Below, in pieces: positions 1 through 64,000 of a DNA stretch of 64,000 nucleotides (positions within the stretch are counted from its first letter, which is position 1; each line of letters begins with the position of its first letter). Below the pieces are notes generated by a model. The model worked only from the letters and a program-made list of their open reading frames with translations, had not been told where the DNA came from and did not search any database. Source of the DNA: an uncultured Clostridia bacterium. GTDB taxonomy: Bacteria > Bacillota > Clostridia > Christensenellales > CAG-917. The DNA lies in contig CANQNC010000002.1 of NCBI GenBank assembly GCA_947625145.1, positions 50,616 through 114,615 of the forward strand. Reading direction: 5' to 3'. A program made the translations under genes and the position numbers.

Positions 1-2
1 AC

Positions 3-962
3 TATTCCTGCGTGGACAGGCTTGAAAGGATAGTTTTCAACGTGATCTCCGCCGCGTGTTTGGACGACTGCTCCGCGGTGCAGGACCTCGTTTTGGTCAA
101 CCAAGTCGAGGCGTCCGACGCCCGCAAATATCCCAGCATAGAGGCGGCCTACTCCAACGCGTTTTTGACCAAAAAGTTGTCAAGAGGCGCGGTGGCGGCG
201 CTCAGCGCTTATCCCCTCTTCATGCAGGCGACGTGCATGCTGAAAGACAACGAGGTCAACTTCCTCGCCTACGCGCCGTGCACCATGAACTTCACCGTGG
301 ACGGATGCAAGCTGACCATCAGCGAAAAGACGGGATATCCTTTCAGAAACACTGTCGTGTTCAAGGTGGAGCAGGCGAGCGGCGAACCCGAAGTCAAGAT
401 CAACTTCCGCGTCCCCAAAAACGTCAGCATGCAACTGATATCGGGGGGAGAGGTCGTCGCGACGGGCACCAAGGAGATCTCGGTCAAGTGCGTGCTCCGC
501 ACGGGCAGCACCTTCATGCTGAAGATGGCGATCCCTCTGACCGTAGAGGAAAATTCGGACGGAAGTTGCAGCCTGTTCAAGGGCAACGTGCTGATGTCGG
601 TCAAACTGCCTTACAGCGTGGAAGAGGACTCGCAGGATAGAAGAATTTTGAACATCTATACGGATAAAAAATGGAACGTCGCGCCCGTCTTGTCAAGGCG
701 CGCGCCGGGGGGCACTAGGACGCTGTACGAGCCCGAAACCACGGTCGTGCACGATCTGAAAGAGAAACCTTTGAACTTGGAGGAACCGCCCTTCGAATTG
801 CAGATCAGGGCGAAAAACGTGTTGAATTGGGGGTTTGGAGTGCAATCTTTCCTCGAATTTCCGCGCAAGCCCGAGTTTTCGGAGGAGAGCTTGGAGAGGA
901 CTTTCATCCCCTTCGGATGCGAGCCGCTTCATATTGCGCAATTCCCGAAGTGTCTGAAATGA
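3..962 (+). CDS. C-terminal part of a glycoside-hydrolase-like protein (GH127/DUF1680-like), truncated by the window edge
   Basis: Frame is open to the window start. The segment 'FTVDGCKLTISEKTGYPFRNTVVFKVEQ...INFRVPKN' resembles the C-terminal beta-sandwich region of GH127-type enzymes. Assignment is by eye only. Confidence 0.5.
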   Translation, partial: YSCVDRLERIVFNVISAACLDDCSAVQDLVLVNQVEASDARKYPSIEAAYSNAFLTKKLSRGAVAALSAYPLFMQATCMLKDNEVNFLAYAPCTMNFTVDGCKLTISEKTGYPFRNTVVFKVEQASGEPEVKINFRVPKNVSMQLISGGEVVATGTKEISVKCVLRTGSTFMLKMAIPLTVEENSDGSCSLFKGNVLMSVKLPYSVEEDSQDRRILNIYTDKKWNVAPVLSRRAPGGTRTLYEPETTVVHDLKEKPLNLEEPPFELQIRAKNVLNWGFGVQSFLEFPRKPEFSEESLERTFIPFGCEPLHIAQFPKCLK

Positions 963-974
963 TAGGAGATCGCT

Positions 975-1550
975 ATGAGAACGCTTGAAAAAAAATATTC
1001 GCGTACCGAACGTATCGTCGCCAAGGCAAAGTTTTCGTGCTGGGTCTATATGTGGGCGGTCGCGCTTGCCGTTTTGCTTGGCGGGATCATCGCGGCGCTG
1101 TGGGTGTTCAGGGCGCAGATCGAGGGGCTGTTTGGCAACGAGCAGGTCAAGATCCTCACCGACGCAAACCTGCGTTGGGCGCTTTTGGGCGCGGCCGGCG
1201 TGGTTTTGCTGACCGTGTTGGGGATATCCATATCCCTTTACAGCCGTGAACTGATCGTGACCGAGGACAAGGTGGTGTATCGCAAGGGCGTCGCCGCCGT
1301 GACAAACATTGTCATTCCCCTTTCCGAGATCCGCATTGTGGAAACCGAACAGAACGGCATACAGCGCGTGTTCGGCGTGGGCGCGGTGACCATCATATCC
1401 GACGCCGTTCAGCCCTATCGCATCAAGGGCGTGAAGGGAGCGGATCGCCTTACGCGCAGGTTGATGAGGCAACTCGGCGACGCGCGCAAGGAGAGCGAAG
1501 GTCGCCGTATGCAACTTCAACTCGCCTCAAGACCCGTGCCGCACAAGTGA
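975..1550 (+). CDS. Membrane protein with bacterial PH-like domain
   Basis: Two N-terminal hydrophobic segments, then 'YSRELIVTEDKVVYRKGVAAVTNIVIPLSEIRIVETEQNGIQRVFGVGAVTI', typical of bPH (YdbS/YdbT-like) domains. Starts 12 nt after the previous stop. Confidence 0.75.
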   Translation: MRTLEKKYSRTERIVAKAKFSCWVYMWAVALAVLLGGIIAALWVFRAQIEGLFGNEQVKILTDANLRWALLGAAGVVLLTVLGISISLYSRELIVTEDKVVYRKGVAAVTNIVIPLSEIRIVETEQNGIQRVFGVGAVTIISDAVQPYRIKGVKGADRLTRRLMRQLGDARKESEGRRMQLQLASRPVPHK

Positions 1551-1570
1551 TTTTTCGAAAATACGAATTT

Positions 1571-1606
1571 CAAAGCCGCTCGTCGAAGTCCGTCGGGCGG
1601 TTTTTT
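1571..1606 (+). terminator. Intrinsic terminator after the PH-domain gene
   Basis: aaagccgctcgtcgaagtccgtcgggcggttttttt: imperfect GC-rich hairpin followed by a T-run. Confidence 0.6.
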
Positions 1607-1737
1607 TGACGCGTTGCAGGCGTAAAAGGATATGCAAAAAGGCTTTTCAAACGACAAAAAATCGCGCAAAAAAACAGCGCGAGTTTGTCGCGCCTTGAGG
1701 GTGGTTTTGTCAAAAACCAAGCATCTGTTGCGGTTTT

Positions 1738-2649
1738 TCAGAAAATTCCCCAAGATCCCGGGGTGACGAAGAGGTAGGTCACAAGCGCGCATATCGCCGC
1801 CATCAAGGGGACGTGGATGAGGTAGACGACAAGCGCGTGTCTGCCCACAAAGCACAGGGGCTTGTTCCAACGTCCGTCCAACCTTGGCAAAATGGAATTG
1901 CGGTCGTTGTAGACAAAAGGCGCGATGATCCCGCCCCAAAAGAAGAACGCCGCGTAGGGAATCAGCGTAAACAGATCCCCGGGGGAGATCTCCGCCGCGC
2001 TGTAAAACAGGCTCGGATTTCCGAAGATGTCCCTGCAGGGGAAGAGGAACGCGAAGTACACGGGAGTGCTTGCGGGCGGGGTGTAGCAGAAGTACAAAAT
2101 CAGCGTGATGCCCACGATGCCCGCGCAACAAATGGCGACGCTTCTGCCGTTGCGCATGCAGAGGAAGTCCACAAGCGCGTAGATCAGCATACAAGTCGCC
2201 AAAAAGTGCAAAACGCCGTAGGTGACGAGAATACCGCTTATGCCCAGCACGTCCTCGCCCAGCACCGTCGCCGCGGTGTAGAGTAGGGCGACGATCATCA
2301 AGACGGCGCCGCGCTTGCGGTTTGAGCGGGAAAATGAGCACGCCATGCCCGAAACTCCCAAAAAGAACACCAAAACTATGTTGTGTATGACTGTCCGCAC
2401 GTCGCTGTACGTCCAAAAATGGCAGAAGCGAGTGAGCGCGTCCCCTCTGCCCATATAGTACCAATAGCTTCCGTACCAGCTGTCCCCGAACATGTCGAGG
2501 AGCATGGCGAGGTGGTCCAAGATCATCAAAACGACGCAAATTCCTCGCAAAAAATCCAGCTCCCAAATTCGGCGATCGAAGCCGGGGAGATATCTTCGCT
2601 GAACTTTGAGCGGGATCAGCCCGCGGTTGTCGTCCGGGAAAAACGTCAT
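1738..2649 (-). CDS. DUF1624 / heparan-alpha-glucosaminide N-acetyltransferase-like membrane acyltransferase
   Basis: 'RRIWELDFLRGICVVLMILDHL' start plus many TM segments ('FFLGVSGMACSFSRSNRKRG', 'GRHALVVYLIHVPLM'). The start was trimmed to the ATG giving MTFFPDDNRG; the longer ORF extends into the upstream region. Confidence 0.75.
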   Translation of the reverse strand: MTFFPDDNRGLIPLKVQRRYLPGFDRRIWELDFLRGICVVLMILDHLAMLLDMFGDSWYGSYWYYMGRGDALTRFCHFWTYSDVRTVIHNIVLVFFLGVSGMACSFSRSNRKRGAVLMIVALLYTAATVLGEDVLGISGILVTYGVLHFLATCMLIYALVDFLCMRNGRSVAICCAGIVGITLILYFCYTPPASTPVYFAFLFPCRDIFGNPSLFYSAAEISPGDLFTLIPYAAFFFWGGIIAPFVYNDRNSILPRLDGRWNKPLCFVGRHALVVYLIHVPLMAAICALVTYLFVTPGSWGIF

Positions 2650-2877
2650 GAAAAAATTATAGCACCAAGCGGCGGGCGTGTCAATCGAGCGCGCAGGGCG
2701 CGATTTTGCACTTAAAACCGCTTGAAACGACAAAAAATTTTTTGTTTTTCCGCCTTGACAAAGGGCGTTTTTCGCGGGGTTTTTTAAGGCAAAAGCGCAA
2801 TACATTGGGGGAATAGGAGGGCGGGGCACAATATCTTGAAGCGCAATTAAAATGAGCCCGTCCGAGAGAAGGGGGTA

Positions 2878-2906
2878 TTGACAAGGGTTATCGCATAGGG
2901 TATAAT
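2878..2906 (+). promoter_or_regulatory. Consensus sigma-A-type promoter for the giant lipoprotein gene
   Basis: TTGACA (2878-2883), 17-bp spacer, TATAAT (2901-2906), followed by RBS 'aggaggga' and ATG at 2962. Confidence 0.85.
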
Positions 2907-2961
2907 AATTGCGTATAATAATTCGCACATGTGTAGCGCGTGTACGGATTAGGAGGGAATT

Positions 2962-5900
2962 ATGAGAAAACGTAGCTTAGCGATTGCGCTTGTGATGATC
3001 ATCGTGGTTTTGGCGACCATGATCCTTGCGGCGTGCAATCCCGAGACTTTGCCGGACGAGCCGCCCAAGCTTCCCGACAATCCCGACATCGGCGGCGATA
3101 TTGTCGACGATCAAAATTATGTAAGCTCGCAATGGGCGTGGCAGCGTATCAAGGAAACGGCGTACGCGGCGGCGTCCGATCAGCATGACGCGAGGTACAT
3201 AAACGGCGACAATTGCTTTGTGCTCGGCTATTCGAAGGACGAATACGACGTGGCGCTGGTGCTGAGGATGGCGTATGCCATAGACTTGTTGGCGGATTCG
3301 AAAGAGGACGATTCACAACTCTTGATCGAACTGAGGAAGTTTGCAAAGGACGAGATCGGCGACGCCTCTCCCGAGGATCTGAGCGAGCTTTGCGCGCAAG
3401 AGCAAGGCGACCTTCTGGTCGGGATTTACTATTTCGAAGGCATTCTCGCCGCGGACGTCAGAGGCCTCAAAAAGGACGAGGGCGGCGTGCACGTCATGTA
3501 CACGGACGACGTCAGCGTTTCCTATCTCGGCAGCAAGATCGAAAAGATCTTGAAGGACGTCAATTTGACGGACGTCATCTTCACAAAACTGCTCGGCTAC
3601 AATGTGGACTCCCTTTTGCAATCCCTCGTGCAATCGTCGGTCCCGAGTCTGGGCGGCATAAGCCTTGTCGATTTGACGATAGAAGATTTTTTGGTCAAGA
3701 TCCTGTTTGCATCCTCCAAAGCCCGCTACGTTGACGAAGGCAACGGCATTCAGACGATCGAACTTCCTTGCGACCTTTCCATGCTTGTCGGCATTGTTTT
3801 CCCCGCCATTCAAGGACTTATCAACGATCAAGTGCAAATTGTGGATCTTGTCAAAAAGATCACGGGCATAGACCTTGGCAAGCTCGGCTCCCTCGCGGGC
3901 ATGGCTGTGGTCATCAACGCCACCGTGAAGGACGACAAACTTCAATCCGTCAACCTCGGCGTTGACGTCAACCTCAATTCAAACGGACTTCCCTCCCTTC
4001 AAGAACAATACGGTTCCTTCCAAAACGACATCGGCATAGACTTCTGCCTTGACAGATTGCAGTTTTCAAACGACGTGAAATTGGACGTCGTAAGCGTTTT
4101 GGACGCTCGCCCCGAAAAGCCCACTTTGGAGGACGGCTCGGACAATTCCTTCTACAAAAAAATCAAAAAGACGGAAAAGGAATATTCCTTGCTCACATTC
4201 GACGGACAACTGGATCTTGTGCTCGACATAGAGGACAAGACGGTCACTCCGCAAAACATACTCGACTCTTTCGGCACGCTGTTGACCAACCTTCTGTTTT
4301 CGGAAATGGACGACTCCATGAAGGAGAGCCTCGGCGCTTTGCTGAGCAAAGACATTGTTTTTGAAAAGAGTCAAATTCCTCTTTCGCTCAAACTGAAAGG
4401 GCAGATCAATCTGAAAGACAGCAGACAGACCAAGATCGCCGCGCAACTTACGGGCACAAACGAAAAGGTGCGGCTTGGGCTTTATTACGACGGAAACTAC
4501 GACTCCGTGTTTTTGGACGCGAGCGGTTTGCTCGGCGAAGGAAGCACGAAGTTTAAGATCGAAGGCTTCAACTTCAATCAGCTGATCGACAAATTGTTCG
4601 ACAAAGTTTACACGCTGATCACAAACGCGATCAACGGCGAGGGCGGCGGAAGCTCCGCTCAGGACGAATACTCTCAACTTTTGCAAAACGCGGACCTGAT
4701 CACTCAGCACACCGGCAGAACGGCGGAGGAGAGCGAGGGCGAAGGCGAAGCGGAAGAAGAGGGCTTGGACACCCTCGGCCTCGTCGTCGCGATCGTGGAT
4801 CAGATATCCATTGCCAAAAACGGGGACATCTTCAACATCACGGGCATTGATTTCACCATGACTCAAGAGATCCTCGACGCGATCTTCGGCATGATCTTCA
4901 AGGACGATCTTGCGGGCGGCAAAGTGCCTCTCGTCACAGATCCCATGCCCAAACTGTCCTATGCAAATCAGGGCACGGGCAAACCCAAGACCTTGAAGCT
5001 GGAAAACGTCGCGCTCGGCGTGGAGAGCCCGCTTGTGGGCCTCGGGATAGGTCTGTCCGTACAATTCGGCACAATCAAAGACGTAGAAAACTTCAACAGC
5101 CTGTTCGCGGGCATAAACGAAGGGGAATATCTGTCCGTCTCCACAGACGGCGGGAAGACCTTCAACATGGACTTCCTGCATATAGAGCTAAGCACCGCGC
5201 TCAACATAGACTTGCAGACTTTGAGGAGCAGACTCGGCGAGTTGAACATCGCTATCGACAACTTGAAGATCGGAGACAGCTACGAAGGGCTGTTGCTGAA
5301 CATCTTGCTTGAGCTTGGCAGCATAGACGCCGGGCTCACCCTCGACGTCAAGGCGGACCTTGACCTTACGACGCAAAACATTTCGCTTGACACGCTCAAC
5401 ACGTCCTCGGCGAAGATAGAGATCAAAACGCGCGAGCAGGAGCCTCGCACCATGGTCGAGCTGTACTTGCAGGACGGCGCGCTTTATCTCAACACACCCG
5501 GGCTTGAGAGCATCTCCGTAAAGCAGATCAAGATCACGCTTGCAGAACTGTTTGATATAGCCAATCTGACCCCGAGCGCTACGGACGGCGAGTCGGGCGC
5601 GCTTGTCGCGGAGGATCCCGCCCCCAAAGAGGAAGAAAAGGGCACGGATATTATCGGCTTGATCGCAAGCCTTGTCACCGAATTCAGGATAGGCAACAAC
5701 GCGATCAGCATAGGCTTGGTCTCCAACATTGTCGATCAATTGTTGACCACGCTTCAAATCGACAACGTGGAGTTTAAGTTTGACAATTCGGACGTCAACG
5801 GCGGCATAAGGCTGGAATTCCCCGCGGGATTGGAACTGCCCGAGGCAAAGTTCAGCGTATTTTTGGCGTTTGGCGATTCCGCAAACCTCAACGTGTCGCT

Positions 5901-8900
5901 CAACGGCATAAACGTGGGCGCGGGCATGCAGACCACGCGCTATTTGCAGGACACGGAAGCGCGGCTTTACACAAACATTCTTGAAAACCCCTATGTGTAC
6001 GTTGACTTGACTTTGGGCGTCGACTTCCAAGCGGACGAGGGCAAATCTTCGCTGGAATTCGGGCACAAGGGCACGCATTGGATGGACGGCGACGGCAACT
6101 ACAAGGATATGAAGGAGACGCCTCCTCCCCAAAACTACAAGGGCAAATATTATTACGTGGACGAGGAAGGCAAATATGTCGTTGAGGACTATCAATCCAC
6201 GGACCTCTTCTTCGGCACGCACATGGACATCAACTACGAGCTGAGAGTGGCGGCAAGTTTGGATCTGTCTCCCGTCATCGCGTATCTGTTGGGCGCGACC
6301 TCGTTGCAGACCAACTACAACGCTTCCGAGATCATGATCGAGCTTACGGGCACGAAGTTCGGAGGGGAGCGCGAAGTGCTTCTCGGGCTGTACCTTGCGG
6401 GCGGCTCGGCGTTCATCGACGCCTCTCGCTTCGGCTTGAACCGCGTGGAAGTGGACGTGGACGTGTACGGATTGCTCCTCAAATATCTCAGCGTCAATTC
6501 CAATATCACCATAAACAGCGCGGGCTCGGGTTCGGATGCTTTGGCGGCGGCGGGACCCGATTTGTCCGACATTGCGGACAACGAGACCCTGTTCGGGCTC
6601 ACCTTGCTTGCGACGCTCACCTCGCGCGGGCTCAGCATAGAGCTTACGCAGGGCATCGTCTCCTTGCTTTACGAGCTTGTGGGCATAGAGGCAAGCGATC
6701 TGACGGCGTGGGCGGAGATCGCGTGGCAAGCGCTCGAGGAGGAGGAATACAAGCCCTTCCGCCTCGGCGTCGACGTCAAAAACGACAACAACCAGACCAT
6801 TTCCAACGCGGAGATTTACGCGAGAGAGATCTCGGTCATCGCGGGCGGCGAAAAGATGCGTGAGATCCGCCTCAGAAGGCAGACGGACGACGCAGGCCAA
6901 GGCAAGTTGTTGGATCAATATATCAGCGAACTCATCAATGAGGACGAAAATCCCTTCGTGGTGGTGCCGCTGTTCAACGAATACTCTGACATCGTTGTCC
7001 CGTCCGTGTCCGTCGAACTGAAAGGCGCGCTGACCGTGGGCACTGCCGCGGACAACGCGGAGTGGACTCTCGGACAGTGGATCGCGGCGGTGACGGAAGC
7101 CATGCCGAGTCAAGACAACCCCGATCAAGGCAAGGAGAAAAACCCCAACCTCGAAGCGTTCCTGCACAAACTTGTGCTTCAGATCAACGCGCCCGTGGAA
7201 GTGGGCACGAAGATAGGGTTCAGAATTGCGGCGAAACTTCGTCTCAATCCCGAATTCCCCGTCAACTCCATGCCCAACGTCAAGTTTATGCTCTATGAAG
7301 AGAGCATGGGCTTGCTTGACAACTTCACCGAGATCTACACAAAGACGGTGGACGGCTCCGCAAAATACAAAAAGATAGAGCTTGCGGACGCAAAAGTCAA
7401 GTTTGCGGAGGGCGAGGAGCTGTATATAAGGACTTATATCCCCGAGGGCATCTCGCTCAGCGAGATCAAGACGACGGACGATACCTTTGAGATAGACGGC
7501 ACCTATTACGTCCTGCTTTCGGACGGCACGTATTACAAGACAGTCATCAGCGCGGCAAACAAAGCGCAATTTGACGTGGTGTACACGCCCACAAATCTGT
7601 TTGACATAGACTATTTGCTCGCGCATGCGGACATTTCCATCGAATTGTACAACCGCGACATCGTGGAAGTGGAAAATCTCATAAGCGGCACGGCGATAGG
7701 CGCGGACGAAAGACAAGAGCTTGTGGACAGCACTCTCGTCGCGCTGAGATTGATCTACAACGGGGAATCCATGGGCTATCCCACAAGCAACCTGTATGTG
7801 GATCTTATGGACGACTTCCACGTGTCCATCGCAAACATGCAGGTCAAAGAGACGATAGACTCCTTGATGTCCTTGTTCAGTGGCAACGGAGACAAGAATC
7901 AGTCCGAAGAGGGCGGGCCCGAAGCGGCAAACAACATCGCCGTCACCGCGGCGGCGGAGAACGCGGACGGCTCGGAGGAGAAGGGGCTTGTTGACACACT
8001 GTACGACATACTCGGCGGCTTCGTGGGCAGGCTCGGCGCGGACAGCAACGGCATTACCGTCAATTTTGCAAGCGGACTTCTCGCAAACCTGCTCAACATG
8101 CTCCTCAACACAAACCTCGCGCCCGAGGACATGCTTCAGATCAACGGCGAAGAGAGCTACTTCACCTTTGCGTGGACGTACGCGGTGGACGCTCTGCTCA
8201 AGATAGACCCAATCTATATGGGGCTCAGGCTTGACAGCATCAAGATCGGATTGGGGCAGGAGGATTCCATCCTTCCCGCGGCGTTTGACAGAAGCATCTA
8301 CACGGGCTTCGATCGCCTCGACAACATATCCTTCGAGGTCGCGCTGGACGCGGAGATCGTGCTGAAACAGCAGGAGGACGAAGTCAAGCTCCAAAACTAT
8401 GTGGACGCCTTCGTGCAGGGCTTGGAGATCGCCCTCGGCTTCACTGTGGACAAGGATATCACCTACGACTTGGGCATCATGCTGGGCGGCAATATCGAGC
8501 TCGGCGACCCCGACAAGACGGTCGTGGCAATTTCTTTAAGGATAAACGAAGAAGATAAGATAGCTATATATATTAAGGGCTCGTCCATGTACGTTGACCT
8601 CGGCGATCTGTCCGACAGGGCGATCTACATTGAAAACACGGGCGTGTCCGACCTCATCTGCGGCTCCATATCCGAGCTTTTGGGCAGAGCGGCGGACGCC
8701 GAGAGCGGAGACGCGCTTGCCTCTGCGGAACCCGAGGTTTCCCCCGAAGAGCAATTGCAGATCATGCTTGACATCTCGGACGGGCGTTTGGGGCTGTTGG
8801 TCACCGAACAGGTGATCGTAGGATTGCTCGCTTCCTTCCTCAATGACGAAAAGGCGGGCGCGACGCTTGACGAGGTCATCGAAAAGATACAACAACTCAA

Positions 8901-11900
8901 CCTCAACCTCAGCGCGGATGTGGAACTGCAATTCAGCCCCGGCATCGCGCTTGCGATTGCAATTTCCAGCGACCTCATTGACATCGAGGCGGCGCTCAGC
9001 ACCATCAACCTCGCGACGGGCACAAACCCCGAAGTCAACGACATCTACGAGCAACTTCAAACTCGCGTGGACGACGCGATAAACGCGGTGGACTACGTCG
9101 TCGCGGAGGCGGAATACAGCGGCACAAAATTCTACAAAGTCACCCAAAAAGAGGGAGACGGCCGCTATGAGTACGTCGAAGCGGGCAAGTTTGACGACGG
9201 CGCTTACGACAGAGTGGACGAGCAGGAATACAAAGCCGTGCCGCACTTCAACAAGCAAAACGATTCGACGATCATCAACCTCTCCTTGGATCTGTACATA
9301 GACTACTCCACAAGCGCGACATACATGCTTGTGACGGATTCCAAGGTGCTTGAAAGCTACAGGGAATCCGAAAGATATTCGTACAGCGAAGTCAGCGATT
9401 CCTTCGTGCAGGATCCGCACGGGACGTTCATCAGGGACGGCTTCTCCTTCGACTCGTTGCTTGCAAAGATATTCGGCTTCGAGGACCTTCAGTCCGCGCT
9501 TAAGGGGGTCAAACTGCCTCGTATCCTCTTCGACGTGAAAGACGGCAAGTTTGACGTCGGAACGCAGGAAAACGCGTTCTCGTTGTACGATCTGTTTGCG
9601 CAGCTCGGGCTGAGAATGTTCCTCGACGACAGCATGGACGACGGCTTCAAGCTCGCAATTGAGGCGCAATTCGATCTGAGTAAATTCGGCATCGAGACCC
9701 TTTCGGACCTCGACGGCATTTACGCTCTTATCCAAAAACTCACGTCCAAAGATCCTATTGTACAAAAAGAGGTAAGAAGCATTCTGCTGAGCGCATTGGA
9801 GCTTTCCGTCATCGTGGACTTCACCTACGAACTCGGCGAAAACAGCACGAGGAAGATCGCGATTTACTTGGTCAACAACGAGATATATATCGACATGAGC
9901 GGTCTCGAAGGCCCGAAGGCGAAGATGGGCGTTTACGACCTGCTCGGCTTGTTCCCGTCAAACGGAGACGCATTGGCGGCGGCCGGCAATACGACCGAGG
10001 GCGACGTGACGGGGGAGAACAACTCCGCGCTTAACACGGTGTTTGCCATCCTCAACGACCTCGCAAAGACCCTCATCTTCCAAAGCACTCCGTGGCTTGC
10101 AAACAGCAAACTCAGTCAGCTTGGCAGTTTGACTTTGCTGTTCAACTCCAACGCTTTCAACTCCATTTTGACCACTCTGTTCCAAACCCTGTTGCAAATG
10201 GACACGCAATTCGATTCGGATCAGCTGTTGCTTGACGACGAAAAGAGCGGATTGTTCATCAGGCCGGGAGACGCGCGCTTTGGCAACAGCGTCGTCACGG
10301 CGGAGGCAAGGTTCGAACTTCTCAACAGACAAAATCCCGCCTCAAAGGGCGAGGACGACAAAAACTTCTTCTTCGATCTTATGATAGGCATAGGCGTGAC
10401 CGCCAACATGCTCAACGACGAGATCGTGGAAAGCGTACTGCCCGTCGAGGACAGATACGAATTTATGAATTTGAAGGAGCTGATCGACAATGTGATGTCC
10501 ATTGTCAACGGCTTCTATACGCACAGCTACAGTGCGGTCGACGCGGAAACCGAAGGATTTGTGCAGGGCGGAATATACTATCGCTTTGTGCAATCCGCGG
10601 ACGGCGGCTTCGTGCTGAAAGGCGAAAACTATCGCGCGCTCAACAAGGGCGAGAAAGTGGCGGACGGCACCGCGCTGTATGACAGGCAGTACGCGCAAGT
10701 CGTGGGCGATCAAGTCGTCATAGTCAGATACGTCGAGGATCCCGCGGGCGAGTATGTCTACGTCAAGGACGAGGACAAATACGTCAAAGCCTCCGACCTC
10801 GAGAAAGTGCCCGACGACGCGCCCCGCTTCAGACAGGAAAACACGGACGCGGACGGCAACACCGACTTCCTTAAAGACGAAGCGGGCAACCCCGTCGCGC
10901 CCAAGGACGCCAAGCTGTACGCAAGACGCGGCATCCCCGTCTACTCCGAGCAAGTGATCTCGCTCAGCATAAGCGGAATTCTGTATTTCAGCAGCGACGG
11001 AGTGGACGAGTACGACATCAGCGGCTTGTTCGGCAAGATCCCCATGCTGTCCGACATGTTGCTTATGCTTCAAGCTCAAAGCCGTTTCTTCGGCGGCGTG
11101 GGCATAAGGCTCAGCGCAAGCGTGGACCTTGCCGCGATCGACATCAGAGGACTTCTGTCAAGCGAACAGGAAAAAGCAATGGACAAATTCGAGGAGTTCA
11201 TTGCAAACAGCAATCTCAGTCAGCTTGAGCTTGCGGTCGAGTTTATCGAAGTCAACGAAAACGGCAATTTTGCAAGATACGACGACGGCGGCGACAACGG
11301 CGCGGGCAGTCTGAAAGTTTTGGGCGGCGTCTATCTGTCCGACGGCACGCTGTATCTTGACGCGACGGGCATCGCCTCCGCGCAGCAATACTCCCGCATA
11401 GACAACTTCATGGACTATGTGCACAGGATAGCCCAAAACGGCGTCGGCGGCTTGTTCGGCGGCACGGCGACCGAAGCGCTTGCGGCTGACGACCCCACAA
11501 CTTTTGACGTCACGGACGCGGAGTACAGAAACGCGCTCGTGTACTTGCTGTACACAGACACCGCGTTCCAGTTGCAATTTGCGCAATCCTTCTTGGCGTA
11601 TGCGCTGAGTCTGCTCATCCCCAATCTGGATCCCTTGACGGACGTCTTCGACGTGGCGGGCGTCACCGTAGGCTTGGTCCACGGCGAGGCGGAGTTCAGA
11701 CGGATAGACGCAATTCAAAATCCCGAACTCAGGGCAAAATTCGACAGCGATCCCGCGTACAGAAGCGAGCGCTATGCCTATTACGACTCCGTGCATTGGG
11801 AGACCTACGATCCCCTCGCGGGCAAACTCGAAGATCATCCCGAGGACCCAAGCTCCACGGAATTTTACAGCGACACGTATCTTGTGGTCATGACGAAAAA

Positions 11901-14900
11901 CGAGCAAGGCCACACCATTCCCAACATTTTCGAGCTTGAGTACACGCAAATGTTCTCGAAGCAAGCGGGAGAGGGGGACGTCTACGTCTTGACGGACGAG
12001 TACAAGCAGGGCGAGACCTATGTCCGCATAGGCAACGAGTACAAACTTGTCGAATACGAGATCTCGGGCAAGGCGATAGGCAGTACGACCAATCTTTATG
12101 CCACGATAGGCGTGGGCACGGACTCGACAGAGCATATCGCGCTCAGAGGCTCCAAGATCTATCACAACGTCGACGACGCGGACGGCAATGTCGTGGACTA
12201 TGTTGAGGCAAGCGAATATATCGATGACAAGACATTGAACATCCACACCTACATCGTGCGCAACGGCGTCTACACGCACATCGACATGCTCAGCGAAAGG
12301 CAGTACGGCTATGTCAAGGATCCCGACGGCGCATATTATCGCACTGTCGTCAGCTACGGCGGGATCAGCGAATACATGCTCGGCCTCGACATTACCACGG
12401 GCGTGCTGAAAGCGGGCTTGAAACTCGGCAGACTCGATATCGATTTCGGCGGCGGCACGAAGTATTTGCCCGACTATATCAAAGACGAAAAACAGCACAC
12501 CTACACTCTGACAGACGGCGACGTGTCGAGGACGGTGCCTTACACAACGGACGGCTATGCCGCGCTCACCGATGCGCAAAAAGAGGCGGCGGGCGACATA
12601 GACATGCCTGTCAACCCATTCTATGACACCATAGTCACCATCGGCTTCTCGGTGGACCTCAGCTTGGGCATCACGGAGGGCTTGCTCGACTTCGGCACCA
12701 TCATCAGCGAGATCGTGGGCAACCTCGCGGGCATCAACGTGGAAATGCCCGCCACCACCAAGGGCTTCTCGTCCGCGCACCTCAGGCTTGACGTGTCCTT
12801 GATGCTGGACATGTACGACGTGACAAATTCCGAGTTGAAGCTGGAACTGGTGTCCGTCACCGAATCCGGCTACGACGCGCTGTGGGCGGGCATCTACTTC
12901 ATCAACGACACCCTCTATTTCGACCTCAGCGAAGTGTTCAATCTGCCCAAGATGAGCATAAGCAACGTGGGCATAGAGGACATGTTGGAAAAATTGCTCA
13001 AGATAGACAACAACGATCCTCTGTTCGTCGCGGGCAACAACGAAAAATACAAGGCTTCGGGCGACGCGCTTGTCGCGGCAAACGACTCCGCGGGCGAGGA
13101 TTCGGACGGCAACGGTTCTGTGGACATCCATGACAAGAATTTGGGCTTCGCGATCCTGTTCGACAAGGATCTGTTGACCATCATGATCGGCGACAAGCTG
13201 TTCGATTCAATCATCAGCATGTTGCCCGACAGCGTAAGCGAAAAGCTGGGATTCGAGCTGAAAGAGCTGTTCTATGAAGAGATAAACGGCAGTTTGCAGA
13301 TAGAGCTTAACACCAAGGACGACTTTGACCTCGAGTTGAAGATGTCCCTCGGGCTCGACGGCAGCAGATACAATCAAGCGGCGACTGTGACCGCGCCGAA
13401 CATCACCCTCGAAATGTCGGGGGACGGCGCTTCCTTCTCGCCCGACGAAAGGACCGTCGCGCAGAACATCCAAAGCGGCCTCGACAACAAATACTATGTG
13501 TTCAGAGAGGACGCAAACGGTCACTATGTCGTCAACGCTTCGGGCGGCTATGTACGTGCGCTCAAGCCCGACGACGTGTTGCAACCCACGGACAAGAAGT
13601 ACGCCAAATACAGGCTGTACTACAACGGCGCGAAGGGCTTCTATCTGAAGAAGATAGTTGACAGCGAGATCGCGGGCGGCGCGGAGACGGAAGGCGACGA
13701 ATTTGCGGTGCAGACGGGAGATATCATCTATGTGCTCGTCCCGGGCGCAGTCGCCAACCAGTCCTATGTTGCGGACGGCGGCGTGTACGACATGTACCTC
13801 GACCTCACTCTCGGCATCCGCAACGTCAAGATCGCATTCTCAAACGCGCGCAGCTACACGCTGACGGGTTCGGACCTCGCGGGCTATGTGGACTTCGGCG
13901 ACCTCGACCATATCAAGATCGCCGCGTACCTCAACTTCGACACTTCCTTCAAGACTGGGGATGAAAACGTCATCGACCTCACTCCCGTGCTGACCAACTT
14001 CCTGCCCGGACTGACCGAGGATGACATCGCGCAGATCATTGCGCTCGGCGACGATGGCAAGGACGTCAATCGCAAGAACAGGATCAAGATAGAGGCGGAG
14101 ATCCAGACCATGGCTCTGATCAACTATCTGAGGTCGCAATTGCTCAAGGACTTCGAAAACGTGGAAGGCGACATGTCGTTGTACGACACCATGGACCTCA
14201 TCGGCAAACTTCTCGGCATAGGCTCGGAAGGAGGCTCGGAAGAGGAGAGCGGCAGCGTGTTCGACGACTTGATCGGCTTGCTTGACGACATCGCCAGCTT
14301 CTTCAACGTATCCATCGAGATCCAGACGAAGGGCGGAAACGACGCGGACTATCACAACCTTGTGGGCATCTACATGTCCACGGGCACATTCTCTCTGTTG
14401 ACAGAGGACGAGTTGTTGCCCGAAAGCGACGATTTCGTGCCCGAAGAGGAGCGCTTTGACCATTACTATCCGTCATTTGACGGCAAGTATTATTACGACG
14501 AAGCCGCGCAGGACGGCAACGGCGAGTACAGACTTCTGACGGACGAAAGCTACACGGGGCAGAAGTACGCCTACGACAGCAGCTATTATTATCAAAACGA
14601 CATCGGCAGATACAAGCGCGCAAGAGGCGGCCTGTATGTGGACCTCAGCTATTTCAACATCCCCAGCGTCTACGTCAATTCGGCGATCGTAAGGGACGTG
14701 TTTGCGGCTGTGTTCGGCTCGGGCGACGCGGGTGACGCGAGCGACGCGCTTGCCGCCGCACAAGCGCAAGGCGCGGACGAAACCGAGGAAGAGGGCATAT
14801 TCCCGCTCATCAAGGACGACTCCATCCTGTCCTACATAAGGATGTTTGTCTCCTCCTTTGTCGTCACGTCCAAGTATGTCAGACTGTTGGCAAATCCGAC

Positions 14901-17900
14901 CTACATCAATCAACTGCTCGTCATCCTCATGGGCGAGGAGGGCGCGATCCAATTCGATCCCGCCGAGTTTGTCAACTCGCCCTCTTTGACGATAAACATA
15001 GATCCTTCGCAAACCACCTACGAGGATATGACCGAAGCGATAGAAGCCTCAAAAGCCGCATACGAAGCGGCGGATGGGAATGCCGAAAAGCAAAAATCCA
15101 TCGCGACTCAGCTTGGCGAATTGCTGTCCTTGACCAAAAACAGATTTGCCATCACCGAGCACTTCGGCACCGAGGACGAGGCGAAGTTGGGGACCTATTA
15201 CGTCGACGAGGAAAGCGGCGCGTACGTCATGAAAAACAACCTCAGCGCCACCGAGCGCAAGGCGTACGACGCGGCGGTCGCCAAGGGCGAAAAGAAGTAT
15301 TTCGAGATAGTCTCCGTCCCCACCTACATCAGGCTGATGGACGACGCGGGCAACAGGACGGACAACTTTGTGTTGTACACCTCGGCCTCGGACAGGCAGG
15401 TCGCGCGCAGCGAGCAGGACGAGACCCTGATCCCGCTCGGGCTGTACTATCCTCAGCTGTATGTGATAGAGGAGTATGAGCTCGAGGCGCCCGAAAACGG
15501 CGTGCCCATCGTGGACACGAACACCGCGTATGTGCCTGCGGACGACAAGGGGCTGTACTGCGTAAGGACGCTTGAGGAGCGCAATCCCTTCATCGCGTTG
15601 AAGGTGTTCTTGTGGAACCATGAGATCGAACTCAGCCTCGAGTCTCCCGGCTTCGAAGCGATCCCGTTCAACTATGTCACGGGCGCGGAGGCGGAAGCGA
15701 ACGGTCTGACAAACGTCCCCGTCGAGCACTGGTACAAAGACGTGCAAAACGTGTTCTTCACAAGCGAGGACAAGGTCGAGGACGGCCTGTTCAGTTGGAG
15801 GTCGGACTATTACACCATGGGCGCGTTCGATCCCGCCAAATACAGCAAGGATCCTCGCTTCATCGAGAACAAGAATCAATATTATCCAATCGACTATACG
15901 ACCCTTTACAAGTATGAGGGCGGCGCGTACTCGCGCGTCACCGAGGACGAAAACAGTCTGCCCGACTATCTCGCCGACATGGAGAACAACGACGCGGAAT
16001 ACTATGTGTACGTCGACTCCAACTATCAGAAACTGCAAAGAGCGTATATCTACAAAAAGAACGTATATCAGACCATATCCAAGAGGGTGATCGACAGCAG
16101 CGAAGAGGAGTATTACAGGGCAAATCCCGACCAATACTTCGTGCGTACGCAATCGCCCAGCAGCGTGGACAGACCCGACCTCACCGAAAAAGAGGGCTAT
16201 CCTTACAACTATGTGCCTTTGGATCAGCTGTTCTATCTGTCCCTGTCGTTGAAGGGCAGTCTGTATCTCAACGCGGGCAGGATATACTTCGAATTCGGCG
16301 ATTTCAAGAAGATCTACAACGCGGTCAACGGCAGAGCCGAGGACACGGATATCGACCTTTCGGTGTACAAGAACGTGGCGTATAAGAAGTTCCACGGAAG
16401 CTACGTGCAGGTCACGGACGGCGCGGAACTTCAAACGCTTCGCGACGCGGGGCAACTTTACATTTGGATGAACGCCGCGCTCAAGGAGCAGTATGCCATC
16501 GACAAGGCGCTCGGCGAAGTGTTGGGCGGCTTGCTTGGCGACATGAAGGGCAGATTCCAAGTGCAGAGCAACGAAACGCTTGTGTTCTACTTCTCCATTC
16601 GCCTTGACATGAGCTTCGAGTTTGACGTCAAGCTGAACACGGAGACGGTCATCATCCCCGCGGATCCGTCCAAGGGCGAGACAGAGCCCACGACGAGGAC
16701 GCGCGCGAAGATCGCGTTGCAACTGTTGATACGCGACGCGGACGTAGCGATCGACATGTGGGGCGAGCAGAACGACAAGATCCCCGAAGATCAGCGCACA
16801 GACGGCAACAAGTACGTGGATTTCGACCACGTGAACGATTACACCGACCTTGAGGACGGCTCGTTGACGCACTTCCTCGGCATTTATTACAACCATGACG
16901 AGGACACGGGCTCGGCGGGGCTGTATCTCGACCTCGAGTGGCTGCTGGGCAAGGACGCGAAGATCTATGTGGACATGAGCGATTACACACTCGAGGACGT
17001 GCTGAACGGCTTCATCGGCGAAAAGCTCGGCACCTCCACGCAGGCCAGCTCGTCCGACGCGCTCGCGGCGGCGGAAGTCGACGACGAGGGCATGTACAAG
17101 GACGGGCAAGCCTCGGACGACACAAGGCTGTATCTGAACATCTTTACGGGCTCGGTGGCGTTGAACGTCACGTCGGGGCTGTTGAAGGTGCTCCTCAACG
17201 AATTGGCGCCCGATCTGAACATAAGTTCGTATCTGCCCAACCTCAAGATATATCTGAAGCAAGATTTGAACCCGTACAGCCTGACTCTCGGCGCAATGCT
17301 GTTTGACGAGACGGGCACTATGCCCATGCTCGACCTCGGGCTTGTGATCGAGGGCACAAACGGCACGGACTATTCAAGTTCCGTCGAGTTCGGCCTCGCG
17401 GAGGACTTCAGAGACAATCAGTCGGGCGAAAACAACAAAAACGACATCTTCTACTACGCCAACTTCTATTCCGAGGACGGCGGCGATTGGGCGAAGGACT
17501 TCGACGAGAAAGGCTATCTGCAACTTGTGAAGGAGTACAAGCAGGCGGAGACGGGCGGCAAGTACAAGAAACTTGAGGACGGCTCCTATGCTCCCGTCGA
17601 GGACGGCTATGTCGGCGAATCCTACAACCTCAACGAGTATTATGAAAACGCAAACGGCAACTATGTGCTCGGCGATGGCGGCATGCGCGAATACAACGCG
17701 GAGACGGACGCGAACGCCAAGCGCTATGCGGTTTACGACGGTCCCACGCAGAGATACGCCAAAGCCCCCGTGCGCATGGTCGAGATCCTTGCCGACAGGC
17801 GCTATGCGGACAGCGAGGACAACGATCTGTGGGCGTTTGTGGACGGCAAATACGTGAAGTTGGGCGAATACCTCAACGTCACCGACGACGGCGTGATCTA

Positions 17901-20900
17901 TCTCAACAGCTACAGACAGCTCAAAGACAGGAAGCCGTTCAAGGAGTACATGAGCCCCATCTTCAAGATGGACGCCAATCAAAACCCCGTGCAGGTCGGC
18001 AAAAACGAGCTGAAGGGCTTCACGGGCGAGGGCAATATACAATACGTGCGCGAGGACGAGCTGAGCGCGTATATTGACGGCCACGCGGACGCGACCGAGC
18101 TTGCCGAATTGAAAGCAAGCGGCGTCAAATACGTTGTGGACGGCGTGACGTACATCGCGGTGGACTTCGGCGAGAAAAAGGACGGCTTTACGGACATCGA
18201 CGAGGCGGACAAGATCCCCGCGGAGATCCCCGTGTACAAAGTCGTCGAGGACTTCAACAACTACACAAGGGCGTTCGGGCTTGATCTCGGCGAACTGCTG
18301 AAGGACGACAAAAACAACTCCGCGGAGCAGAAGGAAGCAATGGACGTCATTCTGGACAGCTTGCTCGGCGGGTTGCAGACCCTCGAGATCGGCGCGAACC
18401 TGAGCATAGCCATCAACGTTTCGGACATCCTCAACTGGACGTATCAGCTTACGCAATTCATAGGCGAAAGCTCCATAGGCGAGTATCTGTACATGCTGAT
18501 CGGCGCGCTGAACGGCGACGCGGAGCGCGACAGCAAGATCGGCTTGGAGCTTGCGTTGAAGCTGCAACTCGACATGAAGGGAGTGGCGCTGTATCTCGCA
18601 AACAAAAAAATTGCGGATTCCTTGAGCGGGGAGCTTGCGAAAGCCGCGAGAAGCACGCTCATCCTCGACCTGCTCGAAGGATGCAGACTGTACGTCGAGC
18701 TGACCTACGACACGGATTTCCACGGTGAAAAATCCGCCAAGGCGTATCTGTGGGCGGGCGTTGACGACGGCAAACTCAACCTCAAGATGGACTTGTCCGA
18801 CATCGGCACGATCGTGGGCTGGGGAGACTTCTTCAGCTACGCGCTTGTTGAGGACATGGATCTGAAGCAACTGTTTGCAAGCGCGTCCACCGCTTCTTCC
18901 GCGGCGCTTGTCGCGGCAAACACGGTTGTGGACGAGTCGTTTGACGACGACTACACGGGCGTCATCCCCGAAAGCATTTGGGACATCATCAACGCGGTGC
19001 TCGGCAGGCTGTACGTTGCAAACGACTTCCTGACCGTGGGCTTGAACGAGGAGTTGATGGGCGACCTCATGGGCTTGCTTGCGGGCGCGGATAACCAAGT
19101 GTTGCAAGACGTCGTGGGCTTCCTGCCCAAGCTGTACGTTTCGGACGGCAACGACACAAGCGGCATCACGTTCAACATGTTCGGCGAGAGGCCGTCGCTG
19201 GATCTCAACCTCAAATTCAGCACGGGCGAGCCGTACTATCTGAAACTTGCCGACTACAACAAATTCTACGGTCACAACGGGACGAGGCTGAACGCGGGCG
19301 GCGCTTCCGCAAAGGATTACAGCGGCACGCACTTCCACCTCGAGGACGGCGAGTACAAGCTGTGCACGGATCCCGAGTGTGCAAACGCGGACAAGTACGT
19401 GTTGGTCATGGACGACGAGTACGCGCTGATCGGCTATGCGTATCCCGATTGGAAGGGCGACAAGTACGCCTTGAACGCGAGCGGCGCGTTTGAACTTGAC
19501 AACGAAAACGGCATGTACATCAAGCTGGGCAACTTCAGCTTGACCATGCATGTGGGCGAGCTGTACGCAAAGGTCAACAAGGAATTCTCCGTCCCCGAAA
19601 GCACAATGTACGGGCTTATCCACGAGGACGCCGTGACAAAGGACGCGGAAGGATACCTTGTGGACAGCGAGGGCACGCGTGTGCATGACGAAAGCGGCAA
19701 AGAGATCTCGGATCCGTACATCAAAGTGGATCATCTCAAGCTGACGCTTGCGCTGTCCCTCGGCGTATCCATTTACGGCAAGCCGCAGACAGACAGCGAC
19801 AACATCATCGACCTCAGCGAGATCCTCGACCTCATCATGGGCGTGATCAATCCCAACAGCGCGATCGCGGGCAGCACGTTGCAACTGAGGATCACCAACG
19901 ACCTCGGCAGGGACGACGGCGCGTATCTCACGCTGGATCTGCGCGCGTTCATAGACCTGAGCGACTTCACGCTTGAGGCGTACATAGGGCTTGTAAGACA
20001 CAAGACCAACAACAGCAAGAGCACGCTGTTGTCCATCGCGCTGAAAGACGAAACGCTGTATCTGGATCTCAGCGGACTTTTGGGCGACACGGCGAAGATC
20101 AGCCTCGGCGGGCTGAACACTACGACCTTGCTGAAAAATCTGAAACTCGCGGGCAAGTCCCTCAGCAATCTTGTGGACATCATCGCGGGCAAAGACGCTT
20201 CGGCGGCGGGAGACGCAATGACCGCGGCGGGCGACGACGTGCACGGCACGCTCGAGCAGATGATGAGGGATTATGCATACTTCATCCTCATGTTCAATCC
20301 GCGCACGACGCTGTTGCAGATCAACGCGGACCTCATCAACGCGATCTACAAGAAGGTCATGCAGATCCAAGGCAAGGACTTCAGCAAGAATCTGATCCCC
20401 GACATGGGCGACCTGTTGCTTATGCTTGACGCGACGCAGGACGACGGCACGCGGTTCAGCATCAATCTGAGGCTGAGCGACAGCCTGTACGTCTGCCTCG
20501 ACCTCGAGCCGATCGACGCCACAAAGTCGTTTGGCAAGGGCGATATCTTCGTAAGTCACGGTTCAAACAGGCAATGGGACACGCCGCTTACGGGCTACAC
20601 GGAGATCGGCACGCTTGACCTCGATCAACTGCTCAACGGCGTCACGGACGACAAGACGGGCTTGACCACGCCGTACGACATCATGTCCGGGCTTGACAAA
20701 CTGCCCGACGTGGGCGCGCACCTCTCCCTCGACTTCACGATCTCCACAAGGGGCATGAAGCGCGGAGACGCACACTTCGACGATACGTTTGCGGGCTGGC
20801 TGTGCAACGATCTGATCGGCACTCTGTTTGACGGCAACGAAATGTTCGGCAAATTCGAGCTGATCACCACCTCTTCCGCGTACAATTCGTACGAAGGTTC

Positions 20901-23900
20901 CATTTACGTCTACGACGCGGACAGCGAAACCTACGTCAAGCAGGAAACCAAACCCGCGTGGAGGGCAAGCACTTACTACAAGTTCACGCCTGCGGAGGTC
21001 AATGTGCTGTTCCCCGACTCGGCGTTGTCGCTGACGTTGGATCTGAAGTTGTCCGTCAACCTTGCCACGTTGATCGTCAACGGCATTTCGGGCATACTGG
21101 GCGCTGACATCGCATTGGAGATTTATGCGGGCACGCCCGTCAACACAAAGATAGCGTCAATCTATTATGTCGGCTCGTCAAGGCTGAACAACAGGCACGA
21201 GCTTGTCAACAAGACGACGGCGGGCGCAAACATCTTCTCGGACGCGCTGTATCTTGACCTCAGCGGGCTTGGGCTTGGCAAGATCAAGTTCCAAGGCTTC
21301 TCGGGGCTTCTGAACGCCAAACCGTATGCAAACGACGTTGCGACGACCGCAAGCTCTGCGGGGACCGCCGCGGCATACTCCGCCGCGGATCAAGCGGCTG
21401 ACGGGGAAGTCACGGAAGGGCTCAGCTCCGCGCTGTACCTGACGATCGACCTCGAAAGCGGCCGCGTCGCCGTCAACATCGACAGAGGCATGATAGATTT
21501 GGTCATGTCCATGCTCGGCGTGGAGCTTGGCTTCGCACTGCCCGACATCCAAAGCGTCGCGCTTGCGCTTGAGTTTGGGGACAAAGGCGTCAGCTCCATC
21601 AACCTCAACGCCATTTTGGACAGCTACGATTCCGCGTTTGACGCCACCATAGACACCTTCGAGCTTGACCTCGGCAACACCAAAAACTACGTCAACGCCG
21701 ACGACTTGATCGCGGAGGTCAAATCGGGCTATGCGGGCGTTACGCTTTCAAACACGGCGGGCACAAACTCCCTCATCCAAAACATTTTGGACGGCATCGA
21801 TCCGCACATAAACATAGAGATCATCAGCAAGGTCTGGCAGGCTGTGTTGGCGAACGTCCCGACCGTGGGCACCAGACAGGTCAACGCTTTCCAAGAAAAA
21901 GCGGTCACAACTCTGACGGTCACAAAGCAGAAGGCGCTTGTCAAAGGGCTTGGCAACATCAACCATATGCTGATCGGCATCAAGAGCACAAGACCGTTCT
22001 TCAGCAGTGTGAGCAGCAGCAAAGGGACGCTAAGCGCGGAAGCCATACTTGCGTCAAACAACCTGTGGCTCACCGAAAACCTTGACATCGCCGGCAACCT
22101 TCTCTCGATCGTGGAAGGAGTCAACACGGCTTTCGGTTTGGATCTGTTCCCGCTTGACATAGGCGGCTTGATGGGCGGCGGAGGATTGAACCCCACGCCT
22201 CACGGACAGATGCTGGACTTTGTCAACGGCTATGACGGCGACAATCAGACATGGTCGTACAGCGGCGGCTATTCGGACACGCACGCCACAAGCGGAAGCA
22301 GCAGCGGCGGCGGAGGCGGAGGAGGCAGCAGCAGTTCGACAAGCGACGATTGGAGCTATCCTCTCAACTTGTCCAACCTCATCAAATCCGTGGACGTCTC
22401 ATTGTTTGACAGCGCCGAGTATCACCCCTATGGCTTCAACATGAGTTCTTCCTTCGCCGACAACGGCAGAAGCAAGATCAAGGTGTCCGTCTCCCTCAAC
22501 AAGGACGCATTCAACGAGTTGTTGTTGATGGTCTACACCGTGGTGCTCAATCTGATGAAGGACGGCCTTGCGGGCGACAGCGGACAGGAATACTTCTCAA
22601 CCAACCTGAACACCGTCACAAAAAATTCGGATTACAACAGCAAAGAACAGGTCGCGGACATCCTTAAAGAATTGAAGAGATTGGTCGACACGGGCGCGAC
22701 CACGCAGGCAAAGGTGGACTATCTCGAGCCTTACGTCAGGTCCATCCCCGCCACGTTGTCGAAGTGGTTGTTCAAAGCCACGCTCGGAAACACCATCTGG
22801 AATTTGGGCGGTCTTGCGGGCGCGACCATCGAAGACCTGAGCGGCCTCATTGGCGCGTTGCTTCCCATTCCGTTTGCGACGGGCACGAAGCTGAACCCGA
22901 ACATAAACATCTACATTGACATCAATCCCGTGGCGTCCGAGTACAACAAGTCGGGCTATACGATGCGTCCCGGCATCCAAGCCATCGAGATCTTTGTCAA
23001 CGGCGAATCCGCGGGCAACAACTCCTCCGTCACGTATTACACGTCGTCGAGCAAGAACTACAAATTGCAACCGTCGACCACACAAACGTCAAACATGACG
23101 GCAAGCACGGCGGACTCCTCGTTCCCCGCGTGGGACTTCTGGATGGCGCATATCAACCCGTACAACACGGTCGAAAAATCGGACACGAGCGACATGTTGT
23201 CCTTCAACGACGCGGACAGCGCAAGCAAGTCGAACTCTGTCTCACAACCCGATCCTCCGTCCGAGATCGTCATAGAGGACGTCGCCACGCGCGAGTTTAA
23301 GATCGGCTCCTTGACGTACACCTTGACGGACGACGTGTTCGGCAACAGTTCCCTGTTCCCGCAATTTGCAGACGTCACGCTGGGCAACAAACTCGGCGGC
23401 GGCAGTGCGGTGCACACGGCGGACACCTTGACAAACGGCACATACATCGTTTGGGACGCGTCCACTGTGGACCTCACGCCCGCAAGCAGAAGCGCGGACG
23501 GCGGAAGAAGGCTGGCGGGCTATGTGTACGGCTATGCGCTCAACGCGGTGCTGTACGCCATCCCCGTGTATGTCAAAAACAACTCCTACGCGACCAAACT
23601 CGAGTCAATGGACAGCGGGTCGGCAAAGACCATCAAACTGGAGACGGACGGCAGCTCGTCGAGCGCCAACAACGTCCTGCCCGACCTCGTGAAGTTGACA
23701 TTCAACGGCACGGCTTCCTCGCAATCCTACATTTATCTGGGCACCTATCTCACGGACGAGACAGGCGCAATGCAGTACGCCGTGCTCGAAACGTCCACAA
23801 ACACCTATGAGAAGCTGGGCAAGAGGTTGGTCTACGACAAGAAAGATCCCACAAAGTCCGAGCAGATGACAAACGCGGACGGCGGCACCTACAAGCTGTA

Positions 23901-26900
23901 TCCCGCGTACATTGCGGGCTTGTCCAAGTCGGGGTCGAGCTACAAGACATTCACCGACTCCACGACGGGCAAGAAATATTACGTCATCAAGGCGAGCAAC
24001 TTCAAGACGGGCGCTGTGCCGCACGGTTGGATCTCGTGGGACTACAGCGACTTCAAGTACAGCTGGGCAAACAGCGGCAACATCACCGTGGGCTATGACT
24101 ATCAATACGGCTTGTCCAACACCATCCACGGCGAGCTGTCCATCTCCGCGTCCTCGTACGCCGTGCGCGAGCTGACTTCCATGTACAGCTCAAGCCTCGG
24201 CTTGACGGTGGACAACAAGGCGGTCGCGGGCGCTTCGCTTGCCTCCACAAGGAAGGCGGACGGCTCCTACGACATTACGCTGACCATCGACCCCATGACA
24301 GTCGCGGCAGAGTTTACAGAGGGCGAAAAGGACCTTGCCAAGATCATCGCCAAGTTCGACAGAGTGTCGGGCACATGGACAAGCGGCGCAAAATTCACCT
24401 CGTCCACGTCGTCGAGCGCATCGAGCGCATATTGGATGCTGAAGTGGGACCTCGGTCAGCTTGAAAAAGCGCTGGACGCCATCCGCAACGCAGGCGGCGG
24501 ATATGACTATTTCAAGGGCTTGGAGGCGACGGTCACCGCGTATGTGGGCGGCAACCGCTTCAAAGTGCAGACCTTCGAGACGCAAAACGGCTTGCTGACC
24601 GAAGAGTACGGCTTTGTGGGCAACGGCGACAGCCGCTATGCAAACTCGGGCTATGTCGCGCAACCCTGCAAGGTCAAGATAGTCATGCCGTCCTATGTGT
24701 TTGACAGCATGAAGAACGACGTCACATTCGACCCGTACAGCGCGGCGTCCCTCGGCGGCGATACTCTGTTTGCGGAAGACGCGAAAGTGGAGTTCTACAC
24801 TCTGTCCGCGGAAGGGAACAAGGAAGAGCGCAGTCTCACCTACACAAAGGGCGAGGAAGTCCTCAAAGTGGAAGCTCCGTTCTTCTACAACGCGGACAGA
24901 AAGGTCTATGTCGACGCAAAGACCGCGGGCTTGAACGGACACAAGTTTGCGGACAGGGATATCTCTTATCTCGGCTATTCGCAGAGCGGATATCCGCTGT
25001 ACGCAAAACTGACGATCGGCACCGCATTCAGCGGCTTGCAGGAGGTCTATGTCAGGATCTCCGTCCCCGAGGTCTCGCCCACTCAGACCACGCTCAACGT
25101 CTCGCACACGGATGTGTTCAACCCGCAGTGGTACAACGCGTTCGAAAGCGTGGACGTGTCCTTCAGAGGCAGAGTCTCCCACAAGATGTATCCGAGGTGG
25201 GAGGAAGCGGTCTATTATACGGACAGCGCGTGCACGAAGAAGAAGGCCGAGCAGAATATCTTCTCGGGCGGCACGATCTACGTCAAAGTGCCCGCGGCAG
25301 TCAAAGACGAGTCGACGGGCAAGGAGATAGGCTTGCTGTACAAGGGCTTGGACCAAAACGGCAGGGAAGTGTTCGAGGCGCAGACGATCACGCTCAGGCT
25401 CAACGTGGAGGCGCAACAGATCGCGTCGGCGAAGTTCTTCTACGACGCGTCCGTCGGCGACGTCTACGGCAAGGGCAACCTTGACAGCCTCAGACAGAAA
25501 CTGCTCGACAAATCCAATTACACCGCCGAAGTCTACGCGCAGTCTCATCAAAAGGACGACGTGTGGTTCGGCATAGATCCGCTTGCCTACGCGCAAAATC
25601 CCGAGCGCTACTTCCTCACGATAGACTCCGAGCAAGACAGACTGTGGGGCGATCCCACAAAGGTCACCTCGGTGCTCATCGAGCTTGCTCCGAACGTCGC
25701 TTTCGGCGGGGACAAGTACATCAAGAACGAGGACGGCTCCTACAGCTTTGACTCGACGGGCAGCATAGGCACGTACAGAGTGGACGGCGTGGACGAAAAC
25801 GGCGATCCCAAGTACGTCGAGTTGACCGAGTCGTATATCGCCTACATCTCGGCATTCGATCTGTCCGAGTTTGCTCCGAGCAACGACGGCTTGGAGGTCA
25901 CGCTTGAAGCCACGATAGGCAATCAGACCGTGGACGTCCCCGTGCATATGCCAAGCTATCATATCACGGGTCAAACCTCGCTTGAGGGCAGCGATATGGC
26001 TGCAAGCGGAAACGCGGGCGCGGACGACGATCAACAGCTGACCCTGACCTACGACGTGTTCTCGCCATGGGGCTTGCCTACGCACGGCACTTTCCAAACC
26101 GCAGAGGGCAATGCGGAAGTCGAGTCCGACATCACGTGGGACAACGCCGCGGCGCCGAGCAAAGACGAGATAATGGGCGAGGCGGGCGATCGCTATATCC
26201 TCCGCACATACCATATGTTCGACGGCACCGCCATTCAGACCGCGGACTATACGGCGAAGATCGTGTTGCAAGGCTATGACGATTCGATCGTCCAAGACGT
26301 CGTGCTTGACGGCTTGGAGGAGGGCGCGGCAGTCTACGAGCTGTTCGGCGACTTCCAATTCCCGACCACGGCGTCCGTATGGGTAGGCGGCGTGGAGAAG
26401 AAGAACATCCCCGTGGGTTGGCTTGACAAGTCTCAACCCACAGCGGAGGAGATCGCGGCAGGACAGTTTGTAAGGTCCTACTACGTCACCGTCAAAGACG
26501 CGGGCAGGGAAGAGCAGTACACGCGCGCCTTCACCGTCGCCATCAGAAACAGAGTCATCTTCACGGCGGAAGGCTTTGCGAACAACTCCCTCGACGGACT
26601 CTCCTTCAATCTCACCGCGCAAAACTTCTTCAACGGCTTGCCCAAGACTTCGGGAGCGCATGTCGCGGACGTCAACGGCGGAAGCGCCACGGAAAAGTCG
26701 GGCATAAGCTTAGAATGGAGCGGAGTTTACACCACGGACGGTGCCGTCGGCATGCAAATGGTCCTTACGGCGACGGGCGGCAAGTTCGAGGGCAAGGACT
26801 TCACCACAAGCTACAACGTCGACGTGACCGTTGAGGGCAACTCCGTGCTTGCGCTCAAGGATACTGACGAAAACGGCGGCTTGTTCCTGCTCGACGCGTA

Positions 26901-29900
26901 CGCCGCGCTGCGTACGGACGAGAGCGGCGACGCGAACATGCTGTTTGCAAGCGGCTCGACAAAGACCATCAACTCGGTCGGCGGCTCCACCGCGACAGTC
27001 AAGGCATTCTACGACTTTGCGGAGCTTGACGGCGTTGAGTCAATCGCGGACTTCTACAGGCAGATCGAGCGCTTCTTCGGCACTTCCTTCGAACTGCGCG
27101 TCACCTACGTCTACAACGGCGGCGCAAGCGATATGACGGAGGAGGGCACGATAAGGATCTATGTGCTTGACAGAAGCGTGTCCAGACTGAAAGACGCCTC
27201 CTATCGCGCCATCACCATCGACCCGCTGATCACAAGGAACGCCGACGGCTTCAAAGCCGAGCAGCAAGTCGTGCTCGAGCAGGACGGCACCGAGGCAAGC
27301 AAAGAGGCGACGGCGTACTTCGATTGGTCCGTCATCAACAGCTATATCGCGGCAGGCACGAGCAACAGCAACTTCACGCTTAAGGCGATGATACCCGCCG
27401 TGGACAACGCAAACGGCACGTATATCCGCTTCTCTGACATCAACGGGAAGGACGGCATAGACGAAAACACCGCGCAGTTTGCAAACAGACTGTACGGCGA
27501 GTTTGTCCTCGCCGAGGCCTACGCCGCCTATATGGCAGACAGGGAAGGCAAGGCTTACGATTGGAGCAGATACGCTTACGGCGATCGCTATCTGCCGAGC
27601 TATCAGACCGTCAACGTGCCTCTCACGGTGTTCAACCGCAACATTCTCGGCGCCGAGTTTGTGTTTGACAACATGCTGACGCTGTATTACGACAACACCA
27701 ACTACAACTCCTCCGTGCGCACCTACGTCGGAGCGGGCGAGAACGACGGCAGATACATCGACGTGGAGTACAACCGCAACGGCATGCCCATCACAATGAC
27801 CTTCTACAACAGGTTTGCGTACAGCGCGGAATCTCTGCCCAAGCAGATCAAAGTGACCTTCGAGGACGGCAACTATCAGCTGTACGACCTGACCTACGAC
27901 AACCTGCCCACGGACGCGGAGATCATGGCTTCGGGTTCGACGTTCAAGACGTCGGACAGGGCAAACGGCGCGGTCAGAATGAAGCTGTCAAGCGGCGAGG
28001 ATCAAATCGTGCTCAAAGTGGGCGGCGAGGAGAAGGAAGCTCTTGCCATAGACTTTGTCGTCCGCGCGGCGGCGGTCTCGGCAAACAACAGCACGCTGAC
28101 CTACAACAACATGTCCTACGGCGAGAACAAGTACACCTTCGATCCTTACGTCAACGCGTGGACGGACAGCCCCTACAACACAGCGCAATATGACAAAGAG
28201 ATCACCTACTATGTGGACGGTCAATTCCTCATGGCGCAGAGCTGGTGGAACGAGGGCAGGACAATATCCCAGAGCACAACGCTGTACACATCGCTTTGGA
28301 ACAAGCGCCACACCAACTACCACGTGCTCACAAAGACGGGCGAGGGCGACTTCGTTGAGGGCGCCACGGACAACGTGCGCTTCTACATCGCAAACAGGGG
28401 CGGCAGAACGTTCAGACTGTACGAGGGCAACGTCATCTACAGTTCGACGGACGGCTCCTACAAGACGGAGAGCGACGAGGATCTGTATGTGTTCATCTAC
28501 GTGACCACGCAAAAACTTTCCGCAACCTACAACGCGGACGGCCTCAGCTACACCTATATGGGCGGCGAGTTCAACATATCCGCGGCCCTCACAAGCGACG
28601 TCAGCGAGCAGGTCTCGCAGGATATCTCCTTGCCGATCGTGATCAATTCGGGCAGAATAGATCGCGAAAACGGCTACAGTATCGCAAAGACAGCCGCGGA
28701 CGAGTACAAGCTGTGGGACGAGACCGCAAACGCGTTCGTCGTGGATCCTCTCGGCACGACAAACATCTTCGAGAGGAACAAGGGCACCTACACAGGCGAC
28801 AGGTACATCCTCGACGAGTCCTCAAACGAATATGTCAAGGACGACAACGGAACCTACGGCATTGATGGCGACAGATACTACGAGCTCAGCTACGAACAGC
28901 TCGGCGCGTACAAATATCTGCCTTCCAAGCTCACGCTGATCTCGGCGGACGGCAAGACCTTCGAGAACGTGGAAGTGCAATGGGATCTCCAAGGCGTCTC
29001 CGTCACCTTCGAGGGCGGCACCTATATCGCAAGGGCGATCGTCAACGCAAACGGCAAGTACAACTATTCGCCTCACGGCGCGGACAGCGAGGCCGACGTC
29101 AACGACCTCGGCTCGCCGAAGATCTCCTTCACGGTGCTCGTCGCAGACAGAAGCGTGTACGACATGGACACCTCGACGCACAACATATTCTACAATTCGA
29201 GCTCGTCCACCGGGAAGTACGTCGGTTTCCGCGGCGGCAGATCGGGCAGCGTAAACACCTCCTATGCGATCGATCCTTACAACTACACCGTGCCCGACAT
29301 GTCCGACTTCACGACATTCAAGGTCAAACTGCGCGCGGCGACATTCGACGCGGACAGAGTGCAGACGGAAGAAGCGGATTCGTCCAAGATCTTCACGTTC
29401 ACCACTTCGGGGACAGGATCCGGTGTGAGCGGCAAACTTGTCTGGAACATGAGCAAGTTCCGTCCCGGCTACAACGGCGGCGTGATCTACATCACCGCGG
29501 AGCTGAACTACGGCGAAGGGGAGAGCGCTGTGCATTACAGCTACGACATCCCGTTTGTCGTGTACAGGAAGCTCGTCTCGCAGGTGAGCACCAAGAAGAT
29601 AGGATCGGCTCAAAGCGATCTGGCGATCGACACGTCAAACAGCTACACGAGCAACGTGGACGCGACGGGCCTTGCGGCGACAACATACACGATCGATCCG
29701 ATGAACACCAACCGCCTCACTGTCCCGAATTCCCTCAACGTGGCGTTCTCGCGTTACACGCCGTCCTACAACAGGAACACGGGCGTAGTGACTATGGGGA
29801 GCTCGGCAACAACAGAGTACAAGGTGTTCAACTACGTCATCGTCAACATGCCCTCGCACAGTTGGTCGTTCGGTTCGAGCAAAGTGACGTCATCCGAGCT

Positions 29901-30411
29901 CGACGGCGCGTATGCGACCATCCAGTTCAGCTCGCAACAGCGCGTCAGAGTGCCTCTTAAGGTCTCGTCCGTGTCAGCGCCGTCGTCCACGTGGACAAGC
30001 TCGGTGCAGATCAAAGGCACGGTGATGACAAACTATACGACGTCCGCGCAAAGGTCCGCGACCACTTTGCCCGCCTCCGTTGCGATAAGCGGCACCACTT
30101 ACACGCTTGTGTGGTACGGCAGAGCGTTCGTGTCGCCTGTGTCGGGCGGAGACTACGTAACGCAGATCCCGCTGTTGCTGTCAGGTCCTACGGGCGCGCA
30201 GATCCAACTGCCCACATTCGGCGGACGCGCCGTGACGTTCGTGCTGTATTGCACGATAGGCTGCGTCGTGAACAGCAACGGCAACGTGGTGACTTCCGCC
30301 ACGGCAACCTCAGCGGACGGACAGTTTGACGGCAACACCGTTGTCACGGTGGGTCAAAAAGCCCCGAATTACTTGTTGCGCTCAAGCCTTGTGTACATCT
30401 ACAACAGCTAA
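2962..30411 (+). CDS. Giant (9149 aa) modular repeat lipoprotein, presumably cell-surface
   Basis: Single uninterrupted ORF. N-terminus MRKRSLAIALVMIIVVLATMILAAC has a signal peptide with lipobox LAAC. Strong RBS and consensus promoter. Internal degenerate repeats cover most of its length, and an intrinsic terminator follows the stop. Confidence 0.9.
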   Translation: MRKRSLAIALVMIIVVLATMILAACNPETLPDEPPKLPDNPDIGGDIVDDQNYVSSQWAWQRIKETAYAAASDQHDARYINGDNCFVLGYSKDEYDVALVLRMAYAIDLLADSKEDDSQLLIELRKFAKDEIGDASPEDLSELCAQEQGDLLVGIYYFEGILAADVRGLKKDEGGVHVMYTDDVSVSYLGSKIEKILKDVNLTDVIFTKLLGYNVDSLLQSLVQSSVPSLGGISLVDLTIEDFLVKILFASSKARYVDEGNGIQTIELPCDLSMLVGIVFPAIQGLINDQVQIVDLVKKITGIDLGKLGSLAGMAVVINATVKDDKLQSVNLGVDVNLNSNGLPSLQEQYGSFQNDIGIDFCLDRLQFSNDVKLDVVSVLDARPEKPTLEDGSDNSFYKKIKKTEKEYSLLTFDGQLDLVLDIEDKTVTPQNILDSFGTLLTNLLFSEMDDSMKESLGALLSKDIVFEKSQIPLSLKLKGQINLKDSRQTKIAAQLTGTNEKVRLGLYYDGNYDSVFLDASGLLGEGSTKFKIEGFNFNQLIDKLFDKVYTLITNAINGEGGGSSAQDEYSQLLQNADLITQHTGRTAEESEGEGEAEEEGLDTLGLVVAIVDQISIAKNGDIFNITGIDFTMTQEILDAIFGMIFKDDLAGGKVPLVTDPMPKLSYANQGTGKPKTLKLENVALGVESPLVGLGIGLSVQFGTIKDVENFNSLFAGINEGEYLSVSTDGGKTFNMDFLHIELSTALNIDLQTLRSRLGELNIAIDNLKIGDSYEGLLLNILLELGSIDAGLTLDVKADLDLTTQNISLDTLNTSSAKIEIKTREQEPRTMVELYLQDGALYLNTPGLESISVKQIKITLAELFDIANLTPSATDGESGALVAEDPAPKEEEKGTDIIGLIASLVTEFRIGNNAISIGLVSNIVDQLLTTLQIDNVEFKFDNSDVNGGIRLEFPAGLELPEAKFSVFLAFGDSANLNVSLNGINVGAGMQTTRYLQDTEARLYTNILENPYVYVDLTLGVDFQADEGKSSLEFGHKGTHWMDGDGNYKDMKETPPPQNYKGKYYYVDEEGKYVVEDYQSTDLFFGTHMDINYELRVAASLDLSPVIAYLLGATSLQTNYNASEIMIELTGTKFGGEREVLLGLYLAGGSAFIDASRFGLNRVEVDVDVYGLLLKYLSVNSNITINSAGSGSDALAAAGPDLSDIADNETLFGLTLLATLTSRGLSIELTQGIVSLLYELVGIEASDLTAWAEIAWQALEEEEYKPFRLGVDVKNDNNQTISNAEIYAREISVIAGGEKMREIRLRRQTDDAGQGKLLDQYISELINEDENPFVVVPLFNEYSDIVVPSVSVELKGALTVGTAADNAEWTLGQWIAAVTEAMPSQDNPDQGKEKNPNLEAFLHKLVLQINAPVEVGTKIGFRIAAKLRLNPEFPVNSMPNVKFMLYEESMGLLDNFTEIYTKTVDGSAKYKKIELADAKVKFAEGEELYIRTYIPEGISLSEIKTTDDTFEIDGTYYVLLSDGTYYKTVISAANKAQFDVVYTPTNLFDIDYLLAHADISIELYNRDIVEVENLISGTAIGADERQELVDSTLVALRLIYNGESMGYPTSNLYVDLMDDFHVSIANMQVKETIDSLMSLFSGNGDKNQSEEGGPEAANNIAVTAAAENADGSEEKGLVDTLYDILGGFVGRLGADSNGITVNFASGLLANLLNMLLNTNLAPEDMLQINGEESYFTFAWTYAVDALLKIDPIYMGLRLDSIKIGLGQEDSILPAAFDRSIYTGFDRLDNISFEVALDAEIVLKQQEDEVKLQNYVDAFVQGLEIALGFTVDKDITYDLGIMLGGNIELGDPDKTVVAISLRINEEDKIAIYIKGSSMYVDLGDLSDRAIYIENTGVSDLICGSISELLGRAADAESGDALASAEPEVSPEEQLQIMLDISDGRLGLLVTEQVIVGLLASFLNDEKAGATLDEVIEKIQQLNLNLSADVELQFSPGIALAIAISSDLIDIEAALSTINLATGTNPEVNDIYEQLQTRVDDAINAVDYVVAEAEYSGTKFYKVTQKEGDGRYEYVEAGKFDDGAYDRVDEQEYKAVPHFNKQNDSTIINLSLDLYIDYSTSATYMLVTDSKVLESYRESERYSYSEVSDSFVQDPHGTFIRDGFSFDSLLAKIFGFEDLQSALKGVKLPRILFDVKDGKFDVGTQENAFSLYDLFAQLGLRMFLDDSMDDGFKLAIEAQFDLSKFGIETLSDLDGIYALIQKLTSKDPIVQKEVRSILLSALELSVIVDFTYELGENSTRKIAIYLVNNEIYIDMSGLEGPKAKMGVYDLLGLFPSNGDALAAAGNTTEGDVTGENNSALNTVFAILNDLAKTLIFQSTPWLANSKLSQLGSLTLLFNSNAFNSILTTLFQTLLQMDTQFDSDQLLLDDEKSGLFIRPGDARFGNSVVTAEARFELLNRQNPASKGEDDKNFFFDLMIGIGVTANMLNDEIVESVLPVEDRYEFMNLKELIDNVMSIVNGFYTHSYSAVDAETEGFVQGGIYYRFVQSADGGFVLKGENYRALNKGEKVADGTALYDRQYAQVVGDQVVIVRYVEDPAGEYVYVKDEDKYVKASDLEKVPDDAPRFRQENTDADGNTDFLKDEAGNPVAPKDAKLYARRGIPVYSEQVISLSISGILYFSSDGVDEYDISGLFGKIPMLSDMLLMLQAQSRFFGGVGIRLSASVDLAAIDIRGLLSSEQEKAMDKFEEFIANSNLSQLELAVEFIEVNENGNFARYDDGGDNGAGSLKVLGGVYLSDGTLYLDATGIASAQQYSRIDNFMDYVHRIAQNGVGGLFGGTATEALAADDPTTFDVTDAEYRNALVYLLYTDTAFQLQFAQSFLAYALSLLIPNLDPLTDVFDVAGVTVGLVHGEAEFRRIDAIQNPELRAKFDSDPAYRSERYAYYDSVHWETYDPLAGKLEDHPEDPSSTEFYSDTYLVVMTKNEQGHTIPNIFELEYTQMFSKQAGEGDVYVLTDEYKQGETYVRIGNEYKLVEYEISGKAIGSTTNLYATIGVGTDSTEHIALRGSKIYHNVDDADGNVVDYVEASEYIDDKTLNIHTYIVRNGVYTHIDMLSERQYGYVKDPDGAYYRTVVSYGGISEYMLGLDITTGVLKAGLKLGRLDIDFGGGTKYLPDYIKDEKQHTYTLTDGDVSRTVPYTTDGYAALTDAQKEAAGDIDMPVNPFYDTIVTIGFSVDLSLGITEGLLDFGTIISEIVGNLAGINVEMPATTKGFSSAHLRLDVSLMLDMYDVTNSELKLELVSVTESGYDALWAGIYFINDTLYFDLSEVFNLPKMSISNVGIEDMLEKLLKIDNNDPLFVAGNNEKYKASGDALVAANDSAGEDSDGNGSVDIHDKNLGFAILFDKDLLTIMIGDKLFDSIISMLPDSVSEKLGFELKELFYEEINGSLQIELNTKDDFDLELKMSLGLDGSRYNQAATVTAPNITLEMSGDGASFSPDERTVAQNIQSGLDNKYYVFREDANGHYVVNASGGYVRALKPDDVLQPTDKKYAKYRLYYNGAKGFYLKKIVDSEIAGGAETEGDEFAVQTGDIIYVLVPGAVANQSYVADGGVYDMYLDLTLGIRNVKIAFSNARSYTLTGSDLAGYVDFGDLDHIKIAAYLNFDTSFKTGDENVIDLTPVLTNFLPGLTEDDIAQIIALGDDGKDVNRKNRIKIEAEIQTMALINYLRSQLLKDFENVEGDMSLYDTMDLIGKLLGIGSEGGSEEESGSVFDDLIGLLDDIASFFNVSIEIQTKGGNDADYHNLVGIYMSTGTFSLLTEDELLPESDDFVPEEERFDHYYPSFDGKYYYDEAAQDGNGEYRLLTDESYTGQKYAYDSSYYYQNDIGRYKRARGGLYVDLSYFNIPSVYVNSAIVRDVFAAVFGSGDAGDASDALAAAQAQGADETEEEGIFPLIKDDSILSYIRMFVSSFVVTSKYVRLLANPTYINQLLVILMGEEGAIQFDPAEFVNSPSLTINIDPSQTTYEDMTEAIEASKAAYEAADGNAEKQKSIATQLGELLSLTKNRFAITEHFGTEDEAKLGTYYVDEESGAYVMKNNLSATERKAYDAAVAKGEKKYFEIVSVPTYIRLMDDAGNRTDNFVLYTSASDRQVARSEQDETLIPLGLYYPQLYVIEEYELEAPENGVPIVDTNTAYVPADDKGLYCVRTLEERNPFIALKVFLWNHEIELSLESPGFEAIPFNYVTGAEAEANGLTNVPVEHWYKDVQNVFFTSEDKVEDGLFSWRSDYYTMGAFDPAKYSKDPRFIENKNQYYPIDYTTLYKYEGGAYSRVTEDENSLPDYLADMENNDAEYYVYVDSNYQKLQRAYIYKKNVYQTISKRVIDSSEEEYYRANPDQYFVRTQSPSSVDRPDLTEKEGYPYNYVPLDQLFYLSLSLKGSLYLNAGRIYFEFGDFKKIYNAVNGRAEDTDIDLSVYKNVAYKKFHGSYVQVTDGAELQTLRDAGQLYIWMNAALKEQYAIDKALGEVLGGLLGDMKGRFQVQSNETLVFYFSIRLDMSFEFDVKLNTETVIIPADPSKGETEPTTRTRAKIALQLLIRDADVAIDMWGEQNDKIPEDQRTDGNKYVDFDHVNDYTDLEDGSLTHFLGIYYNHDEDTGSAGLYLDLEWLLGKDAKIYVDMSDYTLEDVLNGFIGEKLGTSTQASSSDALAAAEVDDEGMYKDGQASDDTRLYLNIFTGSVALNVTSGLLKVLLNELAPDLNISSYLPNLKIYLKQDLNPYSLTLGAMLFDETGTMPMLDLGLVIEGTNGTDYSSSVEFGLAEDFRDNQSGENNKNDIFYYANFYSEDGGDWAKDFDEKGYLQLVKEYKQAETGGKYKKLEDGSYAPVEDGYVGESYNLNEYYENANGNYVLGDGGMREYNAETDANAKRYAVYDGPTQRYAKAPVRMVEILADRRYADSEDNDLWAFVDGKYVKLGEYLNVTDDGVIYLNSYRQLKDRKPFKEYMSPIFKMDANQNPVQVGKNELKGFTGEGNIQYVREDELSAYIDGHADATELAELKASGVKYVVDGVTYIAVDFGEKKDGFTDIDEADKIPAEIPVYKVVEDFNNYTRAFGLDLGELLKDDKNNSAEQKEAMDVILDSLLGGLQTLEIGANLSIAINVSDILNWTYQLTQFIGESSIGEYLYMLIGALNGDAERDSKIGLELALKLQLDMKGVALYLANKKIADSLSGELAKAARSTLILDLLEGCRLYVELTYDTDFHGEKSAKAYLWAGVDDGKLNLKMDLSDIGTIVGWGDFFSYALVEDMDLKQLFASASTASSAALVAANTVVDESFDDDYTGVIPESIWDIINAVLGRLYVANDFLTVGLNEELMGDLMGLLAGADNQVLQDVVGFLPKLYVSDGNDTSGITFNMFGERPSLDLNLKFSTGEPYYLKLADYNKFYGHNGTRLNAGGASAKDYSGTHFHLEDGEYKLCTDPECANADKYVLVMDDEYALIGYAYPDWKGDKYALNASGAFELDNENGMYIKLGNFSLTMHVGELYAKVNKEFSVPESTMYGLIHEDAVTKDAEGYLVDSEGTRVHDESGKEISDPYIKVDHLKLTLALSLGVSIYGKPQTDSDNIIDLSEILDLIMGVINPNSAIAGSTLQLRITNDLGRDDGAYLTLDLRAFIDLSDFTLEAYIGLVRHKTNNSKSTLLSIALKDETLYLDLSGLLGDTAKISLGGLNTTTLLKNLKLAGKSLSNLVDIIAGKDASAAGDAMTAAGDDVHGTLEQMMRDYAYFILMFNPRTTLLQINADLINAIYKKVMQIQGKDFSKNLIPDMGDLLLMLDATQDDGTRFSINLRLSDSLYVCLDLEPIDATKSFGKGDIFVSHGSNRQWDTPLTGYTEIGTLDLDQLLNGVTDDKTGLTTPYDIMSGLDKLPDVGAHLSLDFTISTRGMKRGDAHFDDTFAGWLCNDLIGTLFDGNEMFGKFELITTSSAYNSYEGSIYVYDADSETYVKQETKPAWRASTYYKFTPAEVNVLFPDSALSLTLDLKLSVNLATLIVNGISGILGADIALEIYAGTPVNTKIASIYYVGSSRLNNRHELVNKTTAGANIFSDALYLDLSGLGLGKIKFQGFSGLLNAKPYANDVATTASSAGTAAAYSAADQAADGEVTEGLSSALYLTIDLESGRVAVNIDRGMIDLVMSMLGVELGFALPDIQSVALALEFGDKGVSSINLNAILDSYDSAFDATIDTFELDLGNTKNYVNADDLIAEVKSGYAGVTLSNTAGTNSLIQNILDGIDPHINIEIISKVWQAVLANVPTVGTRQVNAFQEKAVTTLTVTKQKALVKGLGNINHMLIGIKSTRPFFSSVSSSKGTLSAEAILASNNLWLTENLDIAGNLLSIVEGVNTAFGLDLFPLDIGGLMGGGGLNPTPHGQMLDFVNGYDGDNQTWSYSGGYSDTHATSGSSSGGGGGGGSSSSTSDDWSYPLNLSNLIKSVDVSLFDSAEYHPYGFNMSSSFADNGRSKIKVSVSLNKDAFNELLLMVYTVVLNLMKDGLAGDSGQEYFSTNLNTVTKNSDYNSKEQVADILKELKRLVDTGATTQAKVDYLEPYVRSIPATLSKWLFKATLGNTIWNLGGLAGATIEDLSGLIGALLPIPFATGTKLNPNINIYIDINPVASEYNKSGYTMRPGIQAIEIFVNGESAGNNSSVTYYTSSSKNYKLQPSTTQTSNMTASTADSSFPAWDFWMAHINPYNTVEKSDTSDMLSFNDADSASKSNSVSQPDPPSEIVIEDVATREFKIGSLTYTLTDDVFGNSSLFPQFADVTLGNKLGGGSAVHTADTLTNGTYIVWDASTVDLTPASRSADGGRRLAGYVYGYALNAVLYAIPVYVKNNSYATKLESMDSGSAKTIKLETDGSSSSANNVLPDLVKLTFNGTASSQSYIYLGTYLTDETGAMQYAVLETSTNTYEKLGKRLVYDKKDPTKSEQMTNADGGTYKLYPAYIAGLSKSGSSYKTFTDSTTGKKYYVIKASNFKTGAVPHGWISWDYSDFKYSWANSGNITVGYDYQYGLSNTIHGELSISASSYAVRELTSMYSSSLGLTVDNKAVAGASLASTRKADGSYDITLTIDPMTVAAEFTEGEKDLAKIIAKFDRVSGTWTSGAKFTSSTSSSASSAYWMLKWDLGQLEKALDAIRNAGGGYDYFKGLEATVTAYVGGNRFKVQTFETQNGLLTEEYGFVGNGDSRYANSGYVAQPCKVKIVMPSYVFDSMKNDVTFDPYSAASLGGDTLFAEDAKVEFYTLSAEGNKEERSLTYTKGEEVLKVEAPFFYNADRKVYVDAKTAGLNGHKFADRDISYLGYSQSGYPLYAKLTIGTAFSGLQEVYVRISVPEVSPTQTTLNVSHTDVFNPQWYNAFESVDVSFRGRVSHKMYPRWEEAVYYTDSACTKKKAEQNIFSGGTIYVKVPAAVKDESTGKEIGLLYKGLDQNGREVFEAQTITLRLNVEAQQIASAKFFYDASVGDVYGKGNLDSLRQKLLDKSNYTAEVYAQSHQKDDVWFGIDPLAYAQNPERYFLTIDSEQDRLWGDPTKVTSVLIELAPNVAFGGDKYIKNEDGSYSFDSTGSIGTYRVDGVDENGDPKYVELTESYIAYISAFDLSEFAPSNDGLEVTLEATIGNQTVDVPVHMPSYHITGQTSLEGSDMAASGNAGADDDQQLTLTYDVFSPWGLPTHGTFQTAEGNAEVESDITWDNAAAPSKDEIMGEAGDRYILRTYHMFDGTAIQTADYTAKIVLQGYDDSIVQDVVLDGLEEGAAVYELFGDFQFPTTASVWVGGVEKKNIPVGWLDKSQPTAEEIAAGQFVRSYYVTVKDAGREEQYTRAFTVAIRNRVIFTAEGFANNSLDGLSFNLTAQNFFNGLPKTSGAHVADVNGGSATEKSGISLEWSGVYTTDGAVGMQMVLTATGGKFEGKDFTTSYNVDVTVEGNSVLALKDTDENGGLFLLDAYAALRTDESGDANMLFASGSTKTINSVGGSTATVKAFYDFAELDGVESIADFYRQIERFFGTSFELRVTYVYNGGASDMTEEGTIRIYVLDRSVSRLKDASYRAITIDPLITRNADGFKAEQQVVLEQDGTEASKEATAYFDWSVINSYIAAGTSNSNFTLKAMIPAVDNANGTYIRFSDINGKDGIDENTAQFANRLYGEFVLAEAYAAYMADREGKAYDWSRYAYGDRYLPSYQTVNVPLTVFNRNILGAEFVFDNMLTLYYDNTNYNSSVRTYVGAGENDGRYIDVEYNRNGMPITMTFYNRFAYSAESLPKQIKVTFEDGNYQLYDLTYDNLPTDAEIMASGSTFKTSDRANGAVRMKLSSGEDQIVLKVGGEEKEALAIDFVVRAAAVSANNSTLTYNNMSYGENKYTFDPYVNAWTDSPYNTAQYDKEITYYVDGQFLMAQSWWNEGRTISQSTTLYTSLWNKRHTNYHVLTKTGEGDFVEGATDNVRFYIANRGGRTFRLYEGNVIYSSTDGSYKTESDEDLYVFIYVTTQKLSATYNADGLSYTYMGGEFNISAALTSDVSEQVSQDISLPIVINSGRIDRENGYSIAKTAADEYKLWDETANAFVVDPLGTTNIFERNKGTYTGDRYILDESSNEYVKDDNGTYGIDGDRYYELSYEQLGAYKYLPSKLTLISADGKTFENVEVQWDLQGVSVTFEGGTYIARAIVNANGKYNYSPHGADSEADVNDLGSPKISFTVLVADRSVYDMDTSTHNIFYNSSSSTGKYVGFRGGRSGSVNTSYAIDPYNYTVPDMSDFTTFKVKLRAATFDADRVQTEEADSSKIFTFTTSGTGSGVSGKLVWNMSKFRPGYNGGVIYITAELNYGEGESAVHYSYDIPFVVYRKLVSQVSTKKIGSAQSDLAIDTSNSYTSNVDATGLAATTYTIDPMNTNRLTVPNSLNVAFSRYTPSYNRNTGVVTMGSSATTEYKVFNYVIVNMPSHSWSFGSSKVTSSELDGAYATIQFSSQQRVRVPLKVSSVSAPSSTWTSSVQIKGTVMTNYTTSAQRSATTLPASVAISGTTYTLVWYGRAFVSPVSGGDYVTQIPLLLSGPTGAQIQLPTFGGRAVTFVLYCTIGCVVNSNGNVVTSATATSADGQFDGNTVVTVGQKAPNYLLRSSLVYIYNS
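4600..21560 (+). repeat. Degenerate protein-level repeat array (type 1 modules) within the giant ORF
   Basis: Recurrent pattern 'IxLYLxxGxLYLDLSGL ... [linker DALAAA + acidic] ... L..LL...L'. Examples: LYLDLSGLLGDTAKISLGGL, ALYLDLSGLGLGKIKF, EIYIDMSGLEGPKAKMGV, GLYVDLSYFNIPSVYV, LYFDLSEVFNLPKMSI, LYLDATGIASAQQYSR. About a dozen copies at 0.8-2.3 kb spacing. Confidence 0.8.
22285..22346 (+). repeat. Low-complexity Gly/Ser linker between the type 1 array and the C-terminal region
   Basis: Translation ATSGSSSGGGGGGGSSSSTSDD; DNA is GGC/GGA/AGC-rich. Confidence 0.8.
24280..29960 (+). repeat. Type 2 Ig-like protein repeats carrying an '[TF]xxDP[YLM]' motif within the giant ORF
   Basis: Seven occurrences: LTIDPMTV (~24280), VTFDPYSA (~24722), FGIDPLAY (~25567), ITIDPLIT (~27208), YTFDPYVN (~28132), YAIDPYNY (~29263), YTIDPMNT (~29686). 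Each is embedded in beta-rich sequence. Confidence 0.6.
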
Positions 30412-30432
30412 GCGCATTGGGTTTCAACAAAA

Positions 30433-30468
30433 AAACGCTTCGTCAAGGGACGAAGCGTTTTTTGTTTT
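30433..30468 (+). terminator. Intrinsic terminator after the giant ORF
   Basis: AAACGCTTCGTC-AAGG-GACGAAGCGTTTTTTGTTTT: perfect 12-bp stem plus T-run. Confidence 0.9.
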
Positions 30469-30479
30469 CAAAGACGCGT

Positions 30480-31724
30480 TCAGCGCCTGCCCAACTTTAT
30501 GTTGTCCTCGGTGCGACAGCGAAGGGAGGGGATGGGGTTTTCGGCGTGTTCCGCGCGGTAGTCCTGCCCCATGTTGTCGATATGCGCGCGTATGACCTGA
30601 TGACTTGCGACAAGTTTGTCGTTGGAGTTGACCGCCTTTTGATATTTGAAGAAGTCCGCGTCCGCGCCCAGCCTGTGCACGTCCACATAGTCCTCGCGGA
30701 GGGCGGTGTTTTCCACTGTTTCCGCGATCACTTTGCGTATATATCCCTCCTGCGGCGCGAAGTGCAGAAGCTCGGGGAAGTCGCCCGCGGGGATGACCTG
30801 TTGCCACTCCTTTTTGCCGTACTTTTTCAGGGCTTCGGCGGCGATGTGCAGATGGACGATCTCCTGCCTCAGGCACTGTTCCCAGATCTTCTTGACGTTT
30901 TTGTCCGTTTCGTCCTTCCAGCAGGAATAGTAGAGATAGCACTCGGTGTATTCATGGTTCAGCCAACATTCCAGCCAGCCCTCGTTTACGTCCATAAGCG
31001 AGCCGTACTGCGTGACGTGCTGTTCCTCCACCATGGCGATCTCCTGATACAGCCTGCGCCCGAGGTCGCTCTCGTAAAACGCGCACTGATTCATATAATA
31101 GTTCATTGTCTGCTGTTCGGCGGCGGTGATGATGGCAACGTCCAGCTTTGTGATGGGCGCGCACTTTTTGAAGTTGACGGGACGACGCACGTCGTCGTAG
31201 GGGTGGCGATGATGCGCGATCGTGGGGCGGGCGGGAGTGATCTCGGTGTAGCCGCCTACAAGCATATCCGACTTGATCCCGTGTTCGAGGTCAAGCAGAT
31301 CCGCGTATCTGTAAAGGTGGTCGAAGTCCTCCAACAGCGCAAAATCCAGCGCCGCTTTGACGTATTTGTCCGGCTCTCTCTGCGCAAGTATGGCGGTCAG
31401 CTCGACGGCGAGCTGTTCGTAGGCTATCGTGGTCTCCAAAACGCTCTCGTCCTTGGGTTTGAGGCAGGCGATGCGCTTTTGCTGTTGCTGTTCGCTTTTG
31501 CGCACAAACTCCAGTTGTCTGCGCAGATCGTTGTCCTTGCAGTGGCGGAAAAATTGATGGGAAAACCAAACCGCCTCGTATTCGGTGCCGTTCATCAAAA
31601 TGACGCGCGTTTTCGTAAATGGGTCCGCGCCGAGTTTTGAATAGCTTTCGGGGTAGATGGTTTTCCAATCCATAAACAGTTTTTCCGAATTTTCGGGGGT
31701 TTCGTTGAACGGATTGAACGACAT
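30480..31724 (-). CDS. Ferritin-like-superfamily protein with helical, Glu/His-rich motifs
   Basis: Motifs 'ALLEDFDHLYRYADLL' and 'AMVEEQHVTQYGSL ... LRQEIVHLHIAAEAL' resemble di-iron four-helix-bundle ligands. Start placed at MSFNPFN with an upstream aggagg RBS. Confidence 0.6.
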   Translation of the reverse strand: MSFNPFNETPENSEKLFMDWKTIYPESYSKLGADPFTKTRVILMNGTEYEAVWFSHQFFRHCKDNDLRRQLEFVRKSEQQQQKRIACLKPKDESVLETTIAYEQLAVELTAILAQREPDKYVKAALDFALLEDFDHLYRYADLLDLEHGIKSDMLVGGYTEITPARPTIAHHRHPYDDVRRPVNFKKCAPITKLDVAIITAAEQQTMNYYMNQCAFYESDLGRRLYQEIAMVEEQHVTQYGSLMDVNEGWLECWLNHEYTECYLYYSCWKDETDKNVKKIWEQCLRQEIVHLHIAAEALKKYGKKEWQQVIPAGDFPELLHFAPQEGYIRKVIAETVENTALREDYVDVHRLGADADFFKYQKAVNSNDKLVASHQVIRAHIDNMGQDYRAEHAENPIPSLRCRTEDNIKLGRR

Positions 31725-31878
31725 ATTTGTCCTCCTTTTTGTGATGCTTAGATTATTGACCCAAGCTCCGCTTTTATTCCGCTTCCGCAAGGAAATATTT
31801 TCGAGACGGCAATTTGTGTGTTGCAAAGTCGCACTCGCTGTGCTAAACTGTTATATATATGGAATAAGGAGAAAGGTT

Positions 31879-32967
31879 ATGAAACAATATCCCGAGTATA
31901 TAGCGGATACTCGCGTTCCCGTCCCGACCCCCGAGCATATCGTGGAGGACGGCAAAGTGCATTTCGGCACGTTCGACGCGCCTTTCAAGGATCTCAATCT
32001 TCTCGACGCGGACAAGCCCTGCGGCAAACGCATGCCCGATTGCATGAAGCGCGGTCGCCTCACCGAGTGGGAGGCCTTCGAGGTGTATATGGATGAGGGC
32101 GCCCTCATCAGCGCGGTCTATAAGATCGGGATGATCTGCTTCTCCATCTTCGTCTGGTACGACAAGGCGGAGGACAAGATCTACAGCTGGCGCAATATCG
32201 CCCCGAAAAAGAAGGTCAAAGTCGCCTCTCAGCTTGTGGACGACTATTGCTATTGCAAGACCAAGCACAGCGAATATCGCATCAACAACGACTTCTTGAA
32301 CGGCAAAGCGGACGCCAAAGGCTACACCAAGGGCAAGAACGGGGAGTTTTCCATCGAGATGCAGTTCGAGCGCGTCTCTCCCCTCGCAAACGGCGTTATG
32401 CCCCTCGCAAAAAACAAGGACGGTAGCTTCCGCAACGCCCTGTACAGCGAAAAGGACTTCTTCAAAGCCACGGGTTGCATAACCCTCAACGGCAAGGCGT
32501 ACACCACAAACGAGCGCTCGGTCGGCATAATCGACGACCACAAGGGCTATTATCCCTTCCATGCGCACTACGATTGGCTCACCGCAATGGGCAGGATAGA
32601 CATAGACGGGGAGGATAGCCTGTTCGCTTTCAACCTCACGCGCAATCAGTCCGTGGATCAGGACCACTACAACGAAAACGTGATCTGGCTGAAAGGGGAG
32701 TCCTATCCCATGCCCCCCGTCACGTTCGAGCATAAAAACGGCAAGAAAAAAGCCGACGAGTGGCACGTCCGCGACGAGCACGGCAAAGTGGACATCACGT
32801 TCAAGATCAAAAAAGTGTTCTATATGCCCATTCACGCCCTCGTCATTGACTGCTATTACGCGCTTCCGTTCGGCTATATCTCGGGCTATGTCACCGACAC
32901 AAACGGCAAACGCTACACAGTCGACGGCATGCTGGGCATCGGCGAGGACAAAACCACAAGAATGTGA
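31879..32967 (+). CDS. DUF2804-like protein
   Basis: Start MKQYPEYIADTR preceded by 'aaggagaaagg'. The translation carries DUF2804-like features, e.g. 'LNLTRNQSVDQDHYNENVIW'-type segment and a C-terminal 'FGYISGYVTDTNGKRYTVDGMLGIGEDKTTRM'. Confidence 0.7.
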   Translation: MKQYPEYIADTRVPVPTPEHIVEDGKVHFGTFDAPFKDLNLLDADKPCGKRMPDCMKRGRLTEWEAFEVYMDEGALISAVYKIGMICFSIFVWYDKAEDKIYSWRNIAPKKKVKVASQLVDDYCYCKTKHSEYRINNDFLNGKADAKGYTKGKNGEFSIEMQFERVSPLANGVMPLAKNKDGSFRNALYSEKDFFKATGCITLNGKAYTTNERSVGIIDDHKGYYPFHAHYDWLTAMGRIDIDGEDSLFAFNLTRNQSVDQDHYNENVIWLKGESYPMPPVTFEHKNGKKKADEWHVRDEHGKVDITFKIKKVFYMPIHALVIDCYYALPFGYISGYVTDTNGKRYTVDGMLGIGEDKTTRM

Positions 32968-33003
32968 TCTTTTTACCCTTACAAAAGGGCGTCGCAAAAC
33001 ATG

Positions 33004-33032
33004 AAAGCGGTTTGCTCGGCAAGCCGCTTTTC
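33004..33032 (+). terminator. Intrinsic terminator after the DUF2804-like gene
   Basis: aaagcggtttgctcggcaagccgctttt: hairpin plus T-run. Confidence 0.7.
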
Positions 33033-33158
33033 AAATCGCCACCTCGCAAATTCGCAAAATTTCCCCGTAACCTAAAATGTTTTGCCAAATTGCGCTCCCG
33101 TTTGACAATCCTCAAAAAAGTGGTATACTATTGTTGAAAAATTTCGGAGGTGTAAACT

Positions 33159-33353
33159 ATGATTTCAAAAGATATGCTGATCGTTGACATTCTCGAACAG
33201 GGCGATTCCGAAAAACTCGCCGAAGTCCTTATGGAAAGCGGTATGCATTGCCTGCATTGCGCCCTCGCTCACGGCGAAACGCTCGAGCAAGCCGCCGCGG
33301 TGCATGGGATAGACGTGGATGAGTTGGTCTCCAAACTCAACTCCGTCCTGTAA
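33159..33353 (+). CDS. DUF1858 domain protein
   Basis: MISKDMLIVDILEQGDSEKLAEVLMESGMHCLHCALAHGETLEQAAAVHGIDVDELVSKLNSVL matches the DUF1858 pattern with the CxxC-like 'HCLHC' signature. Confidence 0.85.
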   Translation: MISKDMLIVDILEQGDSEKLAEVLMESGMHCLHCALAHGETLEQAAAVHGIDVDELVSKLNSVL

Positions 33354-33477
33354 AACCGCACTATTTGACGCTATGCGTTGTCAACAGCCCTATCCCTCGC
33401 CGTCGTGTACTTCATGTACACTAGGCGGCTCGTGATAGGGCTGTTTCCTAGCCTAGCATTCAAATATTGCGGTTTTA
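33351..33477. repeat. Palindromic intergenic element, copy A (127 bp)
   Basis: Imperfect terminal inverted repeats TAAAACCGCACTATTTGACGCTA / TAGCATTCAAATATTGCGGTTTTA. Inner perfect stem ACAGCCCTATC/GATAGGGCTGT (33384-33394/33434-33444). Core hairpin GTGTAC-TTCAT-GTACAC. Confidence 0.85.
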
Positions 33478-33711
33478 CCTTTCACTATTATATTTACGTT
33501 GACATCATATCCTCTCCACTCGCACTATTTGACGCTAGGGGTTTAACTTTATTAAAACGTTTCAGTTTGTGAGGGATTTTCGTATCCGCTTAAAAAGCTA
33601 AATATTTTCATTGTGTGGATTTAATTTTGACGTTTTGATTTTCACTTTTTGGGGTTGCACTTATAAATGTATCCGCATTTATTCGCTCAAAAACCACATA
33701 AATATATTATG

Positions 33712-33815
33712 TAAAACGGCGATATTGAGATGAAGAGCAAGGAAAAGCCCATTTTGCGAACCGCCAAATGTACACTTAGTACATGACTTGGCAGACGAGA
33801 GTTGTTCGCCCGTAT
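33712..33815. repeat. Palindromic intergenic element, copy B (degenerate right end)
   Basis: Left end TAAAACGGC. Shares GATGAAGAGCAAGGAA and the 34-bp core GCCAAATGTACACTTAGTACATGACTTGGCAGAC with copy C, then TTCGCCCGTA. No matching right terminal arm. Confidence 0.7.
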
Positions 33816-33831
33816 CAATAATAATATATTT

Positions 33832-33855
33832 GTAAAACCGCAATATTTGGATGCT
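33832..33855. repeat. Orphan terminal arm of the same element family
   Basis: TAAAACCGCAATATTTGGATGCTA is the near-perfect reverse complement of the right arm of copy A (33454-33477). Confidence 0.7.
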
Positions 33856-33929
33856 AGTTGGTTATAACGCATAGCGCCGCGTGTGAGGGGATAAGGTATG
33901 ATGATACAAAATCAAAATATAAGGACGTG

Positions 33930-34057
33930 TAAAACCGCCTGTACGGGATGAAGAGCAAGGAAGCGCCCCCTGAATGACAAGCCAAATGTACACTTAGTAC
34001 ATGACTTGGCAGACAGGGGGGCGCTGACGCAGCTATTCGCCCGTACAGGCGGTTTTA
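33930..34057. repeat. Palindromic intergenic element, copy C (128 bp, intact)
   Basis: Perfect 18-bp terminal inverted repeat TAAAACCGCCTGTACGGG (33930-33947) / CCCGTACAGGCGGTTTTA (34040-34057). Inner stem AGCGCCCCCTG/CAGGGGGGCGCT. Core hairpin GCCAA..ATGTAC-ACTTA-GTACAT..TTGGC. Confidence 0.9.
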
Positions 34058-34918
34058 CCTGAAGAGTTTGAGGGTGTGGGAAATAACGGACCCCTCAATA
34101 AACTCCGCGCCGAAGATCTCGCCGTCCGCTTCGAAGCGGCTGTCATCCAGCACTTCTATGCGCACGGTTTTGCCCTCGAAAACCTCTGTGTAGTCCTTTT
34201 TCACATGCTTTGCGGAGAGGAAGCCGGGGAGCTCGATGGGGATACGGCTCTTTTTCATCTCGTTGACCACGACTATGCTCAGCTTGCCGTCGTCCACAAC
34301 GCCGCCCGGGCAGATGGGGATCCCGCCGCCGATGCTTTTGCCGTTGCCGATGCCTATCATAAACACGCTTCTTTCCATTGGCTCGCCGTCGTCTATCGTA
34401 AGGCGCAATTTGTGCCACTTCGGATGCGCCAGCACATAGAACAGCGCAAGATAATATCCTATCTTTCCGCCGCCCTTTTCGGCGTGCCGCAAAAGGACAT
34501 CCACGTCCATTCCCGCGCCCAGCACGTTCAGACAGCGGCGGTCGTTGAGCTGTATGAAGTCCACATACTGTTCGTTGCCTTTCAAAATCAGCTCCACCGC
34601 TTTTTTCACGTCCTTCGGGTGCCCCGAGGCTGTCACAAAGTCGTTGCCCGTGCCGCAGGGGATAAGCCCCATCGTGACGTTTTCAAAGTTCTGTATGCCG
34701 TTCAAGACCTCGTTGAACGAGCCGTCCCCGCCAAGCACAAGCAGTTTGACGTCGGGGGAGGCGGAAAGCTCCTTCGCGATTTCGGTCGCGTGACCTTTGC
34801 GCTCGGTTTTGTGCACTTCGTAGGTCGCTCCCGCTTCGGCGAGCATGCGCTCCACCACCTTCAAAGCCTTCAGACTTTTGCCTTTGCCGCCCATTGGATT
34901 TACGATAATATGATACAT
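34055..34918 (-). CDS. YegS/diacylglycerol-kinase-family lipid kinase
   Basis: 'IVNPMGGKGKS', 'LLVLGGDGSFNEVLNGI' and 'GLIPCGTGNDFV' are the hallmark DAGK catalytic-domain motifs. Confidence 0.9.
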   Translation of the reverse strand: MYHIIVNPMGGKGKSLKALKVVERMLAEAGATYEVHKTERKGHATEIAKELSASPDVKLLVLGGDGSFNEVLNGIQNFENVTMGLIPCGTGNDFVTASGHPKDVKKAVELILKGNEQYVDFIQLNDRRCLNVLGAGMDVDVLLRHAEKGGGKIGYYLALFYVLAHPKWHKLRLTIDDGEPMERSVFMIGIGNGKSIGGGIPICPGGVVDDGKLSIVVVNEMKKSRIPIELPGFLSAKHVKKDYTEVFEGKTVRIEVLDDSRFEADGEIFGAEFIEGSVISHTLKLFR

Positions 34919-34986
34919 ATCCTCTCTCCGAGATTTTCTTTTTCCATTTTAGAACAGCGAGGGGCGGATTGTCAACTCAAAAGCAA

Positions 34987-35013
34987 AAATATCGGACACA
35001 ATGTCCGATATTT
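34987..35013. promoter_or_regulatory. Perfect 12-bp inverted repeat between divergent promoters (candidate operator)
   Basis: AAATATCGGACA-CAA-TGTCCGATATTT. It lies just upstream of a minus-strand TTGACA (34971-34976 on +) and 50 bp upstream of the plus-strand promoter. Confidence 0.6.
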
Positions 35014-35063
35014 CGTCCGCAATTCGTACATCACGGGCGCGGCGCACGCGAGAGGGGGCGCGC

Positions 35064-35092
35064 TTGACAGAAAATCGCCGCAATGATAATAT
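35064..35092 (+). promoter_or_regulatory. Sigma-A-like promoter of the 1286-aa lipoprotein gene
   Basis: TTGACA, 17 bp, TAATAT. Confidence 0.7.
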
Positions 35093-35205
35093 ATTATTAC
35101 GCATAATACATATACCGTTCATGCGCGCATGGCGCATGCGCGTTTACACTCGCATGGCGCGCGTTGTTTGTTCGGGGCGGAACACGCCTCGCATAGGAGG
35201 AGACG

Positions 35206-38200
35206 GTGAAGAAGAAAACTTGGCTGATATGTCTTTCGATCGCGGCGGTTGCCGTTTTGGCGGCGACGCTTTTCGGTTGCAATTTCGGCGGCGGCACACA
35301 GAACAACAAAAACAATCCCGTCACGCTGTCGGGTCTGACCTTTCCGGGCAACTACAACGACGGGTGGGTCCTTGAGGGCGACACTCTCAAAAAGACCTTT
35401 CCCTACACGGGGGAGGAGATCAGGCCCTTCGACTTTTACAAGATCAGAGTGGGCGGCAAGGACAGCGGGTTTACGCTGAGCTACGCCGACAACGTGGAAG
35501 TGGGCAAGGCGTCCTGCACGCTGAAGATGAACGAGGGAGAATTCTTTTCGGGAAGCGTGACCTTTTATTTCAACATAACAAAGGGCGAGGCGGTCGCGCA
35601 AAACAAGGAGCAACTGCTTGCGTTTTTGCAAAACGATTCCTACGATCTTGTCCTCGTCGAGGGCGAGTTGGACATGCAGGGCGAGGATCTGATCGTGCCC
35701 GAGGGAAAGAGAGTCAGGCTTCGCGAGGGCTACGTGAAGGGCGTAACGCGCTATGGCTACGGCGTCTTGAACAGCCTAGACGATCTGACCGTAAACGGCG
35801 CCCTCGAAGTTTCGGATTGGGGCAGGCTGTTTGTGCTTGGGAAGTTGACTGTAAACGGCGAGTTCAAAATGGACGGCGCGAGCTTCCCGCAGGACGCGAA
35901 AGTGGAGATAGACGGCGAGACGGAAAACAACGGCATTGTCGAATTGGGCGCAAGCGCGAGCATGTACGCCTGTGAGTTTGTCAACAACGGCAAAGTTTCG
36001 GGCATAGATGGCTACGGCGCGGGCAAGCTGTACGTCACGGACAAGGGCTTGGACGGGACGGACATCGCGGACGTCAGAGTTTTCGTGAGACAGCAACTGA
36101 CCGAGGACAAAATTGTGCTTGCGAACAGCTACGCGATCTATCGTCAAGGCACCGAGGTCTACGAATGCGGCGTGAGGGGCATACTGGACCCCGACGATCA
36201 TCAAATCACCTCGGGCTATTCCGTGGACTATGAGGACAACACGCGCGCGGGGACGGCGTACGTCCGCGTCGTGATGGACAAGCACAACGCCTATTATCAC
36301 GGCGAGTGCAAAAAGGCCTTTGAAATCAGACAGGGGGAGTGCTCTGTCGCCGATTACAACGAACTTAAAGCGTGCGTGGAGAGCGGCAACTACAACAAGT
36401 ACACCGCGACGGGCGACATAAACATGCCTGCGGGAGAGGAGTTGACCATAGCGGCGGGCGCGCAACTCATAACGGACCACGACTTGGATTTGAGCGGCAA
36501 GCTGATTTTGAACGGCGTCGTCGCATATTCCGACGTGCGCGGGGATATGACGGTCATGATTTGGACGAGCGGGACCGCGGAAGTGGGGCAAAGCGGCTCT
36601 CTGACCGCGCGGACTCTCATTGTAAACGGCACGCTTGACAATTCGGGAAGAGTGACGGGAACATATGACGCGCAATTCGGGAAGGACAGCCGCATAGTCA
36701 ACGGGGAGAGCGGAAGCATAACTCTTACGCGAGGCACGAGCTATGCGAAGGAAACGTATTTTGACTTCAGGGGCTTCAACGTGGAAAACGACGGCGAGAT
36801 AACGCTGAAAGGCAATTCCCTCATAAAATCCGTTTCGCCCGACTGCAAACTCGGCACAATAGACAACTCGAGCGGGCATATTTACAGCGACGTCCCCCTG
36901 CCCATGCAAGGCGACGAGATAAAAAACGTCACGATCAAGAGGACGCTGACCGAAGAGGATATCATATTGGACGACCTGTATTATACGGGAGCCAACATCA
37001 ATCTGGAAGAAAAGGCGTCCTTTAAGGACGTCGAGCGCGACCAAATCAAAGACTTTTTCGACATCGGCTACGCCGAACAGAACCACGCGACCGCAGGCAG
37101 GCATACGGCGACGATCACTGTCACAAAAGAGCTTTGTCCCTATCTCAAATCAAGCGAATTGCAGTTTACGTTCGAGGTCAAGCGCGGCACTTTGGAAACA
37201 AGCAACGGCATAAGCGTTTGGTCCGCCGTACGGGACAGCGCAAATTGGGAGAGAGTGGTGCTTGTCGGAGACGCAACATACAGCGCGGATAGCTTGAGCA
37301 ACATGCTCACGATCGCGCAGGACGTCACGCTGGACCTCAACGGCTTCAGGCTTACGCTTTTGACGACGGCGGGGTTTGTCTCCATAAACATAGACGGAAC
37401 GCTTGTCAGCGGAAAGGACGGGACGGACGGAACGGACGTCGGCTTGGACATCCGCGTAAACATGCGGATAGATTTGAACATAAACGGAAAGTTTGAAAAC
37501 AAAGGCGCCGTCATTCTCAGCACAAACAACGAGGTCCGCGTGACGGGGGACGGCGAATTTGTCAACGACGGCTGTGTGTACACGGTTGAAGCCATAGACC
37601 GCGACCTCTCGGGCAGAGTTTTCAAAAGGGCTGTGCTGACAAAGGATATTGTGAGCGTCAGCGGAAAGCAGTTTGAATACAACGCGCAGGCGATCGCTCC
37701 CGACGTCTTTGTGCAGGGGAAGGAAGAGAGCTACGACGTCAAGCAATTCGAGGACAGGTTCGAGCTTTTGTTCAGGAACAACCTGCGCCACAGCGAGGGC
37801 GCGTCCCTCAAGCCCACGTTCACGCTGAAAGTGCTGGACGAGCTTGACGAGGAGTTTTACGGCTCGTATTCGGACACGTTCGAGATCTTGCGAGGGATAG
37901 CGAACGTAAACTCCGCGGAAGCTCTCGAGGCGGCGATACAGGACGACGGCTACAAGGCGTACAGGGTGTCGGACATGATCCGTTTGACAAAAAATCTGAC
38001 CATTCCCAACGACAAGACTTTGATCGTCCTTGGCGACTCCATAGGGAACAACGGCAAAAACTTCACGATCACGTTTGCCGAAAACGCCTATCTCAAATTT
38101 GAGATCCGTGACAATTATTCAAGCGCGGACACGAACAAATTCTTCTATTTGGCGGACTATATCGAGTTTTATCGCGACCTTTCGTATTTCACGTTGGAGG

Positions 38201-39066
38201 CGGAAAAGATCACAAACACGGCGCACTGCTTCAAGTGGGAAGGCGGGATCAGAGACGAAGTGACGATCGACTTAAACGGCCACAAGATAGACAGAATGAT
38301 CGTCTCAAACGCGGTTATGTACACCATGCGCTATTACACAGTCAACATTTGCGATTCGAGCGAAACGGGCGAGGACGGAAACAAACAGGGGAGCATAGGC
38401 CTGTACGATTCCGCCGAATACGGCTTGCAATTGTCCGCGCAAAACACAAACGTTGACTCGAACGCCAACTACAACAAAAATTCCACGCTCACCGTTAACC
38501 TCGACGACGTCACCGTGCATGGCGTCAAGATAAACGATCACGTGTCCGTGCACGCGACGGGTTGCACCATATCCAAACAGTTCACGCTTGCAAAACAACG
38601 TCCGTCGTACGGCGCCTTCGACGACGATTGCGAGATCGTCGCGGCGATTTGCTGTATTGCGGAAAACTCGAACAGCTCTTTTGCGGATTGCCTCATCGAG
38701 GGACCCGTAGGGCTGTATCTTGCCAACAACAAAGACGTCGAACCCTCCTCTCAGACCAACGTCAGAGCGTCAAACTTTACGCTGACGGGCTGCACCATAA
38801 GGGGCGGCGGCGAGTACAAGGCGGTGGGAAGAGTCAAAGAGGCAAACGCCACCAATCAACACTTGTATCAAGGCGGCGGAAGCGCGATCTGCGTGTACTC
38901 CTACACAACCAACGCGCACATTCATCCCATGATAAGCGTTTCGGGTTGCGTGCTTTCATCCGAAAACGGCTATTGCGCGGAAGTCAACGTCCCCTATTCC
39001 GACAAGGTGGAGCTAATGGCCGACAACGCCTACGAGCCTTCGGAAAAACAATATCACAAAGTTTGA
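35206..39066 (+). CDS. Modular surface lipoprotein (1286 aa), Ig-like plus beta-helix-like repeats
   Basis: MKKKTWLICLSIAAVAVLAATLFGC is a lipoprotein signal with lipobox LFGC. GTG start with upstream 'aggagg'. Four degenerate ~240-aa repeats. The C-terminus has right-handed-beta-helix-like 'LTGCTIRGGGEY' segments. Confidence 0.85.
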   Translation: MKKKTWLICLSIAAVAVLAATLFGCNFGGGTQNNKNNPVTLSGLTFPGNYNDGWVLEGDTLKKTFPYTGEEIRPFDFYKIRVGGKDSGFTLSYADNVEVGKASCTLKMNEGEFFSGSVTFYFNITKGEAVAQNKEQLLAFLQNDSYDLVLVEGELDMQGEDLIVPEGKRVRLREGYVKGVTRYGYGVLNSLDDLTVNGALEVSDWGRLFVLGKLTVNGEFKMDGASFPQDAKVEIDGETENNGIVELGASASMYACEFVNNGKVSGIDGYGAGKLYVTDKGLDGTDIADVRVFVRQQLTEDKIVLANSYAIYRQGTEVYECGVRGILDPDDHQITSGYSVDYEDNTRAGTAYVRVVMDKHNAYYHGECKKAFEIRQGECSVADYNELKACVESGNYNKYTATGDINMPAGEELTIAAGAQLITDHDLDLSGKLILNGVVAYSDVRGDMTVMIWTSGTAEVGQSGSLTARTLIVNGTLDNSGRVTGTYDAQFGKDSRIVNGESGSITLTRGTSYAKETYFDFRGFNVENDGEITLKGNSLIKSVSPDCKLGTIDNSSGHIYSDVPLPMQGDEIKNVTIKRTLTEEDIILDDLYYTGANINLEEKASFKDVERDQIKDFFDIGYAEQNHATAGRHTATITVTKELCPYLKSSELQFTFEVKRGTLETSNGISVWSAVRDSANWERVVLVGDATYSADSLSNMLTIAQDVTLDLNGFRLTLLTTAGFVSINIDGTLVSGKDGTDGTDVGLDIRVNMRIDLNINGKFENKGAVILSTNNEVRVTGDGEFVNDGCVYTVEAIDRDLSGRVFKRAVLTKDIVSVSGKQFEYNAQAIAPDVFVQGKEESYDVKQFEDRFELLFRNNLRHSEGASLKPTFTLKVLDELDEEFYGSYSDTFEILRGIANVNSAEALEAAIQDDGYKAYRVSDMIRLTKNLTIPNDKTLIVLGDSIGNNGKNFTITFAENAYLKFEIRDNYSSADTNKFFYLADYIEFYRDLSYFTLEAEKITNTAHCFKWEGGIRDEVTIDLNGHKIDRMIVSNAVMYTMRYYTVNICDSSETGEDGNKQGSIGLYDSAEYGLQLSAQNTNVDSNANYNKNSTLTVNLDDVTVHGVKINDHVSVHATGCTISKQFTLAKQRPSYGAFDDDCEIVAAICCIAENSNSSFADCLIEGPVGLYLANNKDVEPSSQTNVRASNFTLTGCTIRGGGEYKAVGRVKEANATNQHLYQGGGSAICVYSYTTNAHIHPMISVSGCVLSSENGYCAEVNVPYSDKVELMADNAYEPSEKQYHKV

Positions 39067-39116
39067 GCCGCCCAAAACGCGGCGTATAAAAGCGCGTGCG
39101 ACTGCTCGGGACAAGC

Positions 39117-39146
39117 AAAGCGATTTGGAAGTTCCAAACCGCTTTT
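39117..39146 (+). terminator. Intrinsic terminator
   Basis: AAAGCGATTTGGAA-G-TTCCAAACCGCTTTT hairpin with T-run. Confidence 0.7.
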
Positions 39147-39223
39147 ATGCGCAAAAAATCCGAAAAAGATAATGAGTTTTGCCTTTTGACGTTCGCAAGA
39201 GGGCGAAGCGTTTGTCGTCCGTG

Positions 39224-40075
39224 TCACTCGGCGACGGCAGACAAAACCGTCGCTATGTCGGCGTTTATGCAGATCGACCGCCTCTCGATCCGTTCGGGGC
39301 AGACGGCTTCGCCGAGGTTGACGCAAGCGTAGACGGCGCGCTCGTTTTGCGCGGTCAATCGCAAAAACGGGTATTTGATGATGGAGGGCGTGTTGTATCC
39401 CACGCCGAGTTCCAGATACAGCGTGTTTTCGTTTTTATGTGCGTTGACAAATCTCTCGTAGCGCTCGCAAGCCGCATACCAGTCCTCGTCCTGCACAAAT
39501 CTGTCGTCCGAGCGCAAATTCATGGTCATGGGTTTTCCGCAGACGGGACAGCGCGGAATGAGTTCGGTCGGGATACGCATATCCCGTTGCTCCGCTACCA
39601 TACGGCGGACGAGCTCCTCGTTGTCGTACGTTTTGTCGTGGCAAGGCACGGAACATTGAAATAGCCCGTAATCGCCCTGCGTATAAAAGAGCCTCTTCTT
39701 GTCAAAGCCCGCCTTTTGAAAGCAATGATCCACGTTGGTGGTGATGACAAAATAATTTTTGCCCTTCACGAGCGCGAAAAGATTTTGATAGACGGGTTTG
39801 GGTGGGTCCGTATAGCGATTGACGAGGATATATCTTGACCAATAAGCCCAATGTTCCTCGAGAGTTTTGTATGGATAAAATCCGCCCGAATACATGTCGT
39901 GGAAGCCGTATTTTTCCTCAAAATCGCGGAAATATCTTTCGAAGCGTTCGCCCGAATAGGAAAACCCCGCCGCCGTGGAAAGCCCCGCGCCCGCGCCTAT
40001 CACAACCGCGTCGGCACATGCGAGAGCCTCTTTCAATCTAGTTGTTTGCGCCGAGAAGTCTTGCGTAGATATCAT
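39224..40075 (-). CDS. SirTM-like (class M) sirtuin / protein ADP-ribosyltransferase
   Basis: 'ADAVVIGAGAGLSTAAGFSYSGERFERYF', 'YFVITTNVDHCFQKAGF', 'QGDYGLFQC' and 'PRCPVCGKPMTMNLR' are sirtuin Rossmann and TTNVDH-type motifs with a SirTM-like lineage. Start set at MISTQDF, overlapping the macrodomain gene by 38 nt. Confidence 0.85.
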   Translation of the reverse strand: MISTQDFSAQTTRLKEALACADAVVIGAGAGLSTAAGFSYSGERFERYFRDFEEKYGFHDMYSGGFYPYKTLEEHWAYWSRYILVNRYTDPPKPVYQNLFALVKGKNYFVITTNVDHCFQKAGFDKKRLFYTQGDYGLFQCSVPCHDKTYDNEELVRRMVAEQRDMRIPTELIPRCPVCGKPMTMNLRSDDRFVQDEDWYAACERYERFVNAHKNENTLYLELGVGYNTPSIIKYPFLRLTAQNERAVYACVNLGEAVCPERIERRSICINADIATVLSAVAE

Positions 40076-40814
40076 GATCTTGCTCCTTGAACACATTGAA
40101 TATGACCTTGATCTTGCTTCCAGTTTCCCGCTTGTACTCCCGCACCGAACAAACGGCGATTTCCGCGGCGCGCTCGTGCGGAAAACGAAATTCGCCTGTG
40201 GAAATACAGCAAAACGCAAGGCTGTCAAGTCCGTTTTTGTCGGCGAGGGAGAGGCAGGAGAGATAACAGCTTTCAAGCAGTCGCTCGTGCTTTTCGGCGA
40301 GCTTTCCATAGACAATGGGACCCACGGTATGCAGGACGTATTTGCAGGGCAAATTGTACGCTTTTGTGATTTTCGCTCCGCCCGTAGGCTCGTCGTGCCC
40401 CTGCGTTTTCATAATATCCGAGCACTCACACCGAAGCTGAACGCCCGCAAATGTGTGAATGGCGTTGTCTATGCACCCGTGATTTGGACAAAAACAGCCT
40501 AGCATCCTCGAATTTGCGGCGTTGACTATCCCGTCGCAACGAAGCGTCGTGATGTCGCCGCGCCAAAGATACAAATCCGGCTGAACGGGCGATAGGTCGG
40601 CGATGTCCGTGATCCCTTTAAGCCGCAGTTCTTCGCGCAAATATTCGTCCTGAACGCGCAAAAATTCCTCGCTCGCCTCTTTCGGCTCCCGCACGTTGAA
40701 AAGCGCGCGAAGCAGTCCCTTTTGCGCATATTCGTCGTCGGGAATATCCGCTTGCGCGTTTTGCTCGGCAAGCAGATATTCGATAAGATATTTTCGTCTT
40801 TGCGCTTGTTCCAT
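40038..40814 (-). CDS. Zinc-type macrodomain protein (protein-ADP-ribose hydrolase)
   Basis: 'DGIVNAANSRMLGCFCPNHGCIDNAIHTFAGVQLRCEC' has the Cys/His zinc-type macrodomain signature, followed by 'PTGGAKITKAYNLPCKYVLHTVGP' and 'CCISTGEFRFP'. Confidence 0.9.
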   Translation of the reverse strand: MEQAQRRKYLIEYLLAEQNAQADIPDDEYAQKGLLRALFNVREPKEASEEFLRVQDEYLREELRLKGITDIADLSPVQPDLYLWRGDITTLRCDGIVNAANSRMLGCFCPNHGCIDNAIHTFAGVQLRCECSDIMKTQGHDEPTGGAKITKAYNLPCKYVLHTVGPIVYGKLAEKHERLLESCYLSCLSLADKNGLDSLAFCCISTGEFRFPHERAAEIAVCSVREYKRETGSKIKVIFNVFKEQDHDIYARLLGANN

Positions 40815-40824
40815 GTTTTTTACG

Positions 40825-41181
40825 TCAATCGAGCACTGCGTCCGAAGCCGTATAATTTTCAAGAGAATTTGCCTTGACTTGTATGCAGATATATTTTATC
40901 GCGGCGCTTTCTCCCGCAAAAAATCTGCGTTTGGCGGCGGGAGCCACGCGCAACCAATCGCCGACGGCAAGCGGAATGGTTTCGCCGTCTATCACGGCTT
41001 TCCCTTCGCCCTCGAGGATCGCGTATATCTCCTCGTTTTGCTTGTGCGCATGCACAAACGGCACGCTTGCGCCCGCGGGAAGCGTGTTGACGCTGATCTC
41101 TGCGCCCGTAAGTCCGAGCATATCGTGCAATTCGACGCGCGCGCCGTCTTTCACTTCGACTTTTTTGAAATTGTTTGCCAT
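40825..41181 (-). CDS. Small cupin-domain protein
   Basis: 'LPAGASVPFVHAHKQNEEIYAILEGEGKAVIDGETIPLAVGDWLRVAPAAKRRF' is a classic cupin double motif. Confidence 0.9.
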   Translation of the reverse strand: MANNFKKVEVKDGARVELHDMLGLTGAEISVNTLPAGASVPFVHAHKQNEEIYAILEGEGKAVIDGETIPLAVGDWLRVAPAAKRRFFAGESAAIKYICIQVKANSLENYTASDAVLD

Positions 41182-41234
41182 AAAGACACCTCCGAAACAT
41201 CAAAATGATTTTGCGATCTTTCGATTGCGCTTAC

Positions 41235-41262
41235 AGTATAGCATACAAAAATCGAATTGCAA
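41235..41262 (-). promoter_or_regulatory. Promoter of the cupin-macrodomain-SirTM operon
   Basis: Minus strand: TTGCAA, 16 bp, TATACT. Confidence 0.55.
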
Positions 41263-41321
41263 GAACGTTACAATTCTGTTATCCGATAATAGATTTGTTA
41301 CAAAGTTTCATTTTTGAACTA

Positions 41322-41350
41322 TTGACGAACGCTTCTTCTCATGTTACAAT
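41322..41350 (+). promoter_or_regulatory. Promoter of the HxlR-family regulator
   Basis: TTGACG, 17 bp, TACAAT. Confidence 0.65.
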
Positions 41351-41378
41351 CAAATCAACAAAAAGGAAGGTGAAGATC

Positions 41379-41708
41379 ATGTTGACAAAAGACGAGTTGC
41401 CCGATTGTCCCGTGGCGACAACAGTGCGACTTATAGGCAACAAGTGGAAATTGTTGGTGATACGCAATCTGGTTTACAACAAAAAACAGCGCTTCAGCGA
41501 CTTCATCAAAACGATCCCCGCAATCAGCAAAAAGGTGCTGACGGACAACCTGCGCGCGCTTGAAAGGGACGGACTTGTCGAGAGGCAGGTCTTTGCCGAG
41601 GTACCGCCACGAGTGGAATATTCCTTGTCTCCTCTCGGGAATTCGCTCAGACCCATAATCGACGCCATGGCGGAATGGGGGACGGAGTACAAGTGCAATC
41701 TTGAGTGA
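41379..41708 (+). CDS. HxlR-family winged-helix transcriptional regulator
   Basis: 'DCPVATTVRLIGNKWKLLVIRNLVYNKKQRFSDFIKTIPAISKKVLTDNLRALERDGLVERQVFAEVPPRVEYSLSPLGNSLRPII' is a canonical HxlR sequence. Start MLTKDELPDC with RBS aaggaagg. Confidence 0.95.
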   Translation: MLTKDELPDCPVATTVRLIGNKWKLLVIRNLVYNKKQRFSDFIKTIPAISKKVLTDNLRALERDGLVERQVFAEVPPRVEYSLSPLGNSLRPIIDAMAEWGTEYKCNLE

Positions 41709-41786
41709 AAAACGCGTCCGAGCAAAACGGCGCGGGCGGCAATTGATTTTGCGAATTAAAGACAAGATCGCAAGCGCGATCGCAAC

Positions 41787-41818
41787 AAAAACGCAAGGCG
41801 TGACCTTGCGTTTTTCTG
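41787..41818 (+). terminator. Intrinsic terminator after the hxlR-type gene
   Basis: AAAAACGCAAGG-CGTGA-CCTTGCGTTTTT perfect 12-bp stem. Confidence 0.8.
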
Positions 41819-41927
41819 CAAACAGAGTTTAAGTTCAAACAAAGTTTAAGTTTTCGGGAGATATTCCCGCTTTTGATATCGCTCGCTTTTCAAGTCGACG
41901 ATGAAACAAGTCCGCGGGCTTTGAGGG

Positions 41928-43520
41928 TCAGCGGGATATGCTCTTGGCGGCGGCGACGAAATCGCGGAAAATGGGATTTGCGCGGTTGGGGCGGGAGGTG
42001 AATTCGGGATGGAACTGAACCCCCACAAAGAAGGGATGGGACGCGACTTCCACGGTCTCGACGATGCGTCCGTCGGGGGAGGCGCCGCTTATGACCAGCC
42101 CTGCCGCCGTGAGCGCGTCGCGGAAGTCGTTGTTGAACTCATAGCGGTGGCGGTGTCTTTCCTCAATGCGCTCCACGCCGTACGCGGCAAACATTTTTGT
42201 GTTCGGAGCAATCTCACAGGGGTAGGCGCCCAGCCTCATGGTGCCGCCGAGGCGTTTGCCGTTTTGATCGGGCATGATGTCGATCACGTGCGAGCCGCCG
42301 CGTTTGAACTCCCCGCTTGTGGCGTCCTCTATGCCCGCGACGTGGCGCGCGAACTCTATGACCGCGATCTGCATGCCGAGGCAGATGCCGAAATAGGGGA
42401 TATCGTTTTCCCTTGCGTATCTGCACGCCTCGATCATGCCCTCAATGCCGCGGTTGCCGAAGCCGCCCGGCACGAGGACGCCCTGCACGCCTTTGAGCGT
42501 TTGCACGACGTTTTGGGCGGTGATGCCCTCGCTGTCCACCCAGCGTATGCGGACGTTGGTGTGGCACGCGTACGAGGCGTGATTGAGGGATTCCACAATC
42601 GAAATGTAGGAGTCGTGCAGGGATACGTATTTGCCCACAATGGCGATCTCGGTGACGCCTTTGCGCGAATGCATATCTTTGATCATTGCCTTCCACGGGG
42701 ACAGGTCGCACTTGTTTTTCAGCCCCAGCTCGCGGCAGACCACCTTGTCAAGTCCGTTTTTGTGCAACAAAAGGGGCACTTCGTAGAGGCAATCCGCGGT
42801 GGTGTTGGCGATCACGCAATCCTCTTTGACGTTGCAAAACAGGGCGATTTTTTTGCGGATGGCTTCCCCGCAGTCCTCGTCCGAGCGCGTGATGATGATG
42901 TCGGGGGAGATGCCCATCGCCTGAAGCTCCTTGGTGGAGTGTTGCGCGGGTTTGGATTTGTACTCGTCCGAGCCGCTGATGTAGGGCACTAGGCACACGT
43001 GGATAAACAGGCAGTTTTTGCGCCCGACTTCAAGGGAGAATTGGCGTATGGCTTCCAAAAAGGGCTGGCTTTCGATGTCTCCTATCGTGCCGCCGATCTC
43101 GGTGATCAGCACGTCCGCTCCCGTCGCCTCCACGTTTTTTTGTATGAAATTTTTGATCTCGTTGGTGACGTGGGGGATGATCTGCACGGTTTGCCCGAGA
43201 TATTCGCCGTTGCGCTCTTTGTTCAGCACGGTCCAATAGACCTTGCCGCTTGTCAGATTTGAAAATTTGGTCAGGTTTTCGTCTATGAAACGCTCGTAGT
43301 GGCCGAGGTCGAGGTCTGTCTCGGCGCCGTCGTGAGTGACGAACACTTCGCCGTGCTGAGTCGGATTCATGGTCCCGGGGTCGATATTCATGTACGGGTC
43401 GAATTTTTGAGCGGCGACCTTGTAGCCTCTCAGCTTCAACAGCCTGCCAAGGGACGCGGCGACGATGCCTTTTCCGAGTCCCGACACCACTCCGCCTGTC
43501 ACAAACACGTATTTTGTCAT
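41928..43520 (-). CDS. pyrG: CTP synthase
   Basis: MTKYVFVTGGVVSGLGKGIVAASLGRLLKLRGYKV, 'FDPYMNIDPGTMNPTQHGEVFVTHDGAETDLDLGHYERF' and C-terminal GATase 'GICLGMQIAVIEFAR'. Confidence 0.98.
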   Translation of the reverse strand: MTKYVFVTGGVVSGLGKGIVAASLGRLLKLRGYKVAAQKFDPYMNIDPGTMNPTQHGEVFVTHDGAETDLDLGHYERFIDENLTKFSNLTSGKVYWTVLNKERNGEYLGQTVQIIPHVTNEIKNFIQKNVEATGADVLITEIGGTIGDIESQPFLEAIRQFSLEVGRKNCLFIHVCLVPYISGSDEYKSKPAQHSTKELQAMGISPDIIITRSDEDCGEAIRKKIALFCNVKEDCVIANTTADCLYEVPLLLHKNGLDKVVCRELGLKNKCDLSPWKAMIKDMHSRKGVTEIAIVGKYVSLHDSYISIVESLNHASYACHTNVRIRWVDSEGITAQNVVQTLKGVQGVLVPGGFGNRGIEGMIEACRYARENDIPYFGICLGMQIAVIEFARHVAGIEDATSGEFKRGGSHVIDIMPDQNGKRLGGTMRLGAYPCEIAPNTKMFAAYGVERIEERHRHRYEFNNDFRDALTAAGLVISGASPDGRIVETVEVASHPFFVGVQFHPEFTSRPNRANPIFRDFVAAAKSISR

Positions 43521-43581
43521 TTTTCAAATCCTCCGTCAAACGAGTTTTTATTGATTTTTCCTCCCGAAAAAACAAAAAATG

Positions 43582-43623
43582 GCGTTTTTTTTTAGGTGTT
43601 TTTCACCTAAGAAAAAATCGCCA
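43582..43623 (-). promoter_or_regulatory. Terminator-like hairpin in the pyrG leader (candidate attenuator)
   Basis: Minus strand: GGCGATTTTTTCTTAGGTG-AAAAA-CACCTAAAAAAAAACGCC followed by ATTTTTTGTTTTTT, 60 nt before the pyrG ATG. Confidence 0.55.
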
Positions 43624-43796
43624 TCGGCATTTATCGGGTTTTTCAAAAACATTTTATAATCTAGCACTTCGGCCGAAATATGTCAATTGATTTTGAAAAA
43701 TTTTTTGTCAAAAAACCCCGCTCGAAAACTTATGCGCTCGCTTTTGCTCATCAACTCGGCGCCGTGGGAATATTTTTTTGTAAGGAAAAATTATGC

Positions 43797-43825
43797 TTGC
43801 AAATTTTGACGGCGTACACTATAAT
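43797..43825 (+). promoter_or_regulatory. Promoter of the AAA+/M41 gene
   Basis: TTGCAA, 17 bp, TATAAT. Confidence 0.65.
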
Positions 43826-43935
43826 TCTAAGTGTATCGCGCGACGCGCGCGAGTTTTACAACGGAATCGGAAATACGGCGGAACTTATGAGATTTGAGAT
43901 TTGCTCGGGTTTTACCGTAACGCAGGAGGATTGAC

Positions 43936-46900
43936 ATGGAAAATTGTTACTTTCTCGAGCTTTTGATCGAAAAAGCTCGTCAACGCGTGCAAAGAGAGGA
44001 CGGCAAAATAAGCGTCAACGGCTTTATTTTGGAATTCGTCAAGTTGGCAAAAGAGATCGGAGCGGGCGGCAATTTCTTCCCCGAGGAGGAGAGGGCGGCT
44101 CACGCCGCGGACGAAATAGATTTTGCCATGGCTGTCGCGACGTACGCCAAGTGCGTGGAAGAGCCCGAACGCTTTGAAAACGTGATATCCGAGGGCGGCC
44201 CCGACGGCGACCTCGAGGACATCCTTTTCGCCGCCGTAAAAGAGCCGTCGTGCGCGGCGGACGGCAAGATCAGCCTTGTGGTGGTCATCCGCGAAATTTT
44301 CGATCATCCCACCGAGCTCATCAAAAAGGCGCTTGCAAGCGAGGAGCCGCCGAAGTCTACGGTGTCTTACAGCGCGCTTGTCAACAAATACAAGGCGTCG
44401 CAGGGCAAGCCGACGGCAAGCGAGTCCCACGAGCCTCCCAAATACGATTGGGAGGACGGCGCGCGCGCAAGCGACAGGGACGCGGAATCCGAGGAAGAAC
44501 AGGACCCCGCGGGCAAGTTTGTGCGCTTTGTCGAGGAGTCGAAAAAGCTTTCCCAAAACTTGCTTAACATCGTGTACGGACAGGACCATGCGGTCAGCAC
44601 TCTCGTTTCGGGATATTTCCAATCGCAGGTGATGGCGCTGACGCAAAAAAATCGCCGTCAACCCAGCGCGTCCTTCCTGTTTGTGGGGCCTCCGGGCGTG
44701 GGCAAAACTTTCCTTGCCGAAAACGTCGCGGCGCAACTTGGGCTTCCCTTCCGTCGCTTCGACATGAGCGAATACGCGGACGACGAGGAAGGCATCGTTG
44801 AGTTTTGCGGCTCGGACAAGGTGTACAAAAACGCCAAGGCGGGCAACGTGACAAGTTTTGTCGCTCAGCACCCCAGATGCGTCTTGCTGTTTGACGAGGT
44901 GGAAAAAGCTCACCTCAAGGTCATATATCTCTTCTTGCAGGTCCTTGACGCGGGCAGGATCCGCGACAGCTTCACCGACGAGGAAGTGTCCTTCAAGGAT
45001 ACCATCATCATCTTCACAACAAACGCGGGCAAACAGCTCTATGAGGATCTGTCCATAAATCTTGCCACGGTGCCGCGCAAGACCATTTTGTCCGCGCTGT
45101 CCAAGGATATCGACCCGACCACACATTCTCCGCTGTTCCCCGCCGCGATTTGCTCCCGCTTTGCCTCGGGCAACGTCGTGATGTTCAATCATCTCGGCGC
45201 AAACGATCTGTTGAAGATCGTGTCCGCGGAGCTCAAGAAGCACTCGCAAGCCATGGGGGAATTTGCGAATATCCAAATCGACGCCGACAAAAACGTGCCG
45301 TATTCGTTGCTCTTCTCGGAGGGCGGCAACGTGGACGCGAGGACCATCAAGGGCAAGACGTCGAGCTTCCTGTATCAGGAGCTGTACGAACTGTTCAGGC
45401 TGTTGGAGTCCTCTCGCGCCGCGACAAGCTCGCAAGACGTGCGCAAAATCAGGATAGAGGTCGAACTTCCCGAGGACCAAAAAGTGCAGGCGATGTTCAA
45501 GGACGTGGACGTCCCCGAAGCGCTTGTGTTTGCGGACAAGTCCAAATGGCAACAGATCAAGGGCAAGCTGGGCGAGGCGAAGGCGCACTTTGCCGCAAGC
45601 GTTGCCGAGGCAAACGACATTTTGCTGTCGCATGACCCGCAGGTGATCCTCGTAGACCCGCGCGCGGGCATGAAAGAGGACAACAGAAAGGTGCTCAACC
45701 TCGAGGATATCATCTCGGACGGCAGAGACTTCTTCTACTATTGCGCGGAGCGCGTGGATCAGCCGCTGTATATGCTTGTCGACAATCGCGAGGACATCAG
45801 CCCCGAAGAGGAGCAATCCTTCCTCGGCAGCGGTTCGAGAGGGATATTGTATCTCGGCGACGAGGACTTTGCGACCTCTTTGCGGGACGCGTGCAATATC
45901 GCGCATCAACAGCAAAAGTTGATAGAGCTTGCCAAATCCAACAAATTGCTTTCCTTCAAGACGGCGCAGAGCGTCAACGAGGACGGTCAGGAAGCGGTCA
46001 TCACGCTGTACGACTACAAGCTGGTCACGGCGGTGGACGCGGAGGATTCGACAAACGTCATGAGCAACATTTCAAAGCCCAACATCCGCTTTGACGACGT
46101 GATAGGCGCGGAGGACGCAAAGGACGAGTTGAAGTATTTCGTGGAGTTTTTGAAGGCTCCCGCCAAATATCTCAAAAAGGGCCTCCGTCCGCCCAAGGGC
46201 ATCTTGCTTTACGGACCTCCGGGGACGGGCAAGACTTTGCTTGCAAAGGCCATGGCGGGCGAGACGGACGTCACGTTCATCACGGCCGAGGGCAATCAAT
46301 TTTTGAAGAGCTTGGTCGGCGAGGGCGCCGCAAGCGTGCACGAGCTGTTTGCCGTCGCAAGAAAGTACGCTCCGTCCATATTGTTTGTGGACGAGGTGGA
46401 TGCGATCGCGCAAAACCGCAGCAGCAAAGGGGCGGAGTATACAGCGGACGTGCTGACCTCCTTCCTCACGGAAATGGACGGCTTCAGCTACGACCCGCAC
46501 AAACCCGTGTTTTTGCTTGCCGCGACCAACTACAGCATAGAGGCGAAGGGGGAGCGCTCGCTTGATCCCGCGTTGCTTCGCCGCTTCGACAGAAAGATAT
46601 TGGTGGATCTGCCCGGCAAGGACGAAAGGGCAAGGTTCATCAGGCTGAAGATGGGCAAAAATCCCGCGCTCAAATTTTCGGACGGACAGGTGGACAACAT
46701 CGCCGTCCGCTCCACGGGCATGAGCCTTGCGGATCTGGATTCCATCATCGAACTTGCGCTGAGGGACGCCGTTAAGACCAAAAATCTCGCCGTGGACGAT
46801 CAGGTGCTTGACAACGCCTTTGAGTCCTACAACAGCGGAGAAGTGAAGCAGTGGGATCCCTCCGAGCTTGAGCGCACCGCGCGCCACGAAGTCGGACATA

Positions 46901-47403
46901 CGCTTTTGTGCTTCGCGTCGGGCGAAACTCCGTCCTATCTCACGATCGTCGCAAGAGGCAACTACGGCGGCTATATGCAACACGGGGACAACGAGAAGAA
47001 GGGCGGCTATACAAAGCAGGAGCTCATCGGCAAGATCAGGACGTCCATGGCGGGCAGAGCGGCGGAGCTTGTGTACTATGGCGAAGAGGACGGCGTGTCC
47101 ACGGGCGCGTCGCAGGACCTCGCCAACGCGACCGCGATTGCGCAACAGATGATCTGCCTCTACGGCATGGACGAGGAACTGGGGCTTGGAAGCATAGATC
47201 TCGCAAATCTCGAACTGTCGCCATATTATGACAAGGTGATGAGCAGGGTCAACGAGATCCTCCATGACGCGCTGGAATACGCAAAGTCCGTCATCGCGGC
47301 AAACAGAGCGCTTGTGGACGAGCTTGTCGAAACCCTTTTGAAGATGAACCATCTGAAGGGCGAGGACATCGAAAAGGCGCTCAAAGGCAAAATCAAACTG
47401 TGA
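43936..47403 (+). CDS. Composite Clp-like AAA+ / FtsH-like AAA+ / peptidase M41 protein (1155 aa)
   Basis: First AAA: 'FLFVGPPGVGKTFLAENVA' and 'CVLLFDEVEKAHLKVIYLFLQVLDAGRIRDS' (Clp/AAA_2-like). Second AAA: 'GILLYGPPGTGKTLLAKAMAGE', 'SILFVDEVDAIAQNRSS' and 'LDPALLRRFDRKI' (FtsH-like). M41: 'ARHEVGHTLLCF' (HEXXH) and 'GVSTGASQDLANATAIAQQMICLYGM' (third zinc ligand region). Confidence 0.9.
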   Translation: MENCYFLELLIEKARQRVQREDGKISVNGFILEFVKLAKEIGAGGNFFPEEERAAHAADEIDFAMAVATYAKCVEEPERFENVISEGGPDGDLEDILFAAVKEPSCAADGKISLVVVIREIFDHPTELIKKALASEEPPKSTVSYSALVNKYKASQGKPTASESHEPPKYDWEDGARASDRDAESEEEQDPAGKFVRFVEESKKLSQNLLNIVYGQDHAVSTLVSGYFQSQVMALTQKNRRQPSASFLFVGPPGVGKTFLAENVAAQLGLPFRRFDMSEYADDEEGIVEFCGSDKVYKNAKAGNVTSFVAQHPRCVLLFDEVEKAHLKVIYLFLQVLDAGRIRDSFTDEEVSFKDTIIIFTTNAGKQLYEDLSINLATVPRKTILSALSKDIDPTTHSPLFPAAICSRFASGNVVMFNHLGANDLLKIVSAELKKHSQAMGEFANIQIDADKNVPYSLLFSEGGNVDARTIKGKTSSFLYQELYELFRLLESSRAATSSQDVRKIRIEVELPEDQKVQAMFKDVDVPEALVFADKSKWQQIKGKLGEAKAHFAASVAEANDILLSHDPQVILVDPRAGMKEDNRKVLNLEDIISDGRDFFYYCAERVDQPLYMLVDNREDISPEEEQSFLGSGSRGILYLGDEDFATSLRDACNIAHQQQKLIELAKSNKLLSFKTAQSVNEDGQEAVITLYDYKLVTAVDAEDSTNVMSNISKPNIRFDDVIGAEDAKDELKYFVEFLKAPAKYLKKGLRPPKGILLYGPPGTGKTLLAKAMAGETDVTFITAEGNQFLKSLVGEGAASVHELFAVARKYAPSILFVDEVDAIAQNRSSKGAEYTADVLTSFLTEMDGFSYDPHKPVFLLAATNYSIEAKGERSLDPALLRRFDRKILVDLPGKDERARFIRLKMGKNPALKFSDGQVDNIAVRSTGMSLADLDSIIELALRDAVKTKNLAVDDQVLDNAFESYNSGEVKQWDPSELERTARHEVGHTLLCFASGETPSYLTIVARGNYGGYMQHGDNEKKGGYTKQELIGKIRTSMAGRAAELVYYGEEDGVSTGASQDLANATAIAQQMICLYGMDEELGLGSIDLANLELSPYYDKVMSRVNEILHDALEYAKSVIAANRALVDELVETLLKMNHLKGEDIEKALKGKIKL

Positions 47404-47439
47404 CGCTCGCGTCATAAATCATAAAAAAGGAGAAAAATC

Positions 47440-47922
47440 ATGGACATCATGGAAAAAGCAAAAAAGGTGTATGAAGATCTTATCGCGTACTTTGAAGAGA
47501 AAAATTGGAACTATACGAAGTACGACGATCAACTCGCGCTCAGATCGGGTATGATCGGCGAGGACCTCCCCATGGATTTTCTCTTGATCGTCATCCCTCA
47601 AAACGAGTGCGTCGCGCTGTATTCGCCCATGCCTCTCAAGGTCCCCGAGGACAAGAAGGTGGACTTCGCGCTTGCGGTTTGCGTCGCAAACAAGGGGGTC
47701 GCGCAAGGCAACTTCGACTTCGACATCGAAAGCGGAGATCTTGCATATCGCGCAATGACCATCTACGGCGACAGCACGATAAGCAGCGACGTGTTCGAAA
47801 AACTCTTGATGATCGGCATGCACACCATCGACGACTACAACGATCAATTCCTCATGCTGTCCATGGGCGCGATCACGCTTGACAAGTTTGTCGAGCTCGA
47901 CAAAAAAAGAAAGGGTAATTAA
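47440..47922 (+). CDS. YbjN-domain-like protein, copy 1
   Basis: MEKAKKVYEDLIAYFEEKNWNYTKYDDQLALRSGMIGEDLPMDFLLIV...: YbjN-like (type III chaperone-like fold). Paralogous to the next gene. Confidence 0.75.
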   Translation: MDIMEKAKKVYEDLIAYFEEKNWNYTKYDDQLALRSGMIGEDLPMDFLLIVIPQNECVALYSPMPLKVPEDKKVDFALAVCVANKGVAQGNFDFDIESGDLAYRAMTIYGDSTISSDVFEKLLMIGMHTIDDYNDQFLMLSMGAITLDKFVELDKKRKGN

Positions 47923-47959
47923 CCTAAATAAACAAATATAAATATAAGGAGAAACAATT

Positions 47960-48430
47960 ATGGCAGAAGACATGGAAAAAGCAAAACAGGTCTATCAAAA
48001 GCTGATCGCAATGCTTGACGCAAGAGATTGGCACTATGAGAGGGACGACGAAAAGATGGCTGTCAAAGCGGGCATCAAGGGCGACGACCTTCCCATTCAC
48101 TTCACAATGTCCGTGCGCCCCGACATGGAGATCGTGCAAATTATGTCATGGATGCCTTTCGAGGTCCCCGAGGACAAGCGCGTTGACATCGCGATCGCGG
48201 TCTGCGTCGCCAACTACACGCTTGCGCAGGGCTGCTTCGACTTCAGCATCGAAAACGGCAACCTCTTGTTCCGCATGACGACAAACTATATGAAGAGCGA
48301 ACTCAGCGACGATCTGCTCGAGCACATCATCTTCCTCTCTGCGGCGACCGTGGATCGTTTCAACGACAAGTTCTTCATGGTCACAAAAGGCATGCTCTCC
48401 ATCGACGATTTCATCAAGCAAGTGGGCTGA
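47960..48430 (+). CDS. YbjN-domain-like protein, copy 2
   Basis: MEKAKQVYQKLIAMLDARDWHYERDDEKMAVKAGIKGDDLPIHFTMSV... aligns end-to-end with copy 1 (VPEDKxVDxAxAVCVAN, DxFNDKFxM). Confidence 0.75.
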   Translation: MAEDMEKAKQVYQKLIAMLDARDWHYERDDEKMAVKAGIKGDDLPIHFTMSVRPDMEIVQIMSWMPFEVPEDKRVDIAIAVCVANYTLAQGCFDFSIENGNLLFRMTTNYMKSELSDDLLEHIIFLSAATVDRFNDKFFMVTKGMLSIDDFIKQVG

Positions 48431-48516
48431 TCGGGACTTTATCCGTCAAAAGACGGAGTTTAAGGCGCGGATCTGAAAAATCGCGCTCTATCAAAGCTCA
48501 AATCAAAGGCTTGAAA

Positions 48517-48555
48517 CAAGCGGTTTGACATTCCGTCAAACCGCTTGTCTTTTTG
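48517..48555 (+). terminator. Intrinsic terminator after the ybjN pair
   Basis: CAAGCGGTTTGAC-ATTCC-GTCAAACCGCTTG then TCTTTTTG. Confidence 0.9.
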
Positions 48556-48581
48556 CCGTAAAACCCAATGCGATATGGCTT

Positions 48582-50285
48582 TCAAATCACCGTCACGCTT
48601 TTTGCAAGATTGCGGGGCTTGTCGGGGTCCAGTCCAAGCGTAAGCGAGGCGGTCAACGCAAGATATTGCAGGGGCAAGACCGAGATGATGGGAGCAAGCG
48701 CCTCCTCCCTCATTCGGGGGAGAAGAATGTGCTTGTCCGCGCCTATCTCGCCCACGCAGGAGACGGCAAGCGTGTACGCGCCCCTCGCCCTCAGCTCTTC
48801 CACAGTGGCGACCAGCCTGCATTTTGCCCTCTCCTCCGTCGCCACGACGATCGCCGCCGCGCCCTCGTCCATCAGCGCGATCGTGCCGTGCTTCAACTCG
48901 CCCGCGGGGTAGGCGTCCGCCTGTCTGTACGTGATCTCTCTCAGCTTCAGCGCGCCCTCTCGCGCGGTGATATAGTCCTGTCCTTTGCCGATGAAAAACA
49001 GCTTCGAGTTCATCAACCTTTCCTCGTATGCGACCGCGTCCAACGCCTCTCGCGCGGCTCGTTTCACTTCGGATATCTCGCTTTGCTCCACGGCATGTCC
49101 CGCGCGCTTCTTTGCTAGAAGATACAGCGCGAGCAACTGACAGCAATAGGATTTTGTCGCGGCGACCGCGATCTCCGCGCCCGCTTCCAACAAAAACGAG
49201 CTGTCCGCTTCAAGCGCGGCGGAACTTCCCGCCACGTTGGTTATGGCAAGCGTGGGTATGCCTTGACGTTTGCAGGAGTGCAGGGCGCTCAGCGTGTCCG
49301 CGGTCTCCCCGCTTTGCGTGACGAAGATGGCAAGATCGCCCTCGTTTGCGTCGGGCTCGAACTCGCTTGCAACGACAGCCTCGCACCGCGCGCCCGTCTC
49401 CCGCTCGAGCACGAGCTTGCCGTAAAGGCAGGCGTGATACGCCGTCCCGCACCCCACGAGCAATATCCTTTTTGCGCCCGCAAGCTCGCTTGGAATATGG
49501 AAATTTTTGAAGCTGTCATACGTGCGCTGAAGCGCTTCGGGCAGTTCTTCAAGCTCCGCGCTCATGTGGCAGGCGCAGTCTTTGGGCGGGGAACAGCGTA
49601 TGAGTATGGGCTGTTTTTTTATCCGCCGTCCGTCCTTGAAGAGGTCAAGTCCGCTCGCGCTCAAAACGCCGTATTCGCCGTCCCCGAGCACGATTGCTCT
49701 GTCCGAATGCGGGCTCAGCGCAAGCACGTCGCTCGCGCAAAATCCCTCGCCTTCGCCCACGCTGACCGCCATGGACGCGCCGAAACGGCGGATATATATC
49801 TTGTCCTCTCCCTCTTTCACCGCAAGGAAGGTCGCCGCGCCTTTGAGGCGTTCTCCCACTCTGCGCACCGCCTCCGTCATGTCGCAATTCTCAAGCGCGA
49901 GCATATGGGCGATGACCTCGCTGTCCGTGTCCGACAGCAAAGTTATCCCTTTTGCGGCGAGCTCCTCTCTCAAAACGGCGAAGTTTTCTATGACTCCGTT
50001 GTGCACGACCGCAATTTTCCCGTCAAAGGACAAGTGAGGATGCGCGTTGGCGGCGGTGGGTCTGCCGTGCGTTGCCCAGCGCGTATGGCCTATCGCGGTG
50101 TGCGCGTCGCTTTTTGGCAGCATATTCAGCTCCCGCACCCGTCCCGCCGTCTTGTACACGGCAAGCGAGTCCTCCACCAATGCGATCCCCGCGCTGTCGT
50201 AGCCTCGATATTCAAGCAATTTCAAGCCCTCGAGCACAATATCCCTTGCGTTGCGCCCGCCGACGTATCCTATGATCCCGCACAT
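48582..50285 (-). CDS. glmS: Glutamine--fructose-6-phosphate aminotransferase (isomerizing)
   Basis: MCGIIGYVGGRNARDIVLEGLKLLEYRGYDSAG ... 'VTQSGETADTLSAL' ... C-terminal DPDKPRNLAKSVTVI. Confidence 0.97.
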   Translation of the reverse strand: MCGIIGYVGGRNARDIVLEGLKLLEYRGYDSAGIALVEDSLAVYKTAGRVRELNMLPKSDAHTAIGHTRWATHGRPTAANAHPHLSFDGKIAVVHNGVIENFAVLREELAAKGITLLSDTDSEVIAHMLALENCDMTEAVRRVGERLKGAATFLAVKEGEDKIYIRRFGASMAVSVGEGEGFCASDVLALSPHSDRAIVLGDGEYGVLSASGLDLFKDGRRIKKQPILIRCSPPKDCACHMSAELEELPEALQRTYDSFKNFHIPSELAGAKRILLVGCGTAYHACLYGKLVLERETGARCEAVVASEFEPDANEGDLAIFVTQSGETADTLSALHSCKRQGIPTLAITNVAGSSAALEADSSFLLEAGAEIAVAATKSYCCQLLALYLLAKKRAGHAVEQSEISEVKRAAREALDAVAYEERLMNSKLFFIGKGQDYITAREGALKLREITYRQADAYPAGELKHGTIALMDEGAAAIVVATEERAKCRLVATVEELRARGAYTLAVSCVGEIGADKHILLPRMREEALAPIISVLPLQYLALTASLTLGLDPDKPRNLAKSVTVI

Positions 50286-50519
50286 ATGCATCTCCTGTTT
50301 CAATATATGCGCCTCCATTCAAAATCGCGAGGGAAGATGAAAATGTCAAAGAGGGGACTCTCGGGAATATCCCACACGCATGCGGCAAGTGACGGAGAAA
50401 AATGGCGCTTCTTGCCAAATGACGTTTAAGATACGGGGCGGAAGTCGTCCGATTTTGAAAATATGCGCAAAAACGCTTGACTTAATTGTGCTTTTTAAGT
50501 ATTATATTTAAGCATAATT

Positions 50520-50603
50520 TTGAGAATAGGCGAGCTTTTGGGCGGAACTAGCCCCTCCGTTTCAGGCGGTCTTGATCAAAAATCAATTCGGAGGTTAGCT
50601 AAA
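50520..50603 (+). promoter_or_regulatory. rplM 5' leader (candidate L13 autoregulatory leader)
   Basis: Preceded by TTGACT-17-TATTAT (~50478-50506). Contains gggcggaactagcccc and ccgtttcaggcgg, which can pair locally; RBS cggagg. Family assignment not verified. Confidence 0.4.
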
Positions 50604-51071
50604 ATGGCTAAGGATTTGTCTTCAATGGCAAAAAACAATAAGTCTTATATGGCAAAACCCGGCGAAGTTGAGAGCAAATGGTACGTTGTGGACGCAACAG
50701 GCATGGTCTTGGGCCGCCTCGCGTCGCAAGTTGCCGCCATTTTGAAGGGCAAAAACAAGCCCGAATACACTCCCAACGTTGACTGCGGCGACCATGTGAT
50801 CATAATCAACTGCGAGAAGGTGGTTCTGACGGGCAAGAAGCTCGAGGACAAATATTATCGCTATCACACAGGCTTCATCGGCGGATTGAAAGAGATCCAA
50901 TACAAAAAGCTGATGGCTGAAAAGCCGGACTTCGCGGTGTACAAGGCGGTCAAGGGCATGCTTCCCAAAAACAGCCTTGGCGCGGCTATGCTCAAAAAAC
51001 TGCGCGTCTACGTCGGCAGCAAGCATAATCATGCCGGTCAGTGCCCCGTGGAACTCAAACTCAACGACTGA
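50604..51071 (+). CDS. rplM: 50S ribosomal protein L13
   Basis: [49 protein letters not shown] ... [12 protein letters not shown] ... [17 protein letters not shown]. Confidence 0.97.
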
Positions 51072-51081
51072 GAGGTGAAAT

Positions 51082-51492
51082 ATGGCAACTAAAAAGGCAA
51101 AAAAGGTTCAATATCTCGGCACAGGCAGAAGAAAGACTGCCATCGCAAGAGTTCGCCTCGTCCCCGGAGAGGGGAACATTGTGGTGAACAAGCGCACGCT
51201 TGACGAATATTTCACTCTCGACACCCTCAAATTCATCGTCAATCAACCCCTTGTCGCGACGTCCACGCAGGACAAGTTCGACGTGTTTGTCAACGTCCAC
51301 GGCGGCGGCTTCACGGGACAGGCGGGCGCGATACGTCACGGCATTGCAAGAGCGCTGTGCGTTGCGGACGCGGAGGCGTACAGAGCCATCCTCAAAAAGG
51401 AAGGGTATCTGACCCGCGACCCAAGAGCCAAAGAGCGTAAAAAATACGGTCTGCACAAGGCGCGCAAGGCTCCGCAATTTTCAAAGAGATGA
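51082..51492 (+). CDS. rpsI: 30S ribosomal protein S9
   Basis: [34 protein letters not shown] ... [25 protein letters not shown]. Confidence 0.98.
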
Positions 51493-51523
51493 CGGAAGCG
51501 CAAACTCAATCCACATTCAACAA

Positions 51524-51553
51524 GAAGCCCCGTTTTGCGGGGCTTCTGCTTTG
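51524..51553 (+). terminator. rplM-rpsI terminator
   Basis: GAAGCCCCG-TTTTG-CGGGGCTTC hairpin plus T-rich tail. Confidence 0.8.
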
Positions 51554-51758
51554 CAATTTATATCCGAGAAAGCGAACACTTTGAGCGTTTTGGCAATAGT
51601 TTTTGTTTTTCAAATCGCAAAAACCGGTCGTCGTACAATTTTGCCGTTTTTCTCTGTTGACCGTAGACGATTTTGATAATATAATATGTTTAAGACAAAT
51701 TCAAGCCCGTCTTTGCGGACATGTCGCGGACAAGGCTTGAGTTTTCAAGGAGAAAGTT

Positions 51759-52790
51759 ATGCCGAAATTCAAATGTCCCGTATGCGGTGCGGTCAACGCG
51801 GTGGATCCCACCCTCCCCGTGATCAAGTGCTCATGCGGTCAAAAGTTTAGAAACACGCTCTACAAACCGCCCGTACCCTCCACGCTCGAGGCAAAACCGC
51901 CCGTGCCAATCGGCACAGTGAAGGAGCTTACGGGGCAGGAGCCGTCCTCGACTCCCGCTTCGGAGGTGAAAAAACCCGAGGCGAACGCGGCTCCCGCGCA
52001 AGCCCGGCCCGTGGTTTCCGCGCCGGCTCCTACACCCGTTGCGGTCGCTCCCGCGCCTGTTGCGCCTAATCCCGTAACGCCCGCGCCTGTTGCTCCCGCT
52101 CATGAGGCGGTTGCGCCCGCGTTTGTCGCGCCCGAGGAATACGAAGAGCCCGAGGAGCCTGTCGCGGAGGAAGTCGAAGAGGAGGTCGCGGAGGGGTCCT
52201 CGGAGGCTCCGACAGATGAAATACAGGCAAACGCGCAAGTCGAGGAAGCAAAAGTCAGCCCCGAAAAACTTCGCGCGCGCCTCAAAAACAAAAAGAGGGC
52301 GGCGGTTGCGGTTTTGGTGTTCGGCATATTCTTCATCGTCGCGCTTGCGGCGAGGCTGTTTGCGGTCGCGTTCGATCCCGCAGAGCATACGTTTGCGCTT
52401 GACGCGCTTCGTCGCGAATTGCTCAACATGTGGTCGAGGGCGATCTTCCTGCCCGCGGCGCTTGTCGGATTGCAACTTTTGTGCCTGTCGTCCACGGTTG
52501 TCAACGTGTGCAACATTCGCCTCAAAGGCTTGAAGGCGGAGGAGGACGTCTCCCAAAAGGCGAAGGGGAGCAAACTTGCGGGCTTTTCCATTGGGCTGTT
52601 GATAGGCGTTGCGATCTTGGTGTTCTGCATCGTCATGTTCCTTGCGGATTTTGCAAGCGCGTTTGCGACAAACGGGGTCAAAAATCTTGTGGGGACCCTG
52701 CTTGACGTACTCAAAAACGATTATTTCCTGCTTATGTTTTTGGCGGCGGCGGACGTCGCGATAGTTTCGCACAGGCTAAGTCGCGCTTGA
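51759..52790 (+). CDS. Zinc-ribbon protein with Ala/Pro/Val/Glu-rich linker and C-terminal TM segments
   Basis: MPKFKCPVCGAVNAVDPTLPVIKCSCGQKF zinc ribbon, then PAPVAP/EEPVAEEVEEE low-complexity sequence, then three hydrophobic segments. Confidence 0.85.
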   Translation: MPKFKCPVCGAVNAVDPTLPVIKCSCGQKFRNTLYKPPVPSTLEAKPPVPIGTVKELTGQEPSSTPASEVKKPEANAAPAQARPVVSAPAPTPVAVAPAPVAPNPVTPAPVAPAHEAVAPAFVAPEEYEEPEEPVAEEVEEEVAEGSSEAPTDEIQANAQVEEAKVSPEKLRARLKNKKRAAVAVLVFGIFFIVALAARLFAVAFDPAEHTFALDALRRELLNMWSRAIFLPAALVGLQLLCLSSTVVNVCNIRLKGLKAEEDVSQKAKGSKLAGFSIGLLIGVAILVFCIVMFLADFASAFATNGVKNLVGTLLDVLKNDYFLLMFLAAADVAIVSHRLSRA

Positions 52791-52811
52791 AACAAAATAT
52801 AGGAGGGTTTT

Positions 52812-53387
52812 ATGTTGGATTCTGTGTTGAAGGCACGTTCTGTCAAATTCAGGATATGCGTGAAGAGCGCGATCGGCGTCGCGCTCGTGGCGCTTTCCGT
52901 CCTGCTTCCGCAATTGACGCACGCGATCGGCGGCGCGCAGGCGGGATCGACTTGGATGCCCATGTATCTCCCCGCTTTGCTTGCGGGCTGTCTGCTGGGC
53001 TGGCAGTGGGGGCTTGGCGTAGGGATAATCGCGCCCATCGTCAGTTTCGGCTTCACGACTCTTGCGTTCGGCGAGGCGATGCCCATGCTTTCGAGGTTGC
53101 CGTACATGACGCTGGAGCTTGCCGCGTTCGGCGGAGTGAGCGGAGCGTTTGCCTCTCTCATACGCAAAAACGCGCTGTATTCCTTCCCCGCCGTGCTCGC
53201 CGCACAGATCGCGGGACGGGCGGTATATTTTGTCTACGGCTTGATCGCGGGGAGGAGTTTTTCCGCTCTGTTTGACAGCGCGACCGCGGGGCTTGCGGGG
53301 CTGTACGCGCAAGCGGTGATCGTCCCTGTCGCGGTGATCGCGCTCGCCGCGCTCTTGAACCGCGAAAAGAAGGAAAATGACAAATAA
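52812..53387 (+). CDS. ECF-type transporter S component-like membrane protein
   Basis: 'LTHAIGGAQAGSTWMPMYLPALLAGCLLGWQWGLGVGIIAPIVSFGFTTLAFGEAMPMLSRLPYMTLELAAFGGVSGAF' pattern of S components. Confidence 0.75.
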   Translation: MLDSVLKARSVKFRICVKSAIGVALVALSVLLPQLTHAIGGAQAGSTWMPMYLPALLAGCLLGWQWGLGVGIIAPIVSFGFTTLAFGEAMPMLSRLPYMTLELAAFGGVSGAFASLIRKNALYSFPAVLAAQIAGRAVYFVYGLIAGRSFSALFDSATAGLAGLYAQAVIVPVAVIALAALLNREKKENDK

Positions 53388-53790
53388 CGCGATAAAATAT
53401 CTTAAACCGCCGATAAAGTTGGCGATCTGTCCTCCTGCGGCCGAGCCGTTGCTGTTTTCGGACAGGGGGATATCCGCATTGCTTTCCGTCGTATCCTCGC
53501 CCTCGAAGCCCCTTGCGGGCGCGGACGTCGCGGATACCGTCGTGGGGAAGGCGGCGGCGCTTTTGATGATACAGGGCGGGGTGAAGAGGTTGCACGCCGT
53601 ACGGCTGAGCGAGATGGCGATCCCCGCGCTGGACGCCTCGGACGTGGAGTGGGAGGCGGAACAGATCGTCCCCTTCATCTTGGGAAGAGACGGCAAAAGC
53701 ATGTGCGTCACAGAACAGACTGTGGCGGACATTTCCTCTCCGAGCGAGGCGCTTGTCGCGCTTCAAAAAAGATTTGCCTCGGCAAATTGA
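53377..53790 (+). CDS. DUF1893-like protein
   Basis: 'FSDRGISALLSVVSSPSKPLAGADVADTVVGKAAALLMIQGGVKRLHAVRLSEMAIPAL' and 'IVPFILGRDGKSMCVTE' match DUF1893. Overlaps the upstream gene by 11 nt. Confidence 0.8.
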   Translation: MTNNAIKYLKPPIKLAICPPAAEPLLFSDRGISALLSVVSSPSKPLAGADVADTVVGKAAALLMIQGGVKRLHAVRLSEMAIPALDASDVEWEAEQIVPFILGRDGKSMCVTEQTVADISSPSEALVALQKRFASAN

Positions 53791-53867
53791 CAACGCTTGA
53801 CAAACACCAAACCATAAAGCCGCATGCGATTTTGCGGCGTGCCCTCTGCGGGCGGGAGCATACATAG

Positions 53868-54530
53868 ATGAGAAGCAAAAGTAAAAAACTCAGGACGGCG
53901 ATGGCGATCATGCTTTTGATCGCGAGTTTCGCCTTGCTTGCGGGCGGCGTTTTGGACGCGCTGAGCGTGGTCAAGGACGGAAGCCTTGCCGAGCTTACGC
54001 AACAGTCCGCAGAGCTCCACAAGGATTACAACGAGCTTAAAGACGACCTGTCCGAAAAAGGACGGGAGAGAATGAAAGCGGACATGTCCGAGTTGGATTG
54101 GCGGCTTGTGGGCATGTATGTGCCTCTCATCTGCCTCGGGCTTGGATTTTTGGCGACGTTGTTTGCGGCGATCGGGATGTTTTGCGCTCCTTCCCCGAGC
54201 GCTTTTGGCTCTTCGAGAATTTCCGCCGCGGACATCAGGCAGGAGGCGAACGCTCTGTTCGACGCGCGGAAGGACGAGCTGAAACTGTCTGACGCTCAGC
54301 TTCAAAGGAAGGTGCGCGAGGCGGTGGAGTTTGTCCTGAGCGAGATGCTCGACCCCGAAGAGGGAGTTGTGGAAAGCGTGCCCTTGGAAACCGTGATAAT
54401 CCCGCAAAAGGAAGAGCGCAAATACGACTTGGTGTGCCCCGTGTGCGGAGGCAAGATAGTCGCGCAAAGCGGGGAGGGACATATAGATTGTCCGTCCTGC
54501 CACAACAGGTTTGTCAACCCGTTTGTGTAA
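53868..54530 (+). CDS. Membrane protein with C-terminal zinc ribbon
   Basis: Two TM segments; C-terminus 'YDLVCPVCGGKIVAQSGEGHIDCPSCHNRFVNPFV'. Confidence 0.75.
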   Translation: MRSKSKKLRTAMAIMLLIASFALLAGGVLDALSVVKDGSLAELTQQSAELHKDYNELKDDLSEKGRERMKADMSELDWRLVGMYVPLICLGLGFLATLFAAIGMFCAPSPSAFGSSRISAADIRQEANALFDARKDELKLSDAQLQRKVREAVEFVLSEMLDPEEGVVESVPLETVIIPQKEERKYDLVCPVCGGKIVAQSGEGHIDCPSCHNRFVNPFV

Positions 54531-54653
54531 AATATCCGCAAAAATGCCACAATACGCATGCAAACGGAAATTTTTTCTCGACAAACAGAGAAGCATGTGA
54601 TATTATATTTTTAGTATAAGTCTATACAGACTGAAAATTATGGAGGAAAACCA

Positions 54654-55490
54654 ATGCCGAAGTTCAAATGCCCAGTATGCGGCGAGATCATCGTGGCAAG
54701 CGTTGAGGACAAAGTTGTCGTTTGCGCGTCCTGCGGAAAGAAGTTCAAAAATCCAAAGTATCAGCCTGCTCCTGTAGAGGCTCCCGTCCCTCCTGTGGAA
54801 GAGCCCGTCGCGGAAACTCCCGTTCAGGAGCCCGTCGCAATGCAAGCTCCCGTTCAAGAGAATGTTCAGGCGCCCGTTGAGGAACCCGTTGCCGAACCCG
54901 TCGCAGAAGCTGTGGCAGAACCCGTTGAGGCTCCCGTCGAAGCTCCCGTTGTTGAGGAAGCTCCTGTGGAAGAGTCTGTCGCAGAGCCTGTGGCAGAACC
55001 TGTTGCGCCCGTTGCTCCCGCGCCCGTAGCGCCTATCGTGCCCGTCGCGGCCGCAGCTCCCGTCGCTCCCGCGGCTCCCGCTCCCGGCGTTGTCCCCGGC
55101 GTGATGGCAAAAGGAGAGAGCAGATTTACAGCCGGACTCGGCTCGTTGATCGGTCATCGCCTCGTCAACTTCCTGCTCCTGCTGATTACATTGGGATTTG
55201 CCTATCCTTGGGTGCTTGTGCGCTCCATCAGATGGGAATACAATCACAAAGTCTTGGACGGCTACAAGCTGGTCTTTGACGGCAGAGGCGGTCAGTTGAT
55301 CGGTCAATGGATCAAGTGGGTGTTCCTCTCCATCATCACGCTCTTCATCTATTCGCTGTGGGTCCCCATCAAAAAGTATCAGTGGATCACCTCTCACACG
55401 CACATTCAATTCTATGAGGGCGTTCAACCCGCAGAAGAGGCTCCCAAGAAGGAAAAGAAATCCAAGGAAAAGAAATCCAAGAAAAAATAA
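54654..55490 (+). CDS. Zinc-ribbon / PVE-repeat / DUF898-like membrane protein
   Basis: MPKFKCPVCGEIIVASVEDKVVVCASCGKKF, ~100 aa of PVEEPVAE repeats, then 'GLGSLIGHRLVNFLLLLITLGFAYPWVLVRSIRWEYNHKVLDGYKLVFDG' (DUF898-like). Confidence 0.85.
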   Translation: MPKFKCPVCGEIIVASVEDKVVVCASCGKKFKNPKYQPAPVEAPVPPVEEPVAETPVQEPVAMQAPVQENVQAPVEEPVAEPVAEAVAEPVEAPVEAPVVEEAPVEESVAEPVAEPVAPVAPAPVAPIVPVAAAAPVAPAAPAPGVVPGVMAKGESRFTAGLGSLIGHRLVNFLLLLITLGFAYPWVLVRSIRWEYNHKVLDGYKLVFDGRGGQLIGQWIKWVFLSIITLFIYSLWVPIKKYQWITSHTHIQFYEGVQPAEEAPKKEKKSKEKKSKKK

Positions 55491-55519
55491 TCGCGACATC
55501 TCGCGCATTCAAAACAAGC

Positions 55520-55553
55520 AAGCGGTTTGACGATCTCGCCAAACCGCTTTTCA
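55520..55553 (+). terminator. Intrinsic terminator
   Basis: AAGCGGTTTG...CAAACCGCTTTT hairpin. Confidence 0.8.
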
Positions 55554-55961
55554 TATGCCTTTTTTCGTCGGAGTTTTGCAAGGCGGGGATCTGCATTTTC
55601 CACTCACTTTGGCTTTGCGTAAACAAAGATCTTCCGAATGGTCAAGCTCAAGTTTTGGACAAGTCCGCAGTGTTGGACAGCCCATTGCACAGCATTTTGC
55701 AAAGCGGCGGCTGTGCTTTTGTACGCTTCAAAACTTCGTTTCGATTTGGCGTAAACAAACATATGTGCGTAAACAAAAACACGTCAAGTCGAGGAATGAA
55801 AGATCGTAAAACAAAGAGGCTGTCGATCGGGACAGTCTCAAACGTTATTTTCAGTCTGCGGGCATAGTGGATATGCGGCGTGTTTAAGATAGCTTCACAC
55901 TTTGGGGGACAAAACGGCGTTGTCAAGCCGTTGCGCGAGTTGACCGCCTCAAACGTTGGGC

Positions 55962-57080
55962 TCAGCCCAGACTGACAGTCGCATATGCGGCGATAGCTTT
56001 GCCCGCGCCGAGATCTCCGACGTCTTCGTTTGTCGTGGCGCTTACGCCGACCCTTGACTTTGGCAAGTTCAAGGCGTTGGACAGCGAGGTCTTCATGTCC
56101 GAGATGTAGGGGGAGAGCAAGGGCTCGCGCGCGATTATGGCGACAGAGACGTTTTGGACGGCGTAGCCGTGCGAGGCGGCTATGCGGACTACGATTGAAA
56201 GGAGTTGCATGCTGTCCGCGCCGTCAAAGCGGGGATCGTCCACGGGGAACAGATGCCCGATATCCCTCTCGCCAAGGGCGGAAAGTATGGCGTCCATGAT
56301 CGCGTGCACGGGGACGTCTCCGTCGCTGTGCGCGACCAGCGAGAGATCGCACGGAATGGAAACTCCGTTCAGGCGTATCTCTTTCCCCTTTGCCGTCCTG
56401 TGGATGTCATAGCCGCATCCGACAAGCGGAGCGGGGCTGTGAAGGTCGCAAGGATAGGTGATCTTGACGTTTGCGGGATCCCCGTCCACATACGCGATAT
56501 TGTCAAAACCCGCGTTTTTTATTGCGGAAATGTCATCATAAAACGACGTTTTTGCGTTTTTGTATGCCGTTTCGAATATGTCTCTTCTTACGCAAACGGG
56601 GGTTTGCACAAGGCGGAAATCCTCCCTGTCCAAGGGCTCGACGGCGCCGCTTAGGCGGACGATGGAATCCGAAAGTTTGAGCAGGGGAAGCGCGACTCCC
56701 GTCTCCTTTGCCGCTTCGACGACCTTTTCCACAAGTTCGAGCGAAATGTACGGCCTCGCCCCGTCGTGGATCAGCACAAAGTCCGCGTCCTGTTGCAGGG
56801 CGGACATGGCGCCCTTGATCGTGAACGTCCTCGAACTGCCGCCCGGGCTCAAAACGATGCGCCTGTCCTCGGCAAGCCCCGCGCGGTCAAGAGCAGCGAG
56901 GAGCTCGTCCGCAAAGGAAGTCTCTATGCCCACGACGACGCGGCCGACGTCCTTGACGGAGAGGAAGGGCTTGATCGCCTCCACGACGACAGTGCTCGCG
57001 CCCGTCCTTGAAAACAGCTTGTTGGTTGCTCCGTAGCGTTGACTTGATCCGCCCGCCGCGACAATTACGTTGAGTTTCAT
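55962..57080 (-). CDS. ispDF: Bifunctional IspD/IspF (CDP-ME synthase / MECDP synthase)
   Basis: IspD: 'VIVAAGGSSQRYGATNKLF' and 'LIHDGARPYISLELV'. IspF: 'GCGYDIHRTAKGKEIRLNGVSIPCDLSLVAHSDGDVPVHAIMDAILSALGERDIGHLFP'. Start trimmed to MKLNVIVAAGG. Confidence 0.95.
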   Translation of the reverse strand: MKLNVIVAAGGSSQRYGATNKLFSRTGASTVVVEAIKPFLSVKDVGRVVVGIETSFADELLAALDRAGLAEDRRIVLSPGGSSRTFTIKGAMSALQQDADFVLIHDGARPYISLELVEKVVEAAKETGVALPLLKLSDSIVRLSGAVEPLDREDFRLVQTPVCVRRDIFETAYKNAKTSFYDDISAIKNAGFDNIAYVDGDPANVKITYPCDLHSPAPLVGCGYDIHRTAKGKEIRLNGVSIPCDLSLVAHSDGDVPVHAIMDAILSALGERDIGHLFPVDDPRFDGADSMQLLSIVVRIAASHGYAVQNVSVAIIAREPLLSPYISDMKTSLSNALNLPKSRVGVSATTNEDVGDLGAGKAIAAYATVSLG

Positions 57081-57328
57081 CTGTCTCCCTCCACAATGCG
57101 ATACATGGTTTCCGCGGACTGTTTGGTTTGGCGCTCGTCCACATTCAGGATCTCGAAACAAAGAGAATCCGAGCCGAAGGACACGCGCACGACGTCTCCG
57201 ACTTTCACGTCCTTGGAGGGCTTTGCGACCCTGCCGTTGACCTCGATCCTGCCGCCCTCGCACGCCTCCGCCGCGACAGAGCGGCGTTTGATCACGCGGG
57301 ACAGCTTCAAAAATTTGTCTATTCTCAT
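57077..57328 (-). CDS. rqcP: S4-domain RNA-binding protein, RqcP/YabO-like
   Basis: MRIDKFLKLSRVIKRRSVAAEACEGGRIEVNGRVAKPSKDVKVGDVVRVSFG closely follows the YabO/RqcP pattern. 4-nt overlap with ispDF. Confidence 0.85.
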   Translation of the reverse strand: MRIDKFLKLSRVIKRRSVAAEACEGGRIEVNGRVAKPSKDVKVGDVVRVSFGSDSLCFEILNVDERQTKQSAETMYRIVEGDR

Positions 57329-57435
57329 GCCTAAATTATACCCGTCCGCGCGCCTTTTTGCAACAGGAAAAGGGGCGGAAAAGCGCTTATATATAAAAAT
57401 ATATGGATTTTTGCGAAATTACCATGATTTTACAC

Positions 57436-57464
57436 TTGACAAGGTTGACAAAATCATATACAAT
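57436..57464 (+). promoter_or_regulatory. rpoB promoter
   Basis: TTGACA, 17 bp, TACAAT. Confidence 0.8.
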
Positions 57465-57490
57465 GAAAAACTGCGCAATAATCGTTAAAT

Positions 57491-57522
57491 CTACCCCCAA
57501 GCGGCTTCCGCAAAGGGGGTAG
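57491..57522 (+). promoter_or_regulatory. Hairpin in the rpoB 5' leader
   Basis: CTACCCCC aagcggcttccgcaaa GGGGGTAG: perfect 8-bp outer stem with internal GCGG/CCGC pairing. Confidence 0.6.
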
Positions 57523-57654
57523 GGGGTTATAATGACATAGCTTGTTGAAGACGATATGTTGCGCGAGCCAAGCGCCGAAAAGATCCGCCCGAAAACGCGA
57601 GGGCAAAAAAATTTTTTCGGCAAACCGATTCGAATCATTTTAAGGAGTGAATGT

Positions 57655-60600
57655 ATGTCCCAAAAAATTCACAATCAAATGTACGGCATGACAGAAAGAC
57701 GTGATTTTTCCAAAATCAAAAACGTCCTAGCGATCCCGTATCTCATCGAGGTGCAGAAAAACTCCTACAACAGCTTTATCGGCGAAGGCATTGACGAGGT
57801 ATTGCGGGATTATTCCCCGATATCCGACTTTTCGGGAAAGCTGGAGTTGGAATTTCTCTCCCACTCGCTGGACGGGGAACCGAAGTATTCGGTGAAGGAA
57901 TGTAAGGATCGCGACGCGACTTACGCCGTTCCGCTCAAGGTCAAGACCCGCCTCACCATCAAGGAGACGGGCGAGGTCGTGGAGCAGGACGTTTTTATGG
58001 GGGATTTCCCTCTGATGACCGAGGCGGGGTCCTTTGTCATCAACGGCGCGGAAAGAGTCATCGTCAGTCAGCTTGTCAGAAGCCCGGGCGTTTACAACGA
58101 CAAGGTTTTGGACAAAAACGGCGTTCCGCGCTACAACACGACGGTCATCCCCAACAGGGGCGCTTGGCTTGAGTACGAGCAGGATTCAAACAACGTGCAA
58201 TGGGTGCATGTGGACAGGACAAGAAAGATCACCGCAACCACTCTTTTGAGGGCTTTGGGATACGGCACCGATGAGGAATTGCTCTCCTTGTTCGGCAACG
58301 ACGAGATGATCAAGGCGACCTGCGACAAGGACAAGGATACGGATTGCAAAACCGAGGAGCAGGGCAAGATCGCGCTGTTCCGCAGGCTCCGTCCGGGCGA
58401 GGTCCCCACTGTGGAGGGCGCAAATCAGCTGATCCACAACACCTTCTACGACTACAAGAGATACGATCTTGCAAGAGTCGGCAGATACAAATACAACAAA
58501 AAACTTGCCATCGGCACGCGTATCGTGGGCTTTAAGCTGGCAAAAGACGTCGTCAGCACGCTCACGGGCGAGATCCTCGCAAGCAAGGGCGACGTGATCA
58601 CCGAGGAGAAGGGCAAGGAGATACAAAACAACGCGGTCAACGAAGTCTATCTCGAATACATCGCGGAGGACGGCAAAAAGCGCACCTTCAAGATGATCGG
58701 CAACGACACCGTGGACCTTGCCGCCGTCGTGGATTGCGACCCCAAGGAACTCGGCATTTTGGAAAAGGTCTATTGGCCTAACCTCAAGGCGTTGATGGAA
58801 GAGTTTACGGATCGCGGACAACTTTTGCAAGCGATCAAGGCGTCGCGCGACGAGCTTGTCTACAAACACATCACGCTTGCGGACATCGTTGCCACGACAA
58901 ACTACAACATAGGGCTCAGATACGGATTCGGCACTTGCGACGACATCGACCATTTGTCAAATCGTCGCGTGCGCGCGGTGGGCGAGCTGTTGCAAAATCA
59001 ATTCCGCATCGGCATTTCAAGGCTTGAAAGAGTCATCAAGGAGAGGATGTCCGCGGCACAGGAAAGCGCGGAGATCACTCCTCAGACCCTCATCAACATA
59101 CGTCCCGTGACAAGCGCTATCAAGGAGTTTTTCGGCTCCTCGCAGCTCAGTCAATTCATGGATCAGCCCAACCCCATTGCGGAGCTCACTCACAAGCGCA
59201 AGCTCTCCGCTCTCGGCCCCGGCGGCTTGAACAGGGAGCGCGCGAGCTTCGAAGTGCGTGACGTGCACCACTCGCATTACGGCCGTATGTGCCCGATCGA
59301 GACCCCCGAAGGTCAAAACATAGGGCTTATCACCTCGCTGTCCTCTTACGCGAAGGTCAACGAGTACGGCTTCATAGAAACGCCGTATCGTAGGATAGAA
59401 AAGACCTACGACAAGGACGGCAAGGTCATCGACGCCGTTGTCACGGACGAAGTCGTGTATATGGCGGCGGACGAAGAGGACAAATACGTCATCGCTCAAG
59501 CCAACGAGGAGCTTGACGAGACCGGCCGTTTTGTAAGGAACCGCGTCAATTGCCGTATTCAAAAGGACATCCGCGAAGTCCCGAAGTTCAGAGCGGACTA
59601 TATGGACGTCAACCCCAAACAGCTGATTTCCATCGCGACGGCGCTGATACCCTTCCTTGAAAACGACGACACCAACCGCGCGCTTATGGGCTCCAACATG
59701 CAGAGGCAGGCGGTGCCTCTTCTGAGGCCGGAAGCCCCCATGATCGCGACGGGCGTGGAGCACAAAATTGCCTACGACAGCGGCGTGCTCAAGATCGCGA
59801 AGAGGGACGGCTTTGTCAAATATGTGGACAGCGACAAGATCGTGGTGGAGTGCGAGGACGGCACTTTGGACACGTACGTGCTGAGCAAATTCGAGCGTTC
59901 CAACCAATCCACTTGCATCAATCAGCATCCCATCGTCAACAGAGGGGACAGAGTTGTCGCGCCCAGATTTGACGAGCAGGGCAACGTCATATCCGAAGGC
60001 ACCGTGCTTGCGGACGGCCCCGCTTGTGATCACGGCGAGCTCGCGCTCGGCAGAAACATGTTGATCGGCTTCATGAGTTGGGAAGGCTACAACTACGAGG
60101 ACGCGGTGCTCATCAGCGAGGAGCTTGTCCGCGACGATTTGTACACCTCCATCCACATCGAGGAGTACGAGATCGAATGTCGCGACACCAAGCTCGGCGA
60201 GGAGCAGATCACAAGGGATATCCCCAACCTCTCCGAAGAAGCGCTCAAGTTTTTGGACGAAGAGGGCATCATCATGGTCGGCGCCGAGGTCAAGGCGGGA
60301 GACATCCTCGTGGGCAAGGTCACGCCTAAGGGCGAAACCGAGCTCACTCCCGAGGAAAGGCTGCTTCGCGCGATCTTCGGCGAGAAGGCAAGAGAGGTCC
60401 GCGACACATCTCTCAGAGTCCCCAACGGCGAGGGCGGCATAGTCGTGGATGTTAAGGTGTTCACGAGGAAGAACAAGGACGAGCTCTCTCCCGGCGTCAA
60501 CAAGCTGGTCAGAGTGTACATTGCTCAAAAGAGGAAGATCTCCGTGGGCGACAAGATGGCGGGACGTCACGGCAACAAGGGCGTCGTGTCAAGAGTCTTG

Positions 60601-61515
60601 CCCAAAGAGGATATGCCCTTCATGGCGGACGGCACGCCTTTGCAGATCGTGCTCAACCCCCTCGGCGTTCCCTCGCGTATGAACATAGGGCAGGTGCTTG
60701 AAGTCCACCTCGGGCTTATCGCGCACATGCTTGATTGGAAGGTCGCGACCCCCGTCTTCGACGGCGCGAACGAGCAGGACATCAAGGAACTGTTCCAACA
60801 GTGCGGCATTGTCAACGAGGACGGCGAAGTGGACGGCAAGATCCAACTGTACGACGGAAGGACGGGCGAGCCGTTTGAAAACCGCGCGACTGTGGGATAT
60901 ATGTACTACCTCAAACTGCATCACCTCGTGGACGACAAGATCCACGCGCGCTCCACAGGCCCCTACAGCCTCGTCACGCAACAGCCTTTGGGCGGCAAAG
61001 CGCAGTTCGGCGGACAGCGTTTCGGCGAAATGGAAGTCTGGGCGCTTGAAGCCTACGGCGCGGCGAACATGTTGCAGGAGATCCTGACGGTCAAGTCGGA
61101 CGACGTTGTGGGCAGGGTCAAGACCTACGAGAGCATCGTCAAGGGCAGCTATGTGTCCGAACCGGGCATCCCCGAATCCTTCAAGGTGCTTGTCAAGGAG
61201 TTGCAGAGCCTGTGCCTTGACATCAAAGTGCTGACCGAGGACCGCGACGAGATCAAGTTGAAAGACTATGACGACGATTCCGACTTCGAACCCATGCAGA
61301 GACGTCCGCAGGAGCTTACGGAAGTGGACATCCTCGGCGGCTCGGAGGGCAGCCTCTTCGGCGGCTTCGGCGACGAGGGCGCGGAGAGCGGCGGATTGTT
61401 CGACACAGTTGGCGATGACGACGACGAAAATATATTCAGCGCATTGACGGAGGGCACGCCCGACCTGAGCGAACTCTTCGGCAGCGGCTCCGACGACGAA
61501 AACAAGGAGGACTGA
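57655..61515 (+). CDS. rpoB: DNA-directed RNA polymerase subunit beta
   Basis: Start [42 protein letters not shown]. Hallmarks '[33 protein letters not shown]' and '[23 protein letters not shown]'. Confidence 0.99.
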
Positions 61516-61518
61516 CAT

Positions 61519-64000
61519 ATGTACGAGCTTAGCAATTTTGACGCTATTCAAATAGGCATTGCTTCTCCCGAAAAGATCAGGGAATGGTCTTACGGCGAGG
61601 TCACAAAGCCCGAAACAATAAATTATCGCACTCAAAAGCCCGAAAGGGACGGCCTGTTTTGCGAGAGGATCTTCGGACCCACCCGCGATTGGGAGTGCCA
61701 TTGCGGAAGATACAAGAGGATACGCTATAAGGGCGTCATATGCGAAAAGTGCGGCGTCGAGGTGACAAGAGCCAAGGTGCGCCGCGAGAGGATGGGGCAT
61801 ATCGAACTTGCCTGTCCCGTCACGCATATCTGGTATTTGCGCGGAGTTCCGTCAAGGATAAGCATTTTGCTTGACATCTCGCCGAAAGATCTCGAACAGG
61901 TCGTGTATTTTGTGTCCTACATTGTGCTCGACCCCGGCAAGGTGCCCACGCTGACAAAAAAACAGGTCATCACGGACAAGGAGTACAGAGATCTGCTCGA
62001 CGAGTACGACTCCAAGGATTTCAGAGTGGGTATGGGCGCGGAAGCCGTCAAGGAACTGCTGACCGAGCTCAACCTCGACGAGGAGAGCGAACAGCTGAAA
62101 AACATAATCTCCTCTTCCGTAGGGCAGAGACGCCTCAAAGCGGTCAAGAGGTTGGAAGTCGTCGAGGCTTTCCGTCAATCCGGCAACAAGCCCGAATGGA
62201 TGGTGCTCGACGTCCTTCCCGTGCTTCCTCCCGAACTCAGACCCATGGTCCAGCTTGACGGCGGACGCTTTGCGACAAGCGACCTCAACGACCTTTACAG
62301 AAGGGTAATCAACCGCAACAACAGGCTGAAAAAGCTCAAGGAACTCGGCGCGCCCGAGATCATAGTGCACAACGAAAAGCGTATGCTCCAAGAGGCTGTC
62401 GACGCGCTGATCGACAACGGCAGGAGAGGCAAAGCCGTGTCGGGCGCGGGCAACAGAGATCTGAAATCCCTCTCGGGCATGCTCAGAGGCAAGCAGGGAC
62501 GTTTCCGTCAAAATCTGCTCGGCAAGCGCGTGGACTATTCGGGACGTTCGGTCATCGTCGTGGGGCCCGAACTGAAACTCTATCAGTGCGGACTTCCCAA
62601 GGAGATGGCGCTCGAGCTTTTCAAGCCTTTCATCATGAACAAGTTGGTGGAGCGCAACCTCTGCCACAACATCAAAAGCGCAAAGCGCTTTGTCGAAACG
62701 GGCAAAAATCAGGTTTGGGACATCTTGGAGGAGATCATCAAAGATCACCCCGTGCTGCTCAACCGCGCGCCCACGCTTCACCGTCTCGGCATACAGGCTT
62801 TCGAGCCCGTGCTTGTGGAGGGCAGAGCGATCAAACTGCATCCTCTTGCCTGCGGCGCATTCAACGCGGACTTCGACGGCGACCAGATGGCGGTGCACGT
62901 GCCCCTCTCCATAGAGGCTCAGGCAGAGGCGAGGATATTGATGCTTTGCACCAACAACATTTTGAAGTTGTCGGACGGCAAGCCTATCGTCTCGCCCACG
63001 CAGGATATGGTCATAGGCTCGTATTGGCTGACCATCATCGAGCCGGGCGCGATCGGTGAGGGCAACAGATACAGCTCGTTTGACGAGGCGGTCCTCGCGT
63101 ACAACGAAAAGGCGCTCAAATTGCAATCCCTGTGCTATATCCGCGTCCCCGTGACAAAAGAGGACGGAAGCGTGGAATACAAGCTGTTGCACACCACGCT
63201 CGGACGTTGCATCTTCAACAACAACATTCCGCAGGATCTGCAATTTGTGGACAGAAGCCTCCCCGAAAACGCGGGACAGCTTGAAGTCGAGGGCATCCTC
63301 GGGATCAACGCGAACATAGACGAAGCGCAATTCCATGCGATCGTGGATCTGTTCAGAGGGCACGGCGAGGATTCGCGCGCGCGTGCGCGTTCAATATTGA
63401 GACGTCAAGACCTCACCGACGCTCAGCTCGACGCAATTGCGCAGGCGATCGAAGAGGCGGGCGACCTCGACCTCGGCAACGAAAAGGACAACAAGAGAGA
63501 GATCACCGCTTTGAGAGAGAGCGTCCAAAAAGTTCTCGGCAAAAAGGCAATGGCTATCGGAAAGAAACAACTTTCCATGATCGTCGACAACTGCTTCAAA
63601 TATCACGGCGCGACCGAGACCGCGGAAATGCTGGACAAGATCAAAGCGCTTGGCTACAAATATTCCACGATCGGCGCGATCACGGCTTCGGTTTTCGACA
63701 TGCACATCCCCGGCGACAAGAAGAAGATCATCGCCGACGCTGAGGCGCAGGTCGTCAAGATCGAAAGATTGCACGCAAGAGGCGTGTTCTCGGACGAGGG
63801 CCGCTACAAAGAGGTCATAAAGGTCTGGAAGGAAGCCGCGGACAAGGTGGAATCCGAACTCAAGAAGGGGCTTGACGACTTCAACCCCATCTGGATGATG
63901 GCAAACTCGGGCGCAAGAGGAAGCATGGGTCAGATAAGACAGCTCGCGGGTATGCGCGGACTTATGGCAGATCCTTCGGGCAGAACCATAGAGCTCCCCG
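61519..64000 (+). CDS. rpoC: DNA-directed RNA polymerase subunit beta' (N-terminal part, truncated by window end)
   Basis: [91 protein letters not shown] active site at ~62865. Open to the window end, so absent from the ORF track. Confidence 0.98.

Follow-up and report, generated by a model that had tools for sequence, protein, structure and literature searches.

The convergent ends of two neighbouring genes of an uncultured Clostridia bacterium (contig CANQNC010000002.1, assembly GCA_947625145.1) each carry a copy of a long hairpin that is best explained as a whole, and in our assessment probably though not securely, as a non-autonomous mobile element of approximately 127 bp that belongs to the ERIC superfamily and acts as mRNA 3' end and bidirectional terminator. 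Its identity as a clostridial member of the ERIC superfamily, taken alone, is held with high confidence; the role in 3'-end formation or termination was inferred without transcript data and is given an even chance. The hairpin itself, the covariation of its stems, its position at stop codons, its fixed sense orientation, its multiplication within genomes, its presence or absence at orthologous genes, and its likeness to ERIC were all demonstrated.

ERIC sequences have been known since 1990-91 and are the source of the name ERIC-PCR typing, and to our knowledge it has not been established how they move, while their role has been explored only in part. A 2024 review places ERIC in Enterobacteriaceae and Vibrionaceae (PMC10969869), and no earlier report of relatives in Bacillota was found in a literature search that lacked most of the subscription papers on ERIC. 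The present analysis extends the family to about a tenth of the sampled Bacillota genomes and to some proteobacterial gut MAGs, and offers a clean system, with a predictive model, in a genus of gut Clostridia whose genomes carry as many as 83 well-preserved copies, nearly all of them at stop codons, in one orientation and with strong covariation. Moreover, the data suggest that an ERIC-type family often marks gene ends.

Hairpin copies in the window and in the source genome

The stretch of DNA that was analysed (64,000 nucleotides; the window) contains two full copies of the element, both with the terminal inverted repeats TAAAACCGC/GCGGTTTTA. Copy A (33351-33477, + strand, 127 bp) lies sense with a DUF1858 gene of 64 aa (33159-33353, + strand; family confirmed, PF08984), of which the stop codon is the first TAA of the element (33351-33353). 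Copy C (33930-34057, - strand, 128 bp) lies sense with the convergent gene of a 287-aa YegS/Rv2252/BmrU-type lipid kinase (34055-34918, - strand; family confirmed, TIGR00147), and its first TAA (34055-34057, minus strand) is likewise the stop codon of that gene. The initial annotation had placed both copies, their terminal repeats and the two stop codons exactly here, and the palindromic family of about 128 bp that it proposed is real, A and C being full copies of a hairpin family of about 127 bp. Both copies are strongly folded, with predicted folding energies of about -69 to -76 kcal/mol and z about -11 on either strand. The covariance model, of which the training set includes both copies, scored A at 127.7 bits on the + strand versus 55.3 on the - strand, and C at 127.6 bits on the - strand versus 54.3 on the + strand. 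The core of A had been described as an inverted version, an appearance explained by the opposite orientation of the copies, because every element is oriented like the gene at whose end it lies.

A third copy, B, had also been assigned to the family. Its apical core is identical to that of C, but as an element it is decayed: the model gave it only 26.3 bits (33712-33831, - strand), and its whole-copy fold was neither stable nor significant (z -1.1). It belongs to the array on the YegS side, where an internally deleted remnant of a further element (33832-33880, - strand, end approximate) retains only an outer stem of the CTATTTGG type and forms inverted pairs with copy A. Behind copy A, a linker, CTTTCACTAT...CTCTCCACT (33478-33520, + strand, end approximate), which is also found behind lead hairpins elsewhere in the genome, is followed by the remnant of an older unit, CGCACTATTTGACGCTA... 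(33521-33545, + strand, end approximate), that lacks the TAAAAC foot and may extend over approximately 33510-33545. The remnants at about 33832-33880 and 33510-33545 had no place in the first reading. Elsewhere in the window, positions 2962-30411 (+ strand) form a single ORF of 9149 codons with a lipoprotein-like start, by appearance a giant surface protein.

Many other copies are present in the source genome, with approximately 30 clusters detected by BLAST and pattern searches and 73 copies by the genus covariance model. For the reading of these copies, the stretches around the clusters were used rather than the whole genome. The lead palindromes are near-constant in length (126-128 bp, and 129 bp at GAPDH), and in 18 of 25 tabulated lead copies the stop codon is located at offset 0, the others ranging between -10 and +15. 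The genes that they end are mostly housekeeping genes, including those for GyrA, GMP synthase, PNPase, Mfd, PfkA, fructose-bisphosphate aldolase, GlgD, MnmA, AsnRS, ThrRS, and a MreB-like protein. The genes for GAPDH and Obg, identified from the C-termini of their products, also end in lead copies and served for the ortholog searches. In many clusters the lead hairpin is followed by a linker of approximately 43 nt and by older, truncated or internally deleted units, and in the clusters that were read the intact unit is the one that adjoins the gene. These arrays lead to the inference, without direct observation, that a new unit inserts at the stop codon and displaces its predecessors away from the gene. 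Several older array units (clusters L079, L080, L071, and L086) additionally contain a second, shorter palindrome (CCCCATSAAAACGCTACGCRTTTTGATGGGG and variants), which has the appearance of a separate repeat family that inserted into the first one.

Stop-codon register, fold and turnover within the genus

According to the genus model, the element occurs in 18 of 20 species, with a maximum of 83 copies in G001 and none in G013 and G019. Stop-codon distances were tabulated for 83 copies from 15 other species, and in 64 of them an ORF of at least 80 codons had its stop within 3 nt of the first base of the element on the sense side, versus only 2 of 83 on the opposite side. A random oriented position would meet this criterion in 0.84% of cases (binomial p about 1e-115, treating copies as independent although some are related), and the link with stop codons proposed in the initial annotation is thereby borne out. 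The element thus occupies an intergenic position directly behind stop codons, its transcription being inferred only. A co-directional gene starting within 50 nt behind the hairpin was found in 2 of 51 cases, compared to 55 of 203 genes without the element, a comparison that rests on crude ORF picks. The sample comprised one genome per species, from draft assemblies with repeats at contig ends, and the E-values are rough.

The family spans 125-130 bp and consists of one long imperfect palindrome with an A/T base, a variable outer stem, a conserved internal loop, a variable middle stem, and a conserved apical GTCA-YGTAC-loop-GTACR hairpin. In an alignment of 25 diverse copies, 41 base pairs were recognised with 93.5% of the cells paired; this measure is biased towards the structure, which had been derived from that very alignment, but slid controls remained far below it at 35-47% paired. 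The covariation score was 0.597 versus 0.176 +/- 0.013 in shuffled alignments, and the compensatory stem changes, the absence of which would have spoken against the initial annotation, were two-sided in 33 of the 41 pairs. Of the eight pairs without two-sided change, four are A-U (three close to the base, the fourth at the foot of the middle stem), three belong to the apical hairpin, and the last is a C-G pair with two unpaired cells as its sole departure. The unpaired motifs GTCA, TTTC, and CATC are strongly conserved, and loops, apex, and A/U base hardly vary. This pattern is that of a structure read by something, and not of a sequence repeat alone. Outside the element, the outer flanking bases are complementary in 29 of 55 cases, versus 17 expected from base frequencies.

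Comparison of orthologous gene ends revealed that copies come and go at a locus. At GAPDH, nine species carry the element directly at the stop codon with stem sequences that differ between them, and the readable species without it have a short terminator-like hairpin in that place. At obg, only the source genome carries the element among the ortholog ends that were read, and orthologs without it have an ordinary terminator-like hairpin at the same place; six ends remained unread, one of which, in G002, does carry the element. Two species share evidently related GAPDH copies (L187 in G001 and L193 in G005) in which the stem has been kept through paired changes. In these two GAPDH 3' ends the 5' arm could also fold into a small hairpin of its own, GCGACCTG...CAGGTCGCTTTTTTT, followed by seven T; this would be an alternative, terminator-like fold within the larger one. 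A model in which the outer stem would be a host terminator that received the inner hairpin as an insertion into its loop was rejected, as outer stems are shared among loci of one genome and are unlike the terminators of the orthologs.

Relatives outside the genus and the probable relation to ERIC

A class-wide search of other Clostridia detected relatives that are full-length and have the same loops and apex, some of them in rRNA operon spacers or beside tRNA genes, and in a phylum sample 41 of 399 Bacillota genomes gave a match at E <= 1e-4. The stop-codon rule is not universal, because relatives elsewhere in Bacillota lie in rRNA or tRNA spacers or away from stop codons. For example, L202, L209, L213, L215, L388, and L392 are located in rRNA operon spacers (16S-23S, before 23S, 23S-5S) and in or beside tRNA clusters, and some genomes may have such a relative in each of their rRNA operons. 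Two proteobacterial gut MAGs, one labelled Alphaproteobacteria, also contain full-length relatives; of 15 copies there, 10 begin no more than 7 nt from the stop codon of a sense-oriented ORF with 250 codons or more.

The element is assigned to an ERIC superfamily by its single long imperfect palindrome of approximately 127 bp, its apex, and a common profile of sequence and structure. A covariance model built from copies of Clostridia and proteobacterial MAGs, without any ERIC in its training set (R2), recovered 12 of 13 ERIC loci in the right place and on the right strand, with E-values of 3e-6 to 0.01, and matched nothing else in 46.6 kb; the 13 loci were taken from records of E. coli, Klebsiella, Citrobacter, Rahnella, and Salmonella. 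The scores of R2 on ERIC were modest (18-31 bits), and the genus-only model (R1) did not reach ERIC. The printed ERIC/RU-1 consensus has the same length as the element and the same apex at the same position (PMC2759123). ERIC, Bacillota, and proteobacterial MAG copies share the apical hairpin TCA..TAY-loop-RTA..CTCC at about position 52-55, of which the copies in the window carry a variant in the 3' half (GTACACTAGG / GTACATTTGG). Moreover, Bacillota copies outside the training set share the CTGCGTTGGCT and CGCCGCCTTG loops of ERIC, and one of them, L383, reads CTGCGTTGGCT ... TCACGTAC..GTACGCTCC ... CGCCGCCTTG and is closer still to ERIC (alignment z 4.4). Among the enteric ERIC loci, 6 of the 13 distinct ones (at ybhI, cusC, potI, ffh, a Rahnella cupin gene, and a Rahnella ABC transporter gene) either overlap the stop codon of a sense-oriented gene at their start or begin at most approximately 6 nt after it. 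The termini of the element are TA, which does not by itself demonstrate the TA target-site duplication of ERIC. The relation to ERIC did not figure in the interpretation given by the initial annotation.

The gammaproteobacterial MAG JABDBD01 contains high-copy palindromes of 125-127 bp (L106, L124, L130, L141, and L148) with GTAC apices, embedded in longer inverted flanks, GGCAGTTGAAATCTCG. The genus model scored these at 40-48 bits, a level also reached by an apparently unrelated Bacteroidota palindrome (42 bits, L111), and R2 scored two of them at 18-19 bits, so that they are possibly distant relatives and possibly independent, a choice that is left open. No relevant match was obtained with the curated covariance models of Rfam (E up to 10 and 1, and gathering thresholds), and the 'Skipping-rope' RNA gave no match, nor did other Rfam RNAs. 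A consensus-like query found nothing in phage or plasmid collections.

Spread of the element and its proposed role at gene ends

A mobile hairpin that comes to form the 3' end of the gene behind which it settles agrees with the data, and the mobile palindrome and the transcript-end structure that had been offered as alternative readings are both supported and do not exclude each other, terminator activity being an inference. In the proposed mechanism, new copies would settle beside a stop codon while older ones decay behind, and a hairpin once placed there would become the 3' end of that mRNA. Its 5' foot would consist of UAA and the A-tract and its 3' foot of a GC-rich stem with four or five U behind it, so that transcription could be terminated whether it arrives from the gene or from the other side. 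The 5' foot would lie under the terminating ribosome and the hairpin would form after the ribosome has left; the long interior would put the U-tract approximately 120 nt behind the stop codon, with the last ribosome already gone. In E. coli, the terminating ribosome represses a terminator that follows a stop codon at a distance of only a few nt, and this repression is relieved beyond approximately 27-30 nt (PMC4824070). A role as terminator is favoured by the scarcity of downstream co-directional genes, the invariant A-U base, and the ordinary terminator-like hairpins found in the same place at GAPDH and obg orthologs that lack the element, and the predicted form, a GC-rich stem followed by UUUU, fits an intrinsic terminator. 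Against it, the T-runs are short (4-5), and in a scan of the window terminator-like matches were no commoner than in shuffles.

The same arrays with decayed older units, the widely differing copy numbers between species (0 to 83), and the sharing of copies within a genome would also be expected of a purely selfish MITE, in line with the standing of ERIC as a MITE (PMC2229807, PMC10969869); its machinery would prefer transcribed 3' ends, the hairpin would be useless to the host, and the fold would be kept for recognition by the machinery. We consider this possible but unlikely. The exact stop-codon register and the single orientation, which are the strangest part of the data, are difficult to reconcile with simple DNA targeting of a near-palindrome, and the related GAPDH copies keep their stem through paired changes.

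The strongly conserved loops and apex, for which a terminator has no need, together with the fixed sense orientation, could instead reflect an RNA element that is read by a trans-acting nuclease or RNA-binding protein and that sets mRNA stability without being a terminator. Effects of ERIC on upstream transcripts have been reported, in Yersinia via RNase E (PMC2229807, PMC10969869). However, the avoidance of operon-internal positions and the replaced terminator-like hairpins at orthologs point to 3'-end formation, and this reading, taken as a substitute for the terminator, appears quite improbable. The two roles can coexist, and by analogy an RNase E-type effect on mRNA may be an alternative or added role. 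An integron attC-like site, a REP mobilised by a Y1 (RAYT) transposase, and a retroelement origin are largely refuted already and were rejected as hardly tenable, although the gene-end position and structure-led conservation recall attC and the extragenic palindromic character recalls REP. The ends of the element, GTAAAAC/GTTTTAC, do not match the attC boxes RYYYAAC/GTTRRRY, neither Y1_Tnp (PF01797) nor reverse transcriptase was found in the three genomes with most copies (G000, G001, and G005), and the one tyrosine recombinase that was tested is Xer-like (63 bits with the integron integrase model versus a cut-off of 265), recombinases also occurring where the element is absent (G013). The element is regarded as a non-autonomous mobile hairpin, and no mobilising enzyme was identified. 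As a tentative and rather speculative extension of the preferred reading of a mobile 3' end, ERIC might represent one branch of an old, phylum-spanning superfamily of hairpins of which the spread is tied to translation stop codons; such hairpins would be mobile 3'-end modules inserted through some unidentified mechanism linked to transcripts or to translation, instead of by DNA-sequence targeting.

Among known systems, ordinary bidirectional intrinsic terminators resemble the element in having an A-tract, a GC-rich stem, and a U-tract on both sides, and a short terminator-like hairpin takes the same position in related species; in contrast to the element, they are short, lack conserved loops and a constant length, and have not spread as a family. 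RUP and BOX/SPRITE of pneumococcus, Correia/NEMIS, and REP/BIME are similarly intergenic, palindromic, high-copy, clustering, and nesting, but none of them has been described with an exact stop-codon register (PMC10969869, PMC2229807), and REP needs a Y1 transposase, which the richest element-carrying genomes lack. The closest counterpart is ERIC (IRU, RU-1), with 127 bp, one long imperfect hairpin, and T-A at the ends, and with the apex TCA-NTTAC-N4-GTAAG-CTCC at the same position as TCAYGTAC..GTACRCTCC in the element; a Klebsiella ERIC copy even reads TCACGTAC..GTACGCTCC at its apex. The element differs from ERIC in its host phylum, Bacillota, in outer and middle stem sequences that are unrelated to those of ERIC and freely variable, in its arrays of older units, and in the stop-codon start and single orientation of nearly all copies in the genus.
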